DNA of 64,000 bases, taken from assembly GCA_963920765.1 (NCBI GenBank), contig OY987246.1:11280868-11344867 (forward strand). The letters run 5' to 3'. The position numbers and the translations under genes are program-made. Source of the DNA: Ulota crispa. Its lineage: Eukaryota; Streptophyta; Bryopsida; Orthotrichales; Orthotrichaceae. Shown here piece after piece: positions 1 through 64,000 of the stretch. The notes under the pieces are model-generated. The model worked only from the letters and a program-made list of their open reading frames with translations, made no database searches and was not told where the DNA came from. Within the stretch, counting starts at the first letter, position 1; every line of letters begins with the position of its first letter.

Positions 1-24
1 CAAATTAGGGTTTCATCTGGCTTA

Positions 25-178
25 GGGTATGATCACACTTGGTGTTAGGAGGGATATTAGCAATATGAATGCAGTCTTAGGAGGGATATTAGCAATATGA
101 ATGCAGTCTGAAGGTGTGTCCAAATGCATCTAAGTTTCCTTTGCTACTACCCCTCTTAAGACATACCCTTAGACAGAT
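25..178. mobile_element. Tourist-like MITE (TTA-flanked), copy 1
   Basis: Both ends carry the inverted motif GGGTATGATCACACTTGG or a close variant, and TTA directly flanks the element on each side, the duplication made by PIF/Harbinger (Tourist) elements. A second copy lies at 24028-24150. This copy has an internal 32-bp tandem duplication (units starting near 45 and 77) that the other lacks. Non-coding; family placement is inferred from TSD and size. Confidence 0.6.
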
Positions 179-1828
179 CTCATCTTTCAAGGAGACCAGT
201 ATTAGGTTAGGACTATGTTGTTAAGCTCACACAATCTCCTGTTAATATACAGAGTCGTTTACACTCTCTCTTGTTGTTAAATTACAGCTATCTATTCTAC
301 AGGAGCTACTGTACCGAATCGATGCCTCGCAACGTGACTCGGTAATGTGATCAAACCAGAGTCTGCCGTGAGAACGAACCCTGTGATTGACATGCCAGAG
401 CTGTTATTTCCATCACAAGGCTGTAACTATCGTGTTTACATACCCTCAATGGTTGGATCCAGTTCCATCGAGCGCACTCAAGGGGCTTCACAGATTCCAT
501 GTTAAAGCTCTTATTTCCTATCACCTAGCTCATTATGGTATCAGCGCATTTTTTTTCACAGAATCGGCTGTCGCCAGATTCGAAAGCAGAGAAGCGCATT
601 GGCTTATAAATGCCGGGATGCGTTCTAACTGGACAGATCTGTCGCCAGTTGGCGAAAAATCGCCAAAAAAAATGCCCTGTATGGTATCCCTCGCATCCCA
701 CTGTTGGTTGCCACATTTACAATTAGTAGATTGCGTTGAAATTATGAGAAAGAACAAGTGACATGCAAACAGATGTTGTTTCCATTACAAGGGTGTGCTT
801 TCATGTTACCGGACATAACGCCAAATAGTTGGATTAGGTTCAGTCAATCATGGGTTTAGGAATGATATTAGAAGTGATAAACTTCATTCATTCCAAGGTT
901 CTAATCATCTAATGTCATGTTTCCTACTCCGTAACAGCATTCTGCATGGTTCTCAATATCTCATCTATACAAAAAAAGGAAACATTAAAGTTATGAGACA
1001 TGATGTACTGAGTTTTTGGATCAGTGAGGGATGGTGTTCCTGTTATGAGACTTTGATTTTAAGTTTTTTAACAGTATTTCAATGGTTGGATACCTTCAAT
1101 GACATATGTTCTATGGATTGCATAAATAAGAAAAAAGTGGGCATAGCTGTCCTAAGGAAGGCCAAGATTATTAGGTATAACCATGACCTGCATCTCCAGT
1201 TGGGTTTGCTATCACCATAATAATAGACTCCATTCAGTTCATGGAGTTTATGTAAGTGATTCTTGGTAATTCTTTTGTCAACGTTAAGACAATCAATGAT
1301 CCAATCATGCTCAATGCGCAATCAGGGTAGAGAGCCAGCAAAGCACGCGTAGAGATATGAAAAGTCTCTCCTTGTGTAATATTTGGTTGTTACCTCTACA
1401 GAGATGTGCTAAGCTATTACATGGACAAACTCCACGACGTGCAGAAGAGAGTGGCGACAAATTAGGGTAGTCAAGGCAAATGGCGTCGAGTGTCATACGG
1501 GTGAGTACAGATCGATGTATCGCTATATTCCAGGTCAGCTTTTCTTTATAAAAACTTGGATAGGGTTAAGCAATCCTCCATACCAGTTGAAAATGTCAAA
1601 ATGGCAGCACGATGCAGTGCAAGAAAGCCATGGGTTCATTCTCTCATATCGGATCACAGCAATGAATATGCAATCTCACTGTAATCACCGACTGGTAATG
1701 TATGGTTAACCGTGTTTCTCTCCGCTCTTACAACACTAAAACTATATCCATCTGGTCCCAGGTTTCAGTTTCCCTGTTTATGATCCCTTTTCCCTGATAT
1801 TCAAAATTCTGGTTCGTGCTAAAAAGTT
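179..1828. other. Intergenic DNA, no gene recognised
   Basis: Only short open frames without splice support or recognisable motifs. Composition is mixed, slightly richer in GC around 300-750, but I see no domain and no repeat shared with the rest of the window. Confidence 0.5.
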
Positions 1829-2146
1829 GGGAAAATTCATGGATACCCCTGATGTTTGCAGTATTTACATAGATACCCATGCTTTTTCAGAAATTACACA
1901 AATCTTGGACCATAATTTGCAGGCATTTATTTGTTATGCTCGTACTTACTTCATGACGAATGTTGAAGAAGGAAATGTAATGAAACAAAAAAGGGACAAC
2001 GTGTGCACAAAGGAAGTAGGGAAGTGGCATGCCTAACAAAACAAACGCTTCAAAAATTTTGGTCCAGGGTATTTGTGTAATTTCTGAAAAAGCAGGGGTA
2101 TCTATGTAAATATTGCAACCTTCAGGAGTATCCATGAAATTTTACC
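1829..2146. mobile_element. Long-TIR element, family J copy 1
   Basis: The two halves are inverted copies over about 100 bp each, starting GGGAAAATTCATGGATAC and ending in its complement. Flanks TAAAAAGTT (left) and TAAAAAAGTT (right) form an imperfect duplication of about 9 bp. Long TIRs with a 9-bp duplication suggest a Mutator-like non-autonomous element. Related copies lie at 48789-49290 and about 62400-62840. The centre includes the shared stretch GTGTGCACAAAGG. Confidence 0.6.
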
Positions 2147-2601
2147 TAAAAAAGTTATACTTGGCGAAAATATTTGCACCTATAAACCAGCAGAGGCCAG
2201 GGAAAAGCGGCCAAAACAGCAATGTCGTTCAAATGACACAGAGGACCTGCAAATAAATGCCATACCGCCATTTCAACGACAAGGACGTCCCAAGCACGCG
2301 CGATATTTCCCCTATGAGAATCAGAGGTGACGTTGCTGATTAATTGCAGAGCACATTCTGTCCCGACTACGCAAACAGACTGGTGTCACTCTTATAACTG
2401 CAGTAAGGCCTTCTTAATTATAACTTATTGGCCATGTCCAGCAACTCTCCCCATTTCCCGGCCTCCAGCTTCTACAGAAACACTCAATATGTCCTATGAT
2501 ATTTGTTTTCTTCACCATCAGAGCAGCCACGATCAGATTTTACACAAGCATTTAAATTTTACCACGTAACTCAACTCAGAAACCGTTAGGTTTCCATCAA
2601 A

Positions 2602-2981
2602 ATGAGGAACATTAATTACCTGGCGATGGATTTTAACGATGATGACGATGAGGAGGCTGCGGGATTCGATCAGCATGCATCCGGTTCCACAATCCACAGT
2701 GAGGCTTCGAAATGTCTTCGATCGTCACGGCTCAAGCGTCCACAGGTAAGCAAGCGTAGTTGCATCCAAAGAAAAAGTCTAGCAGCACCAAACGATCGAG
2801 TTACCAGAGCAAGAGGGTGTTTGGAACTTTGGACGGCAGGCTGATGATAAATCTGGAGCCTTTCATTTCAGACATGCATAGGCTTTTTGACGGTCAGATT
2901 GGTTTCGGTCAAGTTCCAGGTGTTACTCTCCTGGACGTGACAAGTGTCGATTTTGGATTGGGGGACGGATCAGCGTCCTAG
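2602..2981 (+). CDS. Doubtful small gene or gene fragment
   Basis: An open frame from the ATG at 2602 begins with an acidic stretch (MDFNDDDDEEAAGF, from the second Met) and basic LRSSRLKRPQ, followed directly by a good splice donor (CAG|GTAAGC near 2744). A second open frame (about 2760-2981) holds KRVFGTLDGRLMINLEPF and ends at a stop codon. The two are in different frames and I found no acceptor joining them cleanly; CATTTCAG near 2870 is the best candidate. GC content is higher than the surroundings, which is typical of exons here. No family recognised. It could be a real short gene, a first exon, or a remnant. Confidence 0.25.
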
Positions 2982-4429
2982 TTAGCTGGAGCATGGTGCG
3001 CTCTGTCAAACTTGGGTCCCTAATCTCCCATCCATCCTTTCAATAACATTGCATTCATGAAAACGCCACATTTGAATGTAACGTTTTTCTAAAGCAGGTC
3101 AAAGACTGTGTAGAACAGGGGATATGCAATAAGGTAGGTAGCTTGAATTGCAACCCATCTCTTGAAAAGCATCTCATACGTAGCTTACAAATGGATATGA
3201 GGTGGTTTTTCAATGGACCCTCTTTAGTTTTAGAAGAAATGGTGTATTTTATTACAAGAATCAATTATATTCCTTGATTTTGTCTTATCTTTTTACAAAT
3301 TGTAGGAGAATTATTTATAGGAGACCTAGAATTAGAAATAGGTGCCTATTACAGAAAATTGAAAATTTACCAACGATTCAACAATGGTTCAAGAAATATG
3401 ACAAAAATTGTGTTACATTTGACAACCGGTTCTCTTTGTCTGAAACTTATACAAAAATCTTCTTGTCTCAAAATACCCATGAAAAAGCTACATCAGCCTA
3501 TAAACTGTCGCTTTTTGAGCTACTTAAGTATCTAACTAACTGGATTTTGGGTAACTAACTGGATTTTGCCAGATGAGCATCCTGTACGGGTGGGACTGAC
3601 CTAATAAATTAAACAACACTGAACTTAACTTAGTATGGCTCTACTTTGATTTTCCTTTACGTGCTTGGATCAGTGGCATTAAATACATGACGCTTTGGGA
3701 TGGATGGGTCCATTCAACAAGGGCTTCAAGGGAGGGGGTCAAGCTTTTTGGCAGGGCATTTTTTTTGGAATAATCAGCTCTTTGTTGCCCACATTCTATT
3801 TGGTTATAAATGGAGGGACCAACTCGCATTGGTCTAAATATGTTGGAATTTACACCAATTGGTTCCATTTTATCAAAAAGAAATGTTTTTTTTTTTTTTT
3901 TTTTTTTTCTTTCTTGTGATGCAAACATAGATTGGCTAAAGGGGCTGGCCTTGGATGGCTTCAAAAAGGTTGTGCAATGCATGTAATATTGTAATGCACT
4001 ACGAGGGAGTAGTGTCAATTTGGACATGTTTTTGTCAATTTGGACATTTTAGTCAATTTGGATGTGTAATTGCAAACAATTTTTCTAGTGGTGTGTATTT
4101 TTTTAGCTTGCAAAGAAACCTATTGCGTTGTCAACTCATGCAAGGGACCTTTTAAGGCTGTTTTTTGCAAAAATCTCACCTCATATTGATATTGGTTATC
4201 TTAACATTTTAAAAAATCAAGTGCAAAAATGGACAAAATTAACAAATCCTTCTAAAAAACACCAAGTTTGTCGAACTTGGATGAATTTTACTTGTTCTAG
4301 TACATTTTTATGGATAAACATGCATCCATGTATGATTCTATCCATATTGTCCTTACTTGCCTGCATTCTTGGGTGCATGTTGCTTGACCGACAATAAAAT
4401 ATTAGAAGTTTTTAGCATTAATGTTTGCT
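2982..4429. other. Intergenic DNA upstream of eIF4A
   Basis: AT-rich with no convincing gene. It contains a 23-bp poly-T run (about 3886-3908) and three short tandem copies of a GTCAATTTGGACAT-type motif around 4013-4065. Confidence 0.5.
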
Positions 4430-4530
4430 TGTTAGGAACATTACTTTTAGAAATTAGAACCTTTTAATTTCATTTACTTTAATATCTTTTGCTTGAGATT
4501 TCTTTTACTTTAGACTTCCTTTTACTTTAA
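4430..4530. repeat. Left arm of inverted repeat flanking eIF4A
   Basis: The stretch from GTTAGGAACATTACTTTTAG to CTTTTACTTTAGA matches the reverse complement of about 6408-6480, including the order ATTACTTTTAGAA, CCTTTTAATTT and two CTTTTACTTTAG blocks. The two arms enclose the whole eIF4A gene and its promoter. This could be a transposon carrying the gene or two unrelated insertions in opposite orientation. Confidence 0.55.
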
Positions 4531-4540
4531 ATTTAGAGGG

Positions 4541-4547
4541 TATATAT
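4541..4547 (+). promoter_or_regulatory. TATA box of eIF4A
   Basis: TATATAT lies about 163 bp before the eIF4A start codon, which would place transcription start near 4572 and give a leader of about 140 nt. The leader holds an imperfect 35-bp duplication (GAAGTCTTTAATCTCAAC at 4564, repeated near 4599). No other TATA-like site lies between it and the ATG. Confidence 0.45.
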
Positions 4548-4709
4548 GGAAGTTGAGACTAATGAAGTCTTTAATCTCAACAATATATCTCTTGAAGAAG
4601 TCTTTATTCTCAACAACACATTTTTTGGTTGCAATTGCGACAACCGCCTTCTCGCTCTCCGCCTTCTTGACCGTCTTCAAACGACCCTCACCACCCTCAG
4701 TGAAATAGC

Positions 4710-5954
4710 ATGGGAGGTTCTGCACCTGAAGGATCTCAGTTCGATGCTCGCCAGTATGACGCCAAGATGGAGAACATCTTGAGCGGCAAGGGCGACAACT
4801 TCATATTCACGTGGGAAGAGGTCCACGAGACGTTCGACGTGATGGGGCTTCATGAAAACCTTCTCAGAGGCATTTATGCATACGGGTTCGAGAAGCCCGC
4901 GGCTATCCAGCAGCGCGGCATCGTCCCATTCACCAAGGGCCTGGATGTCATTCAGCAAGCCCAATCTGGGACGGGCAAGACGGCGACGTTCTGCTCGGGC
5001 ATCTTGCAGCAGTTGGACTATCAGCATCTCCGGGAATGCCAGGCTCTGGTGTTGGCTCCGACTCGGGAGCTTGCCCAGCAGATCGAGAAAGTGATGCGTG
5101 CCCTGGGCGACTACCTGCAGGTGAAGGTACACGCCTGCGTGGGGGGAACCAGCGTGAGGGAAGATCAGAGGATTTTGCAGGCAGGGGTGCACGTGGTGGT
5201 GGGGACGCCCGGGCGAGTGTACGATATGTTGCGAAGGCATGCACTCCGCGCCGACTCCATCAAGTGCTTTGTGCTGGATGAGGCGGACGAGATGCTTTCG
5301 CGTGGGTTCAAGGATCAGATTTACGATATCTTCACGTTGCTGCCCCCGAAGCTCCAAGTGGGCGTGTTTTCTGCGACCATGCCCCCGGAAGCGCTCGAGA
5401 TCACGAGGAAGTTCATGAATAAGCCGGTGAAGATCCTGGTCAAGAGAGATGAGCTGACTTTGGAGGGTATCAAGCAGTTTTACGTGAACGTGGACAGGGA
5501 GGAGTGGAAGTTGGATACTCTGTGCGATCTGTACGAGACTCTGGCCATCACCCAGAGTGTGATCTTCATCAACACCAGGCGCAAGGTCGACTGGCTGACG
5601 GACAAGATGCGCGCTCGCGACCACACCGTGTCCGCCACTCATGGCGACATGGACCAGAACACTCGCGACGTCATCATGCGCGAGTTCCGCTCCGGTTCGT
5701 CCCGGGTTTTGATCACGACGGACCTCTTGGCGCGCGGTATCGACGTGCAGCAGGTGTCGCTGGTCATCAACTACGACCTGCCTACTCAGCCTGAGAACTA
5801 CCTGCACCGTATCGGTCGCAGTGGTCGCTTCGGACGCAAGGGAGTAGCCATCAATTTTGTGACGAAGGATGACGAGCGCATGCTCCAGGATATCCAGAGG
5901 TTCTACAACACCGTTGTGGAGGAGCTCCCGTCAAACGTTGCGGATCTTCTGTGA
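4710..5954 (+). CDS. EIF4A: Eukaryotic initiation factor 4A (DEAD-box RNA helicase), intronless
   Basis: 414-residue ATP-dependent RNA helicase, the eIF4F subunit that unwinds 5' leaders during cytosolic translation initiation. All family motifs are visible: Q motif around [10 protein letters not shown] (59-68), Walker A AQSGTGKT (84-91), PTRELAQQ (117-124), TPGR (166-169), DEAD (190-193), SAT (221-223), ARGID (341-345) and HRIGRSGR (366-373). The N-terminus [17 protein letters not shown] and C-terminus [10 protein letters not shown] match plant eIF4A, and the length is normal (about 413), so the start is secure. eIF4A-III is excluded by the N-terminus. The frame is uninterrupted, whereas seed-plant eIF4A genes usually carry introns (established knowledge); retroposition or intron loss could explain this. 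Coding DNA is GC-rich against AT-rich flanks. A TATA box lies upstream, an inverted repeat brackets the locus, and a MITE starts 30 bp after the stop. The frame looks functional. Confidence 0.97.
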
Positions 5955-5984
5955 GCTGTGGAACGCGCTAGTAGCATGGGGCTA

Positions 5985-6337
5985 AGGTAGGAGCATTTTA
6001 GAAAATCTGTAGGAGTAAATAGATGTAATTACAAGGATGTATAACATGTGAATATGAAATCTTACTATTGGTCACGGGTACAATGGCGGTTTGCTTTTTA
6101 AGGGTCCATATTAGCGGCTCTAAACTAACCTTGAAACGGTTTGGATATGTTCCCTTAGTGGCATTGGATGGTCCCAATCCCCACCACCCCAAAGTAGTTT
6201 AGCAACTGACATGTGACAAAATTTGCTAGTCCAAATGGCATTCAATATTGCTCCACTATGGGTTCAACAGTGTGTGATGAAAGCCTCAAATCTAGGGTGC
6301 AGGATTGGGGAGGGGTTGGGAATGGGTGTGTGTACCT
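5985..6337. mobile_element. TA-flanked MITE, family M copy 1 (in eIF4A 3' region)
   Basis: Flanked by TA on both sides, with ends AGGTAGGAGCA (left) and complement AGGTACACACACCC (right). Its interior near 6015-6060 matches family-M copies at 20062-20374 and 54975-55288 (shared AATAGATGTAATTACAAG-like segment). It begins 30 bp after the eIF4A stop codon and so probably forms much of the 3' UTR. TA duplication and size fit Stowaway/mariner-type MITEs. Confidence 0.6.
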
Positions 6338-6407
6338 TACCTTGGTCGCACTTGTTGGTTTTGTCCATATGCTGCAGTGCTTCTTTGGTACTTTTTGCAT
6401 GCTAGTC

Positions 6408-6480
6408 TAAAGTAAAAGATACTCTAAACACTAAAGTAAAAGAAAATTAGAAGGTTCTAAAAGTAATGCCCCTAACATTG
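6408..6480. repeat. Right arm of inverted repeat flanking eIF4A
   Basis: Reverse-complement match to 4430-4530 (see that entry). The inner edge begins CTAAAGTAAAAGATACTC and the outer edge reaches TAATGCCCCTAACATTG. Confidence 0.55.
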
Positions 6481-7247
6481 CTCGGCACCAAACAGCAAAC
6501 ACAATTTAATTGGGAAGAATAGAGATTTGTTAGTAAATGTAGGGTTTCTTTTCATTTTTGTATAATCCAAAATTTTCTTCAAGTGAACCTAGAGTTGAAA
6601 GGCATCAAAATTTCCACATGGGAAAGCTGATTGGAATTCAAAAAATTACTATTGTAGGCCACATTTTGATATTTTGAATTTAAACTTGGATTCAAAAACC
6701 CTCAATTAGCCTATTGAAGTTTGGTTTGATAGAAATAATCAACTTCAAAATATGTGTATATATATATAGTGAGAATTGAAGCTCTTCCAACTTAGGTCCA
6801 CAAGAAAGAAAATAAGAAATTTGGAGAAATATGAAAAATATCTTTGCTTAAGAGTCTATCCTTGTGATTATTTCTAATACAAGGGCACTACACCATGGGT
6901 TATAAATTTACACAAAAAAAATTATTCAAAAATTACAAATAAAGGAAAAAAATAAAAACAAAAACCTTATAAACAAGAGCACAATTCAAATTCAAAAGTA
7001 ATTACAAATATGTACACATCCACAATTCTCTTTTTATCTTGTGGTCCCAAACTGAATATAAAATTGCATTTATTACTATTGATTTTTCCTTAATATTATG
7101 GGCAAAGGAACATAATATTGTAGGAGCTCAGCATGAGATAATAGGAGGCACTAGCAACATCCCAAGATCCTTAATTTGGTCATGAATGGAGTCTTTATCA
7201 AAATATTATATTTCTATAACACCTTTATTTTCATCTAAACACAATAT
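6481..7247. other. AT-rich intergenic DNA, no gene
   Basis: Very AT-rich, with no open frame of note, no domain and no clear repeat. Confidence 0.5.
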
Positions 7248-7482
7248 TTGTTAAATTGGGAAAAACGGATGTACCATTTTGTACTCCACCTCAAACCCAA
7301 AAAGTTGCTTTAAACCATATTCAAAGGTATCAGATTCAATTTGAGTCATTAAGATTTTTTCCCTCACAAATTCCTCCTCTCAAGTGAGGGCACGTGTACC
7401 AAAAAAACAATGTGAGCTTAGTTTGAGGTGATCACCTCAAAGTCCCAAAATATACTCTTTTTCCCAATTTAACAAATATTGT
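7248..7482. mobile_element. Palindromic MITE, family G copy 1
   Basis: Inverted ends AACACAATATTTGTTAAATTGGGAAAAA and its complement close an element of about 235 bp that includes GTGAGGGCACGTGTAC and the palindrome GAGGTGATCACCTCAAA. Related copies lie at 8361-9053 (interrupted), about 9743-10044, 14150-14412 and about 14828-15117, with a fragment near 10215-10270. No TSD could be fixed with confidence. Confidence 0.6.
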
Positions 7483-7941
7483 ATTTTTACATCAATCCTA
7501 AGGCTAACCAATTTTCACTTCATTGGAAGGTTTTTCCTACCCCAAAGCATTATCAATGTCAATAAAAAACTCTAATTCCTAGCTTTTAGCACCTAAATAA
7601 ACAACACAAAGTAATTATTACAAGTCCAATATCATTCCCTTTGATGTTTATATATATTTGAAGTTAAAAATCATGTACTTATTATCAAGTACAAAACCAA
7701 CGACACCTAGATTTTTTTTTCATATTTTCAAAATATTTGACTATCATGATAAAATTTTCATAAAAAAAAACCTTCAAAAATAAGCAAAGATTACTCTTTG
7801 TATGGCTCCTATTATTATTATTATTTTGTTACCAATATCTTTTTATCAATGTACAAGCAAAAACATCCACATATTTACTACTTTTTTGCAAAATTTTCCA
7901 AAATTATAAAAACTAGAGTGTCCAGATTTGGTTACTTACTA

Positions 7942-8257
7942 CAGTGGTGCTTGGATAAGGTCAACACTTTGGGTTAGGAAAAAGTGTTGACTTTATCCAA
8001 GCATTGATCATAAACAAACACTCCTTTTGTGGTTGCAACTTTGGAGGTGCTTTACCACCAATATTTTTGGTTAGCTAACCAAACACCTTTCTAACTAAGG
8101 AGTCAAAATGGGCATTGATGAAAAGAAACTGTTGACCATATGCAAGCACTTGACCTTAACCAAACTCATAATACATGCTTTGGGCAAAAGGAAAGTGGGG
8201 CTGTGATCTTATCCAAACCTTGCTCTTACAAAGGTTGACGTTAACCAAGCACCATTG
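7942..8257. mobile_element. TA-flanked MITE, family F copy 1
   Basis: 316 bp, TA on both sides, inverted ends CAGTGGTGCTTGGATAAGG and CCAAGCACCATTG. Two more copies (17815-18141 and 44516-44828) are in the opposite orientation and share the interior around CTTGACCTTAACCAA. Mariner/Stowaway-type by TSD. Confidence 0.7.
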
Positions 8258-8360
8258 TATCAGATTATCAATGGAGAAGCTTTTTTGGGAGTCTCTAGCA
8301 TTCCACAAAATGGTCATGGAGTGAACATCATTGAACAATTGCTTATAATTAGAGCAAAAT

Positions 8361-9053
8361 TTGCTATTTTTGTTAATTTGGGAAAAATAGGTGTCCCACT
8401 TTGTACTCCACTTGAAACCCTAAAAGTTACCTTAAACCAGCTTCAAAGGTATTAGATTTGGTTTGAGCCACTTAGAGTTTTTCCCTTGCAAACTCCTCTC
8501 AGGTGAGGACACGTGTACAAAAAAAATAGGGGATATTACAAATAGGGGCATGAAAACATAAAATATTACATGTAGGGGCTCATTTTCAAAATAATTACAA
8601 ATAGGGGCATGATTTCAAACAAAATTTTAATTTTTTGTAATTTTTTTTTGTTTGGACATTGGTTGATTTAGATAAATCACATTAAAAGTTAGCTAAGTTC
8701 CCAAAAATTTAAAATTTTCAAAAAAACGCCATCCCTTTTATCAAAATTTCTTATTTTAGGCTTGATTTGGAGAGACCTATAAGTTTTTTAGAAAATAGCT
8801 AACATTTAATGTGATGTATCTAAATCAACCCAATGTTCAAACCTAAAAAAAACTAAAAAAATTTACAATTTTTTTAAAAATGTGCCCCTATTTGTAATTA
8901 TTTTGAAACTGTGCCTTGTCTGTAATTTTTTACGTTTTCATGCTCCGATTTGTAATTTCCCAAAAAAATATTGAGCTCAGTTTTAAGGGATCACCTAAAA
9001 CCTTTTGAAAGTCCCAAAATGTACCGTTTTTCCCAAATTAACGAATATGGTGT
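8361..9053. mobile_element. Family G copy 2, interrupted by a younger element
   Basis: The left half runs to ACACGTGTAC near 8518 and the right half resumes at TTGAGCTCAGTTTTAAGG near 8971, ending GAATATGGTGT. The two halves together are collinear with the intact copy at 7248-7482. The break is filled exactly by the family-H element at 8529-8961 with its duplicated 9-bp target. Confidence 0.65.
8529..8961. mobile_element. Mutator-like long-TIR MITE, family H copy 1
   Basis: 433 bp and close to a perfect palindrome: both arms contain TTACAAATAGGGGCATG-type blocks, with a short centre around GGCTTGATTTGGAGAG. It is flanked by the 9-bp duplication AAAAAAATA at 8520-8528 and 8962-8970. A 9-bp TSD with long TIRs is typical of Mutator-like elements. 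Copy 2 is at 50951-52672. Confidence 0.75.
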
Positions 9054-9742
9054 CAAATCTCTAAATCATTTCACAAAATCTGGAATCATTCAATTATATA
9101 AATACATGTCGTCAGGAGATCAGCTTACAGTGACTACTGACGCCCTTGAAACTCAAAATGTTGTAAAAACCGTGTGATGCAATGACGTTAACAACAATGT
9201 TGTTGTAAGCTAAAACACGTCAAGAGTTCTACTGACAACAATATTGCTTCAAGCACAACCTGCTCTAACGTAGCGCATGCTTGTGGGATACAAATCAACC
9301 TCCTCCAATCAGTGCATGGTATTTTAGTATTGCCTGAGTGCACGGTGACCTTGCATCCCTCGTTTGATCACCTTGGGCCGTGGCTGAAGGTTGCGTGGTT
9401 TCAATAGCTTTTTTTGCAGGCGGAGTCGATGAACGTCTGAAATGGGCCGCTTTGTGCCTTCAATTTGCATCAGTTCGTCTTCTTGGGAGTTCACTTCCAA
9501 TCTGCAAATTGTCCAACCTTTGGTGTTATATCACGATATATGGATCCAGGTTACACAACACTTTCGTAATGTTCGCATAGTTCAGAGGACCACAACTGCA
9601 ATTGTCTGTCCATAAACTAGAACCACTCTAGATTTTGAAACATGCAAGATTTAATGAAAGTTAGCAAATTTTAAAACAACAAAATCAACAAAGGCATTAG
9701 AATAGTGTGGTGTGTGCTACTGGTAAGTTTGAACACAAAAAC
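9054..9742. other. Intergenic DNA, no gene
   Basis: Slightly GC-richer than its surroundings (around 9290-9600) but without a supported open frame, domain or repeat. Confidence 0.45.
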
Positions 9743-10044
9743 AACATATTTGTTAAATTGGGGAAAGAAGATAAACACCATATTTGTTAATTTGGGACTA
9801 AACCCCGATTTTGGGAATAAATTAGGTTTAAGGTGATCACCTTAAATCGAGCTCTAGGTTTAAGCAGCGCTTTTTTTGGTACACGTGCCCTCGAGAGGAG
9901 GAATTTGCAAGGGATGTTAGTGGTTCAAATCAAATCTTATACCTTTGAATCTAGTGTTTAAACGCCAAAGGAAAAACATTGGGTTTAACTTTAAGGTGAA
10001 GTACAACTTGGGAATTTGGTTTTCCCAATTTAATGAATATGGCA
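9743..10044. mobile_element. Family G copy 3, rearranged
   Basis: Opposite orientation to copy 1. It holds two successive left-end motifs (CATATTTGTTAAATTGGG and CATATTTGTTAATTTGGG), then the palindrome AAGGTGATCACCTTAAA, GGTACACGTGCCCTC, and a right end near TTTCCCAATTTAATGAATAT. A fragment of another right half lies at about 10215-10270. Confidence 0.5.
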
Positions 10045-10683
10045 TTGATACTTTTTTGGGGCTTCTAAATTTCACATTTGTGAGAGAGTATTTGACAATT
10101 CAAAGTAGGTTTTATGATAATTCATACAAGACCCTACATCATTGCTGTAAGACCTTGAAGAAAACACCATAAAATTTCATTTTTAAATTACCACAATACA
10201 CTCACAAGTGCAAAATTCAAAAGTCCCAAAATGTATCATTTTTCCCAATTTTAATGAATATGGTGTTGGAAGGGGTAAGATAGGAATACCATAAACCATT
10301 AACCCCCTCTAATGGGAGAGTAGATTGTTATGAAACCAACAATAGCTAGCTCTAAACAAGATTTTGAAATATTTTGAAAAGATACAAATTTTCTCTGATT
10401 TGATTGGTTCACACTTCTTTTGAAACAAAGTTTTAGAGGTAACCATTTTAGGTGAACCTATAAAACAAAAATGGGTCCAAATGAAGAATCCACATTTATA
10501 TTGCATGAAAATTTCATTCTTAAGGAATTTTTTTTTGCATTCTTCCTTATCCTTGTTTTTGCACGTATAGAGCTTAATTTCTCAAGAAGTTCCCCATATC
10601 TTACAGGCTAAAATGCTTATTTTAATGGTTTATGGTATTTCTGGTGAATTGGTGACAAAAGTGTGAAAATTAGGGTAAGGGTG
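10045..10683. other. Downstream region of the B3 gene
   Basis: AT-rich; contains a family-G fragment (about 10215-10270) and no gene. Part of it is presumably the 3' UTR of the minus-strand B3 gene. Confidence 0.45.
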
Positions 10684-13600
10684 TTACGGCGTGCTGAGTG
10701 AGGTCGGATCACTTGCAGGGATGTCAGAGCTGGGGTGCACTGCAGCAACATCTCCAACGCGAAAGATGTGAACATGAAGGACGACACTACTGAGGAAATC
10801 AGGGCCGGAGTCAATGAGCTCGAAGACGCACACGTCTCCTTCTTCCATGGCGTGGTCGAGTGCGAATCTGGCCCATCCGTCGCTGCTCAGACACGCCGAG
10901 TCACAGCCTGAGTCATGCCACTCCCAGTTGGCTACGTAGATACTCTTCTCACTGTCGGTGAGGAAGACCTTCACCTTGTTGGCTTGCATCGTTCCTGTAG
11001 CCTCCAAGATTGCTTGTGGGATCGCCTGTCAAACCAAAACCATCCATGCCACAGCAGCTTCAGTTACATACCCAAACTCGGTTATGGTCATTGAAGCACT
11101 CTCACTTCCAGCGTGCTCTCTACAGATGCTGAGCAGCGTTCATCACAAAATTATGTAGCTAGAGTCAGCAAAATCATCTACTAGTTTTTACTTCTGCTAC
11201 TAATGTGTAGTTGACAGTGTTAAGCTTTACCGCATAATTTTAGCTGTGTTCAATCCATTTTATAGCTAATAATGAACACCGCATTTGGGATATCAATAAT
11301 GCTGAGCTTCTGCTCTGATAAAATGCTCTTCATGCCGAAGCCACAGAGACTTAAAAAAAATGCGCGAGTTTGGTAACTGAAGAGACGAATTCCCTATTGT
11401 TGGCAAAAGCTCATTTTGTTCTGAACAGAATTTTTTTGATCTACGAATGTAGTGCTGATTACTCCAGCTATTAATACAATCAATGTATGGCAGAGTAATC
11501 ACACCTGTCCAGTGCCACCACAGATGTACCCATTCAAGTAATTTTATGTTCTCACAAGTGTAGACGACCGTTTCAGGGTTAGAATTTTCTTGCTTGCATA
11601 GCCTTAAATCGCAAAACAGCATGAAATTAAGTGGAACATGACGAATGTAGCTCAGTTAAATCACCAGATGAAACTCGTGGTACACTTGGGCATCACGCAT
11701 CACCACCACGAACTTGGCATTCTCCAACTCATTTGCTAACTTCTCGGCCACATCCACCACCCGGCTTCTCTCCTGGTCACTCACAAGAAGACGACTGCAG
11801 TGGGAAACTATTTCAGAGAATTTCAGGCACCCTTGCTGCTCCAGGAGTTGCATGGCTCGACTACCACCACTCACAAATCCTCCTTCCACTATAGCTTTTC
11901 TACCGCCATCGCCAGAGATATCTTCCACTTCATGGTAACCACGCCATAATGTTGCTGCAGCAAACGGAGCTGAATACGACGAAGAAGGTAGTTGAACCAA
12001 CTCAAGCTGACGAAACGGACGCTTTTTGACGACTGTCGTCCGAGTTACTGGACCTCGCCGTCCCTCCAGATTCTTCGAAGGAATGTTACAGGTCGGCGTT
12101 GATATGATCGTGAACTGGCCGTCGTCGCGACGAATCTCTTCGTTTTTGGATGAAAAGGCTCCAATTTGCTCAACGCTGTGAAGCTTGCTCACCTTGCTAG
12201 CATTTCGCATGCTTCTGACTGGCTTCGCCAGATTCTGCTTCGTTGCAGTTGGCAAATAACTGAGATCGTTGCCTTCGTCCTCGTCTTCGTCCTCGTCGTC
12301 GTCATAGTTGTCGTCACTATCAAGGTTAATGTAATTCTTGCCTTGCGCAACTGCTCGAGGTGCTTGTTGTACTTGTTCCAAGCCATCATCGATGACAGAC
12401 AACCTGTTCCTGTGAGATCATCCCAAGTGTCTCTGTGTCCATACTTAGAATTTGATCACTATGACAACGTAGAACACCTGAAGAATCAAAAGCTTATTTC
12501 CAATGTAATCATTTAACGAACTTTAAACATTCGTGAATTTTAGTTCAGAGAATTTGACGTTTTGTGGATGTGGCAAGTTGTGACAAGCAAAGATGAGTTA
12601 GGCTATGGAGACCTATGGTTGATATTGTTAAAGTTCTGACAACTGGACTTTACTATGAGTTCTTTTCTCATTTCTTTTGTTTTTTTGTTTTTAAGCGTGA
12701 GTGGCATGAAGAAATCGGCTGAGGCCATCAATTCTAAAAGAATTTGCTTAAAGTTTTGGTTCATTTTGGGGTTACTGATCACCTACTTTCCTTTCTGAGC
12801 GAGTTTATACTGAAATTAGTCAGAAAAAGTGCATTTTTTTCATATACTTCCTACAGGCTTCGAGTTAGAAATGGTAGATCCAAAATCTGTTCGGAATTCG
12901 ACATATCCAGCTGAAAAACAATGGCAGGCTATGTGTGCAAGAGTTTTTCAAGTATGCATAAATAATAGAAGACAAACTGCAGCTTGTTACTGTTCTTGTA
13001 TGAGGATTTTGAGGCTTCAAGATAACCCAATGTTTCAAACAAGTATGGATAAACAGCAAATTGCAAGTTCGTGAAGAACTTTAATCATGCTGGTGACACT
13101 GACATCTTAGTAGGTCTTTAACTAGCGGTAGCTCTTCTTCATAACCTAGCATGCTTTGTCGTTACATAACTTAGTCCATGTAACCAATTTGCAAAGTACC
13201 AAAACACGTTTATGAAAATATGTGTAAGAATATACGTTACACTATCAGAATTTTCTGAAAGAGGGGCAAGCTCCGCGGTTTTCTCCGCGGTTTTTTATGA
13301 TCATTTTTCTAGGAATATAAATCATTCAAAAGGCATGGGAAAGGGGTATCTTCCTTGTTTCCTACCATGCATTGAAGGTGTCGTCTTCTTCTAGCGCAAT
13401 GCTCAAACCCTCACGTGGAACAATGGCTTGAAGTTGGAGTACCTCAGATTGGTGTTGTGATAAACCGCGGCAGCAAAGGCTCTTGGCATGGTTCTCAACA
13501 TGATTGTAGTTGAGGTCTATTGCAATAGGTTTTGCCAGTGAGGTGCTAGGTTTGGTGACATTGCAGAGCAGCTCTAGTGGCGATGCTGATGATGGTTGAG

Positions 13601-15743
13601 GAACGCCGCCATGCTGGTGGTAACTAGTCATAGACTGTGAGTGAGAGTTGGCGCCAAGCAAAGGTGGAAAGTGGACTTGGCTCTTGCCTAGATTGTCAAA
13701 GAACTTGACCACTAGATGGGATTTCCCCATGAGAGTGAAGATCAAACAATGTCCTTCCCGAATATGATTATCCACCACAAACTGCCTCCAGCCTTTGCTA
13801 AAGCGCATCGCTTGCCTTTGGGGTCGAATCAATTGTACGCTCCATGTCTTGCCACACGGACTTTCTAATGTTACTTTCTCCATGTACATTGTCTGATGGT
13901 ACCTGGCAAAGTCTATTGGAATTTGCTGCAATGCCACAATGGATTCAAGGTCTCAACATCAATGCCTGTATTAACATTGCAAAAAAAGCCAAAAAAGCAA
14001 GAAAAGCAAAAAAAGCAAAAAAACATAAATATGAGACACTTTTCACTAGATTTTGATTAAAAAACGTGTGTGCTTGAGAAACTATGTTCATTCATAGTTT
14101 CATATCTTTGTATGTTTCATTCTAGATGACAAAAAATGATAATGCAATTAACGCGATATTCATTAAAAGGGGAAAAAGCTTACAAAGTGGAACTTTTGCA
14201 GGATTAGGGTGATCACCTTAATTTGAGCTCTAGCATTTTCATTTTTTTTAGTACATGTGGCCTCACCTAAGAGGAGGAATGTGCGAGGGAAAAAATCTTA
14301 GTGGCTTAAACAGATTCTGATACCTTCAAATCTGGTTTAAGGTGGCTATTTGGAATTAAGGTGAAATACAAAATGGTACACATGTTTTTCCCCTTTTAAT
14401 GAATATCGTGTTAATTATGCAAGTGATGCAAAATAGACATACAAATTTGACTTTCCTTGTTATTTGAGTTCAAAAAGATGGTAGAAACCTTGCCATTTAA
14501 ACTGAATATTCTCAATCAATGTTCAAAATTGCATCACAATTCATAGTTGTGTAGGTCCAATAGAAAAACACCTATCAAATAATCCAATAAGTCTAATGCA
14601 ATTAAATGCCACTATGTCAAAATCAACATTATAGGATTTGACAATTTGTGACATTCCTTAGAGGTGGAATTATTTATAAATGTTAGATTTAAACCTAAAC
14701 AATAGTGACCATCCAGTTGTACCTATCTGGCTATCTCACATACCCTACTCACCAAAAATATCCGTCAATGTAGCTGAATAACGTTATAATTTCCATTTGC
14801 ATAATGTGAAGGTAAAGTGATGTTGGAACTTGAACACCATATTCATTAAAGTGGGAGATCGGGCACCTCCCAAAATAACCAAATGATACATAAAACCTTT
14901 CAATTCTAAGTCAGTTTTGAAAAAAATTATTGTAATTTAACTCGGATTGAGCTATATTGCAATAAAACTTTCTATTTTTAAGTCAAATCTAAAAGGTATT
15001 ATGTCAATTCAGCTCAACTTAAGTTGAATTGACATAAAACCTTTTGTCGAATTTCCTTTACATTACCTCTCTCATTTCAATGAAAAACTGGAATTTTAAT
15101 GAATATGCGGTTCTCGAACGTCTTGAAAATGGCTCATTTTTCAAGAAAATTGTATTAATTATGTTGTATATCATTCTTAGAGTGTTATCACACTTCTACA
15201 CAAGCCTGTGATGGTCCGGTATGTAATGCCTAGTCTAATCCATATGACATAAAAACCCTATTTTCTCATTCATTCGCGCCTGGACGAACGCTTGCCTTCA
15301 TTGTTATGTCATCCCTAATGTCATCTTTCATGAGCTAAATCAAATGCCTTATTCACAATTGCATATAGTGCACCTTCAAAGGTGCAAGGCAGCTTACTTG
15401 CTGGAAAGGCAAGATAGTGCTGGCTTTTCCAACTCGAATCATGAAGAAAGCGTCTTCTCTTATGTTGCCCTCGTTGATAGCAACTTGGATATCTGTGCGG
15501 TGATACTCCCCGAGCTTCACTCCGTGGTACATTTCGTTACCCTTGTCGTCCACGTACTTTTCCTTCTTTCTGACAAAAAAAACCCTCCAAATTCATAGCA
15601 AAATGAGAACAATTTTGTTGGGATTATGTTTAACACAGCACAGGACCACCCTAAACAATCCAAAGCAAGCCTAAGTCCATAGGTGAAAGTTAAGGCTACC
15701 TCTTTGCGTGGAGGTGACGACCGCATCGTTCTCCCGTTTGCAT
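10684..15743 (-). CDS. Two-B3-domain transcription factor (REM-like), 5 exons
   Basis: Minus-strand gene assembled as 15743-15700, 15569-15398, 13925-13366, 12403-11665 and 11025-10684 (1857 nt, 618 aa). Every junction is GT-AG and all phases agree. B3 domains are plant-specific DNA-binding folds, so the product is presumably nuclear. The first spans about residues 56-148 (FFMIRVGKAS, then IPIDFARYH, VTLESPCGKTW, RFSKGWRQFV, EGHCLIF). The second is at about 489-595 (KFVVVMRDAQVY, IPQAIL, DGWARFALDHAMEEGDVCVFEL). Between them are an Asn/His/Ser-rich linker and an acidic tract (about 287-305) after INLDSDD, which resembles a SUMO-interacting motif. Intron 2 (1472 bp) splits the first B3 domain and contains two family-G MITEs. 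The start at 15743 is the first Met of a frame open further upstream to a possible acceptor, so an earlier exon may exist. Promoter not identified. Confidence 0.82.
14150..14412. mobile_element. Family G copy 4, inside intron 2 of the B3 gene
   Basis: Ends ACGCGATATTCATTAAAAGG and CTTTTAATGAATATCGTG form the TIR; the interior holds AGGGTGATCACCTTAATTTG. Same family as 7248-7482, opposite orientation. Confidence 0.6.
14828..15117. mobile_element. Family G-related element, inside intron 2 of the B3 gene
   Basis: Shares the end AACACCATATTCATTAAAGTGGG and the complementary end TTTTAATGAATATGCGG with family G, but the interior differs and is itself partly palindromic (CAATTCAGCTCAACTTAAG, ends near 15030). 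Confidence 0.45.
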
Positions 15744-17048
15744 GTTCGCTAGTCTCTCTGCTACCAACAGTACCAAGATACCCTGCACGTAAACAATTCG
15801 ACCCAATTGCAAATATTTAAAACCAAGCACTGTAAATTTCACTTTCAAACCAAAGCGAAGCAAAGTTAAGTAAAAGTTGTATGCAAGTCACTCTCTAATA
15901 CAATTATACAATCAAGCAGGTGGTTTGTTTCCTGTCTAAGCATAAGTAGACCTGCCTTAATTAGTGCCTTGTGAGCTTGAACATCCAAAACGTTACATGA
16001 GAGTTCAAGTGGACCTGCTTCTTGAGCTTGAACATGCAAACGTTACATTAGAGTTCTGCATTGAACAAGAAAAAAAAATCCAACTTCGAAGTTCCAACAA
16101 AGCTCATCCTACACAAACATCGCTGCAATGGTGACCCGTATACTAATAGAATTCATTTCAGGTTGTCGTTACCTTTGTAGTTATCACTGCACAAAGTTTG
16201 GAAGAAGAAACACTGGGACGGGACCGTCACCACAGCTCTTCGTCGTTTCTACTGCAGGATTTCCTGCCAACGGTTCACCAGTTTACCTTAAGATCAGCAT
16301 CAACTTAAAACAAAAAAAAAGGGCCGAGATTGTTCTAAAGAGACACCTCTGCAAGCTTAGTCCCGCCGGCTTGAATTCAACACATACTTAACAGCAATCT
16401 CAGAATTATTTAACAGCAACACACTCGAATGACAGCACAGAACATACCTGAACAAAGTGATAGAAAAAATTCAATTTACTCCCAGAGCCTCACGTCCGGA
16501 AAGTTTTCACACCCAATTTATATCTCTGCTTGCTACAGCCGAAACAACTGAAATAGAGTCTCCAATTTGACCATCAGTCTTGGGATTCTCCGGTCGACAC
16601 CAGCATTACAAACTTGATCACAAAGCACAAACAAGCACAAGATGAATAATACAGGGAACTAATTAAGAGTGACGCCGCAGCATTTCAGAGAGGAACCCAG
16701 GGATATCAGAAAGGTGGTCCTGTTTGGAAACCCCGGCACTTACAACACCAAGGCATAATAATGATGATGATGATGATGATGATGAAACCTGGATGTGGGA
16801 AAACCGGACATCCTGTTGTTGTCTGCCACGAGCATGACGCAGAGACTGAGAGTGAGAGAAGTGCACGGAGAGCACTTGGGGCATGCAAGTACTGCCAGGC
16901 AGGGAGGGAGGATAGGACAGGAATTTATTGGACATGGCAGAAAAGAATGGTGGCAGGCAAAATCGATTTCCTTGGGATTGAGGATGTGGTTAAAAGGACT
17001 GTTGTACTTCGGGGGCTTGGCAATGCACTCCTTACAGCAGCTGAGAGG
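15744..17048. other. Region upstream of the B3 gene, with ATG microsatellite
   Basis: GC-richer than typical intergenic DNA here, so it may hold promoter and 5' exons of the minus-strand B3 gene, but none could be fixed. A run of about eight ATG triplets lies at 16761-16784. A minus-strand frame near 16690-16740 encoding HLSDIPGFLSEMLRRHS looks protein-like but could not be connected to anything. Confidence 0.35.
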
Positions 17049-17166
17049 GTGAGAGAGTGAGAGAGTGAGAGAGTGAGAGAGTGAGAGAGTGAGAGAGTGA
17101 GAGAGTGAGAGAGTGAGAGAGTGAGAGAGTGAGAGAGTGAGAGAGTGAGAGAGTGAGAGAGTGAGA
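17049..17166. repeat. Microsatellite, 8-bp unit GTGAGAGA
   Basis: About 14 nearly perfect copies of GTGAGAGA. Confidence 0.95.
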
Positions 17167-17323
17167 AGAGAGGGGATGCAAGGTATCTCAGTCTCTCTCT
17201 CGCTTGAGGTGGACGTGCAGTTGTGCAGTACTGACTCGTTTCATATGTGAGGAGGAGTCCAAGTCTCCAAGAGCTGGGTCGATGGGGTTGATAGCTACGT
17301 CGTTTCTGTCAGAACTTGACTGT

Positions 17324-17425
17324 GCTGGGAATGTCCGTGACCAGGTTGGGAACATGGGTGACTCTGCTGGGAACGTCCGTGACTTTTTTGGGAACGTACG
17401 TGACTGGGTTGGGAACATGCGTGGC
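17324..17425. repeat. 21-bp minisatellite in an open frame
   Basis: Nearly five 21-bp units of the type GCTGGGAACGTCCGTGACTT. On the plus strand they sit in a 103-codon open frame (17204-17515) and would encode heptads such as AGNVRDQ, VGNMGDS, AGNVRDF, FGNVRDW and VGNMRGG. The unit length is a multiple of three and glycine and asparagine are conserved across units, but no promoter, intron or homology supports a gene. Confidence 0.7.
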
Positions 17426-17506
17426 GGACTGACAGGTGGCGGTCGAATCTTTCTTCCTCCTCTTCCACCACCATGTCCTACCCTTTGCATTTCAGCCCGT
17501 GCTCTT

Positions 17507-17590
17507 AACCCCTAAATGCCCAAGGCACCCGAATTTGGTGTTTTCAACATTAGAATTCTATACCGGGGCCATTTAGAATTTTAGAGGTTA
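17507..17590. repeat. Possible 80-bp relic of a TTAA-flanked element
   Basis: Begins TTAACCCCTAAATGCCCAAG, identical to the consensus end of the 43382-44022 element, and 60 bp later has GGGGCCATTTAGA and TTTTAGAGGTTAA, resembling a right end. It may be a deleted copy or a solo end. Confidence 0.35.
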
Positions 17591-17814
17591 ATACTCTCCC
17601 TCTTTTTCTCTTTTTTATTCTTTTCTGTTTTGACTCTATTTTCTTATTGTGTGTTTGTTTGTTGTTTTGTTATTGCTTTGTTTGAATCATTATTTGTGGG
17701 GAACCAGCTAATAGTGTACGTTATCATATTTAGCTAATGGAGAAGTCATAATAAGTGGTTCAAGTTACGTCAAGGAAAAAATAACAATAATCCCTCTATG
17801 TATATAATGGTGCT

Positions 17815-18141
17815 TGGTCAATGTCATTTTTTAACAATAATTATTGGATAAGATCAGGCAACCCCACTCCCCTTGTGCCCAAAGCATATATTATGAGCTT
17901 GGTTAAAGTCAAGTGCTTGCATATGGTCAACGTTTGCTTTCCATCAATGCCCATTTTAACTCTTTAGTTACAAAAGCGTTTGGTTAGTGTACCAAAAATA
18001 TGGGTGGGAAAACATCTCCAAAGTTGCAATCACCACAATTGAAAAAAATAGTATAAATGAAGGGTTTGTTTATAACCAATGCTTGGATAAGGTCAATACT
18101 TTTTTCTAGCCCAAAGTGTTGTCCTTATCCAAGCACCGCTC
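17815..18141. mobile_element. TA-flanked MITE, family F copy 2
   Basis: TA on both sides; ends TAATGGTGCTTGG and CCAAGCACCGCTC. Inverted relative to 7942-8257, with shared interior GCTTGGTTAAAGTCAAGTGC. Confidence 0.65.
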
Positions 18142-18365
18142 TATATAACACAAATAGAGGCAATATTTGGAGTAGGCTGTGAAAAAAAAAATTGCATATG
18201 ATAAATGAAAGATAATAGTTGGTGAGGCTCAAAAGTCTCTCAATACCTTGGTTAGAACAGTAGTTTGCATTACAAATAAATGATTGCTATAAGGTTTGAG
18301 ACTTGGAGATATCTATACTACTAGGTGGGAGGATTACCCTAAGTGCGCCCTTTTCCAAAACCTTC

Positions 18366-18525
18366 TAGAACTTTTAGTATAAATTGAAGCAATAAAGGAC
18401 GCCTTATATATAGAACACCAAGTGCCCTCTAACCATGTTCATTTGTAGAACTTTTTGGTGGAAGTTGAAACAATAAAGGATGCCCCAAATATAAAGCACC
18501 AAATACCCTCCAACCATGTGCTAGA
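18366..18525. repeat. Two 80-bp tandem copies
   Basis: TAGAACTTTTAGTATAAATT at 18366 and TAGAACTTTTTGGTGGAAGT at 18446 start two diverged units that share CAATAAAGGA and CTCTAACCATG/CTCCAACCATG. Confidence 0.7.
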
Positions 18526-19698
18526 AATCAATCAAACGTCAAGAGCCTCCTAAAAAATATAAAAGAGTAGCATTGTGATGAAAGCAATTGATATTGTTGA
18601 TCTCAAAAAAGGACCAAAATGATGGTCAAGATTAGATTTTAGACCAATTGGTTTATGAAAAATCACTTTTTTTTTTGTAAAATTGAATGTTGCATCAATC
18701 ATACATGTCCTACTCACGCAAAGCGTGTGCCTCTATACTAGTAGAATATAATGCACCTCTGTTACTTTGTAACGTAGAATGAGCTACCAAAAGATGATCC
18801 AAAACCAAGTGTATACCTGATAAACAAGTCCCAACAAATCCATGTGAAACTTTGTATTTGTAAAAATGAATTTGCAAAGTGAATTTTTTAGGTTGGCCAA
18901 ATTTGACATTGTAGATAATAGATTTTTAATATGGCTGTTTTGCATACAAAAAGGTTTTTGCTATTTTTTTGACAATATATGGTTTCAATCAAAATAAACT
19001 TTTTCATTAGCATAATGCATTGCACATTAGTTGTGACTTGTCAGTGGTCTTTCACTTGAGTTTGCAAAACTATTTTTAGTATACAATGTGATGTTTTTGT
19101 GACAATGGTATTTATGATATGTAAAATTGTATTGGAGGATTGTATCAATAAACATATGAAATAAATTCAAACCAATATTTTAGTGTACATCTGCATTTAC
19201 AAGAGTTGCAAACATACAACAAATATCCCCTCATTATAGAATGTTCAAGTTAGCAAGACATTGAAGGAGGGACAACAAACATGTGGCACCATAAAGAATA
19301 AAGAATAAATAACAAACAATACATAGAAGATAGCATATGTTAAAGGACTAGCAATAAAAAAATGGGTGACATATGGTACCATGAGTGATCGTAGATGGAG
19401 GATAAAAAATAGGGGACAAAAAAACCACAAACCAAGATTGACTGTTAAGGCAAAAAGTCGTTATTTTTGTTTGAGTAACTTTTGCAAATCACGTATTTCT
19501 AAGCATTTAAGCAATTAGTTCTAATGTCTTGTTTGGACATCCAACATCTAAACATACAGTTGGGTGTCTTTGGACATCTCAAAAGCCTGGAATCAAGGAT
19601 AGCAATATTAACAAGCATTTAGGAAAGGAAAAGAACTGATAACAAAGAAATAGTTAAAATATTATGAACAAAAAAACAAAAACAATGTGAATGTCATT
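18526..19698. other. AT-rich intergenic DNA, no gene
   Basis: No supported gene and no clear repeat; short open frames only. Confidence 0.5.
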
Positions 19699-21248
19699 CT
19701 CAAGGGGTCACACCCCCTTACGTTTGGATATCACGTGTAATAATGGGGTATTTAAAAGGGGGTATTTATCTTCTTCTAGGTAAATTTTTCCTCCCTATTT
19801 TTAGATAAAAAGTTAATTTTATGTATTTTAGAATACCCTGTGTTTATTTCTAAATGGTTGGGGAGGCTAATTTTTGGCACCCCTTTTTTCTACAAATTAT
19901 AGAGTACCAAAATCTGGCACAAGAATGCAACAAAGTTTCTACTCTAAATCCTTATTTTCCAAGTGGAATACAGCAAAAAAGAACTAAATTCTAACTCTAG
20001 CGTCCACAACCATTGCCTTCCCGCAACTTGCACCAAAATTCTAAACACAAAAAGAACCCTAAGGTAGGAACACCCATAAGCATGACTTTAAGGGTTTTGA
20101 GCATGATGGATACTAATAAACATTTAGCAAATTACAAGATCCTATAAGCAATAGAAAAATAATGAGTTTGGACTTCTGAATGTAATATTTGGATACTATG
20201 AGAATAAGTTGTGAATTTTTAAGAGCAAACTATCATTGCACCCATAACCAACACTAAGGTTTTAGGTTCACATGTTGTGCATCCTTGTCATTACATCTAT
20301 TTATTTCCACAGATTTTCCAAGATTTTAGAGGTGATGGTTGTGGGGACCCTCATGCTTATGGGTGTTCCTACCTTACATTGCTTCAAACAATCACACAAA
20401 TTCAAATTGTAAACCCTAAGTAGATCCTACAAAGGTAAAAATAAATATCAAAACTCTAAAACACCCTAAACCACCTCTATGATGCTTGCAAAATGCACCA
20501 AGAGGTCAAATTTGATAAGAAGATACACAAAAATCATGAATTGTAAAGTGCCTAGGACTGCCACTTTCATGTTTGTAGTAAGTGCACTAAACACAAATGT
20601 CAAAGCAATGAGCACGGTGAACAAAAACCCAAAAGGACAATAACACAAATAGCAAAAAGTAGAAAGCGCTACTTTAACGTTTGCAGTACGAGCAGTCAAA
20701 GAATTCAAGAACAAAAATAACACATAAGCTTACAACACAAAAGCAAACTAAATTGCATGCAAAAATCTAAGGTGCTTGAATCCTTAGCAACGGTAGGAAC
20801 CTAAAACGGATGCAAGAATCCAAAGACCTCAAACCCTTACCAATGGTAGGTTGAGTTTTCAACCCTATTCCCACTAACAATGCTAGCATCCTTGAAACAT
20901 GTACAATGAAACCCTAAACCCTAAAAGATTTCCCGCCACTACATTTGAAAGTTGGATAGAAAGTAAACTATTTTTCATCCAAGCTAGTCATACAATTAAT
21001 CAAATATAATCAAACTCATCCTACTAAGCACTTTTAGGGAGATCTTATTTGCCTTACCCTATTTTTTTCTACTAAAGTGGAGGTATTATTCATTACCCTA
21101 TTTTACATATAATGAAGCAAAAGACATATCTTCAATGCTATGGTAGACCTAACAAAAGTATAAAATTTATCTCCAAAAAATAAAATTAACTCTATTTTTT
21201 TTTATCTCACCTAATTTTCTAAAATTTCAATGACCACCCCCCCTTGAG
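19699..21248. mobile_element. Family I transposon copy 1 (1.55 kb, 8-bp TSD)
   Basis: Left end CTCAAGGGGTCACACCCC and right end TGACCACCCCCCCTTGAG are inverted. Flanks ATGTCATT (19691-19698) and GTGTCATT (21249-21256) are an 8-bp duplication with one mismatch. The subterminal regions match copy 2 at 51182-52466 (GGTATTTA near the left end; CATCCTACTAA, TTTTACATATA and TATCTCAC near the right). No transposase frame is seen. The 8-bp TSD suggests hAT or a similar superfamily. A family-M MITE is inserted at 20062-20374. Confidence 0.75.
20062..20374. mobile_element. TA-flanked MITE, family M copy 2, nested in family I
   Basis: Ends AGGTAGGAACACCCATAAGC and the complement GGGTGTTCCTACCT, with TA on both sides. 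Closest relative is 54975-55288 over most of its length. Confidence 0.75.
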
Positions 21249-21598
21249 GTGTCATTGTTTGTAAATATTCAAAAAAAATGAACTCTTCTATAAATTATTG
21301 TGATTTTGTGCCAAATTCTCCTTTCATATGTTTACTATATCACATTGTTGAGTTTACTGTATCAGATTATTGAGTTTATTGTATCACATTATTGAGTAAT
21401 ATCAGTGTATTCTGCAAGACCTCAACACACTAGTTTCTTGTTTATAAAAGTTTCATATTTTGTTTGTTTTTCTGCCATACGAGTTTGCCAATGCCAAAGC
21501 TTGTTTTTAAAATTAATTGATCAATTAGTACCAAAGTATTTATCCCACTCTACAACCAACACTAAAAACTGAAATTGCTAGATATTTCATCTTATTGA

Positions 21599-22134
21599 CC
21601 CGTAAAGGCCCAAGGGGGTAAGGGCAAAACATATATGTGTAAAATGGTACTTTTGTACCTTGGATGAAGTTCGCTTTAAAAGAGAATAAGAATTATAATG
21701 TTTAGTAATTGTTCATACGGTCCAACATTTAGAAAAAGTTTTGGATTTTTATGAAATGAATTTAGAAACATTTACCATTTAATATTCACAAAAATTACAA
21801 ATTTTACTCATAGATTTCAAATTTTGGTTTGATTGGTTAAAAATAGACATCTTATCCTAAACTTCAAAATGCAATTTTTTGAAAGGAGAGATTATCATTA
21901 GTTCCCAAAATAGTAAATTTTACAACACTAGCAAGTATTGAAGTGTTTATCTTTGAAAATTTCTCCTTGGTGTAGTTTAACTTGTATTGACATGATTCAA
22001 GTTAAGTTGAAAAGTAGACTTGATTTTCTACTTCAAAAAAAATGTTTTTTTGAAAGAAAAAAATTGTCTCAAGCAGCTTGAACAAAACGGGCAACAACCA
22101 AAAAATGATCAATTGAGCGCTTAGGGGTTAGGGG
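21599..22134. mobile_element. TTAA-type element (family D group), copy with diverged ends
   Basis: Left end TTGA|CCCGTAAAGGCCCAAGG and right end GCGCTTAGGGGTTAGGGG|TTAA correspond to the CCCCTAAATGCCCAAG ends of 43382-44022. The interior (AAATTTAC, CTCCTTGGTGTAGTTTAAC and others) matches a second copy at about 53431-53808. Confidence 0.55.
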
Positions 22135-22444
22135 TTAATACCCTAGATATTTCATCCCATCTAGCCATAATATCATAACTCATTTCATATCAAGAATTGG
22201 ATACAGTTGTAAGCATGAGTGGTGAAAGCACAACTTGGCTTAACTGTCAATGACCATTGAGCGTTACTGAGCATTAGAAGAAGACACGAATCCCATTCAA
22301 AAGATACCATTTTGAAAATGGGGCTATCTACTGTCACTTTAATCTACAACCTCCCACCCAAAAACGGCAAAAGAACTTCATGTTACTTATCACTTTAAAC
22401 TTCCTTGAAGAATCCATGCATGGGACAAACTCATTCGACACCTA

Positions 22445-22663
22445 AGGTAGACACACCCAATCTAGAGCATGATCTTAATGTGGTGCATATGTACATAAGT
22501 AGTACATTTTAGACCTAAAATCTACGCAAGTCATAGGTAGCTTATTTTTTGTGACACAAGAAAGAAGCTATTTATGACCGGTTTGAATTTCAGGTATGAA
22601 GTGCACTACCTATGTACATACGCCCTATATTGGGATCATGTTCAAAATTGGGTGTGTCTACCT
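22445..22663. mobile_element. TA-flanked MITE, family M copy 3
   Basis: TA on both sides; ends AGGTAGACACACCCAAT and the complement ATTGGGTGTGTCTACCT. Arms are inverted over much of the length (TATGTACATA in both halves). Confidence 0.65.
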
Positions 22664-22849
22664 TATACCCAAAGATTCCTACTTGCTCTATACATTTATC
22701 AAGACTTGTCATCAAACTTCCCAAAAACCCCTACACAGTTTGACTTCACACTTTGGCCAAAGGTTGAGAGGCAGTCAATTTCCACCAATCAAATTGCAAG
22801 AAATCAAGAGTTTTGCCTCTTGACCCTTCACATGCCAAAGTCCAAAATC

Positions 22850-22982
22850 CGTCATTACAAGGAAATCATGGTCAAATCTACAAAAAGTTAACAAAGATTG
22901 TGACTTAATCTACAGTATTGTAGATTAGGTCACAATCTTTGTCAACTTTTTGTAAATTTGACCATGGTTTCCTTGCAGTGCG
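22850..22982. repeat. Near-perfect hairpin with almost no loop
   Basis: About 65 bp (GGAAATCATGGTCAAATCTA to GACTTAATCTACAGTA) is followed directly by its reverse complement, with only a few mismatches. It may be a fold-back MITE or a small-RNA precursor. It lies between two GGCCTCTCAAC-type inverted motifs (about 22754 and 23150). Confidence 0.75.
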
Positions 22983-24027
22983 TCATCCACCAAACTGCCT
23001 ACTTCACATTATTTTATCATCCAAAACAATGGCCTCTCAAAGAGAAGTTTGGGTCCAACAAACTTAGAGACCCCAAACAATGATCAAGAGGCCATTTATT
23101 ACATATTTTCAACAGCTTTTCTTGACCTCTCAACAAAGTTTGGCCACTCAATGTGACGGCCTCTCAACTTGGTCAGCAATAGTGTGATGTGGCCCTAAGG
23201 TGACATACCCAGTTCATAGCCCTTGACACAAGATATATCAATTGCTAGTACAATTTGAGGGCACTCTTTTTTCCCCTTATCAATGAGACCTGCCGTTTCA
23301 CCTTATAAACTCTAGAAAAAGGTTGAAAGAAAATGGGTACTATATGATTACCTTTCTCTACTAGTCAAAACTTTGTAATTGCACATAACATTCAGTAGCA
23401 CTAGTAAAGACTACCCTCCTTCCAAGAGAATGGTGTGAAATATTCCACACCTTTCTTTAACTATGGGGACACTTGACTGAATTTGTCAAAGTTTATGAAA
23501 AGGAGACTTAGTTCAATGCACACACGTCATGGAGGCCAGATGTGTCAGAAAATTATAATTTTTTTTTTGTCAAGATGAAGTTTGTGGATAATACCTGAAG
23601 AGAGGGAAAGGCAGCCTCTCTTCAGGCTACTGAATGTTATGAAATTTGAAAATAACCTACTACACTCTTTATGAGTATCTATTCCCGAATGAAAAGCCTA
23701 GAGTTATAAGGCAACTATTAATTATTCCCTGCCGACCCTGGCTTACCAACTTTCCTTTTGAGCAACCTTAATAAAGAAGAGATTTCAGCTTTTCTCTTCC
23801 GGTCTAGAAATTCGCCCGGTGTAGCATCAGTAGCATCAGGGTTGGCTGGAGTAAAGTCATTAGATTTCTGCACTTTTCTCTGTTGGGATCAATGTTTTTT
23901 TTTTCACCTACCACACGTCACATGCCCTCCCAAGAATGGAGAATTTCAAGAGGGAGAGAAGAACATTTGATCCAATTTTTGACAGGGTGGCCTCACGAGA
24001 CCCAAAAAAAACACTGGTTGGGACTGA
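22983..24027. other. Intergenic DNA, no gene
   Basis: Several GGCCTCTCAA motifs in both orientations at 23030-23160 suggest the remains of a TIR element. The rest shows no gene or repeat. Confidence 0.4.
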
Positions 24028-24150
24028 GGGTACATTCACACTTGGTGTTAGGAGAGGTATTAGCAATATGAATGTAGTCTAAAAGTGTGTCCAAATACAT
24101 CTAATTTTTCCTTGCTACTACCCCTCTTAACACCAAGTGTGAACATGCCC
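24028..24150. mobile_element. Tourist-like MITE, copy 2
   Basis: Ends GGGTACATTCACACTTGGTG and the complement CACCAAGTGTGAACATGCCC; right flank TTA, left flank TGA (a diverged TTA). Matches 25-178 throughout, without the internal duplication. Confidence 0.65.
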
Positions 24151-24179
24151 TTAGGGTATTTAATGGTGTTTATAATTTT

Positions 24180-25410
24180 GTGACAAGGATTGAGATTTTT
24201 GTGAGATAGAATTACTTTGACACAAGATTCTAAGGCTAAATCCTTGAAGGTCACATTAAAATGCAATTGCAAACAAAACTAGTGGTTTGATACAAAATTG
24301 TAACACATCAAAGGACTTTAATACTTTGAGACAAAAATCAAGGCTTAAAATTATACAAGGTTAAATCTAGAAGCAAATATAATGGGAGTTAGTCCACTAA
24401 AACAAGATTTAGAGGTTCTATTAGATAGAAATAGATTGAGAAGTATCTAGGCCTCCACGTACATAACATTAAGTCAAGTTTGGAAGCATATCTAAGAAGG
24501 GTTGTCATTTTTTTTTAAATCTCAAACTTTGAATAATCAACAGCAAACCAAGATGCAATGCTCAAGCAAGTAATTCTACTGAGACAAGATGTTGAAGCTC
24601 TTAAGAAAATAATAAATTTGCATTACATCTTTGGTTACAAATCACACAAGGTTGTTTGAAAGCAAATTGAAAAGAATTTAGTAAATTTTTAAATAATTTA
24701 CAATGTTCAATTTTTATTATAAAATCTAGAAACAAGTCTTAAGAAAAGCAGTCCATTGAAAAAAGATTATAGGGTTTTGGATCACACAAGGTCAAAATAT
24801 GAAGTAAATAAGGAAAAAGCTAGATCTTTCTAATGCTAAAAAGAATAGTGGACTAAAAATCATTCATGATCAAATCTAAAAGCAAGTCTAAAGAGCTTTA
24901 GTACTTGAATACAACATTTTAGCTATTTATTATACACGGTCAAATTTGGAAGCAAATATAAAGGAAGTCAAATTAATTCTAGATCACTGATCACCCAAGA
25001 TCATTTTGAGGAGCAAAATTTAAAGAAATCAACATTTTGATATACAAGATTCAAGGGCTTGAAGCAATATTACTAAATAGAAACAAGACTCAACAGCCAA
25101 AAATGATTTAAGGTCAAATCTAGAAGCAAATCTGAAACAAAATCATTTTTTTAATAAAAGATGCTAAGAAATAAGGGCTCCAAGTCTCACAAGACCAGAT
25201 CTGGAAGTGAACAAAAAAATACTACATTTAGATTTTAGACATGATTTTGGGCAATTAACTACACGAGGTCAAATCTTGGTCTCAAATCTTAAGAGTTTTA
25301 GTATTTTGGGACAAGATTCTGAGACTTTGAAAGATGTTAGTAATTTGAGAGAAGATTTTATGGTTGAAAATTAGACATGGTCAAATCTAGAAGCAAAGAA
25401 CTGAATTATA
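24180..25410. repeat. Degenerate satellite-like array, about 65-115 bp period
   Basis: The motif GGTCAAATCTAGAAGCAAAT and variants recur about a dozen times (near 24359, 24473, 24651, 24725, 24799, 24870, 24940, 25005, 25110, 25193, 25268 and 25380), often followed by TTTTAGTATTTTGAGACAAGATT-like sequence in fragments. All are in the same orientation. It looks like an old, decayed tandem array. Confidence 0.6.
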
Positions 25411-25617
25411 CAACTAAAATTAGTAAACATCTGAATTTTTTTGAGCTCTCTTCCAATCGTAATAAGAAGCAAAGAAAAGAATTGTACAGTTGAAATCAAG
25501 AAATCTAGCTATTCAAAAAACCCCACCAGACCAACTCCATCACTAGATATATCTATAATCTATAAAGAAACTTGTGTGGCTACCTGTCAGTTTGGTCTTT
25601 AGATGACTAGCTTACTT

Positions 25618-26020
25618 GATGGGCATGGGGGCTAGATGGGGTAGATGGGGTAGATGCGGTAGATGGGGTAGATGGAGTAGATGGGGTAGATGGAGTAGAT
25701 GGGGTAGATGGGGCATGGGGGTGGGATGGGGTATGGCATGGGATGTGGGGCAGGGCGATGGAATGCGGTGATGGGGAGATGGGACAAGGTGGTGGGGAGA
25801 TGGGACAAGGTGGTGGGAATGTGATGGGCAATGGGATGGGGTGGTGGGGCAATGTGATGGGACGATGAGATGAAGGTGATAGGGGCAATGGGATGGGGTG
25901 GTGGGGCAATGTAATGGGACGATGGGGTGATAGGATAGGGTGGTGGGACGATGAGATGAAGGTGATGGGGGCAATGGGATGGGGGTGGGCATGGGGCAAT
26001 GGGCATGGGGATGGAAGTTG
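25618..26020. repeat. G-rich minisatellite
   Basis: The top strand is extremely G-rich and C-poor. The first part is about ten copies of the 9-mer TAGATGGGG. The second is a longer compound unit built from GGGCAATGGGATGGGGTGG and GGGACGATGAGATGAAGG blocks repeated about three times. Runs of four G are frequent, so quadruplex formation is possible. All three minus-strand frames stay open with Pro/His-rich text, which is a composition artefact. Confidence 0.9.
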
Positions 26021-26329
26021 CTGGGCGAATTCTTCATTTAGCTAGGTAAATGGGTTTACAAACTCGTAATCAACTACATAAATCAACCTAACTCCTAGGA
26101 AAGCCTTTGTAATAGTTTTAAAAAAACCAATCAAAACTCTAAACAATAAGAACTGTTTCATTGTGACGTCAGTGAAGACAAAGCTCTCTAGGATGTCTAA
26201 GAGATGGCACTCACCACACTATGCACATAGGCAACATACCCTATTACCAATGGACCTTAATTCAAAAAGTGATCACAAGAGCTACAACACACCAAATGCC
26301 ATGGGTATGGTATCATTTAAATAAAATTT

Positions 26330-26735
26330 GGGAATTACTATAGCAACACCCTAAATTGCTAACGGGACACCCCCTTTGAGCATGAAAATGTGATTTTTAA
26401 TGTTGATTTTGCTGATTTTTTAATTTGGATCAAAAGATTTGTTTCTCCTTTATCATTCTAAGGTTATACTAAAAAAAATAGGTGTGCTTAAATTTCAAAC
26501 TAAAAATATAGAACTTTTGAGTTACCTAAAGCAAAAATATAAAAAGAAATAGTATTGGTGCAATAATATTTCAATTTTTATTTTATTTGTCATGTCTTCT
26601 TTCAAGGAGGTGATAATGTTGTGATTGAATGAATGATGGACCACTTAATAAATCAAAAATAACACTAAATTATCAATTTTCATGCTCAAAGAGGGTGTCC
26701 CATTAGCAATTCAGGGTGTCGATTTAGTAATTCCC
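26330..26735. mobile_element. Long-TIR MITE, family R (8-bp TSD)
   Basis: 406 bp with about 60-bp TIRs: GGGAATTACTATAGCAACAC and the complement near the right end, both including GGGACACCC and TTTGAGCATGAAAAT. Flanks TAAAATTT and TAAGATTT form an 8-bp duplication with one mismatch. Confidence 0.75.
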
Positions 26736-26743
26736 TAAGATTT

Positions 26744-27258
26744 AGTTAAGGTTTTGTACCAAGTTTCAAAATCTTAAATGAGTGAAGTACATGTTAGTTA
26801 TTAGGGTTTTAATGAGGTAAGGTCAAGGTTAAATTCAAACTTAAAACTGCCCAATTATCACTTCCTTAGAGATTCTGGTCATCACACATGATCATATATA
26901 TTTTGTCATTTCATTTTTTGCCTTCTTCCTTTCCTTGGCCTTTGTGGTCATCCATAAGTGCTTGCTAAGTTGACAAACTTTAGTTGTTTTTTGTATTTTA
27001 AAATTGACATTCCTGTAACTAAGGCATTGGGGCAATAAATTGTATGTCTAATTGAGGTCTTCACAACCAATACAATTTATCTTTAGAAAATTTTGGTCAA
27101 ATGGAAAAAAAGTTGCAATTGTAAGTAACTGTTCTTTTATGTTAAATTGCAATGGAGGTTCCTATGCTAGTGCTACATGACCTTGAATTATTATATAGTT
27201 GTAGGGCATAATTTACATCTGTAATTGATTTCCTATTGGGTCACATGTTTAATCCTTG
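26744..27258. other. AT-rich intergenic DNA, no gene
   Basis: No supported gene or repeat. Confidence 0.45.
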
Positions 27259-27646
27259 AGGTAGGAGCATCCATAAGCGTCAATCTAAGGGTTTTTGGGT
27301 AGGAAAATCAATCAATGAACTTTGAAAATAATATTGTCAAGCTAGGAAGAGGAAACCAAAAAAATTGGCATCAATTTCAAAGTTCCAATTGCAAGCATTT
27401 GTTGGCAAAGATTTTTCAAAGTCCAAAATCAATCAAGCTATGTGTAAGAGATGCTAAAAACAATGGTTATTGGTTCTTGAATAGTGAGATGGGACACTCA
27501 AAAGTATCATGTTAGTCACCCAAAACCACCATTTTGTTACCCATAACCATCAGTTTGTAGCCCACAACCATCTATTTTTCCATTTATTAATCCTTGCCAC
27601 TATTAGTGACGCCCATGGAACACAAAACTTATGGGTGATGCTACCT
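27259..27646. mobile_element. TA-flanked MITE, family M copy 4
   Basis: Ends AGGTAGGAGCATCCATAAGC and the complement ATGGGTGATGCTACCT; right flank TA, left flank TG. The interior is the reverse complement of 29571-29966 over most of its length (for example GTAAGAGATGCTAAAAACAA). Confidence 0.7.
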
Positions 27647-29028
27647 TAAAGGACAAGAAGGACAAAAAACGTATGCTAGAAATACTTGCAGCACGACCAG
27701 CCCCAGATGACCAACCCATCCTTTACATGTTAAATAAAATGACTTAAGTTGAAATTCACAACTCCTATTAAATCTTCATACAATACATAGCTTTTTGGTG
27801 TACTTCAGGATAAAAACAAAGGCTATGTAAGAAAAGTTTTGTGATCCAAAACTAAAATTGAGATATTGACTTTTTTGTACTCTTAGAGTACTTCATTAAC
27901 TGTCAAAATTAAAATTTGTGAATAACAAAAATGAAGTGACCAGAGCAACTTACATTTTTTTCTTTAATGATTATTAAATTTGGTACAATACCAAAACATA
28001 TTTCTGATTTTCTTTTAATTTTTCCACCTTACATGGCTAGCTAAAAAGACTCCAACTTGCCACAAATATCATATTGAAGAGATTTTTGCATTTTTTCTAT
28101 GGTTCTTTGCAAACGACATATTCTCTTCACAAATCAATTTTCACCTAAAATTAAAAGAAGAAGTGTATCACTTAAGAAACATCACAAATTTCAAATATAT
28201 CTATTTTCAACACTTTCATCACAACAATGTCCAAATAAACTTCAATCTTTGGACACCTTGGCAAATTTCTAGTATTTGTCCTATTAAGCCAATATATCAC
28301 AAGACACAATTGCATTAACTTATATATATGCATTATCAATACAATTCATGCCACCAACAAATTCATGTTTTGAGCCAAAGAAGTAACAAATATTAGACCT
28401 TATTTTAAAGGTATATTGCTGCTTTCCTAAACCTTCAATCCTATTAATTGTTTGGATCACTAGCTAGGCTTTATGCTATAGATTTTACATAGAACACTTA
28501 TCAATTGTAAATGTTCAATCAGCACAAATGGCATAAGCATGCAACATTGTATAGCTCTTTTTTAGCCATGCATTTCCATCTTATGTTATGTCTCATTTTA
28601 ATATTGACACCATCACAAGGATTCAAACATTGACATGCAATTATTTATTCAATCCTATGATTACAAATTTGTGAATATATTGACTTTAGTCAACCCAAGC
28701 ATCTCCCATATTTCAAAGTTGAAGCCTCTTGTTTATATCATTTCAAAACATAAATATATGGACATCAAATACACTACCTAAAGTGGGCTAGGTTGCAATA
28801 TGAAGGGGAGCTGAGCCTTATTGTTTACAAAAAAAATCAAACAAAATAAAGCACAAGCAACTCAATGCCAATCCGTGCAATAGCAAGGTGTATGGAGCAA
28901 CCTTGCTCCAAAGAGTTCCAATCCCTAAAAATAGCTTAGTAGACAACCAGTCAAATAGGATGGATGGATAACATGGACAAGAGAAATATTTGCTCAAAAA
29001 ATCAAATGAAACTTCAAAAATGCTTATG
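27647..29028. other. AT-rich intergenic DNA, no gene
   Basis: No supported gene, RNA gene or repeat. Confidence 0.45.
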
Positions 29029-29426
29029 GCCCTTTCACACCAAGTGTTATGGAGCAAACTAGAGAGTCAAAAAGAAGTGCTATGAGCCTTAGTATTCACA
29101 CTTGGAGTACTATGGAGCACTAATAATGACATGGAGTCCACGGTGGCATCACACTTGGAGTACTATGGAGCACTAAAAATGACATGGAGTCCACGGTGGC
29201 ATCTTTTAACACTCACAATTGTTGGGTGTTAGTGGCAGCATTACGGTATTGTAACAACTTACAAAAACAAAGATTTTAGGATTGTTGAGGGAGTGTTATG
29301 GAGGTGGGGAGGAGTCACACAACTAAGTTAGTTGTTAACATTGCTATTGCTTTATGTAAAACTCTAATGTGAACCTGAAACAAAACCTCTGAAAATATTT
29401 AGTTTAATGCTGGGTGCAAATGGGGC
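29029..29426. mobile_element. Probable MITE with internal 53-bp tandem duplication
   Basis: Outer ends GCCCTTTCACACCAAG and the complement of CTGGGTGCAAATGGGGC form an imperfect TIR. Inside, a 53-bp unit starting TCACACTTGGAGTACTATGG occurs twice in tandem (29096-29148 and 29149-29201) with one or two differences. Confidence 0.5.
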
Positions 29427-29570
29427 TTTATATAGCCATACAAACACCTTTGGAAGTGTTTGTTTTACCAAACAATATTTGTGCTTGTATGGTAAAATAT
29501 AAGCAATCATGAGCAAGAGAATATATATTCAATATAAACACAAATTGTCAAAGTTTGAAACCCCCTATTA

Positions 29571-29966
29571 AGGTAGGCACATCCATTCCTATCATGTCCC
29601 CATGGGTGTTACCTGATATTGTCAGGAACTCACAAATATAAATCAAATGGTTATGGGTAATTAAGTGATAGTTATGAGTGACAAAGTGATGGTTGCAGGT
29701 GACTAACATGACGGTTTTGAGTACGCATCTCACTATTTAAGAACCAACAAGCCTTGTTTTTAGCATCTCTTACACATGGTTCCTACAATTTCAGTGATTT
29801 TGGACTTTGAAAAATCTTTGTGAACAAATGCTTGCAATTGGAACCTTGAAATGGATGCCAATATTTTTGGTTTCCACTTCCTAACTTACAGTATTTTTTT
29901 CAAAGTTAGTCAATTGTTTTACCTACTCCAAAACCCTTATTTCCACGCTTATGGGTGTGCCTACCT
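29571..29966. mobile_element. TA-flanked MITE, family M copy 5
   Basis: TA on both sides; ends AGGTAGGCACATCCATTCC and the complement TTATGGGTGTGCCTACCT. Inverted relative to copy 4. Confidence 0.7.
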
Positions 29967-31016
29967 TACCTCATGCAATGTTTAGATGAGAGTTTTCTAC
30001 CTTAAGAGGTACAAGAAGACATTGAACACAACACCAAGGACTTCCAGCAAACCATGTTTATCCACTAGCATCAACAATACATTTGACATTCACAAAACTA
30101 TCCTACATGAACGCAACGATGTTGTAACATTTCCCAAGGCACATGCATGCGTTACACAATAGAGGAATACATTCAAGAAAATATGAGTTTGGGTTTAGGA
30201 TTCAAGATTTCAAGTATTGGGTTTACGTCTTAAATCAGTACCTTGTCTAATACAACAAGCAACATCTAACCTCGAGTACAACATCAAGATTAAAAAAAAA
30301 CTTAATATCATAAATAAAAGACCACAAGTTGACTTAATTTCTGCAAGAGCCGATACTACACAAGTGCCAAATCTAGAAGTAATTTTACTGCACTTGCTCA
30401 CATTATGCTATAGGACAAAGACACATACGTAGGCCACACCTAATAAAGTTTCGTTGCCTATCAAACAAATTATATAATAATCAGCTGTTCAAGCACATAG
30501 GACTTAAAAAATGTCAAGCCAATTCAAAACAAAAAGGCGCTTTGTAGGACAAAAGTATTCCAATGTACTGCATGAAATGTAGGTTCCTCTATGGTACACA
30601 AATGCCAAACATTATCTTCCAAACTTCTAAAACTAGCATCCTGATGTTAAAGTTGTCCTTTTAACTTATTGTCCTATCAACCCTGTTTCAAAAATGAGAA
30701 AAGAAACTTCAAAGCATATACAGATTCAACCAGAACCAGTCCAGTATTGATCAACTTTCTACCAAACTCACTGACACAGAATCAACGATCCAACCTTGAC
30801 AAAATTAGAGAACAGCTCTATTAACTCCTACACTGGTAAAAAACTCAAAGTAACCCAGTCTGCTATTACTACTAGAAAGCATGGAGTTGCAGGTAAGGCA
30901 ATTTTCTCACAAATTTGAGAAACCAGCATCAGCTGCGAGAGTAGAACCATGGTGGCAGGAAAGCAGAGCGAGCAAGAAAAGCTTCCCTACTTTTTCTCTC
31001 CCAGTAGTTGGAGTTT
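29967..31016. other. Downstream region of the fructokinase gene
   Basis: No gene; the last few hundred bases before 31016 are presumably the fructokinase 3' UTR on the minus strand. Confidence 0.4.
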
Positions 31017-34000
31017 TTATACAGGTGTAGTAGTAATAGTAGAGCTGCGAGATCTCCATCTTTGGTAACCTTGCCAGGATGGGTCTGTAGGGGAACTTGC
31101 AGCAGCAGATGGTCTTCCTGCATTATTTGTTCAACAAATTCTTAATCAATTGTACTAAACCAAAAGTTACGTGTACATGCACATGCACATTAACCAGTGA
31201 TCTGTGATTTTCAGAATTAGCTCAAGTCTGGAACTAGGGAGGGTTGGTGCTACATATCTCAAGTATAACACTGTGATATTCACTTAGTTAGGAAGAATAT
31301 TAAAAAAGGTTATAACTTTGCTAAACTTATTCACACTTGCGTGCGTTGCACTAAACAAATATATTTTTGTTGGATAACTACACTCTTCTGTCTACTTAGA
31401 GTGATTTCTAAAATAAAGTGGGAAATTTAAATATCAATGAAGTACAGGACTAAGAATGACTCAACATAAAATATAAAATAAACAGGGTGGTGCACAACTT
31501 AAGAAAGCAGTTGTTGTGTATATTAAATAGAGCAGAGAGTTTACTTAGCATCCTCGTGACGGTATCCCTGTCGGGCATGGACGGAATCGCTCCTCGCTCT
31601 GTGGTTGTAATAGCTCCATAAGCGTTAGCAAATTTTAGAGCTTCTCTCAACCGCGGTTCGTCCTGACATTTCAAAGCATTGATTTGAAACATCTAAACAG
31701 CTTTTCTGCAATAAAAGGGCATAAGGAAGATACCTGACCGAGATCCGTAATAATAGATATACATAATTCAAAACATTTGAGATTTGGGTAAGGAACAATG
31801 CACTAACATCAATGACGCCAAAATCCTTCACAAGGCTAGCCAAAAGGCCAGCACAGAATGCGTCACCAGCCCCAGTTGTGTCAACGACCTGCACTTTAAT
31901 TCCACCCACTTTACCCTTGTATCTCTGCATGCTCACATCAACATATTCATAGGATTAGTGTTTCAACCGTGAGATAGCCAGAAGTTTGGTAAAAGGTAAA
32001 GGAGCTCGCCAGAATAGTGACCACCGTTCACACAAAAAAAGTGATTGTCACTTCTTTTTCAATTACCTTGTTATAATTCATGTATCGTAAGGGTTACAAA
32101 CCTTGCACATAAAGGACTAATGACCTTACAGTTTAGGAACACAAACTCTGCATCTAAAGGCCTTCAGAAGTTCTCGCAAAACATTAGAAAAAGATCACTA
32201 CATTAGCTACACGTTGTTGCTAGCACATGAGTAGGTGATCTTAGACCTATTGCCTAACCTATTACCTGCAGACACCTTCCTGGAGGAGTATTAGTCAGTG
32301 AGTCCAAATGAAAAAAATGCAGAGAATAGTGAGGAGAAATCGTGACAGGGTTACGTTCAAAGTACTTACTATAGAAACACTATGCTGGCAATCATTAATA
32401 AACGTGTTCACACCTGAGTGTAATACCGGCATCCCTCACCACCTTCAGTCACCAACATCAACTTGCATCGAGGGTGAAACATTCTCATGTTGTTCTCATC
32501 CTTTGTTGGGTCTCCGCCAGTGAGAAATGTCACCTCCTCGTCGCTTACCTTCAGAACCCCATTACACAGGCAAACATCTCTGATATCAGCCCTCCAGATG
32601 TTTAAGCAATTCATGACAGTCTTTGCTCATATCCTTAGGTCACAACGTCATAGGCATATGTTGCGGAGTGTTACTCATGATTTGGAAGGAGGGTAAACAT
32701 TTGCAATGTTTTGCTGGTTTAGAAGTCTAAAAAGCACTAGTTTCATGGACTCTAATTTTATTAATAAAACGAGACCATGATTATTGTACTACAACACCTG
32801 CTTTAGATTTACGTATCATCAATTTAAAAGTTAATCAGTTGTGAGTAACCTTCAAACCCTCACCTTAATAATATCGGCTTGATCCCAAATACTCTTAATA
32901 CCCGCTTTAGCAGCCTCCGGTGAAGGCCAAAGTGGCAGTCGCAGATTTGGGTCGTAAGACAGCAAGCACCCTCCTTCTCTAGCAATCCTCATTGCTTCCA
33001 TGTGTGTTGATCGTGAAGGCTCGGTGATCAAGCTGATAGATCCATAATGCATTATAGAAGCCTGTAGATGGCATTTGATTAATTCATAAATTGACCTAAT
33101 CACGAATAATGACATGTTGTGGAATCTCTCATTGCCATAAAAAGTGATCAAGCAGCAGAGATAACTTGAAGACTTCACACGGAAATGCTACAAAAGCAGG
33201 TAAATAAACACACGGTTTGGAACTTCGGATTCCATAGGATAGAAATCGTTCAAATAAAAAACAAACAGTTTGTGAAGGTGATTGAGAAAGAAGGCAACTT
33301 GGTACCTGCTTGAGAATATCAGTATCAAGCTCCTTCACCTCAAACAGCATGTCTGCACTAGGGTTTCGATAGAACATAAACTCTCGTTCTCCATCTGCCC
33401 GCAATGTCACAAATGCAAGTGCAGTCCTGGCATTTGGATCAAAGCGACAACCTTTTGTTTCCACTCTATTCTCTTTCAACACCTCCACCAACATGTACCC
33501 AAACTCATCGTCTCCAACCTGTACACCATCAAGCAAGCTTCAGAGAGTCGTTTTTACAATTCTGTTGAATTAACACGAGCAGGTTCCACCAAAAGGGGAC
33601 TTCGAGAAAGAGCTCTGTGACAGTAGGCCATGGGCAAAATACCTTTCCAACAAAGGCGGCATTTCCTCCAAGCTTTGCAACCCCAACAGCAACGTTGGCA
33701 GGTGCACCTCCAGGCGCTTTCTTAAATGCTGGGGCATCAGCAAGCGAAACTCCTCCCACAGTCGGCACAAAATCAATGAGCAACTCTCCAAAGCACACCA
33801 CCAATTCATGTTTGCCAGTAACTGCGCAGACACGACATAAGTTCAACAACAGGACATACGTCGTGCTGAGCAACAGCAACGAAGACAGAGACAAGTTAGC
33901 ATGTGCGAATCGGTATAAACCAAACCCTAGAGTCTGCAAAACGAATCGTTTATTATTCTTCTGTAATCCATCTCTGATTCAATTCTCGATGCTCGCAACG

Positions 34001-34341
34001 GAGTCATCTTGAAGCTCGGCACTACCAAACCAGAGAAGAATCCAGTTACGTATGCAACCCGAAAATCAACTATCTCAGAACCTCAAAAATGAAACCTAAT
34101 CACGCGAACAGAGAAAGTAAGGGAGGCTCAGAAGTGAAAGAGAGAGAGAGAGACGAAGATATTGCTCACGTTCAGGAGAACCGCGATTGGGCGAGAAACT
34201 GGTATCAAAATTCCCAACGGGGGAGGCACCTCTGGAAGGGCCACCCCTGCCCTGTGGTGATGAGTGATTATGCCTGCCATGAGGCGGGGAGTGATTACAC
34301 GCCCTATTGCGACCCCGAGGAGGAGAGAGATTCGGACTCAT
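31017..34341 (-). CDS. FRK: Fructokinase (PfkB family), probably plastid-targeted, 8 exons
   Basis: Phosphorylates fructose to fructose 6-phosphate with ATP. Assembled on the minus strand as 34341-34170, 33821-33643, 33518-33306, 33061-32864, 32548-32414, 31924-31808, 31662-31545 and 31117-31017 (1233 nt, 410 aa). All junctions are GT-AG and the phases agree. PfkB signatures are visible: GGAPANVA (95-102) and DTTGAGD (314-320, catalytic Asp320). [19 protein letters not shown] and [11 protein letters not shown] closely resemble plant fructokinases, the latter the plastid FRK3 type. Residues 1-60 precede the core and are rich in Ser, Pro, Arg, Gly and His with almost no acidic residues, including SPPRGR and SPPHGR; this suits a plastid transit peptide (inference). 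The last exon adds about 33 residues ([18 protein letters not shown] and more) beyond the usual end. If it is skipped, the frame runs 22 codons past 31545 and stops at 31450. Core assignment is certain; both termini are less so. Confidence 0.9.
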
Positions 34342-34704
34342 ATATGAGATGAACGAAGAGGTCAGGAAAGGAACCGACAACAGGAGGGGGTCTTCTCAAA
34401 TGCCAAACAAAACTCTGAGAGCCGGGTAAAAAAAAACCAGAGGAAATCGTAACATGTGGACTCGAAGGGAGCTCTGCGTGACATGGATTTGAAAAGTCAC
34501 TGCTGCCATATACGTAGGCAAAGCTATGGTACCTTATTCTCCAGCCTGCCTTTCCCTACATGTTCCTCTTCAGTAGCACACACAGTCACCGCAACCGAAT
34601 CCAGTGTAAATACGATCTCTGATGTTAAAAATGGTACCCTAACCGCTCGTAGCGTACCTAATGCTTTTCATTGGGCATTGCGACTGAAATCCATCAGATA
34701 CAGC
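34342..34704. other. Probable fructokinase promoter region
   Basis: Upstream of the minus-strand fructokinase start. Mixed composition, no clear TATA box, no other gene. Confidence 0.35.
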
Positions 34705-35560
34705 TTAGTTCGGATAATCTGGTGCTCGTTCTGGTGTGAAGGTCCAGTTGAATACCAGAAGTGGCCAAAGACTCCCCAGTAAAAGGCCACCTGAACTTCC
34801 CATCATGCACGAGGTATTGAGGAGATTACTGCCATGAAATTCCATCGTGAATGAACTACCTTCGATGTACATCCTCACCATATTCCACCAATTCACTTGC
34901 ACCTGCACGGGGGTTAAGTAAGAAACAAACCTCAGCTGATGGTTTTGAGACAACATGGAACCCCTAACCCTAATTTTGAAGCCTACCTTACAGAGGGGTA
35001 CCTGTTTTGTTAAGAATGAGCAGGAGCATGAGCATGTGCATGAATACCTCTCTAGTAGAATCAGGAAAAACAATTGCAAGCAAACCAGGGCGTCAAATCA
35101 TGTTCAACTTCAGAGTCAGCTGACCTGTGTTGCTCTCCTAAGTTATTTGATATTCCCACTGAACATTCCACAGCTTGAGCAAGAAGATCGAATTTCCGAG
35201 CTGTCCCGTCTCCCGAATGCTTCAGGCATCCAAGCGAATTTCGAATTCGAAAACCAGTAACATCATGCTGTATAAATGAAATTGCTAATATAGAAAGTGT
35301 TGAAAGAAAGTCTGCCAGGTTCAACTGAGCCTCTTCGACAGCTTCGCCCTCAAAATTAATTCTGGTTCGGAGTGAACACGTGTACGAGTTTACTTTCTTA
35401 CCAGTTGCTGCAGAAATCTCAGGTAGAACAATCAAGATAAACAACCATTGACGAAAGATAAACAATCCACTTATAATTTGCTTCAGGTCCCTAAACTTCA
35501 CACGTGTATGTTGATAATGTTTCAAAATATACTTGAAAGCCATGCATGGATACATCTAAG
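34705..35560 (-). other. Unassigned exon-like sequences on the minus strand
   Basis: GC content is raised and several stretches look exonic. About 35360-35100 reads as RTRINFEGEAVEEAQLNLAD and, after a possible acceptor (TTTATACAG), as HDVTGFRIRNSLGCLKHSG to a possible donor (CACAG|GTCAGC). About 34903-34850 follows a good acceptor (CCCCCGTGCAG) and reads VQVNWWNMVRMYIEGSSFT. About 34780-34690 can read VAFYWGVFGHFWYSTGPS after TTCAG. I could not join them into one frame or recognise a family. It could be a small gene, a non-coding transcript or a remnant. Confidence 0.2.
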
Positions 35561-36382
35561 TCATACTTCTCATTCAAACGATCAGTGTAACCTTTTCAAA
35601 CTTGTGCGTTTGAGAAATTTCGACAATACAAGAAACATACATTCATTGACGTGACTAGAAATAGCTAGAAAAATGTGACGACATACAAATCCATCGAAAG
35701 CCTCAAAAACACCTGCCAGATGACAACTTTGAGAACAGCACCGCATTCATAACTTTCGACGTTTGATAAATAAGTCACAAAGCTCAGAATCACTAGACAT
35801 AAAGTGAAAAGTAATCGCAAACGAAGAGAAATTCCCATTCATTATCACACAAGCACGTAAATTCGCACCAAAGTGACTACTATTGTACTACGAAGTCACA
35901 GATAAACCCCTGCTTGAACTAGTAAATAACGTTTTGGATAATGGGAAACCTGTAAAGCCGCTCCACGCTAGCACTTCATCATTGAGAGACGCTTTTGGTG
36001 ATATCCAAAGCTGGAGCTTCTCGAGTGAAGACAGAGAGCTCCTACCCTAAACATCATGTCACGTGTAGAAATTCTATCTTCGGAGAGGAGCAAGAGTTGG
36101 AGCGCCTTTGCCTTAAGCTGCTCCTACTTCAAATGTAAGGGTGTATAAGTCAGTTAAGAAAACTTTACCATGCTTCAGTATCGAAACACAACTCGCGACA
36201 ACCAGATGCAAATTGAATATGTTGAAAATTGAAAGCTGAAAACTAACAAACTCCACCAGAAAACTGACCAGAAATGCATTGGTAGAAATCTTCATGCTAC
36301 TCTGTCCGAGGTCTTACCAGCTAGGCTTCCAGAGTTTGAAAGCGATCCGTGAAGAGCTTTGGATTCTGACGTCCACGAGGCC
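35561..36382. other. DUS2 3' region
   Basis: No coding gene supported. A good splice donor (AGCCTAGCTG|GTAAGACC, near 36318) about 65 bp after the DUS2 stop suggests a spliced 3' UTR; TTTACAG near 35950 is a possible acceptor. Confidence 0.35.
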
Positions 36383-37381
36383 TTAAAGACAATCGTCGGC
36401 GTTGATTGCGAGCTCGCCTCGACCGCGAACGATTTCTGTTTCCTTGTAATAGTTTCCGAAGCCGTACACACTGGCGACATCGGCCAGGGTTTTGCAACGA
36501 TTGAGCGTCTTGCCCTCGGAGAATTCCAAGCACGAGTGGTGCATGATCATTTCCTTCAAAGTGTGCTTGGTCCAATGCACGTCGTTCTCCCACTCCACGC
36601 ACTTCTTGATGTAAGCTCTCTTCACATCCTCCCACGGCAGCTTTCCCTGAGGTCGAAACACGGAAGCGTTCCAAACCGCTCCTCTGGCGACCATCACGGC
36701 TGAGGCGCCGGTGGCGTCCTTGATGCGCTGGAAATCGGAGTACTCTATCACGTCCCCGTTGGCTATCACCGGAATAGACAACGCCGACACGACCTCCTCG
36801 ATGCCGTCCCACTGAGCTGGATCGCGAGGCCTATCGGCGACTCTTCTCCCGTGCACGGCCAAGGCGGACACGCCGGTCTTCTCAATTCGGCGCACCAGCT
36901 CCACGGTCTCCGCGTGAGTCTCCAGCAACCGAATCTTGCACGTCACGGGAATGTTCACGTTCCGCTTCAAAGTCGTCAAGATATCGTGGATCAGCTCCGG
37001 CTTCGTCAAGAGCGCCGCGCCCATGCCTCCACTGGTGGAAAAGCTCATCGGACATCCCATGTTCACGTCGAACGCTGCTATATCCCCCGCCACCATGTTT
37101 GCCACCTTCAAACATCGCACGGCATCCGAAGTCCCGACCTGAAAGACGATGCGATTCTTTTCCGCGTCGCAGGTGCGGAACACGACCTCTTTGCTGCTGT
37201 TCTCCACGAAATCCACCGTGCCTAGCACGTCGTTCACGATGCGGTCACACCGCAAAAACTTGTGGTCGATTATCTCCTCGCCGTACGTGATGTCCGCCCC
37301 GTACTCCGCCGCCAACATGCGGAACGGGAGCCCCCCGACCCGCACCATCGGCGCCAGAATATGCTTCCCCCTGTACTCCAT
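36383..37381 (-). CDS. DUS2: tRNA-dihydrouridine synthase, DUS2 type (position 20), single exon
   Basis: FMN enzyme that reduces a D-loop uridine, presumably U20, to dihydrouridine with NAD(P)H, in cytosol or nucleus. The 332-residue frame is uninterrupted. It starts MEYRGKHILAPMVRVGGLPF, the usual beginning of the TIM barrel; GTSDAVRCLKVANMVAGDIA (83-102) and the active-site segment DVNMGCP (Cys110) identify the DUS2 subfamily. Further landmarks are GGMGAALL (118-125), CKIRLL (148-153), HGRR (177-180), and phosphate-binding IANGD (206-210) and VARGA (231-235). The residue after CP is Met112, where animal and fungal DUS2 have Lys. The double-stranded RNA-binding domain of animal DUS2 is absent, as expected for plants. 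It lies 420 bp downstream of the epimerase on the same strand. Confidence 0.95.
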   Translation of the reverse strand: MEYRGKHILAPMVRVGGLPFRMLAAEYGADITYGEEIIDHKFLRCDRIVNDVLGTVDFVENSSKEVVFRTCDAEKNRIVFQVGTSDAVRCLKVANMVAGDIAAFDVNMGCPMSFSTSGGMGAALLTKPELIHDILTTLKRNVNIPVTCKIRLLETHAETVELVRRIEKTGVSALAVHGRRVADRPRDPAQWDGIEEVVSALSIPVIANGDVIEYSDFQRIKDATGASAVMVARGAVWNASVFRPQGKLPWEDVKRAYIKKCVEWENDVHWTKHTLKEMIMHHSCLEFSEGKTLNRCKTLADVASVYGFGNYYKETEIVRGRGELAINADDCL

Positions 37382-37801
37382 CGCCGAGATTCACCGCGAT
37401 TCTACAACCACGAGGAACTGCGTGAAACTCGGATAGAAACGGAGCGCAAGGATAATTGAAAGCTTGAAACCCTAGGGCTCCACCATGAGGATGCTTTTTG
37501 AAAAGCAAAAGGTCGGAAGTGAACGACGATCATCTATATAGCGTGTGATTGATGAGCAGTGCTGTTTTGCATAATAAGTTAACACTGTGGCGTTCTTGTA
37601 GAACTTGCAATCGCCGATTTTATTAAGGAGAACGAGAAAATGAGATTGATGTATTTGAATAAGCGAACCTTAGACTAGTCAGCGCCCTACGCATTCACCG
37701 TCTCGAAGCCGAATCCCTACCTACGCCTAAGTGTTTACCCTCTACCTTTTTAAAACTAATGAGCTCGGATAAAATGTATGTCTATTTGACACTAAATGTG
37801 C

Positions 37802-40455
37802 TTAGATGAGTGCAACGGAGTAGCCATCGGGATGCCGTTTGCGCCACCTCCAAGCATCGGATAAGCTCTCTTTCAAGTCGAGGTGCTGCGCCGTCCATTG
37901 GAGTTCCCGTTGGATCTTCAACGGATCACTGTAAACCTCGGCGTAGTCACCAGGTCGGCGGTCGAGCGTCGTCACGGTTACGTTCACGCCGGTTGCGTAC
38001 TTGCATGCCTCGACAAATTCCTTCACGGAACTCCCTGACGCGCAAATACAGAGGCAAACAAAAATCAGTTCTACGGCGACTACCAAAAGGTGTAATGAAT
38101 CGTACAAACACACATACCGAGAACATGAAAAAAGGAGAGCGGGCCGTGTACCTTTGCCAGTGCCGACATTGTATATAGAAACCTTCCCTCTCTCTGCTTT
38201 GTCCATAGCCTTGACGTGAGCGTCGACCAGGTCTGTGACATGGATGTAGTCACGAATGCAAGTTCCATCTGAAGTGTTATAATCTTGTCCTCTCACCTGG
38301 CAGAATACATAGGGATTAGGACAATGCACTTCCACTGCAAAAACGCAATCTCTGAAAGCACAAGGATCTCTCTGTTTCTTCCGTACCCTGACCTACTTCT
38401 GTTCGAATGAAGTCGGCGATATCATCGGTATCTTTTACCGAACCACAGTACAAATTAAGTGTCAACTATCAATCAGGAAATGTACTCGGGGAGAGACAAC
38501 AAACCTGTATTCCAGGGATAATCCCCGTCGCAGCGTCGAAGCAAGCTCCCGAAATACGAGCGTGTTGTCGGAGCTCTGGTCGTGGTGCTTCACCGAGCCT
38601 GCCCTTTGGGTCTGAACCGATGACGTTGAAGTATCTACACCACAGCATTCAGAATTGTCACGAAATTCGTCAAGCAGTAAAAGCAGGATGGAGAGAACAA
38701 CCTTTCTTTAATAGGATGCACAAGAAATTCGCACAATACCTCAAAATCATTACAGACAAGTCTGCAGTCGTTGCGAAGTCCTTGATGAGATCCTCCGCCA
38801 TCTTCTTCGCCTTTCCATAGGGATTGATTGGTACCTGTTCAGCCAAGCAATCAGCAATGCTTTTTCGACAAACGCCACCTTGTGAAGAATTTGAATTTTA
38901 GAGATGGACGCATTACGTTATGTAAATATACCTGAGGTGTTTCTTCAGTGATAGGCATCTTCTCCGGTTCACCATACGTAGCGCAAGTGCTCGAATAGAT
39001 GAGCTTCTTCACACTGTGCGTCTTCATCGCCTCCAACACCGTCAAGGTATTAAACGTGATGTTGTGATAATACCGTAAAGGATCGGCCATACTCTCGCTC
39101 ACGTAAGCGATTGCCGCAAAATGCATCACCGCATCAATGGCATTCTGTGCAAAAATCTCGTTCACACGGCGGCTGTCACCAAGATCGCCGTAGAGGAACT
39201 GCAACCTGCCTGGCTCGGGAAACAAGGCTTGCAACTGCTCCACTGCTCCTATGTTGCCACGTGAAAGGTTGTCCTGCAATCATCGCCACGGCCAATCACC
39301 AAATTTTCAATTGACTTTCTTTCGAACGCTGTACAAAGAAAGCGGAACGAAGAGAGATTGAAGTAGAAGTTCAGAGACATACAACTATCGTAACGCGATG
39401 TCCTTCTTCAAGAAGGCGAAGTGCAGCATGGGAGCCGATGAAACCCGCGCCTCCCGTCACCAGCACGTGAGTCACTCCTCTCTCATGAGTTGCAAACTGC
39501 ACAGAGATGACAAGTACACAGTCAAGCTAATCTCCATAACGGCAACACAAAAATCTCCGACTATCTACACATTGGAATATGATTTTAACTCCAGAAGTGA
39601 TATGTGTACCTTGCTAGGGCCAGCAAGTGTAGCCGACTGCCTTAAGGCACTCATACAGAAGGCAGTGAGTATCACTCCTAGCAGCACCTTCCCGATGAAA
39701 TACAACCGAGGCTGCATACTTGCGCAATCAACACCTGCAAAAACGTCACTGTGTGAGGAGCTGCTATATCCTTCCTCGCAACGGAGACAGTCTTACAAAG
39801 AAGGCTCTCTTCAAATTTTTCTTCAAGCGAGCAATGATCAAATTTCCGAGATCGCAGCTTGCAGCCACGTTGTCCACTCCAGAATGTCGCGAAGGAAATC
39901 AGCGGCGACGTTTCTTCTAAAATTTGCGTTTGAAATGATAAAAGTAGTGATCAAGCTCACTAACTAAAGAATCGAGGATCAAAATCGTGACAGGACAAAA
40001 ATTGTGCGAGTACGACAAACGCACGTAACGCTTCCAACCACAAGTAGCGTAAACGTGAAGTTGATCTCCAGGTTTTACAAATTTCAAAAGAGGACGATCC
40101 GGAATTTCAGTTCCTCATACTCCTTGCATGTTGCACGAACTTAAAACAAAAAACTTAAATGAAACCTGCATTCAGTGAGCGCAGGAGACCAAAAAACAGG
40201 ACAGAGCTCACCAAAGATCGCAATAAATAAATAAATAAAATTCGAAATTTCGATGAACCTCTTTCCAACCAAATCTGTTTCCCAGTGAGTCCAAAAAACG
40301 CGCAATACTAATTTCGCTCACAATGCGTAAAAGGCAAGGGATTCGTTGAAGGAAATACCTCCAAGAGTGAAGGTGCGAAACGATCTTGGACTTCGGCGAC
40401 GAAAAACAGGTGAAGAAGTAGTCCCCGACGGTAGAACCGCTCCCAAGCTTCCCAT
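37802..40455 (-). CDS. UXE: UDP-arabinose 4-epimerase (UDP-D-xylose 4-epimerase, MUR4/UXE type), 8 exons
   Basis: Interconverts UDP-D-xylose and UDP-L-arabinopyranose in the Golgi for cell-wall arabinose. Exons on the minus strand: 40455-40359, 39734-39610, 39496-39383, 39273-38932, 38834-38740, 38634-38505, 38296-38152 and 38034-37802 (1281 nt, 426 aa, against about 419 for Arabidopsis MUR4). All junctions are GT-AG with matching phases. It is a type II membrane protein: an Arg/Ser-rich N-terminus (1-38), then a membrane anchor at about 43-63 ([20 protein letters not shown]). The SDR fold follows: TGGAGFIG (88-95, NAD), [11 protein letters not shown] (205-215), catalytic Tyr232 and Lys236 in [31 protein letters not shown] and [12 protein letters not shown], the last typical of MUR4-like enzymes. 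The start in exon 1 is preferred because LGGVDCAS just before the anchor matches MUR4-like LGGLDYAD; an internal Met39 in exon 2 is the alternative. Confidence 0.95.
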
Positions 40456-40485
40456 CAATACTCACCGTGTTGCAACACACACACA

Positions 40486-40530
40486 CGCCAAGCTATTTAT
40501 CGCCAAGCTATCTATCGCCAAGCTATCTAT
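40486..40530 (-). repeat. Three 15-bp repeats just upstream of UXE, TATA-like
   Basis: CGCCAAGCTATTTAT and two copies of CGCCAAGCTATCTAT in direct tandem, 31 bp before the UXE start. On the minus strand they read ATAAATAGCTTGGCG, so the proximal unit could serve as a TATA box, although the implied leader would be short. Confidence 0.5.
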
Positions 40531-40887
40531 CGCCTTCTCGTATCAAACTTGTCTCCTAATCCGAGGATGCTCACGCAAAAGGCGTCAGTCGTCAAGCTCC
40601 CGTCACTCAACGTCGATTCCAGTCAAGCCGGCGGCAATGACTGAGTTCTTCTCCGCTAACTTAAATATCTGCGCTATTTCTTGCCTTGTTCTCAGCAACT
40701 CCGCCACCTCAAGAAATATAAAAACTAAAATAGTAAAGAAGACGAAGAAGGAGAACCAAAAAAAAAAAGGAACGCTCGGAAAGACAGGGGAACCGGAGTT
40801 TAAAAATGTCAACAATGCTAAAGAACACAGGGAACAGCTGCTGCTGCTGCGTCACTCGCAATCTCTCTAACGTCCTGCTTCGCACAA

Positions 40888-41226
40888 TCACACTCTACAC
40901 AGCAAATCGGAGATGTATCGATCGAACATGAAGCTCCAAGCAACAAAAGCTTGGTGAGTGCTCAGGATCGTGGCGCCTCGCTGGTCAGCGAATCGGACAG
41001 TGTAGGCAATCGCTGCAATGCCGGACGGGATCTTCAGTTGCAAGTGAGGAGATGAACTGAGAAGCGCTCCGTAGTCGTGTTTTTCTGTGTTTCCATGACC
41101 TGTAAATACGAAAGTGAAGGATTTGCAACTCCCAATCGGACTCACCGTCGTAGTCGTCGTCGTCGGCAAGTGCATGTTCGCAGTTCGCACTCTCCGAAGC
41201 ATGAGCTTGGACACCAGCTGTTCCCA
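40888..41226 (-). CDS. Unassigned two-exon gene or 5'-truncated remnant
   Basis: Minus-strand exon-like sequence ending at 41146 encodes VQAHASESANCEHALADDDDYD. It is followed by perfect donor and acceptor signals (GACG|GTGAG, TTTACAG|GTCATGG) and a second exon 41099-40888 encoding GHGNTEKHDYGALLSSSP, LQLKIPSGIAAIAYTVRFAD and STHQAFVAWSF, ending at a stop. GC-rich coding texture and a phase-matched junction support a real gene, but the intron would be only 46 bp, which is short for a plant. No family recognised. Upstream sequence beyond 41232 turns abruptly into AT-rich repeat DNA, so the 5' part may be lost or distant. It ends about 430 bp before the UXE start on the same strand. Confidence 0.35.
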   Translation of the reverse strand, partial: WEQLVSKLMLRRVRTANMHLPTTTTTTVSPIGSCKSFTFVFTGHGNTEKHDYGALLSSSPHLQLKIPSGIAAIAYTVRFADQRGATILSTHQAFVAWSFMFDRYISDLLCRV

Positions 41227-41232
41227 ATTCAA

Positions 41233-42152
41233 TAATAGTATTACTGGGGTTTAAAGAATGGGGCTTTTACTATTGGATTTCTAAAAGGAAAAAATATCAT
41301 AAATGCCTCCCAATTCTTTCAAATTATCAACTACACCTCTATATTGATTGAAATATCAAAAATACCCTTGGTTTCAAGGTTTTTTTTTCATTTTTTTGAA
41401 AATACCAAAGAGGCGATTTAAAATGTTATGGTGGTGCTCCAAGTTTCAACATTAATATTGGATAGAAAATATCACATTAGCACATAATACATGTTTATAA
41501 TTTGGTTTTCATTCACAATTTGGCGATTTCATCCAAAAAAAATTTAATTTGAAGATTTTTTGGCGATTTCATCCAAAAAATCATGTTTTTTTTTCTATAG
41601 GCTTGGTGCCAGTCAAAAAAATTGGTGCTTTTTTGCTCCAAATTGCCAAAAAAAAAACACTGCTTGGTTTTGTGTAAGAGTATCAATTATGCCCCTACAC
41701 ATCTTTGAAAAAATTTAATACCCTAATTTTTCTTGTACCTATTTAGTGCAAATTTTTGTAAATATTAGGATGACAATGGAAATTACAAAAGCTAGATGCA
41801 AGTTGAATGTAAGTCAAATATTGGAGGCAAGCTCTTCAAATCTTATATAAGGTTTTTGCATTTTAAGTTTATTGTGGCCAAAACAGTTGCATTGATTGAA
41901 CAACATGTGTTTCTTTGCCAATATCTTTGGCCAGTGCAAGTGTGACTAACAAAAAAATTAGCAAAGAGACACAAGGAAGTTTTAGACTTGGTGAAGAATT
42001 GACTACTTGGGAAGGGTTTGAGTAAGGATCACTACAATTTATCCCCAACTCTAAATAGGTCCAATCAACATAAATTACTTTACGCATTCCCTAAACACAC
42101 TTGTATATCATAATTTCAAGATTTACAAAGCACAAAGGCGTTGATAGATTAA
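41233..42152. other. AT-rich intergenic DNA
   Basis: No gene. A short duplication, TTTGGCGATTTCATCCAAAA, occurs at about 41519 and 41558. Confidence 0.45.
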
Positions 42153-43066
42153 CCCCTAAAGGACCAAGCCCAATTTTCTGCCAAAATCACTAAAAACGGC
42201 CACTTTTAGGAGGTTTAGAAAAAGGGGATTTTATGTTTTGTTTTTGGGAAATCCAGCCATAGGATCTTGCCCCAGACTAGATGAAGTACTTATGGGGGAA
42301 AAAATCATCTCATTCCAGATGTAGAGGAGTGACATATTTACATGTAAAGTGACAAGAAAAGTTTCTTTCCATGTTGCCCAAAAATTTCAGAAGCCTTTGA
42401 CCACTCTTACAACAAAAAAATTGCTTTACCCAATGTTGCGCTTTATTTTTTACATGTAGGAGATCAAGTTAGGTATGTGTGGGAGAATTTTCAAATCAAT
42501 TGGAACTATACAACACATGGGAAAAATCAATAAGTAAAAAGAAGTAGAAAATGAGTCAAAACAAAAAATTGTTAAACATTTAATTATGGAAATGAAAAAT
42601 GCTAATCCCAACGGTGATAATGTTGCGATAATCAATCTACTTCCTTCAATTTAATTTTTTTTCCAAAATATTGAAAATTGAGTAAAATAAAGGACTTCAA
42701 AGTTTATTTTACAGTAGAGATTCCATAACTGCCCGCAAGCAAAAACTCCTCATAACTTTCATGTCATTGATTGAAATTGAATGATTTAAAGCTTCTCATG
42801 AACAAACAAATCTAAAGAACCAATTTCAAATTTGTGTTTTAGAAAAATGAAATTTTTAAAGAAGTTTTTGGGCTCCCCAAATTTTTAGAAATTCATGCAT
42901 AACTTCTTCATCAAATGTCATAATGAAGAAAAAATTAAATGCCCACGTAGGTCTTTGAATTCCCCACCTTCAGTAAAAATTTCAGAAAATCACACAAAGT
43001 AGTTTGACCATAGATACATGCCCAAAGTCCAACTTGTCCCTCAAAGGGACAATGATCCTTTAAGGA
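42153..43066. mobile_element. piggyBac-like non-autonomous element, family A copy 1
   Basis: 914 bp between two TTAA tetranucleotides (42149-42152 and 43067-43070). Left end CCCCTAAAGGACCAAGCCC; right end is the imperfect complement GATCCTTTAAGGA. The interior (ATCAAGTTAGGTATGTGTGG, ATTGAAAATTGAGTAAAATA) is shared with 46313-47223 (inverted) and 57986-59041. No transposase frame. TTAA duplication with CCC-starting ends is the hallmark of piggyBac transposition; the superfamily call is inference. Confidence 0.65.
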
Positions 43067-43381
43067 TTAAACAACAAAATTTTGCACTCATCTTCTCAAT
43101 CTCTTAAATACACATCAACACACACATAAATATATACCATTTTAAAGATAGGTTAAAATTGGTATGAATTCATGGCACATACTCTCAAGTTCCCAGTGGC
43201 TTAAACTTAGCTAAAAATATTCCAACTTCTTTCCTGGACCAGGTTAAAAAGTAAAAGTTTACCCATACTCTGCAATTGGATGATTACGTCTGCCTAACAA
43301 GTTTCTTCCGTGATCAGGGTGTCTGTGTCTAAATATGATTTTTGAACATTTCCAAATTTCATCTTCTAGTGGTAAGCTTAA

Positions 43382-44022
43382 CCCATAAATGCCCAAGGCG
43401 TTGCTGAGCTTCTTGGAATTTTCATGAAACTCAACAATCAATTAACTTTTTCATAAATTTTATCAAGTTTTTTTCAATTGTAACCATACAAATTTAAACT
43501 AAACATGTTAAAGATTATTTGGGAAAAGAAAACACAACAATATCATTTATAGTTTGAAAGATTATAATGTTTGAACATGAGCGTGTTAAAATTGCAAAAG
43601 TGACTTGAAGTCTTCTAATCCTTATTTCACATGTCATATCTAAAAAATTGGTCACCAAAAAAATTGAGGTTTAAGGTCATTACATGTCTAACTTTAATCA
43701 ATTCACGGTTCCAAAAATACACTCTTAGATTTTTTTTAACGGATTTCTAATGTGGATTTTTCTCCAAACTCTAGTGTATTTGAGGCTCATTTTCAAGATC
43801 TTCCAACACTAAAAACTCAAGATTGCAATGGACACCCTTGTCTAAAATCTTGAGTAGAAAAAGCATGAACTTCCATATTCAAGATCAAGTTTTTGATGTT
43901 GAAAATAGACTTCAAAACAAATGTATACTGAAAAAGAAAATGGAAATTAGTGGTTTGATAAGGTTTTATTCATCTTTGAAGTTTTGTAGAGACCCAAATC
44001 TGGTTGCTTGGGCATTTAGGGG
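43382..44022. mobile_element. piggyBac-like non-autonomous element, family D
   Basis: 641 bp with perfect TTAA on both sides (43378-43381, 44023-44026) inside a GCTTAA/TTAAGC context. Ends CCCATAAATGCCCAAGG and the complement TTGGGCATTTAGGGG. Different interior from family A, but the terminal CCCCTAAA is shared. Confidence 0.65.
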
Positions 44023-44185
44023 TTAAGCTTAAAGCACAAATTTTTGCGTCATCTCGGGATGTTAAAAGAATCCACAATTTTCCAAATTTGATCTTCTAGT
44101 CATAAAATTGATATTTTGTGTTTTCTCCCAAAGTAAAAACAAATGGAGGTTGCACATGTGGGATCCATTTACCGGTGTGAGATTA

Positions 44186-44499
44186 GAGCATCTCTAGTGG
44201 TCCAAACTCACTCAAAGTTTTTCACCTAATTTGGCGAGGCCTAAAGGCTCTCAATCTCCACCCATGCTTTTTGAAAAGGTGGCCTTACACTCCAACACAC
44301 CCCATAAATAAGTAGTTGACCACTTATTTAAGGAAGTAGAGAATAAAGCTCACTAAACTTAGGGTGAACAGTGCATGAATAGTGGCTTGGAGAGTGGCTT
44401 GCTAGACTTGTCAAATAAGACAATTTGAGAGGGTTTTGAGAGGGGCCTGGCTACTTTTCATCCACTTTGAGCGAGCCAGAGCCACCGGTGGAGATGCTC
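44186..44499. mobile_element. Tourist-like MITE (TTA-flanked), separate family
   Basis: 314 bp, TTA on both sides. Ends GAGCATCTCTAGTGG and the complement CCGGTGGAGATGCTC, the common end type of plant PIF/Harbinger MITEs. The next element (family F copy 3) starts 17 bp later. Confidence 0.75.
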
Positions 44500-44515
44500 T
44501 TAGTATACATTGGTG

Positions 44516-44828
44516 CAGTGGTGCTTGGTTAATGTCAACCTTTGTAACAAAAACAATTAGATAGGATCACAATTCTATTCTCCTTTTGTCCAAAATGTGA
44601 TTATGATCCTAGTTAAGATCAAATGCTTGTGTACAATCAACATTTGTTTTTCATCATTGCCCATTTTGAGTCATTAACTAAAAAGGCATATTGTAAGTGA
44701 ACCAGAACCACCAGTACCAAACAAAACTAGGGGAAGCAATGCAAATGGAGGGCTTGTTAATGATCAATGTTTGGATAAGGTTAACATTTTTTTTCTAGCC
44801 AAGTATTGACCTAATCCAAACACCATTG
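44516..44828. mobile_element. TA-flanked MITE, family F copy 3
   Basis: Ends CAGTGGTGCTTGG and CCAAACACCATTG; right flank TA, left flank TG. Same orientation as 17815-18141. Confidence 0.65.
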
Positions 44829-44906
44829 TACCAAGGAGCAGTTTTGACTATGCCCCATTTCCAATCTCCGTAGGCCCAGCCTCAATTCAAGATCCCCTCT
44901 TTATAA

Positions 44907-45234
44907 AGTTATTAAGGGTAAAAATGAGTTAAAAAAAAGTCAAGCATATTTTGCAAAAAAATTGGTGGGATTTAGGTTGAAAGTTGGGAGTGTTTTATAC
45001 TCTGTCCCAAGTCCCATATCCCAATTCATTGTATTTTACTTACATATGAGCACTTTATTAAAGATATGGTGCCAATATAGGTGAAACTTCACTCAAAATT
45101 ATTTGGGTTATTTGGGTTGACTGTATTACTAAACCCAATTTTAGCTAAACCCAATTTTTAGCACAATTCCCACCAATATTTTTGTATAAAATATTCATGG
45201 GTTTTTTAGTACCTTGTTTTGCTCTTAATAACCC
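44907..45234. mobile_element. Probable TIR element
   Basis: GTTATTAAGGGTAAAAATGAG at the left and the complement of GTTTTGCTCTTAATAAC at the right, with AAAATTGGTGGGA/TCCCACCAATATT nearer the centre. A single copy; the ends are approximate. Confidence 0.4.
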
Positions 45235-45414
45235 ACCGAAATCGGGATCTCACTTTGAGGTGGGACGTTGTCTGAAGAGCCCTTAGGTTGAAAAATATGG
45301 TCAACCCGAACCAGTTCCACCTTTTTGGTTCCAAACTTCCAAAACAAAATGCCATGTAGATGAAATGCAGTGACACAAGAAGTAGGCTTGGGATACAGTT
45401 TGAATTACCAAGTA

Positions 45415-45978
45415 CTCCCTCTGTCCCAATATAAAGCTCCATATTAGGCATAGTTCTTAAAAGCTTCCTTTTGCTAATTTCAATTGCTCAGAAAGCGTTT
45501 GTCATGTTTAATGATCTCATGGGGTAAGTTAAGCAATTAAAGAGATTTCCTCTCCTAACAAGCTTGGCCTTGCCCATATGAGGTATCATTGTTGCTACTA
45601 GTCTTTAAATCATCAATAATGAGGAGCTAGTAACATGTACAAATATGGTACTTTTTAATGGAATTTACGTGCCCAAATGACAACATCAAAGTTGGAGATT
45701 TTGCACACATTTGGTAGATGGTATATTGATTTTATGGACACATGTGTCATTAGTACAGAGACTAAAATAATGAGAAGCCCGCAGCCTTCACAAACTATAC
45801 ACAAATATAATATTTTTGCATGAAATTTGGGTGTTTAAACAGCAACATAAAAACTTGCAATTTTACATATATTTGATAGGTGGCACATTAATTCTAGAAT
45901 GCATTTAACCTATTGAATAAAATTCAGTTAATACCTCATGGAGAAGTTTTTTGGAGCTTTATATTGGGATAGACGGAG
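45415..45978. mobile_element. Stowaway-like element copy 1
   Basis: 564 bp with TA on both sides. Ends CTCCCTCTGTCCCAATATAA and the complement TTATATTGGGATAGACGGAG are the classic plant Stowaway ends. The interior holds two copies of a 160-bp unit that occurs three times in copy 2 (57172-57913). Confidence 0.9.
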
Positions 45979-46312
45979 TAAGCTTTTAACCAATCAAGTT
46001 CTCATATTTGAGTGGGACGTAATGTGTACGTCCCCTAAGTACCAAAAGTCGGACGCTTTGGAACATCAAATCCTAAGCGTTTTTCATAATAAAGTTTTTT
46101 GTTCCCACATAAATTTGATATACTGCACTGTAATTGCACTAACTTATAATGAGCAAGTAGAATCAGAGAGAAATCTTTTTTGGGGGTGGACTCTCCGTCA
46201 CTTGATGTTAGATACCTTGACACGAAAAAGCATGGATGTAATATAGGATGACATTGCTAAACCCCTTGCAAGGAAACATTTGGAGCACCAAAACTTTGAT
46301 GAAAATTATTAA

Positions 46313-47223
46313 CCCCTAAAGGACCAGACCCCTTTTTCAGCAACATAACGATTTTGGGTAGGTACCTGTGATTGGAGCTTTTCATATTTTAGGCTGCAAT
46401 CTTAATAGAATGTGGGCACAAGGTTTATCTTTCATATGCACTCAATTTCATGATATTTGAAATTATGATTATAAAGTTATGGCCTAATATGTTTTTTTTT
46501 TCACTAGACAGGTAGCCCGGGCAAATTTTTAAAATTTATCTTCTTCAAAAACAAAAATAAAAAAATAGGTTTAGGATATTTATGTGAATGTAGGAAGCTT
46601 TGAATCATTCCCTTTTGATCAATGAGATGAAAATTATGAGGAGTTTTTGCTTGCCGACAGTTATGGATTTTCTACTCTAAAATAAACTTTGAAGTCCATT
46701 ACTTTACTCAATCTTCAATATTTTGGAAAAAATTAAAACCAAAAGATATGAACTGTTTATTACAACATTACGACCATTGGGATTGGCATTTTTCATTTCC
46801 ATAAATAAATTCTTAACAATTTAGTGTTTTGAATCATTCTCCACTTATTTTTACTTACTAATTTTTTTCTACATGTTATACAATTCCAAATGATTTGAGA
46901 CTTTTTGACATGTACTTTACTTAGGTGGAATAAGGAATTTAGAGAAGTACCACCCACACGGCCTTTTTTCCTTAGGAATTTCACCTTCTAAAGGATAACT
47001 GCCTAGTTTTTCTCAAGATGATTTTGAATATTCAAACCATTCTATCTTCCAATCTGCGAGGTGAAAAACTTTGAAAAAAATTCCACAACTTTTGAAACTA
47101 TTCTTCTACAAGATCTTATGGTCACTTGTGCATAAAAGCGTTTTTGTTTTCAAATTTGGTTAATGCTCTAAAATGACAGTTTTGGAGAGTTTTTAGTGAA
47201 AACTTTGCTTGGTCCTTTAGGGG
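46313..47223. mobile_element. piggyBac-like non-autonomous element, family A copy 2 (inverted)
   Basis: 911 bp between perfect TTAA sites (46309-46312, 47224-47227). Ends CCCCTAAAGGACCAGACCCC and the complement TTGGTCCTTTAGGGG. The interior is the reverse complement of copy 1. Confidence 0.7.
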
Positions 47224-47227
47224 TTAA

Positions 47228-48456
47228 CATTAGCTGGCGTTATGGGTGATCAAGCACGCATGGATGATTGGATTCATTTATTTTTACATAGCATGAGAGA
47301 AAGTAAAAACCCTCTAAAAAGTTTCAAAATGACGATTTTGGCACTTTCATGTGAGTGCCCTTTGCTACTGCCATTGAGCATTTGCATAATGTGTCCAAAA
47401 GAGATTTCGTCATTGGGGGCCTAGCAAGGCTTTAGAGACTACAATATGTTGCATTGCTTTCTAAAATGGCTTGTCTTTCTATGCTATATTGTGGCAAGAA
47501 TTCAAAGCGCACTTTTAGGTGTACACTTCCAAAATATTTATTAAAAAAAATTCTCCATGTTCAAATCTAAAATCTTTTTTAATATAGTACTTTGGAAATT
47601 TGATTTGTAGGCATGGTCAAGATTTGATGCATCATTGAATTTCTTTCTTCCAAAGCTCCTCTCTTGTTAAGATTGTAGCGTGTATGCTTGATATTTGGCA
47701 GCATAATGATGCAAAAGAAGAATTCAAGCGAGAGAGATGTTGCTCCAAGTGGATTCAATGCACCATAAATTGCAAATGTTTTTCAAATATGGTAATACAT
47801 TAAAAAAAGGTTTTAATTTTTATTCATAAAAGACAAGATTATTATGATTAGTGTAAATGATAGGTACTAGTTGGAATGTATGTGTTCCATAGAAGTGTTT
47901 TGAATAATAAAATAGCCAGTGTAATTAAATAATGAGCAGACCAAAACTATTTTGTGACCAGAACCTTTAATCGTTAGGTTGCTTTGTAACTTCAAATCAA
48001 AGATGAGCAAATCCATTGAAGCAAAAAATAAAGTAGAGTAATATTGAAAAAATGAAGATGAAACTGTGAATTTAAACTAATAAACCATGAATGAGCTACA
48101 AAACTACAATTACTTCTCTTGTTATATAGAGAGATTCATAGGACTTATAAAGTACATTCTTTTTACTTCAAGCGAAATCAAAAGACGCTTTGAATGGATA
48201 AAAACTACAAACAAAGAACTTTGAGAGTTTGAGACCGATTTGACTTGCAAAATTGAGCCAATTTTAGTGAAATAAAAACAACAGTAAAGTGAGCCATGGT
48301 AAATTCTGCATTTTTATTCCAGTTTAGCAAGTTTTGAGTAAGCTTAGCTTCTGATGAAACAATTAGACATAATATTCTGCACTAGAATTGAAAGCTCCGT
48401 ACATTGATGTTGAGGGCCCAAATATTCAAATGTTTTAGTTGTTGAGAATTGAATTA
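47228..48456. other. AT-rich intergenic DNA, no gene
   Basis: No supported gene or repeat. Confidence 0.45.
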
Positions 48457-48785
48457 AGGTAGGAGGTTCTAAAAGCATATAGGCTCTAAAATGGTGCACC
48501 TTTTTAAATGTACTAAGTATGTTTGTACATGTTATTTTTCATATCCCTTCAACAATGTACAAGTAATGTACTATAACTTTGAGGAGGTGCAACATTTTAG
48601 AGCCCTATAGCCTTTCCACTTCAATATTTCATAACACAAAGCTTCAAAAAATATGAAACAACTTGGGTTAGATGTCAATTTCTCTTATCTTTCAAGGAAA
48701 GTTTATTGAAAATTATCTCATGAAGTTCCACCTCTCCAAAATTATGTTTCAACCCTCAGATGTCTCATTCATGAACCTCCTACCT
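48457..48785. mobile_element. TA-flanked MITE, family M copy 6
   Basis: TA on both sides; ends AGGTAGGAGGTTC and the complement GAACCTCCTACCT. Inner arms also invert (CTCTAAAATGGTGCACC). Directly followed by the family-J element. Confidence 0.7.
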
Positions 48786-48788
48786 TAA

Positions 48789-49290
48789 GGGAAAATTTCA
48801 CGGATACCTTCAAAGTTTGCAATATTTACATTGATATCCCTACTTTTTCAGAAATTACACAAATATCCTTGGACCATAATTTTTAAGCATTTATTTGTTA
48901 TGCTTGTACTTCCTTCATAACCAATTTTGAAAACAAGAATAGGGGTTTCAAATATGCCATTTAGCACCTAAATCGTGCACGTGAATAATATTTGTGAAAA
49001 ACAAGGACAAGTCAATTCGTGAACAAGCCATGACGACCTCTAGGAGATCATCATAGCGTATTCACCGAGGGAATGAAAACTCGTTTGCAAACATTCATTC
49101 ATCATTTTTTTGAGATATATGAAACCCATAATGTATTGAAACAACATACGCTCAAAACAAGACATGAAGTGGCATGCACAACTAAACAAACGCCTGAAAA
49201 TTTGATCCAAGGGTATTTGTGTAATTTCTGAAGAAGCATGGGTATCTATGTAAATATGTCAAACTGCCGGGGCATCCATGAAATTTTTCC
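48789..49290. mobile_element. Long-TIR element, family J copy 2
   Basis: Left arm GGGAAAATTTCACGGATACC and right arm the complement CCATGAAATTTTTCC, with the shared block TTCAGAAATTACACAAATA inverted in the two arms. About 500 bp, with an extra 190 bp in the centre relative to 1829-2146. Confidence 0.6.
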
Positions 49291-50180
49291 TTGAATCAAT
49301 AGGTCGACAAGGTAGAAGGACCAAGTGTTAAAGTGAATACCATTTATAAGGAACAAACCAAGGATTTGCATCATAAACATGGCAATGATTAGACAACCAC
49401 TATTCACACTCAACGTCACGAATTTGGACTGCACACACCCCCAAATTAATCAAAGCAGGCGCGTGATTGGTCATTGACATGACATGTCTTTGATACTTCA
49501 TAAGACGTTGGTATGTTTGATATGTGACCAATCATTCGCATATGTGTACTAACTAGTTTTAAAAAAAAACAGTTCATACAATCATACAAAATGTGGAGCA
49601 AAATCTTACAATTATTTTTTCTTTATGTGAACTCTCAATTGCTTTTTATTAGATTTCACGGCTTCGGAGTTTGTAGACATTCCAATCCTTGCTTCTTCAA
49701 GTTGCCTAATTTTTGAATTTACTTGCAAGTCTTTTTGGGTTTAGTCAAAGTGGAAATGATAAAAGATTCTTTATTTCTAAAGCAAGATTGGACAAGCACC
49801 TCTTAGAATTGGGTCCATAATAAACAAACAGAAAAATGAAAATCTTCTAACCTTGAAACTATTGTCAAATTTTATTCAAATACAATTGTGCTACTAAATT
49901 TTTAGTTGATCAACTTTGTAGACTAGGAGTGAAATCTTAATGTGATACAAGATTTGCTTTTAAGGTTTTGTATTGCTAAGACTTGAAGATCTTAATTTGA
50001 AGATTTTAAATCGTAGCTCCAATTTTGTATTCTTAAAAGTTTTGGACGTGAGATAAAGGTTTCCAATTGCATTTTTATAATGCGTGCTTAAGGCCGTAGG
50101 TGCTAGAATATTGGTTGAAACGGCCTCTAATTTTGATGACACTGACTTTTGTTGTCAGTTGGTCCTCCAATATTGCATTC
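49291..50180. other. AT-rich intergenic DNA, no gene
   Basis: No gene; a small inverted pair (GTGATTGGTCA and TGACCAATCA, about 49463 and 49525) lies here. Confidence 0.4.
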
Positions 50181-50388
50181 CAAGGGCATGGTTGGCACTA
50201 GGCACATCCTTGCCGAATCTTTGTCTACTTCAAAATTCAAGTTTAACAAATTAAGAACTCACTGAATATTCACAAACGTTCTCTTAGATTGGCTTTTCTT
50301 TTAGAACAAATATATAAATAGAACAAACTCTCTAAATTTTGGAATCTATATTCGGAGTTATCTTTTTTCAACCATGCCCTTGGAGTAC
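50181..50388. mobile_element. Probable small TIR element
   Basis: CCAAGGGCATGGTTGGCAC at the left and the complement CAACCATGCCCTTGG at the right. Single copy, TSD not identified. Confidence 0.45.
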
Positions 50389-50950
50389 AATACTCTCAAT
50401 AAAGTTTTGAACACTCCATGTCAGTAGATATCAAGGTCGGCGCTTAGAAAGACCAGTGGACATTTGGATAACAAATGTGGTGCTTTCAAAGAAAGAACCA
50501 TATAAAGAACTTCGACAACTACATGCTAACATGTCTTTCTAGCAACTAGGAGAATAGGGCTCAATCCGCAGCACATACATGCTTTTGGGATTAAACTTAC
50601 AGAGAAATTGCTTTGATTTTTTTATTGTCAAAAAGTGTAAGAGTTTAAGTGTTGACCATCAAGAGATTGAATTTGCAAAATTTGAATTTACATTTGAACT
50701 CAAATACTCTAATTTAGTTTACAACTACACAGGAGGATATATCCAACTCCAACATACAAAAGCAATTTATTATTTATACATTTATTTGTAAAAAAGGCTA
50801 AAAGTTTCCATCCTAGTCCCACAAACACGTATGTGTAATACACCAAGCTGAAGGAAAATCATAATAAGAAAAGATTCTATATATCCAAAAGATTCCCAAA
50901 ATCCAACTCCTATTCCTTGATTTCAAATCTAAAAGATAACATTTTAGTAA

Positions 50951-52672
50951 GGGGAAATTCCAAATAGGGGCATGAAAACGTAAAATATTACAGATAGGGG
51001 CGTAGTTTCGTAATAACTACAAAGAGGGGCATGATTTTTTTTAAAAGAATTTTTTGTAAAAAGGTTTTGGTTTGGACATTGGTTAATTTAGATACATCAC
51101 ATAAAATGTTAGCTAACTTCCAAAAAAAATTAAAGTTTCCAAAAATTGCCATCCCCTTTACTATAATTTCTTTATTTAGGCCTAAGGGGGTCACACCCCT
51201 TTACAATTGGATACCACCTACGCTAATGGGGTAATTAAATGGGGGGTATTTAAATTCTTTAAGGTGATTTTCCTCCCTTTCTTTAAATAAAAAAATACTT
51301 TAGTGTATTTTAGGGTACCCTATGCTTATTTCTAAATGGTTATATGACCTAATTTTTCAGACCCTATTTTTTTTACAAGTACAAAAGTATGATAAACAAA
51401 ACTTATGTGTATACAATTGGTTTATAGAAGACTTTGGCCCACAAGAAAATAGTGTAAGAATTTAACATATAGCAAGTCCCTCAAACCTTACTTACAAAGT
51501 AGCCTTCCTAAACCCTAACTCATTCCTAAAAATTCAGATTACCTTCAACCACATGCATACTCAAGAAACGGCAAATGACAAGCTTTGAAGCATTGAATCC
51601 TAAAATGAAGAAGAAAAGTGGAAAGGAAGAAAACCGGGCAGAGGACAACATGTAAGATTGAGTGTGAACCCGAGCTCTTACTGTCAAGAACTGCAAAAAG
51701 AACTGAGCAATAACGCCAACGTCCACCTCTGTTGTTGGCAAAGAAGATAAGAAATCCAACCTTGAACGTGCCAATGAAGAAAACAAATCCAACCCTGAAT
51801 GCAAACTCCACAAAGCTCACACTCCTGCGCTTGCAAGTACAACGATGTGAGGAAAATTCTGCAAGGAGGATGAGAAGCTTCAATTGTATAGCACCTCGCC
51901 GCCACTTCCAGCGCGTTAAGATAATCGAGGGAGAAAAAAATTGCAAACAACAAGAAATCAATCTCAAATTTGAGAATCCTAAGTGCCATCAATAGCAATG
52001 TTAAGCTTAGCATAAGAGCGTGTAAAGAAGCCAGCGTGTAAAGAATCCAATGTGCTTGCAAGTACAAACCCTACTCTTGAGATTTCACAATAATGCCAGC
52101 CTTTGCCAGCACTCCTAACCCTTCTTCAATTACCCTATAGCCTATTGCTAAACCCTAAACTGTTACACCCTAAAACCTGGACAAAAAAACAATTTTCATC
52201 CATATTGCTCATGAACTCTAAACCCTACACTCATCCTACTAAACTCTTTTAGGATAATCCTATAATTCTCACCCTTTTTTTTTCCAGTATTCTAAAATGG
52301 AGGATTATACACCACCCTATTTTACATATATTGAAGTAAGACATATTTTTCCAATGCTATGTTAAATCTAAAAAAGATATAAAATTTATCTCGATTGAAT
52401 AAAATTGATCCTATTTTTTATCTCACGTAGCTTACTAAAAATGGGAGAGTGACCCCCCCCCTCGAGATATAGGCTTGATTTGGAGAGATCTTTGATTTTT
52501 TTAGAAATTAGCTAACATTTAATGTGATATGTCTAACAACTAATGTACAAACCAAAAAAAATTACAAAAATTTACAATTCTTTTGAAATCATGCCCCTAT
52601 TTGTAATTATTTTGAAACTGCGCCCCTATTTGTAATATTTTACGTTTTCATGCCCCTATTTGTAATTTCCCC
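50951..52672. mobile_element. Mutator-like long-TIR MITE, family H copy 2, split by family I
   Basis: Perfect 9-bp duplication TTTTAGTAA at 50942-50950 and 52673-52681. Arms start GGGGAAATTCCAAATAGGGG and end TATTTGTAATTTCCCC. Both arms match 8529-8961; the centre is interrupted at 51182-52466 by a family-I transposon. Confidence 0.85.
51182..52466. mobile_element. Family I transposon copy 2, nested in family H
   Basis: Left end CTAAGGGGGTCACACCCC, right end GTGACCCCCCCCCTCGAG. Flanks ATTTAGGC (51174-51181) and ATATAGGC (52467-52474) form an 8-bp duplication with one mismatch; removing the element restores the family-H centre seen in copy 1. The interior differs from copy 1 and includes GC-richer DNA (51540-52060) with open frames on both strands but no recognisable domain, possibly captured sequence. 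Confidence 0.8.
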
Positions 52673-52681
52673 TTTTAGTAA

Positions 52682-53430
52682 TTGGTTACCCAAATTCTGG
52701 TCCTACTTTTCAGATAACCCATTTTCATTCTTGCAATGGAAGTTCCAATTTTGACGTCCCCTAACTTAGTGAATAGAGATTTACATGTGAAAGAGTTTGA
52801 TCAAAAGCAAAAGTTCTAATTAGGGCCTTCAAACATGAAATCTGTCCTTCGAACTTCTCACCTCACATGATTTTAGCGCACCAGTGAATTGTTTTTGTTG
52901 CCTCGCACGCGTAAAGTCTGAGGCACCCATGAGTTTGCAGAAGTTTTTGCGAAAATTTTTTTGGGATTTGAGGACGCAGGTGCATGAGCCCCGGAAAGAC
53001 ACAAAAGTGAGTTTCTGAAATTCACTTCTCATGTGAATCACATTAGGAGTGAAGTTTAGAAGTGAGTTGCGTCACGATTAACTTGTAAATTCACCAACGT
53101 AAATCCGCGAGTGAGTCACGTAAAAAAGTTTAAGTTTGAAGCCCCTATTCAAAGCCGTTGCTAGTGAGAAAACCAGAGCCTCTCCTTGTGCAGCTGCATG
53201 TTGTTTATTATTCCAAAAAGAGCAGGGCCACTACTACCAGGGCAGACTGCTGAGAACTACGTGGATCCATGCAATACGTTCGAGGAGCTCCGGGCTGACG
53301 TGCTAGGCTAAATTTCATATCTAGGCTACCTCATCACTGCCCGTCCAGTAGGAATACATGAAAAGCTCTTGTATCAGAGGTTTCCCAAAAGCTGGGGCTA
53401 ATGCAGGTCTTTTTACTTCTCTTTTTTTCG
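52682..53430. other. Intergenic DNA, no gene recognised
   Basis: Slightly GC-richer around 53150-53330 but without a supported frame; possibly a gene remnant. Confidence 0.35.
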
Positions 53431-53808
53431 GGCCCTTAGTGAATTTAGAAGCATTTATCATTGAATTTTCATCAGAATTACTATTTTTATTTGTAGAATA
53501 TAAAATTTGATATGATTGCCTTGAAAATAAAAATTCTATTTTAGAACTCAAAATGCAATATTCTTGAAGGAGAGAACATCATTAGTTTCCCAAAATAGTA
53601 AATTTTATTACATTAGCAAATATTGAAATGTTTGTTTATGAAAAATTCCCCTTGGCGGAATTTAACTTGGATTAACTTGATTCAAATTGGGTTGTAGAGT
53701 AGACTTGCTTTCCTATATGAAATTAATTTTCAAAAAAATATATTTTTTCATCTCAATTAGCCAAGAAAAAGGGCAACTACCAAAAATCCTCGATTGGGCG
53801 TTTAGAGG
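53431..53808. mobile_element. Partial copy of the 21599-22134 TTAA-type element
   Basis: Interior blocks (TTAGTTTCCCAAAATAGTAA, CCCCTTGGCGGAATTTAAC) and the right end GGGCGTTTAGAGG|TTAA match 21599-22134. No clear left end. Confidence 0.55.
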
Positions 53809-53815
53809 TTAACTT

Positions 53816-53935
53816 ACCCCTATGAGAACATGGAACATGACAAATGCTTTCTCAGCATTTGAAGTTGGCAAAAGGGAGCTTTTTAATGATACAAGAAATG
53901 TGTTTGATTTGGACGTTTTTAGAGGAACAAATTAA
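53816..53935. repeat. Fragment of a Stowaway-like element
   Basis: ATGGAACATGACAAATGCTT to ATACAAGAAATGTG resembles the inner right-end region of 57172-57913, without the terminal repeat. Confidence 0.45.
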
Positions 53936-53949
53936 ATATAACTTAAAAA

Positions 53950-54113
53950 GACTACCAAAATAAACCTAACAATTGGCCATATTTCAAAAATAGGCCTAGC
54001 AATTGGCCATATTTCAAAAATAGACTTGATAATTTTTCGAAAAAAAGTTGTCAAGTCTATTTTCGAAATATGGCCAACTGTCAAGCCTATTTTCGATATT
54101 CTCCCTATAACTT
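53950..54113. repeat. Fold-back repeat
   Basis: The left arm holds two direct copies of CAATTGGCCATATTTCAAAA; the right arm is their complement (TTTTCGAAATATGGCCAACT), with an inner GTCAAGTCTATTTTCG pair. It would form a hairpin of about 75-bp arms. Confidence 0.65.
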
Positions 54114-54974
54114 ATTACTGAAAGTAGAACTATTTATGAGCTTGTGCACCATCCAACTTACGACAGAATCTTTTTTATCATTGAAATGATTACTAACCTT
54201 TCTTAGAAGGTTTCAAATAGTTAATTTCAAATTATGCAGCTCATAATCTCCAAAAGGAACTGGGATCTAACTAAACTGTTGTAGACTTGTAGGGTGCATG
54301 ACGCCTGTAATCAACAATTTTCCAATTTGAGAATCTAGTCTACTGCTGTGTCAGGAAACAAGTTATCAAATATCAAAAACCATCATGATGAAGCTTGGGT
54401 TTTGTTCTTGTTATTGACTAAATTGCCTTTGAGCTTATGGGTAAGGTGGAAGCATGTATACCCAATAACTTAAGTGATTTTGCAACAAACTACAAAGAGT
54501 TTGGGGGTAATAAACATGTTTTTTTGTGGAGGAAGATAAGAAATATTGAGATTGCAAAATTTTCATAATTTCACTTGCAGAATTGAAACTAATGTGAATG
54601 TTTCAACCCAAAGCCAACCTCAAGGCTCATACAATTTTGATAATAGCCAAACTACTTTTGGTTTATAACTTACTATTTCACGTTGGGACATGTGGTATGA
54701 CTCAAGTGGTCCCAAAAGGACAGAAGAGCGTATTTCAAAGCACTTATCCAAGCTAAGATTGGAAATAGTGCACTCTATTGGTTGAATATGGGGCGTTGTT
54801 GGCTATGGGACCTTACATGAGTTGTGTTTTAGTATTTCTTTTGGCTGCATTAATTGTTGGTTTTTAAGTGTCATACATTATAATCCCAAATGCAAACACA
54901 TCAAACTTTGGTGTTTGTATTGATATTGTTTGATGAGCCCCATCTTGCACTAGTTTATTTTTTGAGGTGATGTA
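54114..54974. other. AT-rich intergenic DNA, no gene
   Basis: No supported gene or repeat. Confidence 0.4.
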
Positions 54975-55288
54975 AGGTAGCAACACCCACAACCATCATT
55001 GTATCCATAATAATTACCTCTAAAATCTTAGAAAATATGTGAAAGTGAATAGATGCAATTACAAGAATGTACAACATGTGAACATGAAACCTTAGTGTTG
55101 GTATTAGATACAATTGCAATTGACTCTTTAAAAATTCCCAACTTATTCTCATAGTATCTAAATAATACATTCAAAAGTGAAAACTCATCATTTTTTTCTT
55201 GCTAATAGGATCCTATAATTTGCTAGATGTTTATTAATGATCATCATGTTCAAAACCCTTAATTTGATAATTATGGGTGCTGCTACCC
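54975..55288. mobile_element. TA-flanked MITE, family M copy 7
   Basis: TA on both sides; ends AGGTAGCAACACCCACAACC and the complement TTATGGGTGCTGCTACCC. Matches 20062-20374 in the inverted orientation over most of its length. Confidence 0.7.
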
Positions 55289-57171
55289 TACCTACCGTAA
55301 TCTGTAGTTTTTGTACATCCTTGTCTAGTCTAACAAATGTTGGAACCAAAATAGTTCATAAAGTTCTTTGTTTTTTCAATGAAGATAAAATAGTGATTTG
55401 GCATCTCTTTTTAAGATTTTTATTGCTGATCTTGTCATCCAAATATTTTGAAGAATTTAGCAGGGCCATATTTTTTTGTGTAGAAAAAGGAATCCCACTA
55501 TAGAAATTGCCTAAGCAAATTAAAATCTTGGATAAGAATTTCTATGCAGTTTCAAAGATGTCCTTCTTGAAAATGTAACTTTTATTTGTTGGCAGGGGTC
55601 ATGAGCAGCCTAAAGGAAATCATAGTCAAACACAAATGGGCTCAAAATCCACAATCTTGAGCAATTTAAATTTACCTTTAAACTAATTTACTTGAGATGT
55701 TCTGCTAAGGACGCAAGATTCAAACTAAACTGTCAACCATAATTGATGATATAAATAATTTTAATCACCATTTGTTAAGCCTATTACCTTTCATAGATAG
55801 TACCGAAAATACCTTTATTGTCAACCATTTCCACCCCTCACCTAACTGCTTCTCACGTCATTTTCTCACACAATAAAGGATAAGAAGAGGAATAAAGATG
55901 GGATAGTTCTATGTGATGCGAAATTAAAGATGTGCTGGAGAATGTAAAATTGTACAAAACAAGATATACCACCTTAAAATTCAGAAAGTTTGATGATTTT
56001 ATGAGGCAAACAAAGTTACAATGCCAGTTACCATACAACAACTGGAAGACAATAGAATATGCATTGAAGGTGGAAAGGTGACTAAAATGAAGGTTGAAGG
56101 CCCGCAAACTTTTTCTTTTTTCAAGGATGATAGTTCTATGTGGCCATATGGTCCACAATTGCTATGTTGTGAACATGGAGAAATGACAAACTGCTTATAA
56201 ATGAGCAATTTTCTTTTCCAAGTATCCCGACAAATCACGTTCCAAAAAGAAATCCTTTTCCAAGTAAAAGCAATAAAAATAATCAAACTTTTATCTTAGA
56301 AAACTTGATTGATAACAGAAAATTCAAAATTATTGGCTAGCCCAGTTGTACCATATTTTGTATCATTAGTCCCTAGGGTCAAATTTGTCCTTTTATTTTA
56401 GAGTTGTGTGTATGCGTAGACTTCTTTTCCCCAATCTATTGGCAAAGGTACAGCGTACTTGCCAGCACATATAGAATGGTCACTTAAAATTACCAAAAGA
56501 AGTTTTTCTTAGTCTTTCTGAAAAGCAAGCTATATTGGTAAACCAGTAGGGGAGCAAATATTCTGAGGCGTTTTTGGAGGAGGAAACCATGGTCTTCTTA
56601 GGCAAAATCAATGTTTTCTCATTAGAAATCAAACAAGTTTTGAGCACCTAGTGAGGTGTAAAAAAGTGCAAACGTGGGCATTTTGTATAAGAAAACAAAG
56701 AAACTATAGTGAAAGATATCAATAAAATCTACAGTATAAGCAAAAAAAAATTGTAAAGAACTGTGCAAAATGTACCAAACTTAAATTTCCCGATTATGGA
56801 GTTATTCTGATTCAAAACACATCAATAATATCAGTTTCAATAAATCCTCAATATGCAATCAGGAGCTAGAGGACCTAGAATTTTAGCATTTTTGAATGAT
56901 ATTAGTATATGAGTTTGCACAGCTGGCCATGTGTGGCAGGTTTCACTAAAACTTACCTTACACTTACTGAGTTTAATATCTTGTTTTTGGGGCTAGGATA
57001 AATTAGATTTGCTATCTATGACAAGGGAAAAAGTAAAAATGTACTCTTGTTTTAAATTTGGTCATTTTAATTCCATTGTGGCTTCCCCATGCTGAATCGA
57101 GGTTTTTGAATCCAAATTTTAATTTTAAACTCTCAATTACAATCTCCAGATGGTAAATTTATAAACTCTTA
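55289..57171. other. AT-rich intergenic DNA, no gene
   Basis: Only short open frames without motifs; no repeat matched to the rest of the window. Confidence 0.45.
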
Positions 57172-57913
57172 CTCTTTCTGTCCCATTATAAAGCTCCAAA
57201 AACTTCTCCATGAGGGATTAACTGTCTTTTTAGTCATTATGCTAGTGACAAATGCATTCTAGAATCAATATACCACCTACCAAATATATGCAAAATTTCA
57301 ATTTTTTATGCTGCCATTTAGACACCTAAATTCCATGCAAAAAGTACAATATTTATGCATAGTTTGTCAAGGCTTCTGGCTCCTCATTATTTTAGTCTTT
57401 ATACAATGACACATGCATTCTAGAATTAATGCACCACCTACCAAATATATGCAAAATTGCAAGTCTTTATGTTGGTGTTTAGACATCCAAATTCCATGCA
57501 AAAAGTACCATATTTGTGCATGGTTTGTGAAGGTTGCGGGCTCCTCATTATTTTAGTCTCCGCACTAATGACACATGTGTTCTAGAATCAATATACCATC
57601 TACCAAATGTGTACAAAATCTTGAGCTGTGATGTTGCCATTTGGGCACCCAAATTCCATGCAAAAAGTACCATATTTGTACATGTTGCTAGCTCCTCATT
57701 ATTAATGATTTAAAGATTAGTAGCAACAATGGTACCTCATATGGGCAAGGCCAAGCTTGTTTGGAGAGGAAATCTCTTTAATTTTTTAACTCGCCCCCAT
57801 GATGTCATTGAACATGACAAACGTTTTTTGAGCAATTGAAATTAGCAAAAGGGATCTTTTTAGTGGGACAAAAACTATGCCTAATTTGGAGCTTTATATT
57901 GGGACAGAGGGAG
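57172..57913. mobile_element. Stowaway-like element copy 2 with three internal 161-bp repeats
   Basis: TA on both sides; ends CTCTTTCTGTCCCATTATAA and the complement TTATATTGGGACAGAGGGAG. Three tandem units start TGACAAATGCATTCTAGAAT near 57246, 57408 and 57569 (period 161-162 bp). Copy 1 (45415-45978) has two such units, inverted. Confidence 0.9.
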
Positions 57914-57985
57914 TACATCTTTTAGCATGTGAAATAGCAAAGTTTCTTCATCTTGGCTCAACAAACAAAGTGTGAAAGTAATTGA

Positions 57986-58104
57986 CCCCTAAAGGACCAA
58001 GTCATTTTTTTTGCCAAAATCATTGAAAATTGGGATGAGTGAGAAGGAACATATATATATACATATATATATATATACATATATATATACATATATATAT
58101 ATAC

Positions 58105-58202
<98 letters not shown>

Positions 58203-59041
58203 AAATCCAACCATGGGATCTTGCATTAGACTAGAAGAGGTACTTGTGGGAATAAAATCAGGTCATTTTAGATGGAGCATAGGGGGATATTTACATTTAA
58301 AGTGAAGGAAAAAGTTTTTTTCCTTACTGTTTGTAAATTCTAGAAGCCTTTGACCCCTCTTACATGAAAAAAATTGCTCTACCCAATGTTGTGCTTTTAA
58401 TTTACCATATAGGGGATCAAGTTAGGTATATGTGGGAGAATTTCAAATCAATTGGAACTATACAACAATACCGGAAAAAATTAGTAAGGTAAAAAGAAGT
58501 AGAGAATGAATCAAAACACTAAATTGTTAAGAATTTAATTATTGAAAAGAAAAATGCAAATTGCAATGGTTATAATGTTGTAATAAACAATCTACTTCCT
58601 TTGGTTTAGTTTTTTTTTCCAAAATATTGAAAATTGAGTAAAATAAAGGACTTCAAAGTTTATTTTAGAGTAGAGAATCCATAATTGCCCGCAAAAAAAA
58701 AACTCCTCATAACTTTCATCTTATTGATTGAAATGGAATGATTCAAAGCTTCCCTTGTATAAAAATAAATAAAGAACCAATTTCAAATTTGTAGTTTTAA
58801 AAAATATGAGTTTTAAAGAAGTTTTTGGGCTCCCTGGACAAGCAATCTTCCTCAAGTTTTCAGAAATTTTTGCATAACTTCTTTATCAAATGTCAGAATG
58901 AAGGAAAAATTAGATACCCACTTAGATCTTTGAACTTTCCATTGCCCACAAAAGTTTCAAAAAATCACACAAAGTAGTTTAGCCATAGGTACATGCCCAA
59001 AATCCCATTTGTCTCTTGAAGGGACAATGGTCCTTTTGGGG
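57986..59041. mobile_element. piggyBac-like non-autonomous element, family A copy 3
   Basis: Left TTGA|CCCCTAAAGGACCAAGTC and right GGTCCTTTTGGGG|CTAA, both one base off TTAA. Collinear with 42153-43066, except that about 45 bp after the first 60 bp are replaced by a large AT microsatellite. Confidence 0.65.
58051..58200. repeat. AT microsatellite
   Basis: 150 bp of ATATAT with ACATAT interruptions in the first half, inside the family-A element. Open frames reading Tyr-Ile repeats on both strands are artefacts. Confidence 0.97.
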
Positions 59042-59121
59042 CTAAGTCCAATGCAAGTTTTAGTATGCTCAATGTGCAGCTATTGCAACTTACCTTAAAA
59101 ATTCTATGCAAAATAGTGCTA

Positions 59122-59369
59122 TTAGGTTGCCGTAATAGTTTGGTTGAAGTTACCTCATAAGTCATGCATGCGACTCTCTAGATATTAGGATTTCACATGG
59201 TTTATGGCATGGATGCTACTAGTTTGCTTTTTTGCAATATCATTGTTGTTGTCAAGCCCTTACTATTGTTAAAATTTGTATATTGTAATAAATACTAACA
59301 AAATTATTGTAGTATCAATAAGTAATTAGGTAGTGTAAAATGTTGAGAAATTGGTGTGAGGCAACCTAA
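59122..59369. mobile_element. TIR element, family U copy 1
   Basis: Ends TTAGGTTGCC and the complement GGCAACCTAA. Interior blocks (ATTTCACATGG, TCATTGTTGTTG, AGTATCAATAAGTA) match 60423-60689 in the inverted orientation. Confidence 0.65.
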
Positions 59370-59503
59370 ACGCAATATTCAGTGTACAAGGTATTAAAAA
59401 AAAAGGCACGTAGGGATAGAATCCCTGCAGCTTGGTAGTATATACATATAGTATTTACATAGATATGAACTCTTGAGGCACATGTACATTGGCATTTCTT
59501 GTA

Positions 59504-59908
59504 AGGTAGAAGCGCCTTAATATGACACTATTCGTTTTTGGACACCTATAAATGAACCTGTATCTGAATTAGCAGGTACCCAAATCAGACATGCAATTCA
59601 ACTAAAGTTGTTACCATAATTGAGTATTGGAACAAAAAATTGTGTACGTGACAGCATGTGACATGATCTTTTTGATGTCGCATTTACATTTTAGTACAAG
59701 CAATTCAATGAGGATCTATGTTCACAATAGATGTGTCTAGGGGGTTGCCTTCAACAATTCATAATTTCTTCATACAATCTCAGAAATTCCAAAGACAAAT
59801 TTTCAGCACTCTTTGCTAATTTCCTAATCATTCTACAATCTCAAAATCTCAGTGCACACTCATGGTGAATTGATGTAAGAAAAGTGTCACATTTAGGTGC
59901 TTCTACCT
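59504..59908. mobile_element. TA-flanked MITE, family M copy 8
   Basis: TA on both sides; ends AGGTAGAAGCGCC and the complement GGTGCTTCTACCT. It lies between the two family-U copies. Confidence 0.65.
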
Positions 59909-60422
59909 TAGCATCATTAAAAGTCCCATCTCAATCAAGCCATCCGACACACATGGGGATTGGTGACCCTCACAAGTTGGTTGTAATTTAGAAGTAGCTC
60001 CATAACTCATTCCATTTCATACACAGCTTTACTCCATTAAGACTTAACAGCAACAAAAAAGACAACTCACCCACCATGCACCCCTTCAGAGTTCAGATAC
60101 GACTATATACCAGCTCATTTATTGTGGGGAACGCTATACCACGAGCAGGGCTGAGTGGCTCACAGAGTCACAGTGAGCCTTGAGCCTGGATTCCTTGTCA
60201 AAATATTAAATTTCACCTATAACCATGTGCATAAGGTTCTGTATTGTAAATTTTCATTTCTTGAAAAACTTGTCGTTTTATTTTAGTTTTTTATTATTAA
60301 TATTGAGCATAGAATTGGTTCCTATTCAAAAAGCATTGACTCACTGCTCATGGCTCACCATTTTATGTTCACAAATTGGCTTCATCCCTTTTGTAGCCTT
60401 ATCAAAATTCAAAATAGTACAA

Positions 60423-60689
60423 TTAGGTTACTCCACACTAATTTCCCAACATTTTATACTATATAAATACTTATTGATACTATAGTAGTTTTCATCAATA
60501 ATTATTGCAATAAACCATTTTAGCAACACTAAGGGCTTGGCAACAACAATGACATTACAAAAAAACAAACTAGCAATTTCCATGCCATACTATTAACCAT
60601 GTGAAATCCTTGTATTTAGAAAGTAGCATGTGCTTCCAAGTGATCAAACCATGAGTCATGAGATAACTTTTCAAGGTAAGGCAACCTAA
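60423..60689. mobile_element. TIR element, family U copy 2 (inverted)
   Basis: Ends TTAGGTTACTCC and GGCAACCTAA; similarity to copy 1 continues about 30 bp beyond the right end (AATAGCACTATTTGG), so both may be parts of a longer element. Confidence 0.6.
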
Positions 60690-62399
60690 TTGTTAAGGCA
60701 GCCTAATAGCACTATTTGGTGAAGTATGTGTGCAAAAAAACCAAACTTAATACTATGGTAAAAGTGTTATTTATTGCTATGAAAATATTAATAAAACGTT
60801 TGGTAGATTTAACCAAATTTGGAAGCAATGGTAGGATTGCGGATTTTTTTTGTCAAAGTTTTACCTCCTTTCAACTTTGGTTACCTTAATGTTAAAAAAT
60901 ACTAGATGAAAAATTGTCACCTACACGTTCTAGTGTGCGTGTTGCTTAGTCAATAATTTGGTCTAACATTTTTTAGTAAGTAAAACAAAAGTTGAAGGTT
61001 TTTTTGAATGAAAAAATAGCAAATGATCTAACAATTTGTACATTGAAAACATTGATATTTTTACAAACAAGAAAATAGTATGAGACTTGCCAACCTCATA
61101 TAGAAAAGAGCATGTTGGTCAAGTGTTTGCAATATAGGATTATCTAACTCAAATTTCAACTTTTCTTTCTCTTTTTTAGTTGTTTTCTACATAATAGTGA
61201 ATAATCCACCATTTGTTAAGCATGAATTCCAAAGTTAACTTGCTCTTATACCATAAAGTAGACAAATGTAGTTCCATCCAAGATCCAATTGTGCACTCTA
61301 CAAAAAAACTACTCCAATTTTGCCTTTATTAGTATATTTGTTTGTCAAAATAAAAATATACAAGAAAAAATATACATATATGAGAAGTGATTGTAAGTGG
61401 TAGAAATTAATGACAATTCAAGCACTTTTGAGTGTTCAACGGATACTAGCGATGCTTGTTCAACTGTAGTTAAATGACTCTTAAATTCTTAGTACTTGAA
61501 AATGGCAGTTTAGATTGAGTTTTACATTCATTTTTAAAGCATTTCAACTTTCTTGCTTTAGGCAATAGTTTTTGGATAATTCAACAATATTGTAGCAACC
61601 CTCTTTTTAAATTCTTCAACGCATGTAATTTGTCACTCTCAAAATTTGGAGAATACTTTTTTTCTTTAGATGAAAAAACTCTTTTCCAGAAACCCGATTA
61701 AAATTTTCACAAATTATATTTAAAAAAAAAAAGAGCTTCCCAATCTAACTCTACTATATTTAACGATGTGCCATAGGCCAAGAATTGTTTGAATATGGAT
61801 TTAAAAAAAATACTAGTGGCCTTAACCTGTATTTTAAAATTCAAAGTAATTACGAATTTATTGGAAAATAGAATTTCTACTTGCTTTGTCTATACTAGGA
61901 TTTGTCTTGGCATCACTAAAGGACTTCAAAGTGAGTTTTGAGTTTATGATCATTTTCAGTAAGCAGTTGAATTGCCACATTTATTATTTCATGATTGAAA
62001 AAGATGCATGATAATGAAGAATAAATAACAACTTGGGTCTTATCAAATTTTCAAAGAATTTAGACTGGTGGTTATAAAATTAAGTCCAATTAGTCATTTA
62101 CATCTCAATTTGAGCAAGTTAGACAACCAATTATTTATTTATAATTGTTTGATAAATGGACATTTTACGTTAAATTATCATTTATGAATCCTCAATTTAT
62201 TTTCAAAATGTTTCATCACCTTACACAAGCCAGAAGACAAGTGAAGTTTTAAAATATCAATTCTGAAAAATAAACTATAGCAATTACAAAGCATGTGAAG
62301 AAATTATTCATTCTAAATTTCATCACTTTCAAGTATGACATGACACACTTCAAAGAGATAATTGATATGATCTTATTGTTGTATTTAATTAAGATTTTA
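60690..62399. other. AT-rich intergenic DNA, no gene
   Basis: No supported gene, RNA gene or clear repeat. Confidence 0.45.
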
Positions 62400-62840
62400 T
62401 TTTGATGGATACTCTTGAAGTTTGATTTGTATAGATGCATCAAGTTTTTAGAAATTGCACAAATACCCTTGAACTATAATTTTCAGGCATTTGACTTCTT
62501 GCGCGCACCACTTCCTTCTCCTTCTATGTGCATGATGTTTTTTTCATATTATGTTGCACTCCTAGCTAAAACCACCACCCTAGTAGCATGCAGACAATGC
62601 TCTTGCATTGAAGAAAAGAGCTATCAAACTTGTAAAGCAATTTCCATGGGAGCAAGCACAAGTGTCTTTTGTGCTTGTGTGGGATGTGTCATGAGCAATG
62701 TTAAAGTAAGGAGTGGAACAAATTGGAGAAAAACCAAGGTGTGCACAAAGGGAGAAAGAAGTGGCATGCACAACAAAACAAATAATTGAAAATTAGGATC
62801 CTATAATATTTGTGTAATTTTTTGAAAACTAGGGGAATAT
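62400..62840. mobile_element. Long-TIR element, family J copy 3, diverged
   Basis: Shares GATGGATACTC at the left end, AGAAATTGCACAAATACCC, the central GTGTGCACAAAGGGAG and AAGTGGCATGCACAACAAAA with copies 1 and 2. Ends are too diverged to fix. Confidence 0.5.
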
Positions 62841-64000
62841 GTTTTCCCTTTAATAAATCGTCACAAAACTTGAATAATTTTTATCTCCAATTTACCCAAT
62901 TAAGTCAGTTATTTATAAAAAAATTCTATGAATTTTTGCTTGCAATGAAGGAAATTGTTGCACATATCTACATGAACAATTCCATAGAATCAACAAATTG
63001 GCAATGAAGTTTGATGCTTGAAATTGCTATATACCCAAAATTATTCCCTCATTGATCCTTTAAAATAATAATATAAAATGTTTGTGATCCTTAGTATATT
63101 CTCTTAGATATTCATATTGCTAAAATGTTGGATATAAAGAGTGTGCCTTCCCTCTTTCCCCATATCTCTTCTTCCCTTATCCAAGGTGGAAATTTTCATT
63201 TTTTACAAGTTATAAATAATTAAAATTGCCCTTGTTTTGTAGTTGTTCACTTTTCACCTAATTTAAAGGCGGTAGACTAATTTAAGGTTTCTAAACCTAA
63301 ATGTGAATTCGAGGTTTTCAAATGTTGCTTGTTTTGGCAAATTTCTATTTTCTAACATTTTTTCTAAATGGAATTTTGAAATTTTTACCCTCTAGTCCAC
63401 ACAAAGAAAGAGAGAGGATTAAAAAAAACAAGGAAAGGCCCTTTTAATTAACAAAAAATACCTCAAGATTGACTCTAGTGCATGGCTTATCAAAATGGAC
63501 AGTAATTGGTACATTCACATTATAGATGAACCACAAACTTTATCAAATGTAAGACAAATAGCAAATTTTTGTTACAAGTACAAACATTTTGTTTGAGGAT
63601 TTTAAGTTCACCTAGTATTTGGTGTTTCCCATTTTCAAGTGAATTTTTTAGTCTACATGACATTGCTTATATTTATACTATAATAATGTATTTTTTAGAA
63701 ATTTGGACATAATTTTCTTGTACCTTCAAAATTCAATTTCTTTCTTTCTCAGATTTCTAAATTTCAATAAATATACTTGCATTTTAACCAGCTAATGGCA
63801 AATTAATTGCCAGCTCTCCTTGCACATTGGAATAGAGTTCATCACTTTATCATGAATGTTGCCTGATCAAAATTCTTTGCATTTTTGGTTGCTTTCTGCC
63901 TATGAACATAACCATAAATTGCAAAGTGGAGTCACATTGTGTAACATCACTTTTGCTGGCAAAAAGGATACATAGCAAAAAAAAAATCAAGCAATGTTTA
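62841..64000. other. AT-rich intergenic DNA, no gene
   Basis: No supported gene or repeat to the end of the window. Confidence 0.45.

Follow-up and report, generated by a model that had tools for sequence, protein, structure and literature searches.

Short elements lying between TTAA tetranucleotides recur in the window (the whole stretch of moss DNA analysed here, 64,000 nucleotides long), and they raise the question of what kind of transposase has moved them. A sequence-only reading of this DNA had proposed that two families with different interiors, A and D, share their ends at TTAA and belong to the piggyBac superfamily. We consider it highly probable that the window elements are MITEs of this superfamily in a moss, that family A comes from a transposase-bearing element, and that family D and a third family, E, were moved in trans.

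Elements of the window

Allowing at most one mismatch, the window contains 10 occurrences of the end pattern TTAACCCCTAAA where 0.67 would be expected, and none of 100 shuffles contained 10 or more. The shared ends of A and D at TTAA are confirmed; the flanks TTGA and CTAA of the A element at 57986 are each one base off that tetranucleotide. The ends of the window elements start with 5'-CCCC.

Table 1. Location of the elements in the window and the basis of their limits
Positions	Strand	Feature	Basis
17509..17587	+	79-bp element, D-like ends, TTAA on both sides	end pattern; limits
21599..22134	+	third family (E), 536 bp, flanks TTGA/TTAA	limits; BLAST
42149..42152	.	left target copy TTAA of A element	sequence limits
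42153..43066	+	family A MITE with a decayed right end, 914 bp, flanks TTAA/TTAA	limits; alignment to long element
43067..43070	.	right target copy TTAA of A element	sequence limits
43382..44022	+	family D MITE, 641 bp, TTAA/TTAA	limits; genome-wide candidates
46313..47223	-	family A-type MITE, 911 bp, TTAA/TTAA, inverted relative to 42153	limits
53431..53808	+	relative in family E without a recognisable left end; TTTAGAGG at the right end, followed by TTAA	end pattern; comparison with 21599
57986..59041	+	family A MITE of 1056 bp containing an (AT)n run, flanked by TTGA/CTAA	limits; alignments

Compared with the A element at 42153, the one at 57986 is 81% alike over 840 bp, and the middle of the one at 46313 is 79% alike over 373 bp. 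The elements at 21599 and 53431 (75% alike over 370 bp) had been regarded as relatives of D. This assignment was rejected, since neither has a BLAST match to the D element at 43382 at E 1e-3. They form a third interior family that has only the style of its end in common with D.

The window families are short, non-coding and present in high copy number, and they have TIRs and a TSD, as MITEs do. There are no open frames of at least 130 aa inside the window elements. Within the searches made, no transposase turned up in the window, in agreement with the sequence-only reading: the best match there of an HMM made from retrieved proteins has E 5.1, and all of the 15 best tblastn rows listed fall in another locus, L042. 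Since this HMM gave even the L042 pseudogene no better than E 0.0086, it could overlook a badly broken fragment in the window.

Ends and target sites across the genome

In the 275 Mb of the moss genome searched there are 8,876 exact CCCCTAAAGGACCA ends, and 7,555 of them (85%) stand directly after an exact TTAA, the target-site duplication of the piggyBac superfamily; exact TTAA is lacking at the other 15%. D-type CCCCTAAATGCCCAAG ends are preceded by exact TTAA in 2,742 of 3,244 cases (85%). Reversed-pattern controls gave 0 for all four patterns. The share of positions taken up by TTAA is 0.73% in 262 kb of DNA of the same genome. Thus, in this genome-wide tabulation, duplications other than TTAA did not turn out to be the majority.

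In the 262-kb sample, TTAA is present on both sides of 26 of 36 end pairs and at 75 of 99 ends; 20 of its 21 sources had been picked for carrying the TTAA-bearing pattern. We used only coordinates and flanks from it, since overlap between the patterns makes its "GGACC/GCCCAA" end labels untrustworthy. In a separate list of paired ends, some rows wrongly join nested or neighbouring elements. Among 164 TTAA-flanked ends, selected by their core with at most one mismatch, 97% begin with C. A passage of PMC10140906 gives piggyBac termini as CCC/GGG with a short TIR, and the window elements have such CCC-starting termini and a short TIR.

Family D has 4,223 first-look candidates genome-wide. Of 40 that were scored, one is the element itself, and the other 39 are 86-92% alike over at least 614 of its 641 bases. 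A query holding an A half gave 6,461 first-look candidates.

Empty sites were sought by joining the flanks of candidate pairs at one TTAA and comparing them with paralogues. A single TTAA was found for L020 594-1514 against window positions 21858-22042 (89%), for L043 5936-6473 against L038 (83%) and L030 (81%), for L040 6384-7314 against L040 (92%), and for L042 6159-7071 against L036 (80%; the alignment is rich in gaps immediately to the right of the junction). Many spanning matches have TCAA, TTGA, CTAA or other sequences in the paralogue and not TTAA, and the total of 73 matches includes repeats of one locus and wrong-pairing artefacts. The single-TTAA sites are compatible with excision and with a site that never had an insertion alike.

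A longer element with a piggyBac-type transposase

Three loci (C5, C1 and C9) resemble one another over about 5.1 kb; the left end of this long element lies beyond the stretch read. Over 3,592 bp, C1 is 91% and C9 84% alike to the C5 stretch, and a further 500 bp upstream are common. The right ends of the three copies read C[CT]CCT[AG]AAGGAC followed by TTAA, with a CCCCTAAAGGACC-type tip; beyond TTAA their flanks differ, as compared by eye over 37-76 bases. The A elements at 42153 (E 5.6e-34; its left part of about 360 bp) and 57986 (E 2.2e-26) align to the last 360 bp or so of the long element, out to the tip. A joined-query search for the left half of the MITE adjoining long elements found none.

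Of C1 and C9 only the right ends were read; the transposase was read in the C5 copy. Two open pieces there match DDE_Tnp_1_7 (PF13843), L052:2212-2571 (50.4 bits) and L052:2626-3108 (31.8 bits), the Pfam cut-off being 22.4 bits. In tblastn against L052 the best E value was 3.7e-25 (P0100), with 2.0e-22 for an insect protein (P0110, Eumeta). The gene is a pseudogene with stops and one frame change. Residues D43, D130 and D248 of its read-through are invariant in five aligned proteins, and we take them to be the piggyBac catalytic DDD triad. The longer copy with this domain and the same ends, which the sequence-only reading had suggested looking for, thus exists as a pseudogene in C5 and agrees at its right end, the one readable end.

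The proximity of end and gene could be accidental: an ordinary MITE end fragment might lie by an old piggyBac gene, with the three long loci being segmental copies and MITE and transposase unrelated. The unread left end of the long element, the other nested repeats of the C5 region and the presence of duplicated segments in the genome (flanks are common to the L042 transposase locus and its partner C8) would all allow this. However, just one half of a MITE is matched and the match runs into the tip, and all three long copies break off at one and the same base, at TTAA, with differing flanks, a pattern not predicted by segmental copying. We therefore regard chance proximity as very unlikely. 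The L042 locus itself has DDE_Tnp_1_7 at L042:9418-9819 (minus strand; 35.6 bits), and in 7.5 kb of the L042/L051 transposase locus the one thing seen was a separate MITE, the locus itself showing no CCCCTAAA end. The L042/C8 pair was not used to set element limits, its flanks being shared too.

TTAA is also the target of Sola3. Kolobok elements duplicate TTAA as well and are reported from chlorophytes and rhodophytes in a passage of PMC9587614, which gives their termini as 5'-RR..YY-3'. The moss ends, in contrast, begin with 5'-CCCC, C being the first base of nearly all the ends inspected, and the transposase that goes with this end is of the piggyBac type and not the different type that had been named as an alternative. 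Kolobok MITEs are thus extremely improbable here. PIF/Harbinger (Tourist-like) MITEs, which a passage of PMC10004981 records in angiosperms and whose 3-bp TTA/TAA duplication is contained in TTAA and might be misread as such, have a negligible chance of being the answer, given all four bases on both sides in most end pairs, several paralogous empty sites that keep one TTAA, and the linked piggyBac transposase.

The piggyBac reading is supported both by TTAA at the exact ends and by DDE_Tnp_1_7 in a long element with the same right end. Because a broken transposase gene is still present in this long element, whose end and TTAA target are those of the short ones, thousands of short elements have very probably been moved by a piggyBac-type transposase. 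Such a transposase would recognise CCCCTAAA(G/T)G... ends and cut the elements out, and these would then be put in at TTAA with duplication of the target. Family A very probably descends from a long element with the transposase gene and still has that element's right-hand end. Apart from the end itself, nothing in the sequence of families D and E ties them to a transposase; for D the tie is the end and its TTAA. Since D and E share only end and target, either the same transposase or a sister of it most likely mobilised them in trans. We infer the catalytic steps, the cross-mobilisation of D and E, and an intact element that once existed or still exists.

Known piggyBac systems and the moss transposase

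The moss elements resemble piggyBac of Trichoplusia ni, the type element, in the TTAA duplication, the ends starting with CCC, and DDE_Tnp_1_7, in which three aspartates align and the C-terminal part carries Cys. They differ in the moss host, in the greater length of the long element (nested repeats included) and in the prevalence of MITEs among the copies seen. In animals, short elements assigned to a piggyBac-type transposon are listed for Daphnia (mPok of Pokey, PMC4912750), and term counts for PMC2872659 suggest a piggyBac tie for coral MITEs. The moss elements stand apart from these in their host, in their thousands of copies and in having several unrelated interiors per end type.

The view that the superfamily is scarcely documented in land plants calls for a correction. 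PiggyBac is already listed for angiosperm MITEs (PMC10004981), land plants (PMC4438587) and a fern (PMC6890710), the same superfamily assignment as ours, but what these passages give are lists or counts, and neither a moss nor a CCCCTAAA family tied to a transposase appears in them. A search of the literature on bryophyte and plant piggyBac gave nothing useful among the matches listed; a passage of PMC10619864 uses "piggybacking" in a different sense.

The moss family turns a loose entry of plant catalogues into a sequence-supported case. PiggyBac is a standard gene-transfer tool that has mostly been studied in animals. Thousands of natural ends provide material for asking what its transposase needs, and an intact copy, if one exists, could become a native system for moss genetics.

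Searches of viral and prokaryote contig collections with transposase alignment A1 gave 49 and 37 pattern stretches, respectively, with 0 confirmed. Tentatively, mosses may carry a deep piggyBac lineage of their own, missing from named plant records in one search, whose ends seeded a burst of some ten thousand MITE copies with several unrelated interiors under one end type. The moss transposase groups with 85 proteins that have no organism label. Support for this grouping is 0.85 in a tree of 55 of the 85 (at least 300 aa), 17 other retrieved proteins (the "ins" set, several without organism label), four others and the moss sequence, a sample from two biased searches. The moss sequence is 24% identical to P0001, which equals the T. 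ni piggyBac sequence over residues 130-540, and 50-67% identical to three aligned label-less proteins.

TTAA targets and terminal sequences of the MITEs

The window (G000:C5:11280868-11344867) belongs to a genome that comprises 274.8 Mb in 157 contigs. The window contains three elements of family A (A42153, A46313 and A57986, named by their start positions), one of family D (43382), two of family E (21599 and 53431) and one 79-bp element with D-like ends. The sequence-only reading had treated the elements at 21599 and 53431 as relatives of D; this was not borne out, and both belong to family E. TTAA lies directly outside each recognisable end in five of the seven elements. The flanks of A57986 are TTGA and CTAA, and those of the element at 21599 are TTGA and TTAA. 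Near-exact TTAACCCCTAAA sites are found 10 times in the window versus 0.67 expected.

Genome-wide, exact TTAA stands just before 7,555 of the 8,876 occurrences (85%) of the 14-base end CCCCTAAAGGACCA and before 2,742 of the 3,244 occurrences (85%) of the D end. Reversed-pattern controls for the A and D ends gave zero occurrences in the genome, and the TTAA background is 0.73% of positions in a 262-kb DNA sample. In this sample, whose loci other than the window were chosen for the pattern (which leaves the genome-wide counts as the less biased measure), TTAA is present on both sides of 26 out of 36 paired ends; the departing sides are one or two bases from TTAA in eight of the remaining 10 pairs.

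The D element as a query gave 4,223 first-look candidates genome-wide. Forty copies were scored, one of them being D itself, and the other 39 are 86-92% identical over at least 614 of 641 bases. Since the window D differs by 8-14% from these 39 best-scoring copies, the burst is, on this divergence, not very recent.

A transposase-bearing element and its link to the MITEs

A set of proteins related to insect piggyBac, whose named members all come from insects, was compared by tblastn with the DNA sampled. The best 15 rows all fall in one locus, L042, close to its edge (best E 2.8e-11); once the adjoining L051 is added, the beetle protein P0095 gives the lowest value, 8.8e-22. The transposase gene of this locus is broken, and no end like that of the long element described below was found nearby, where there is only a separate MITE. 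Its partner on contig C8 has the same flanks, which argues that the pair was copied as a segment; the insertion of the transposase stretch is older than the segment duplication. The duplicated segments (G000:C1:2125099-2130099 and G000:C8:10215932-10220080) are 84-97% alike in matched pieces, with an old piggyBac transposase stretch in each.

The transposase DNA of L042/L051 matched 24 stretches of the genome (21 candidates) at 65-100% identity, itself included. One of them, C5:3050470 (L052 with its surroundings), has two long open pieces above the DDE_Tnp_1_7 Pfam cut-off of 22.4 (50.4 and 31.8 bits). The encoded transposase aligns with piggyBac at the motifs IDE, DNFFTS and RGVDVADQ, and its three aspartates are invariant across five aligned proteins. 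Because its frame is interrupted by stops and one frame change, the C5 copy cannot be active as read.

With 40 of 2,001 candidates scored, L052 was matched over 3,592 bp at three loci, namely C5 itself, C1 (91%) and C9 (84%), and a further 500 bp upstream are common to all three. Past the transposase gene, the last 280 query bases match a high-copy repeat. The long element is known over about 5.1 kb, including the right end (see the table); the left end lies farther out. Beyond the terminal TTAA the right flanks of the three copies differ (by eye, 37-76 bases), and this break favours transposition of the long copies. In the three copies the shared stretches lie almost equally far apart (760, 763 and 752 bp), which suggests that the copies hold the same two nested repeats, and thus that spread or copying followed the repeat insertions. 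A fold-back repeat of about 440 bp is present in several copies, at 8521-8971 and 50950-52676 of the window and at 170-606 of L052, where it is nested inside the long piggyBac element.

Right ends of the long element and empty sites with a single TTAA at the junction (for empty sites, the location is that of the candidate element, and the empty paralogue is the sequence it is compared with)
Feature	Location	End sequence	Compared with	Identity
Right end, C5 copy	L053:244, C5:3052744	...GGTCCTTTAGGGG-TTAA		
Right end, C1 copy	L054:240	...GGTCCTTTAGGAG-TTAA		
Right end, C9 copy	L056:42	...AGTCCTTCAGGGG-TTAA		
Empty site	L020 594-1514		window 21858-22042	89%
Empty site	L043 5936-6473		L038 / L030	83% / 81%
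Empty site	L040 6384-7314		L040	92%
Empty site	L042 6159-7071		L036	80%, gaps just right of junction

A42153 aligns with the end of the long element at 72% over 273 bp and at 75% over 64 bp ending in TTAA (E 5.6e-34). For A57986 the figures are 71% over 276 bp and 80% over the final 51 bp (E 2.2e-26). The two sets of alignments combined span the last ~360 bp of the long element. The MITE L023 matches this end at 70% over 483 bp. A46313 and D gave no match to it at E 1e-3, and under a looser limit only the tip of A46313 matches the long element. These alignments tie family A by sequence to the piggyBac element; families D and E are tied to piggyBac by end and target only.

On the features testable here (for the long element, the right end only), the fit is to the piggyBac superfamily. 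The initial piggyBac assignment is supported by TTAA at 85% of ends and by DDE_Tnp_1_7 in a long element with the same right end. PiggyBac elements are excised through hairpin intermediates and joined to TTAA. By analogy, a piggyBac transposase would bind the CCCCTAAA ends, and the element would be cut out through hairpin intermediates and then joined to TTAA. Family A would be a deletion derivative of the transposase-bearing element, and D and E probably borrowed the ends. The termini of Kolobok, as given in the accessible part of PMC9587614, do not fit.

Lineage of the moss transposase

A search that reaches only proteins with short words common to the query gave 89 relatives of the moss transposase. 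Of these, 85 (P0241-P0325) are 38-67% identical to it; their origin is given as jgi, lgn or ena, labels taken here to mean metagenome or read-archive sources. The other four (P0326, P0327 and two beetle proteins from Ignelater) are at 26-29%, after a gap in identity. The moss protein falls within the P0241-P0325 group in a 77-sequence tree, beside P0241 (pair support 0.98). By these comparisons the moss lineage stands apart.

PiggyBac as a plant label is already known, as far as the accessible parts of three papers go: it is listed among angiosperm MITE superfamilies (PMC10004981) and among superfamilies present in every group examined, land plants being one of these (PMC4438587), and 1,230 copies were counted in a fern (PMC6890710). 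Among the open-licence PMC papers listed (some listings giving a part of the matches), none was seen that describes a moss piggyBac family. The interest of these elements lies in their host, their abundance and their isolated lineage.

Empty sites and other features of the window

The two flanks of each candidate element were fused with one TTAA between them, and the resulting sequences were searched against all DNA sampled (83 pairings, used only with at least 80 bases per side). The 73 spanning matches include repeats of one locus and wrong-pairing artefacts. Besides the empty sites in the table, many spanning matches have TCAA, TTGA, CTAA or sequences less similar to TTAA at the junction point; these support the insertion position, not the exact TTAA target. 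Ends of the CCCCTAAA type also stand tip to tip with a single TTAA between them (L023 2432-2440, L030 144-171), as expected for insertion into a TTAA beside another element.

Two window elements (about 45413-45981 and 57170-57914) have, by eye only, TACTCCCTC...-like ends, with CTCCCTCTGTCCC on one side and GGGAGTA or GGAGTA on the other; they resemble Stowaway-type MITEs. Another MITE-like unit of about 315 bp (about 44186-44499) has inverted ends GAGCATCTC...GAGATGCTC, also by eye. The window is plant DNA, and its host is taken to be a moss on the basis of one encoded protein. This is a dihydrouridine synthase of 332 residues, whose best named relatives are those of the mosses Physcomitrium and Ceratodon (77-80% identical); Sphagnum and Marchantia are at 74%, flowering plants also rank below these two mosses, and the top matches overall reach 83-87%.
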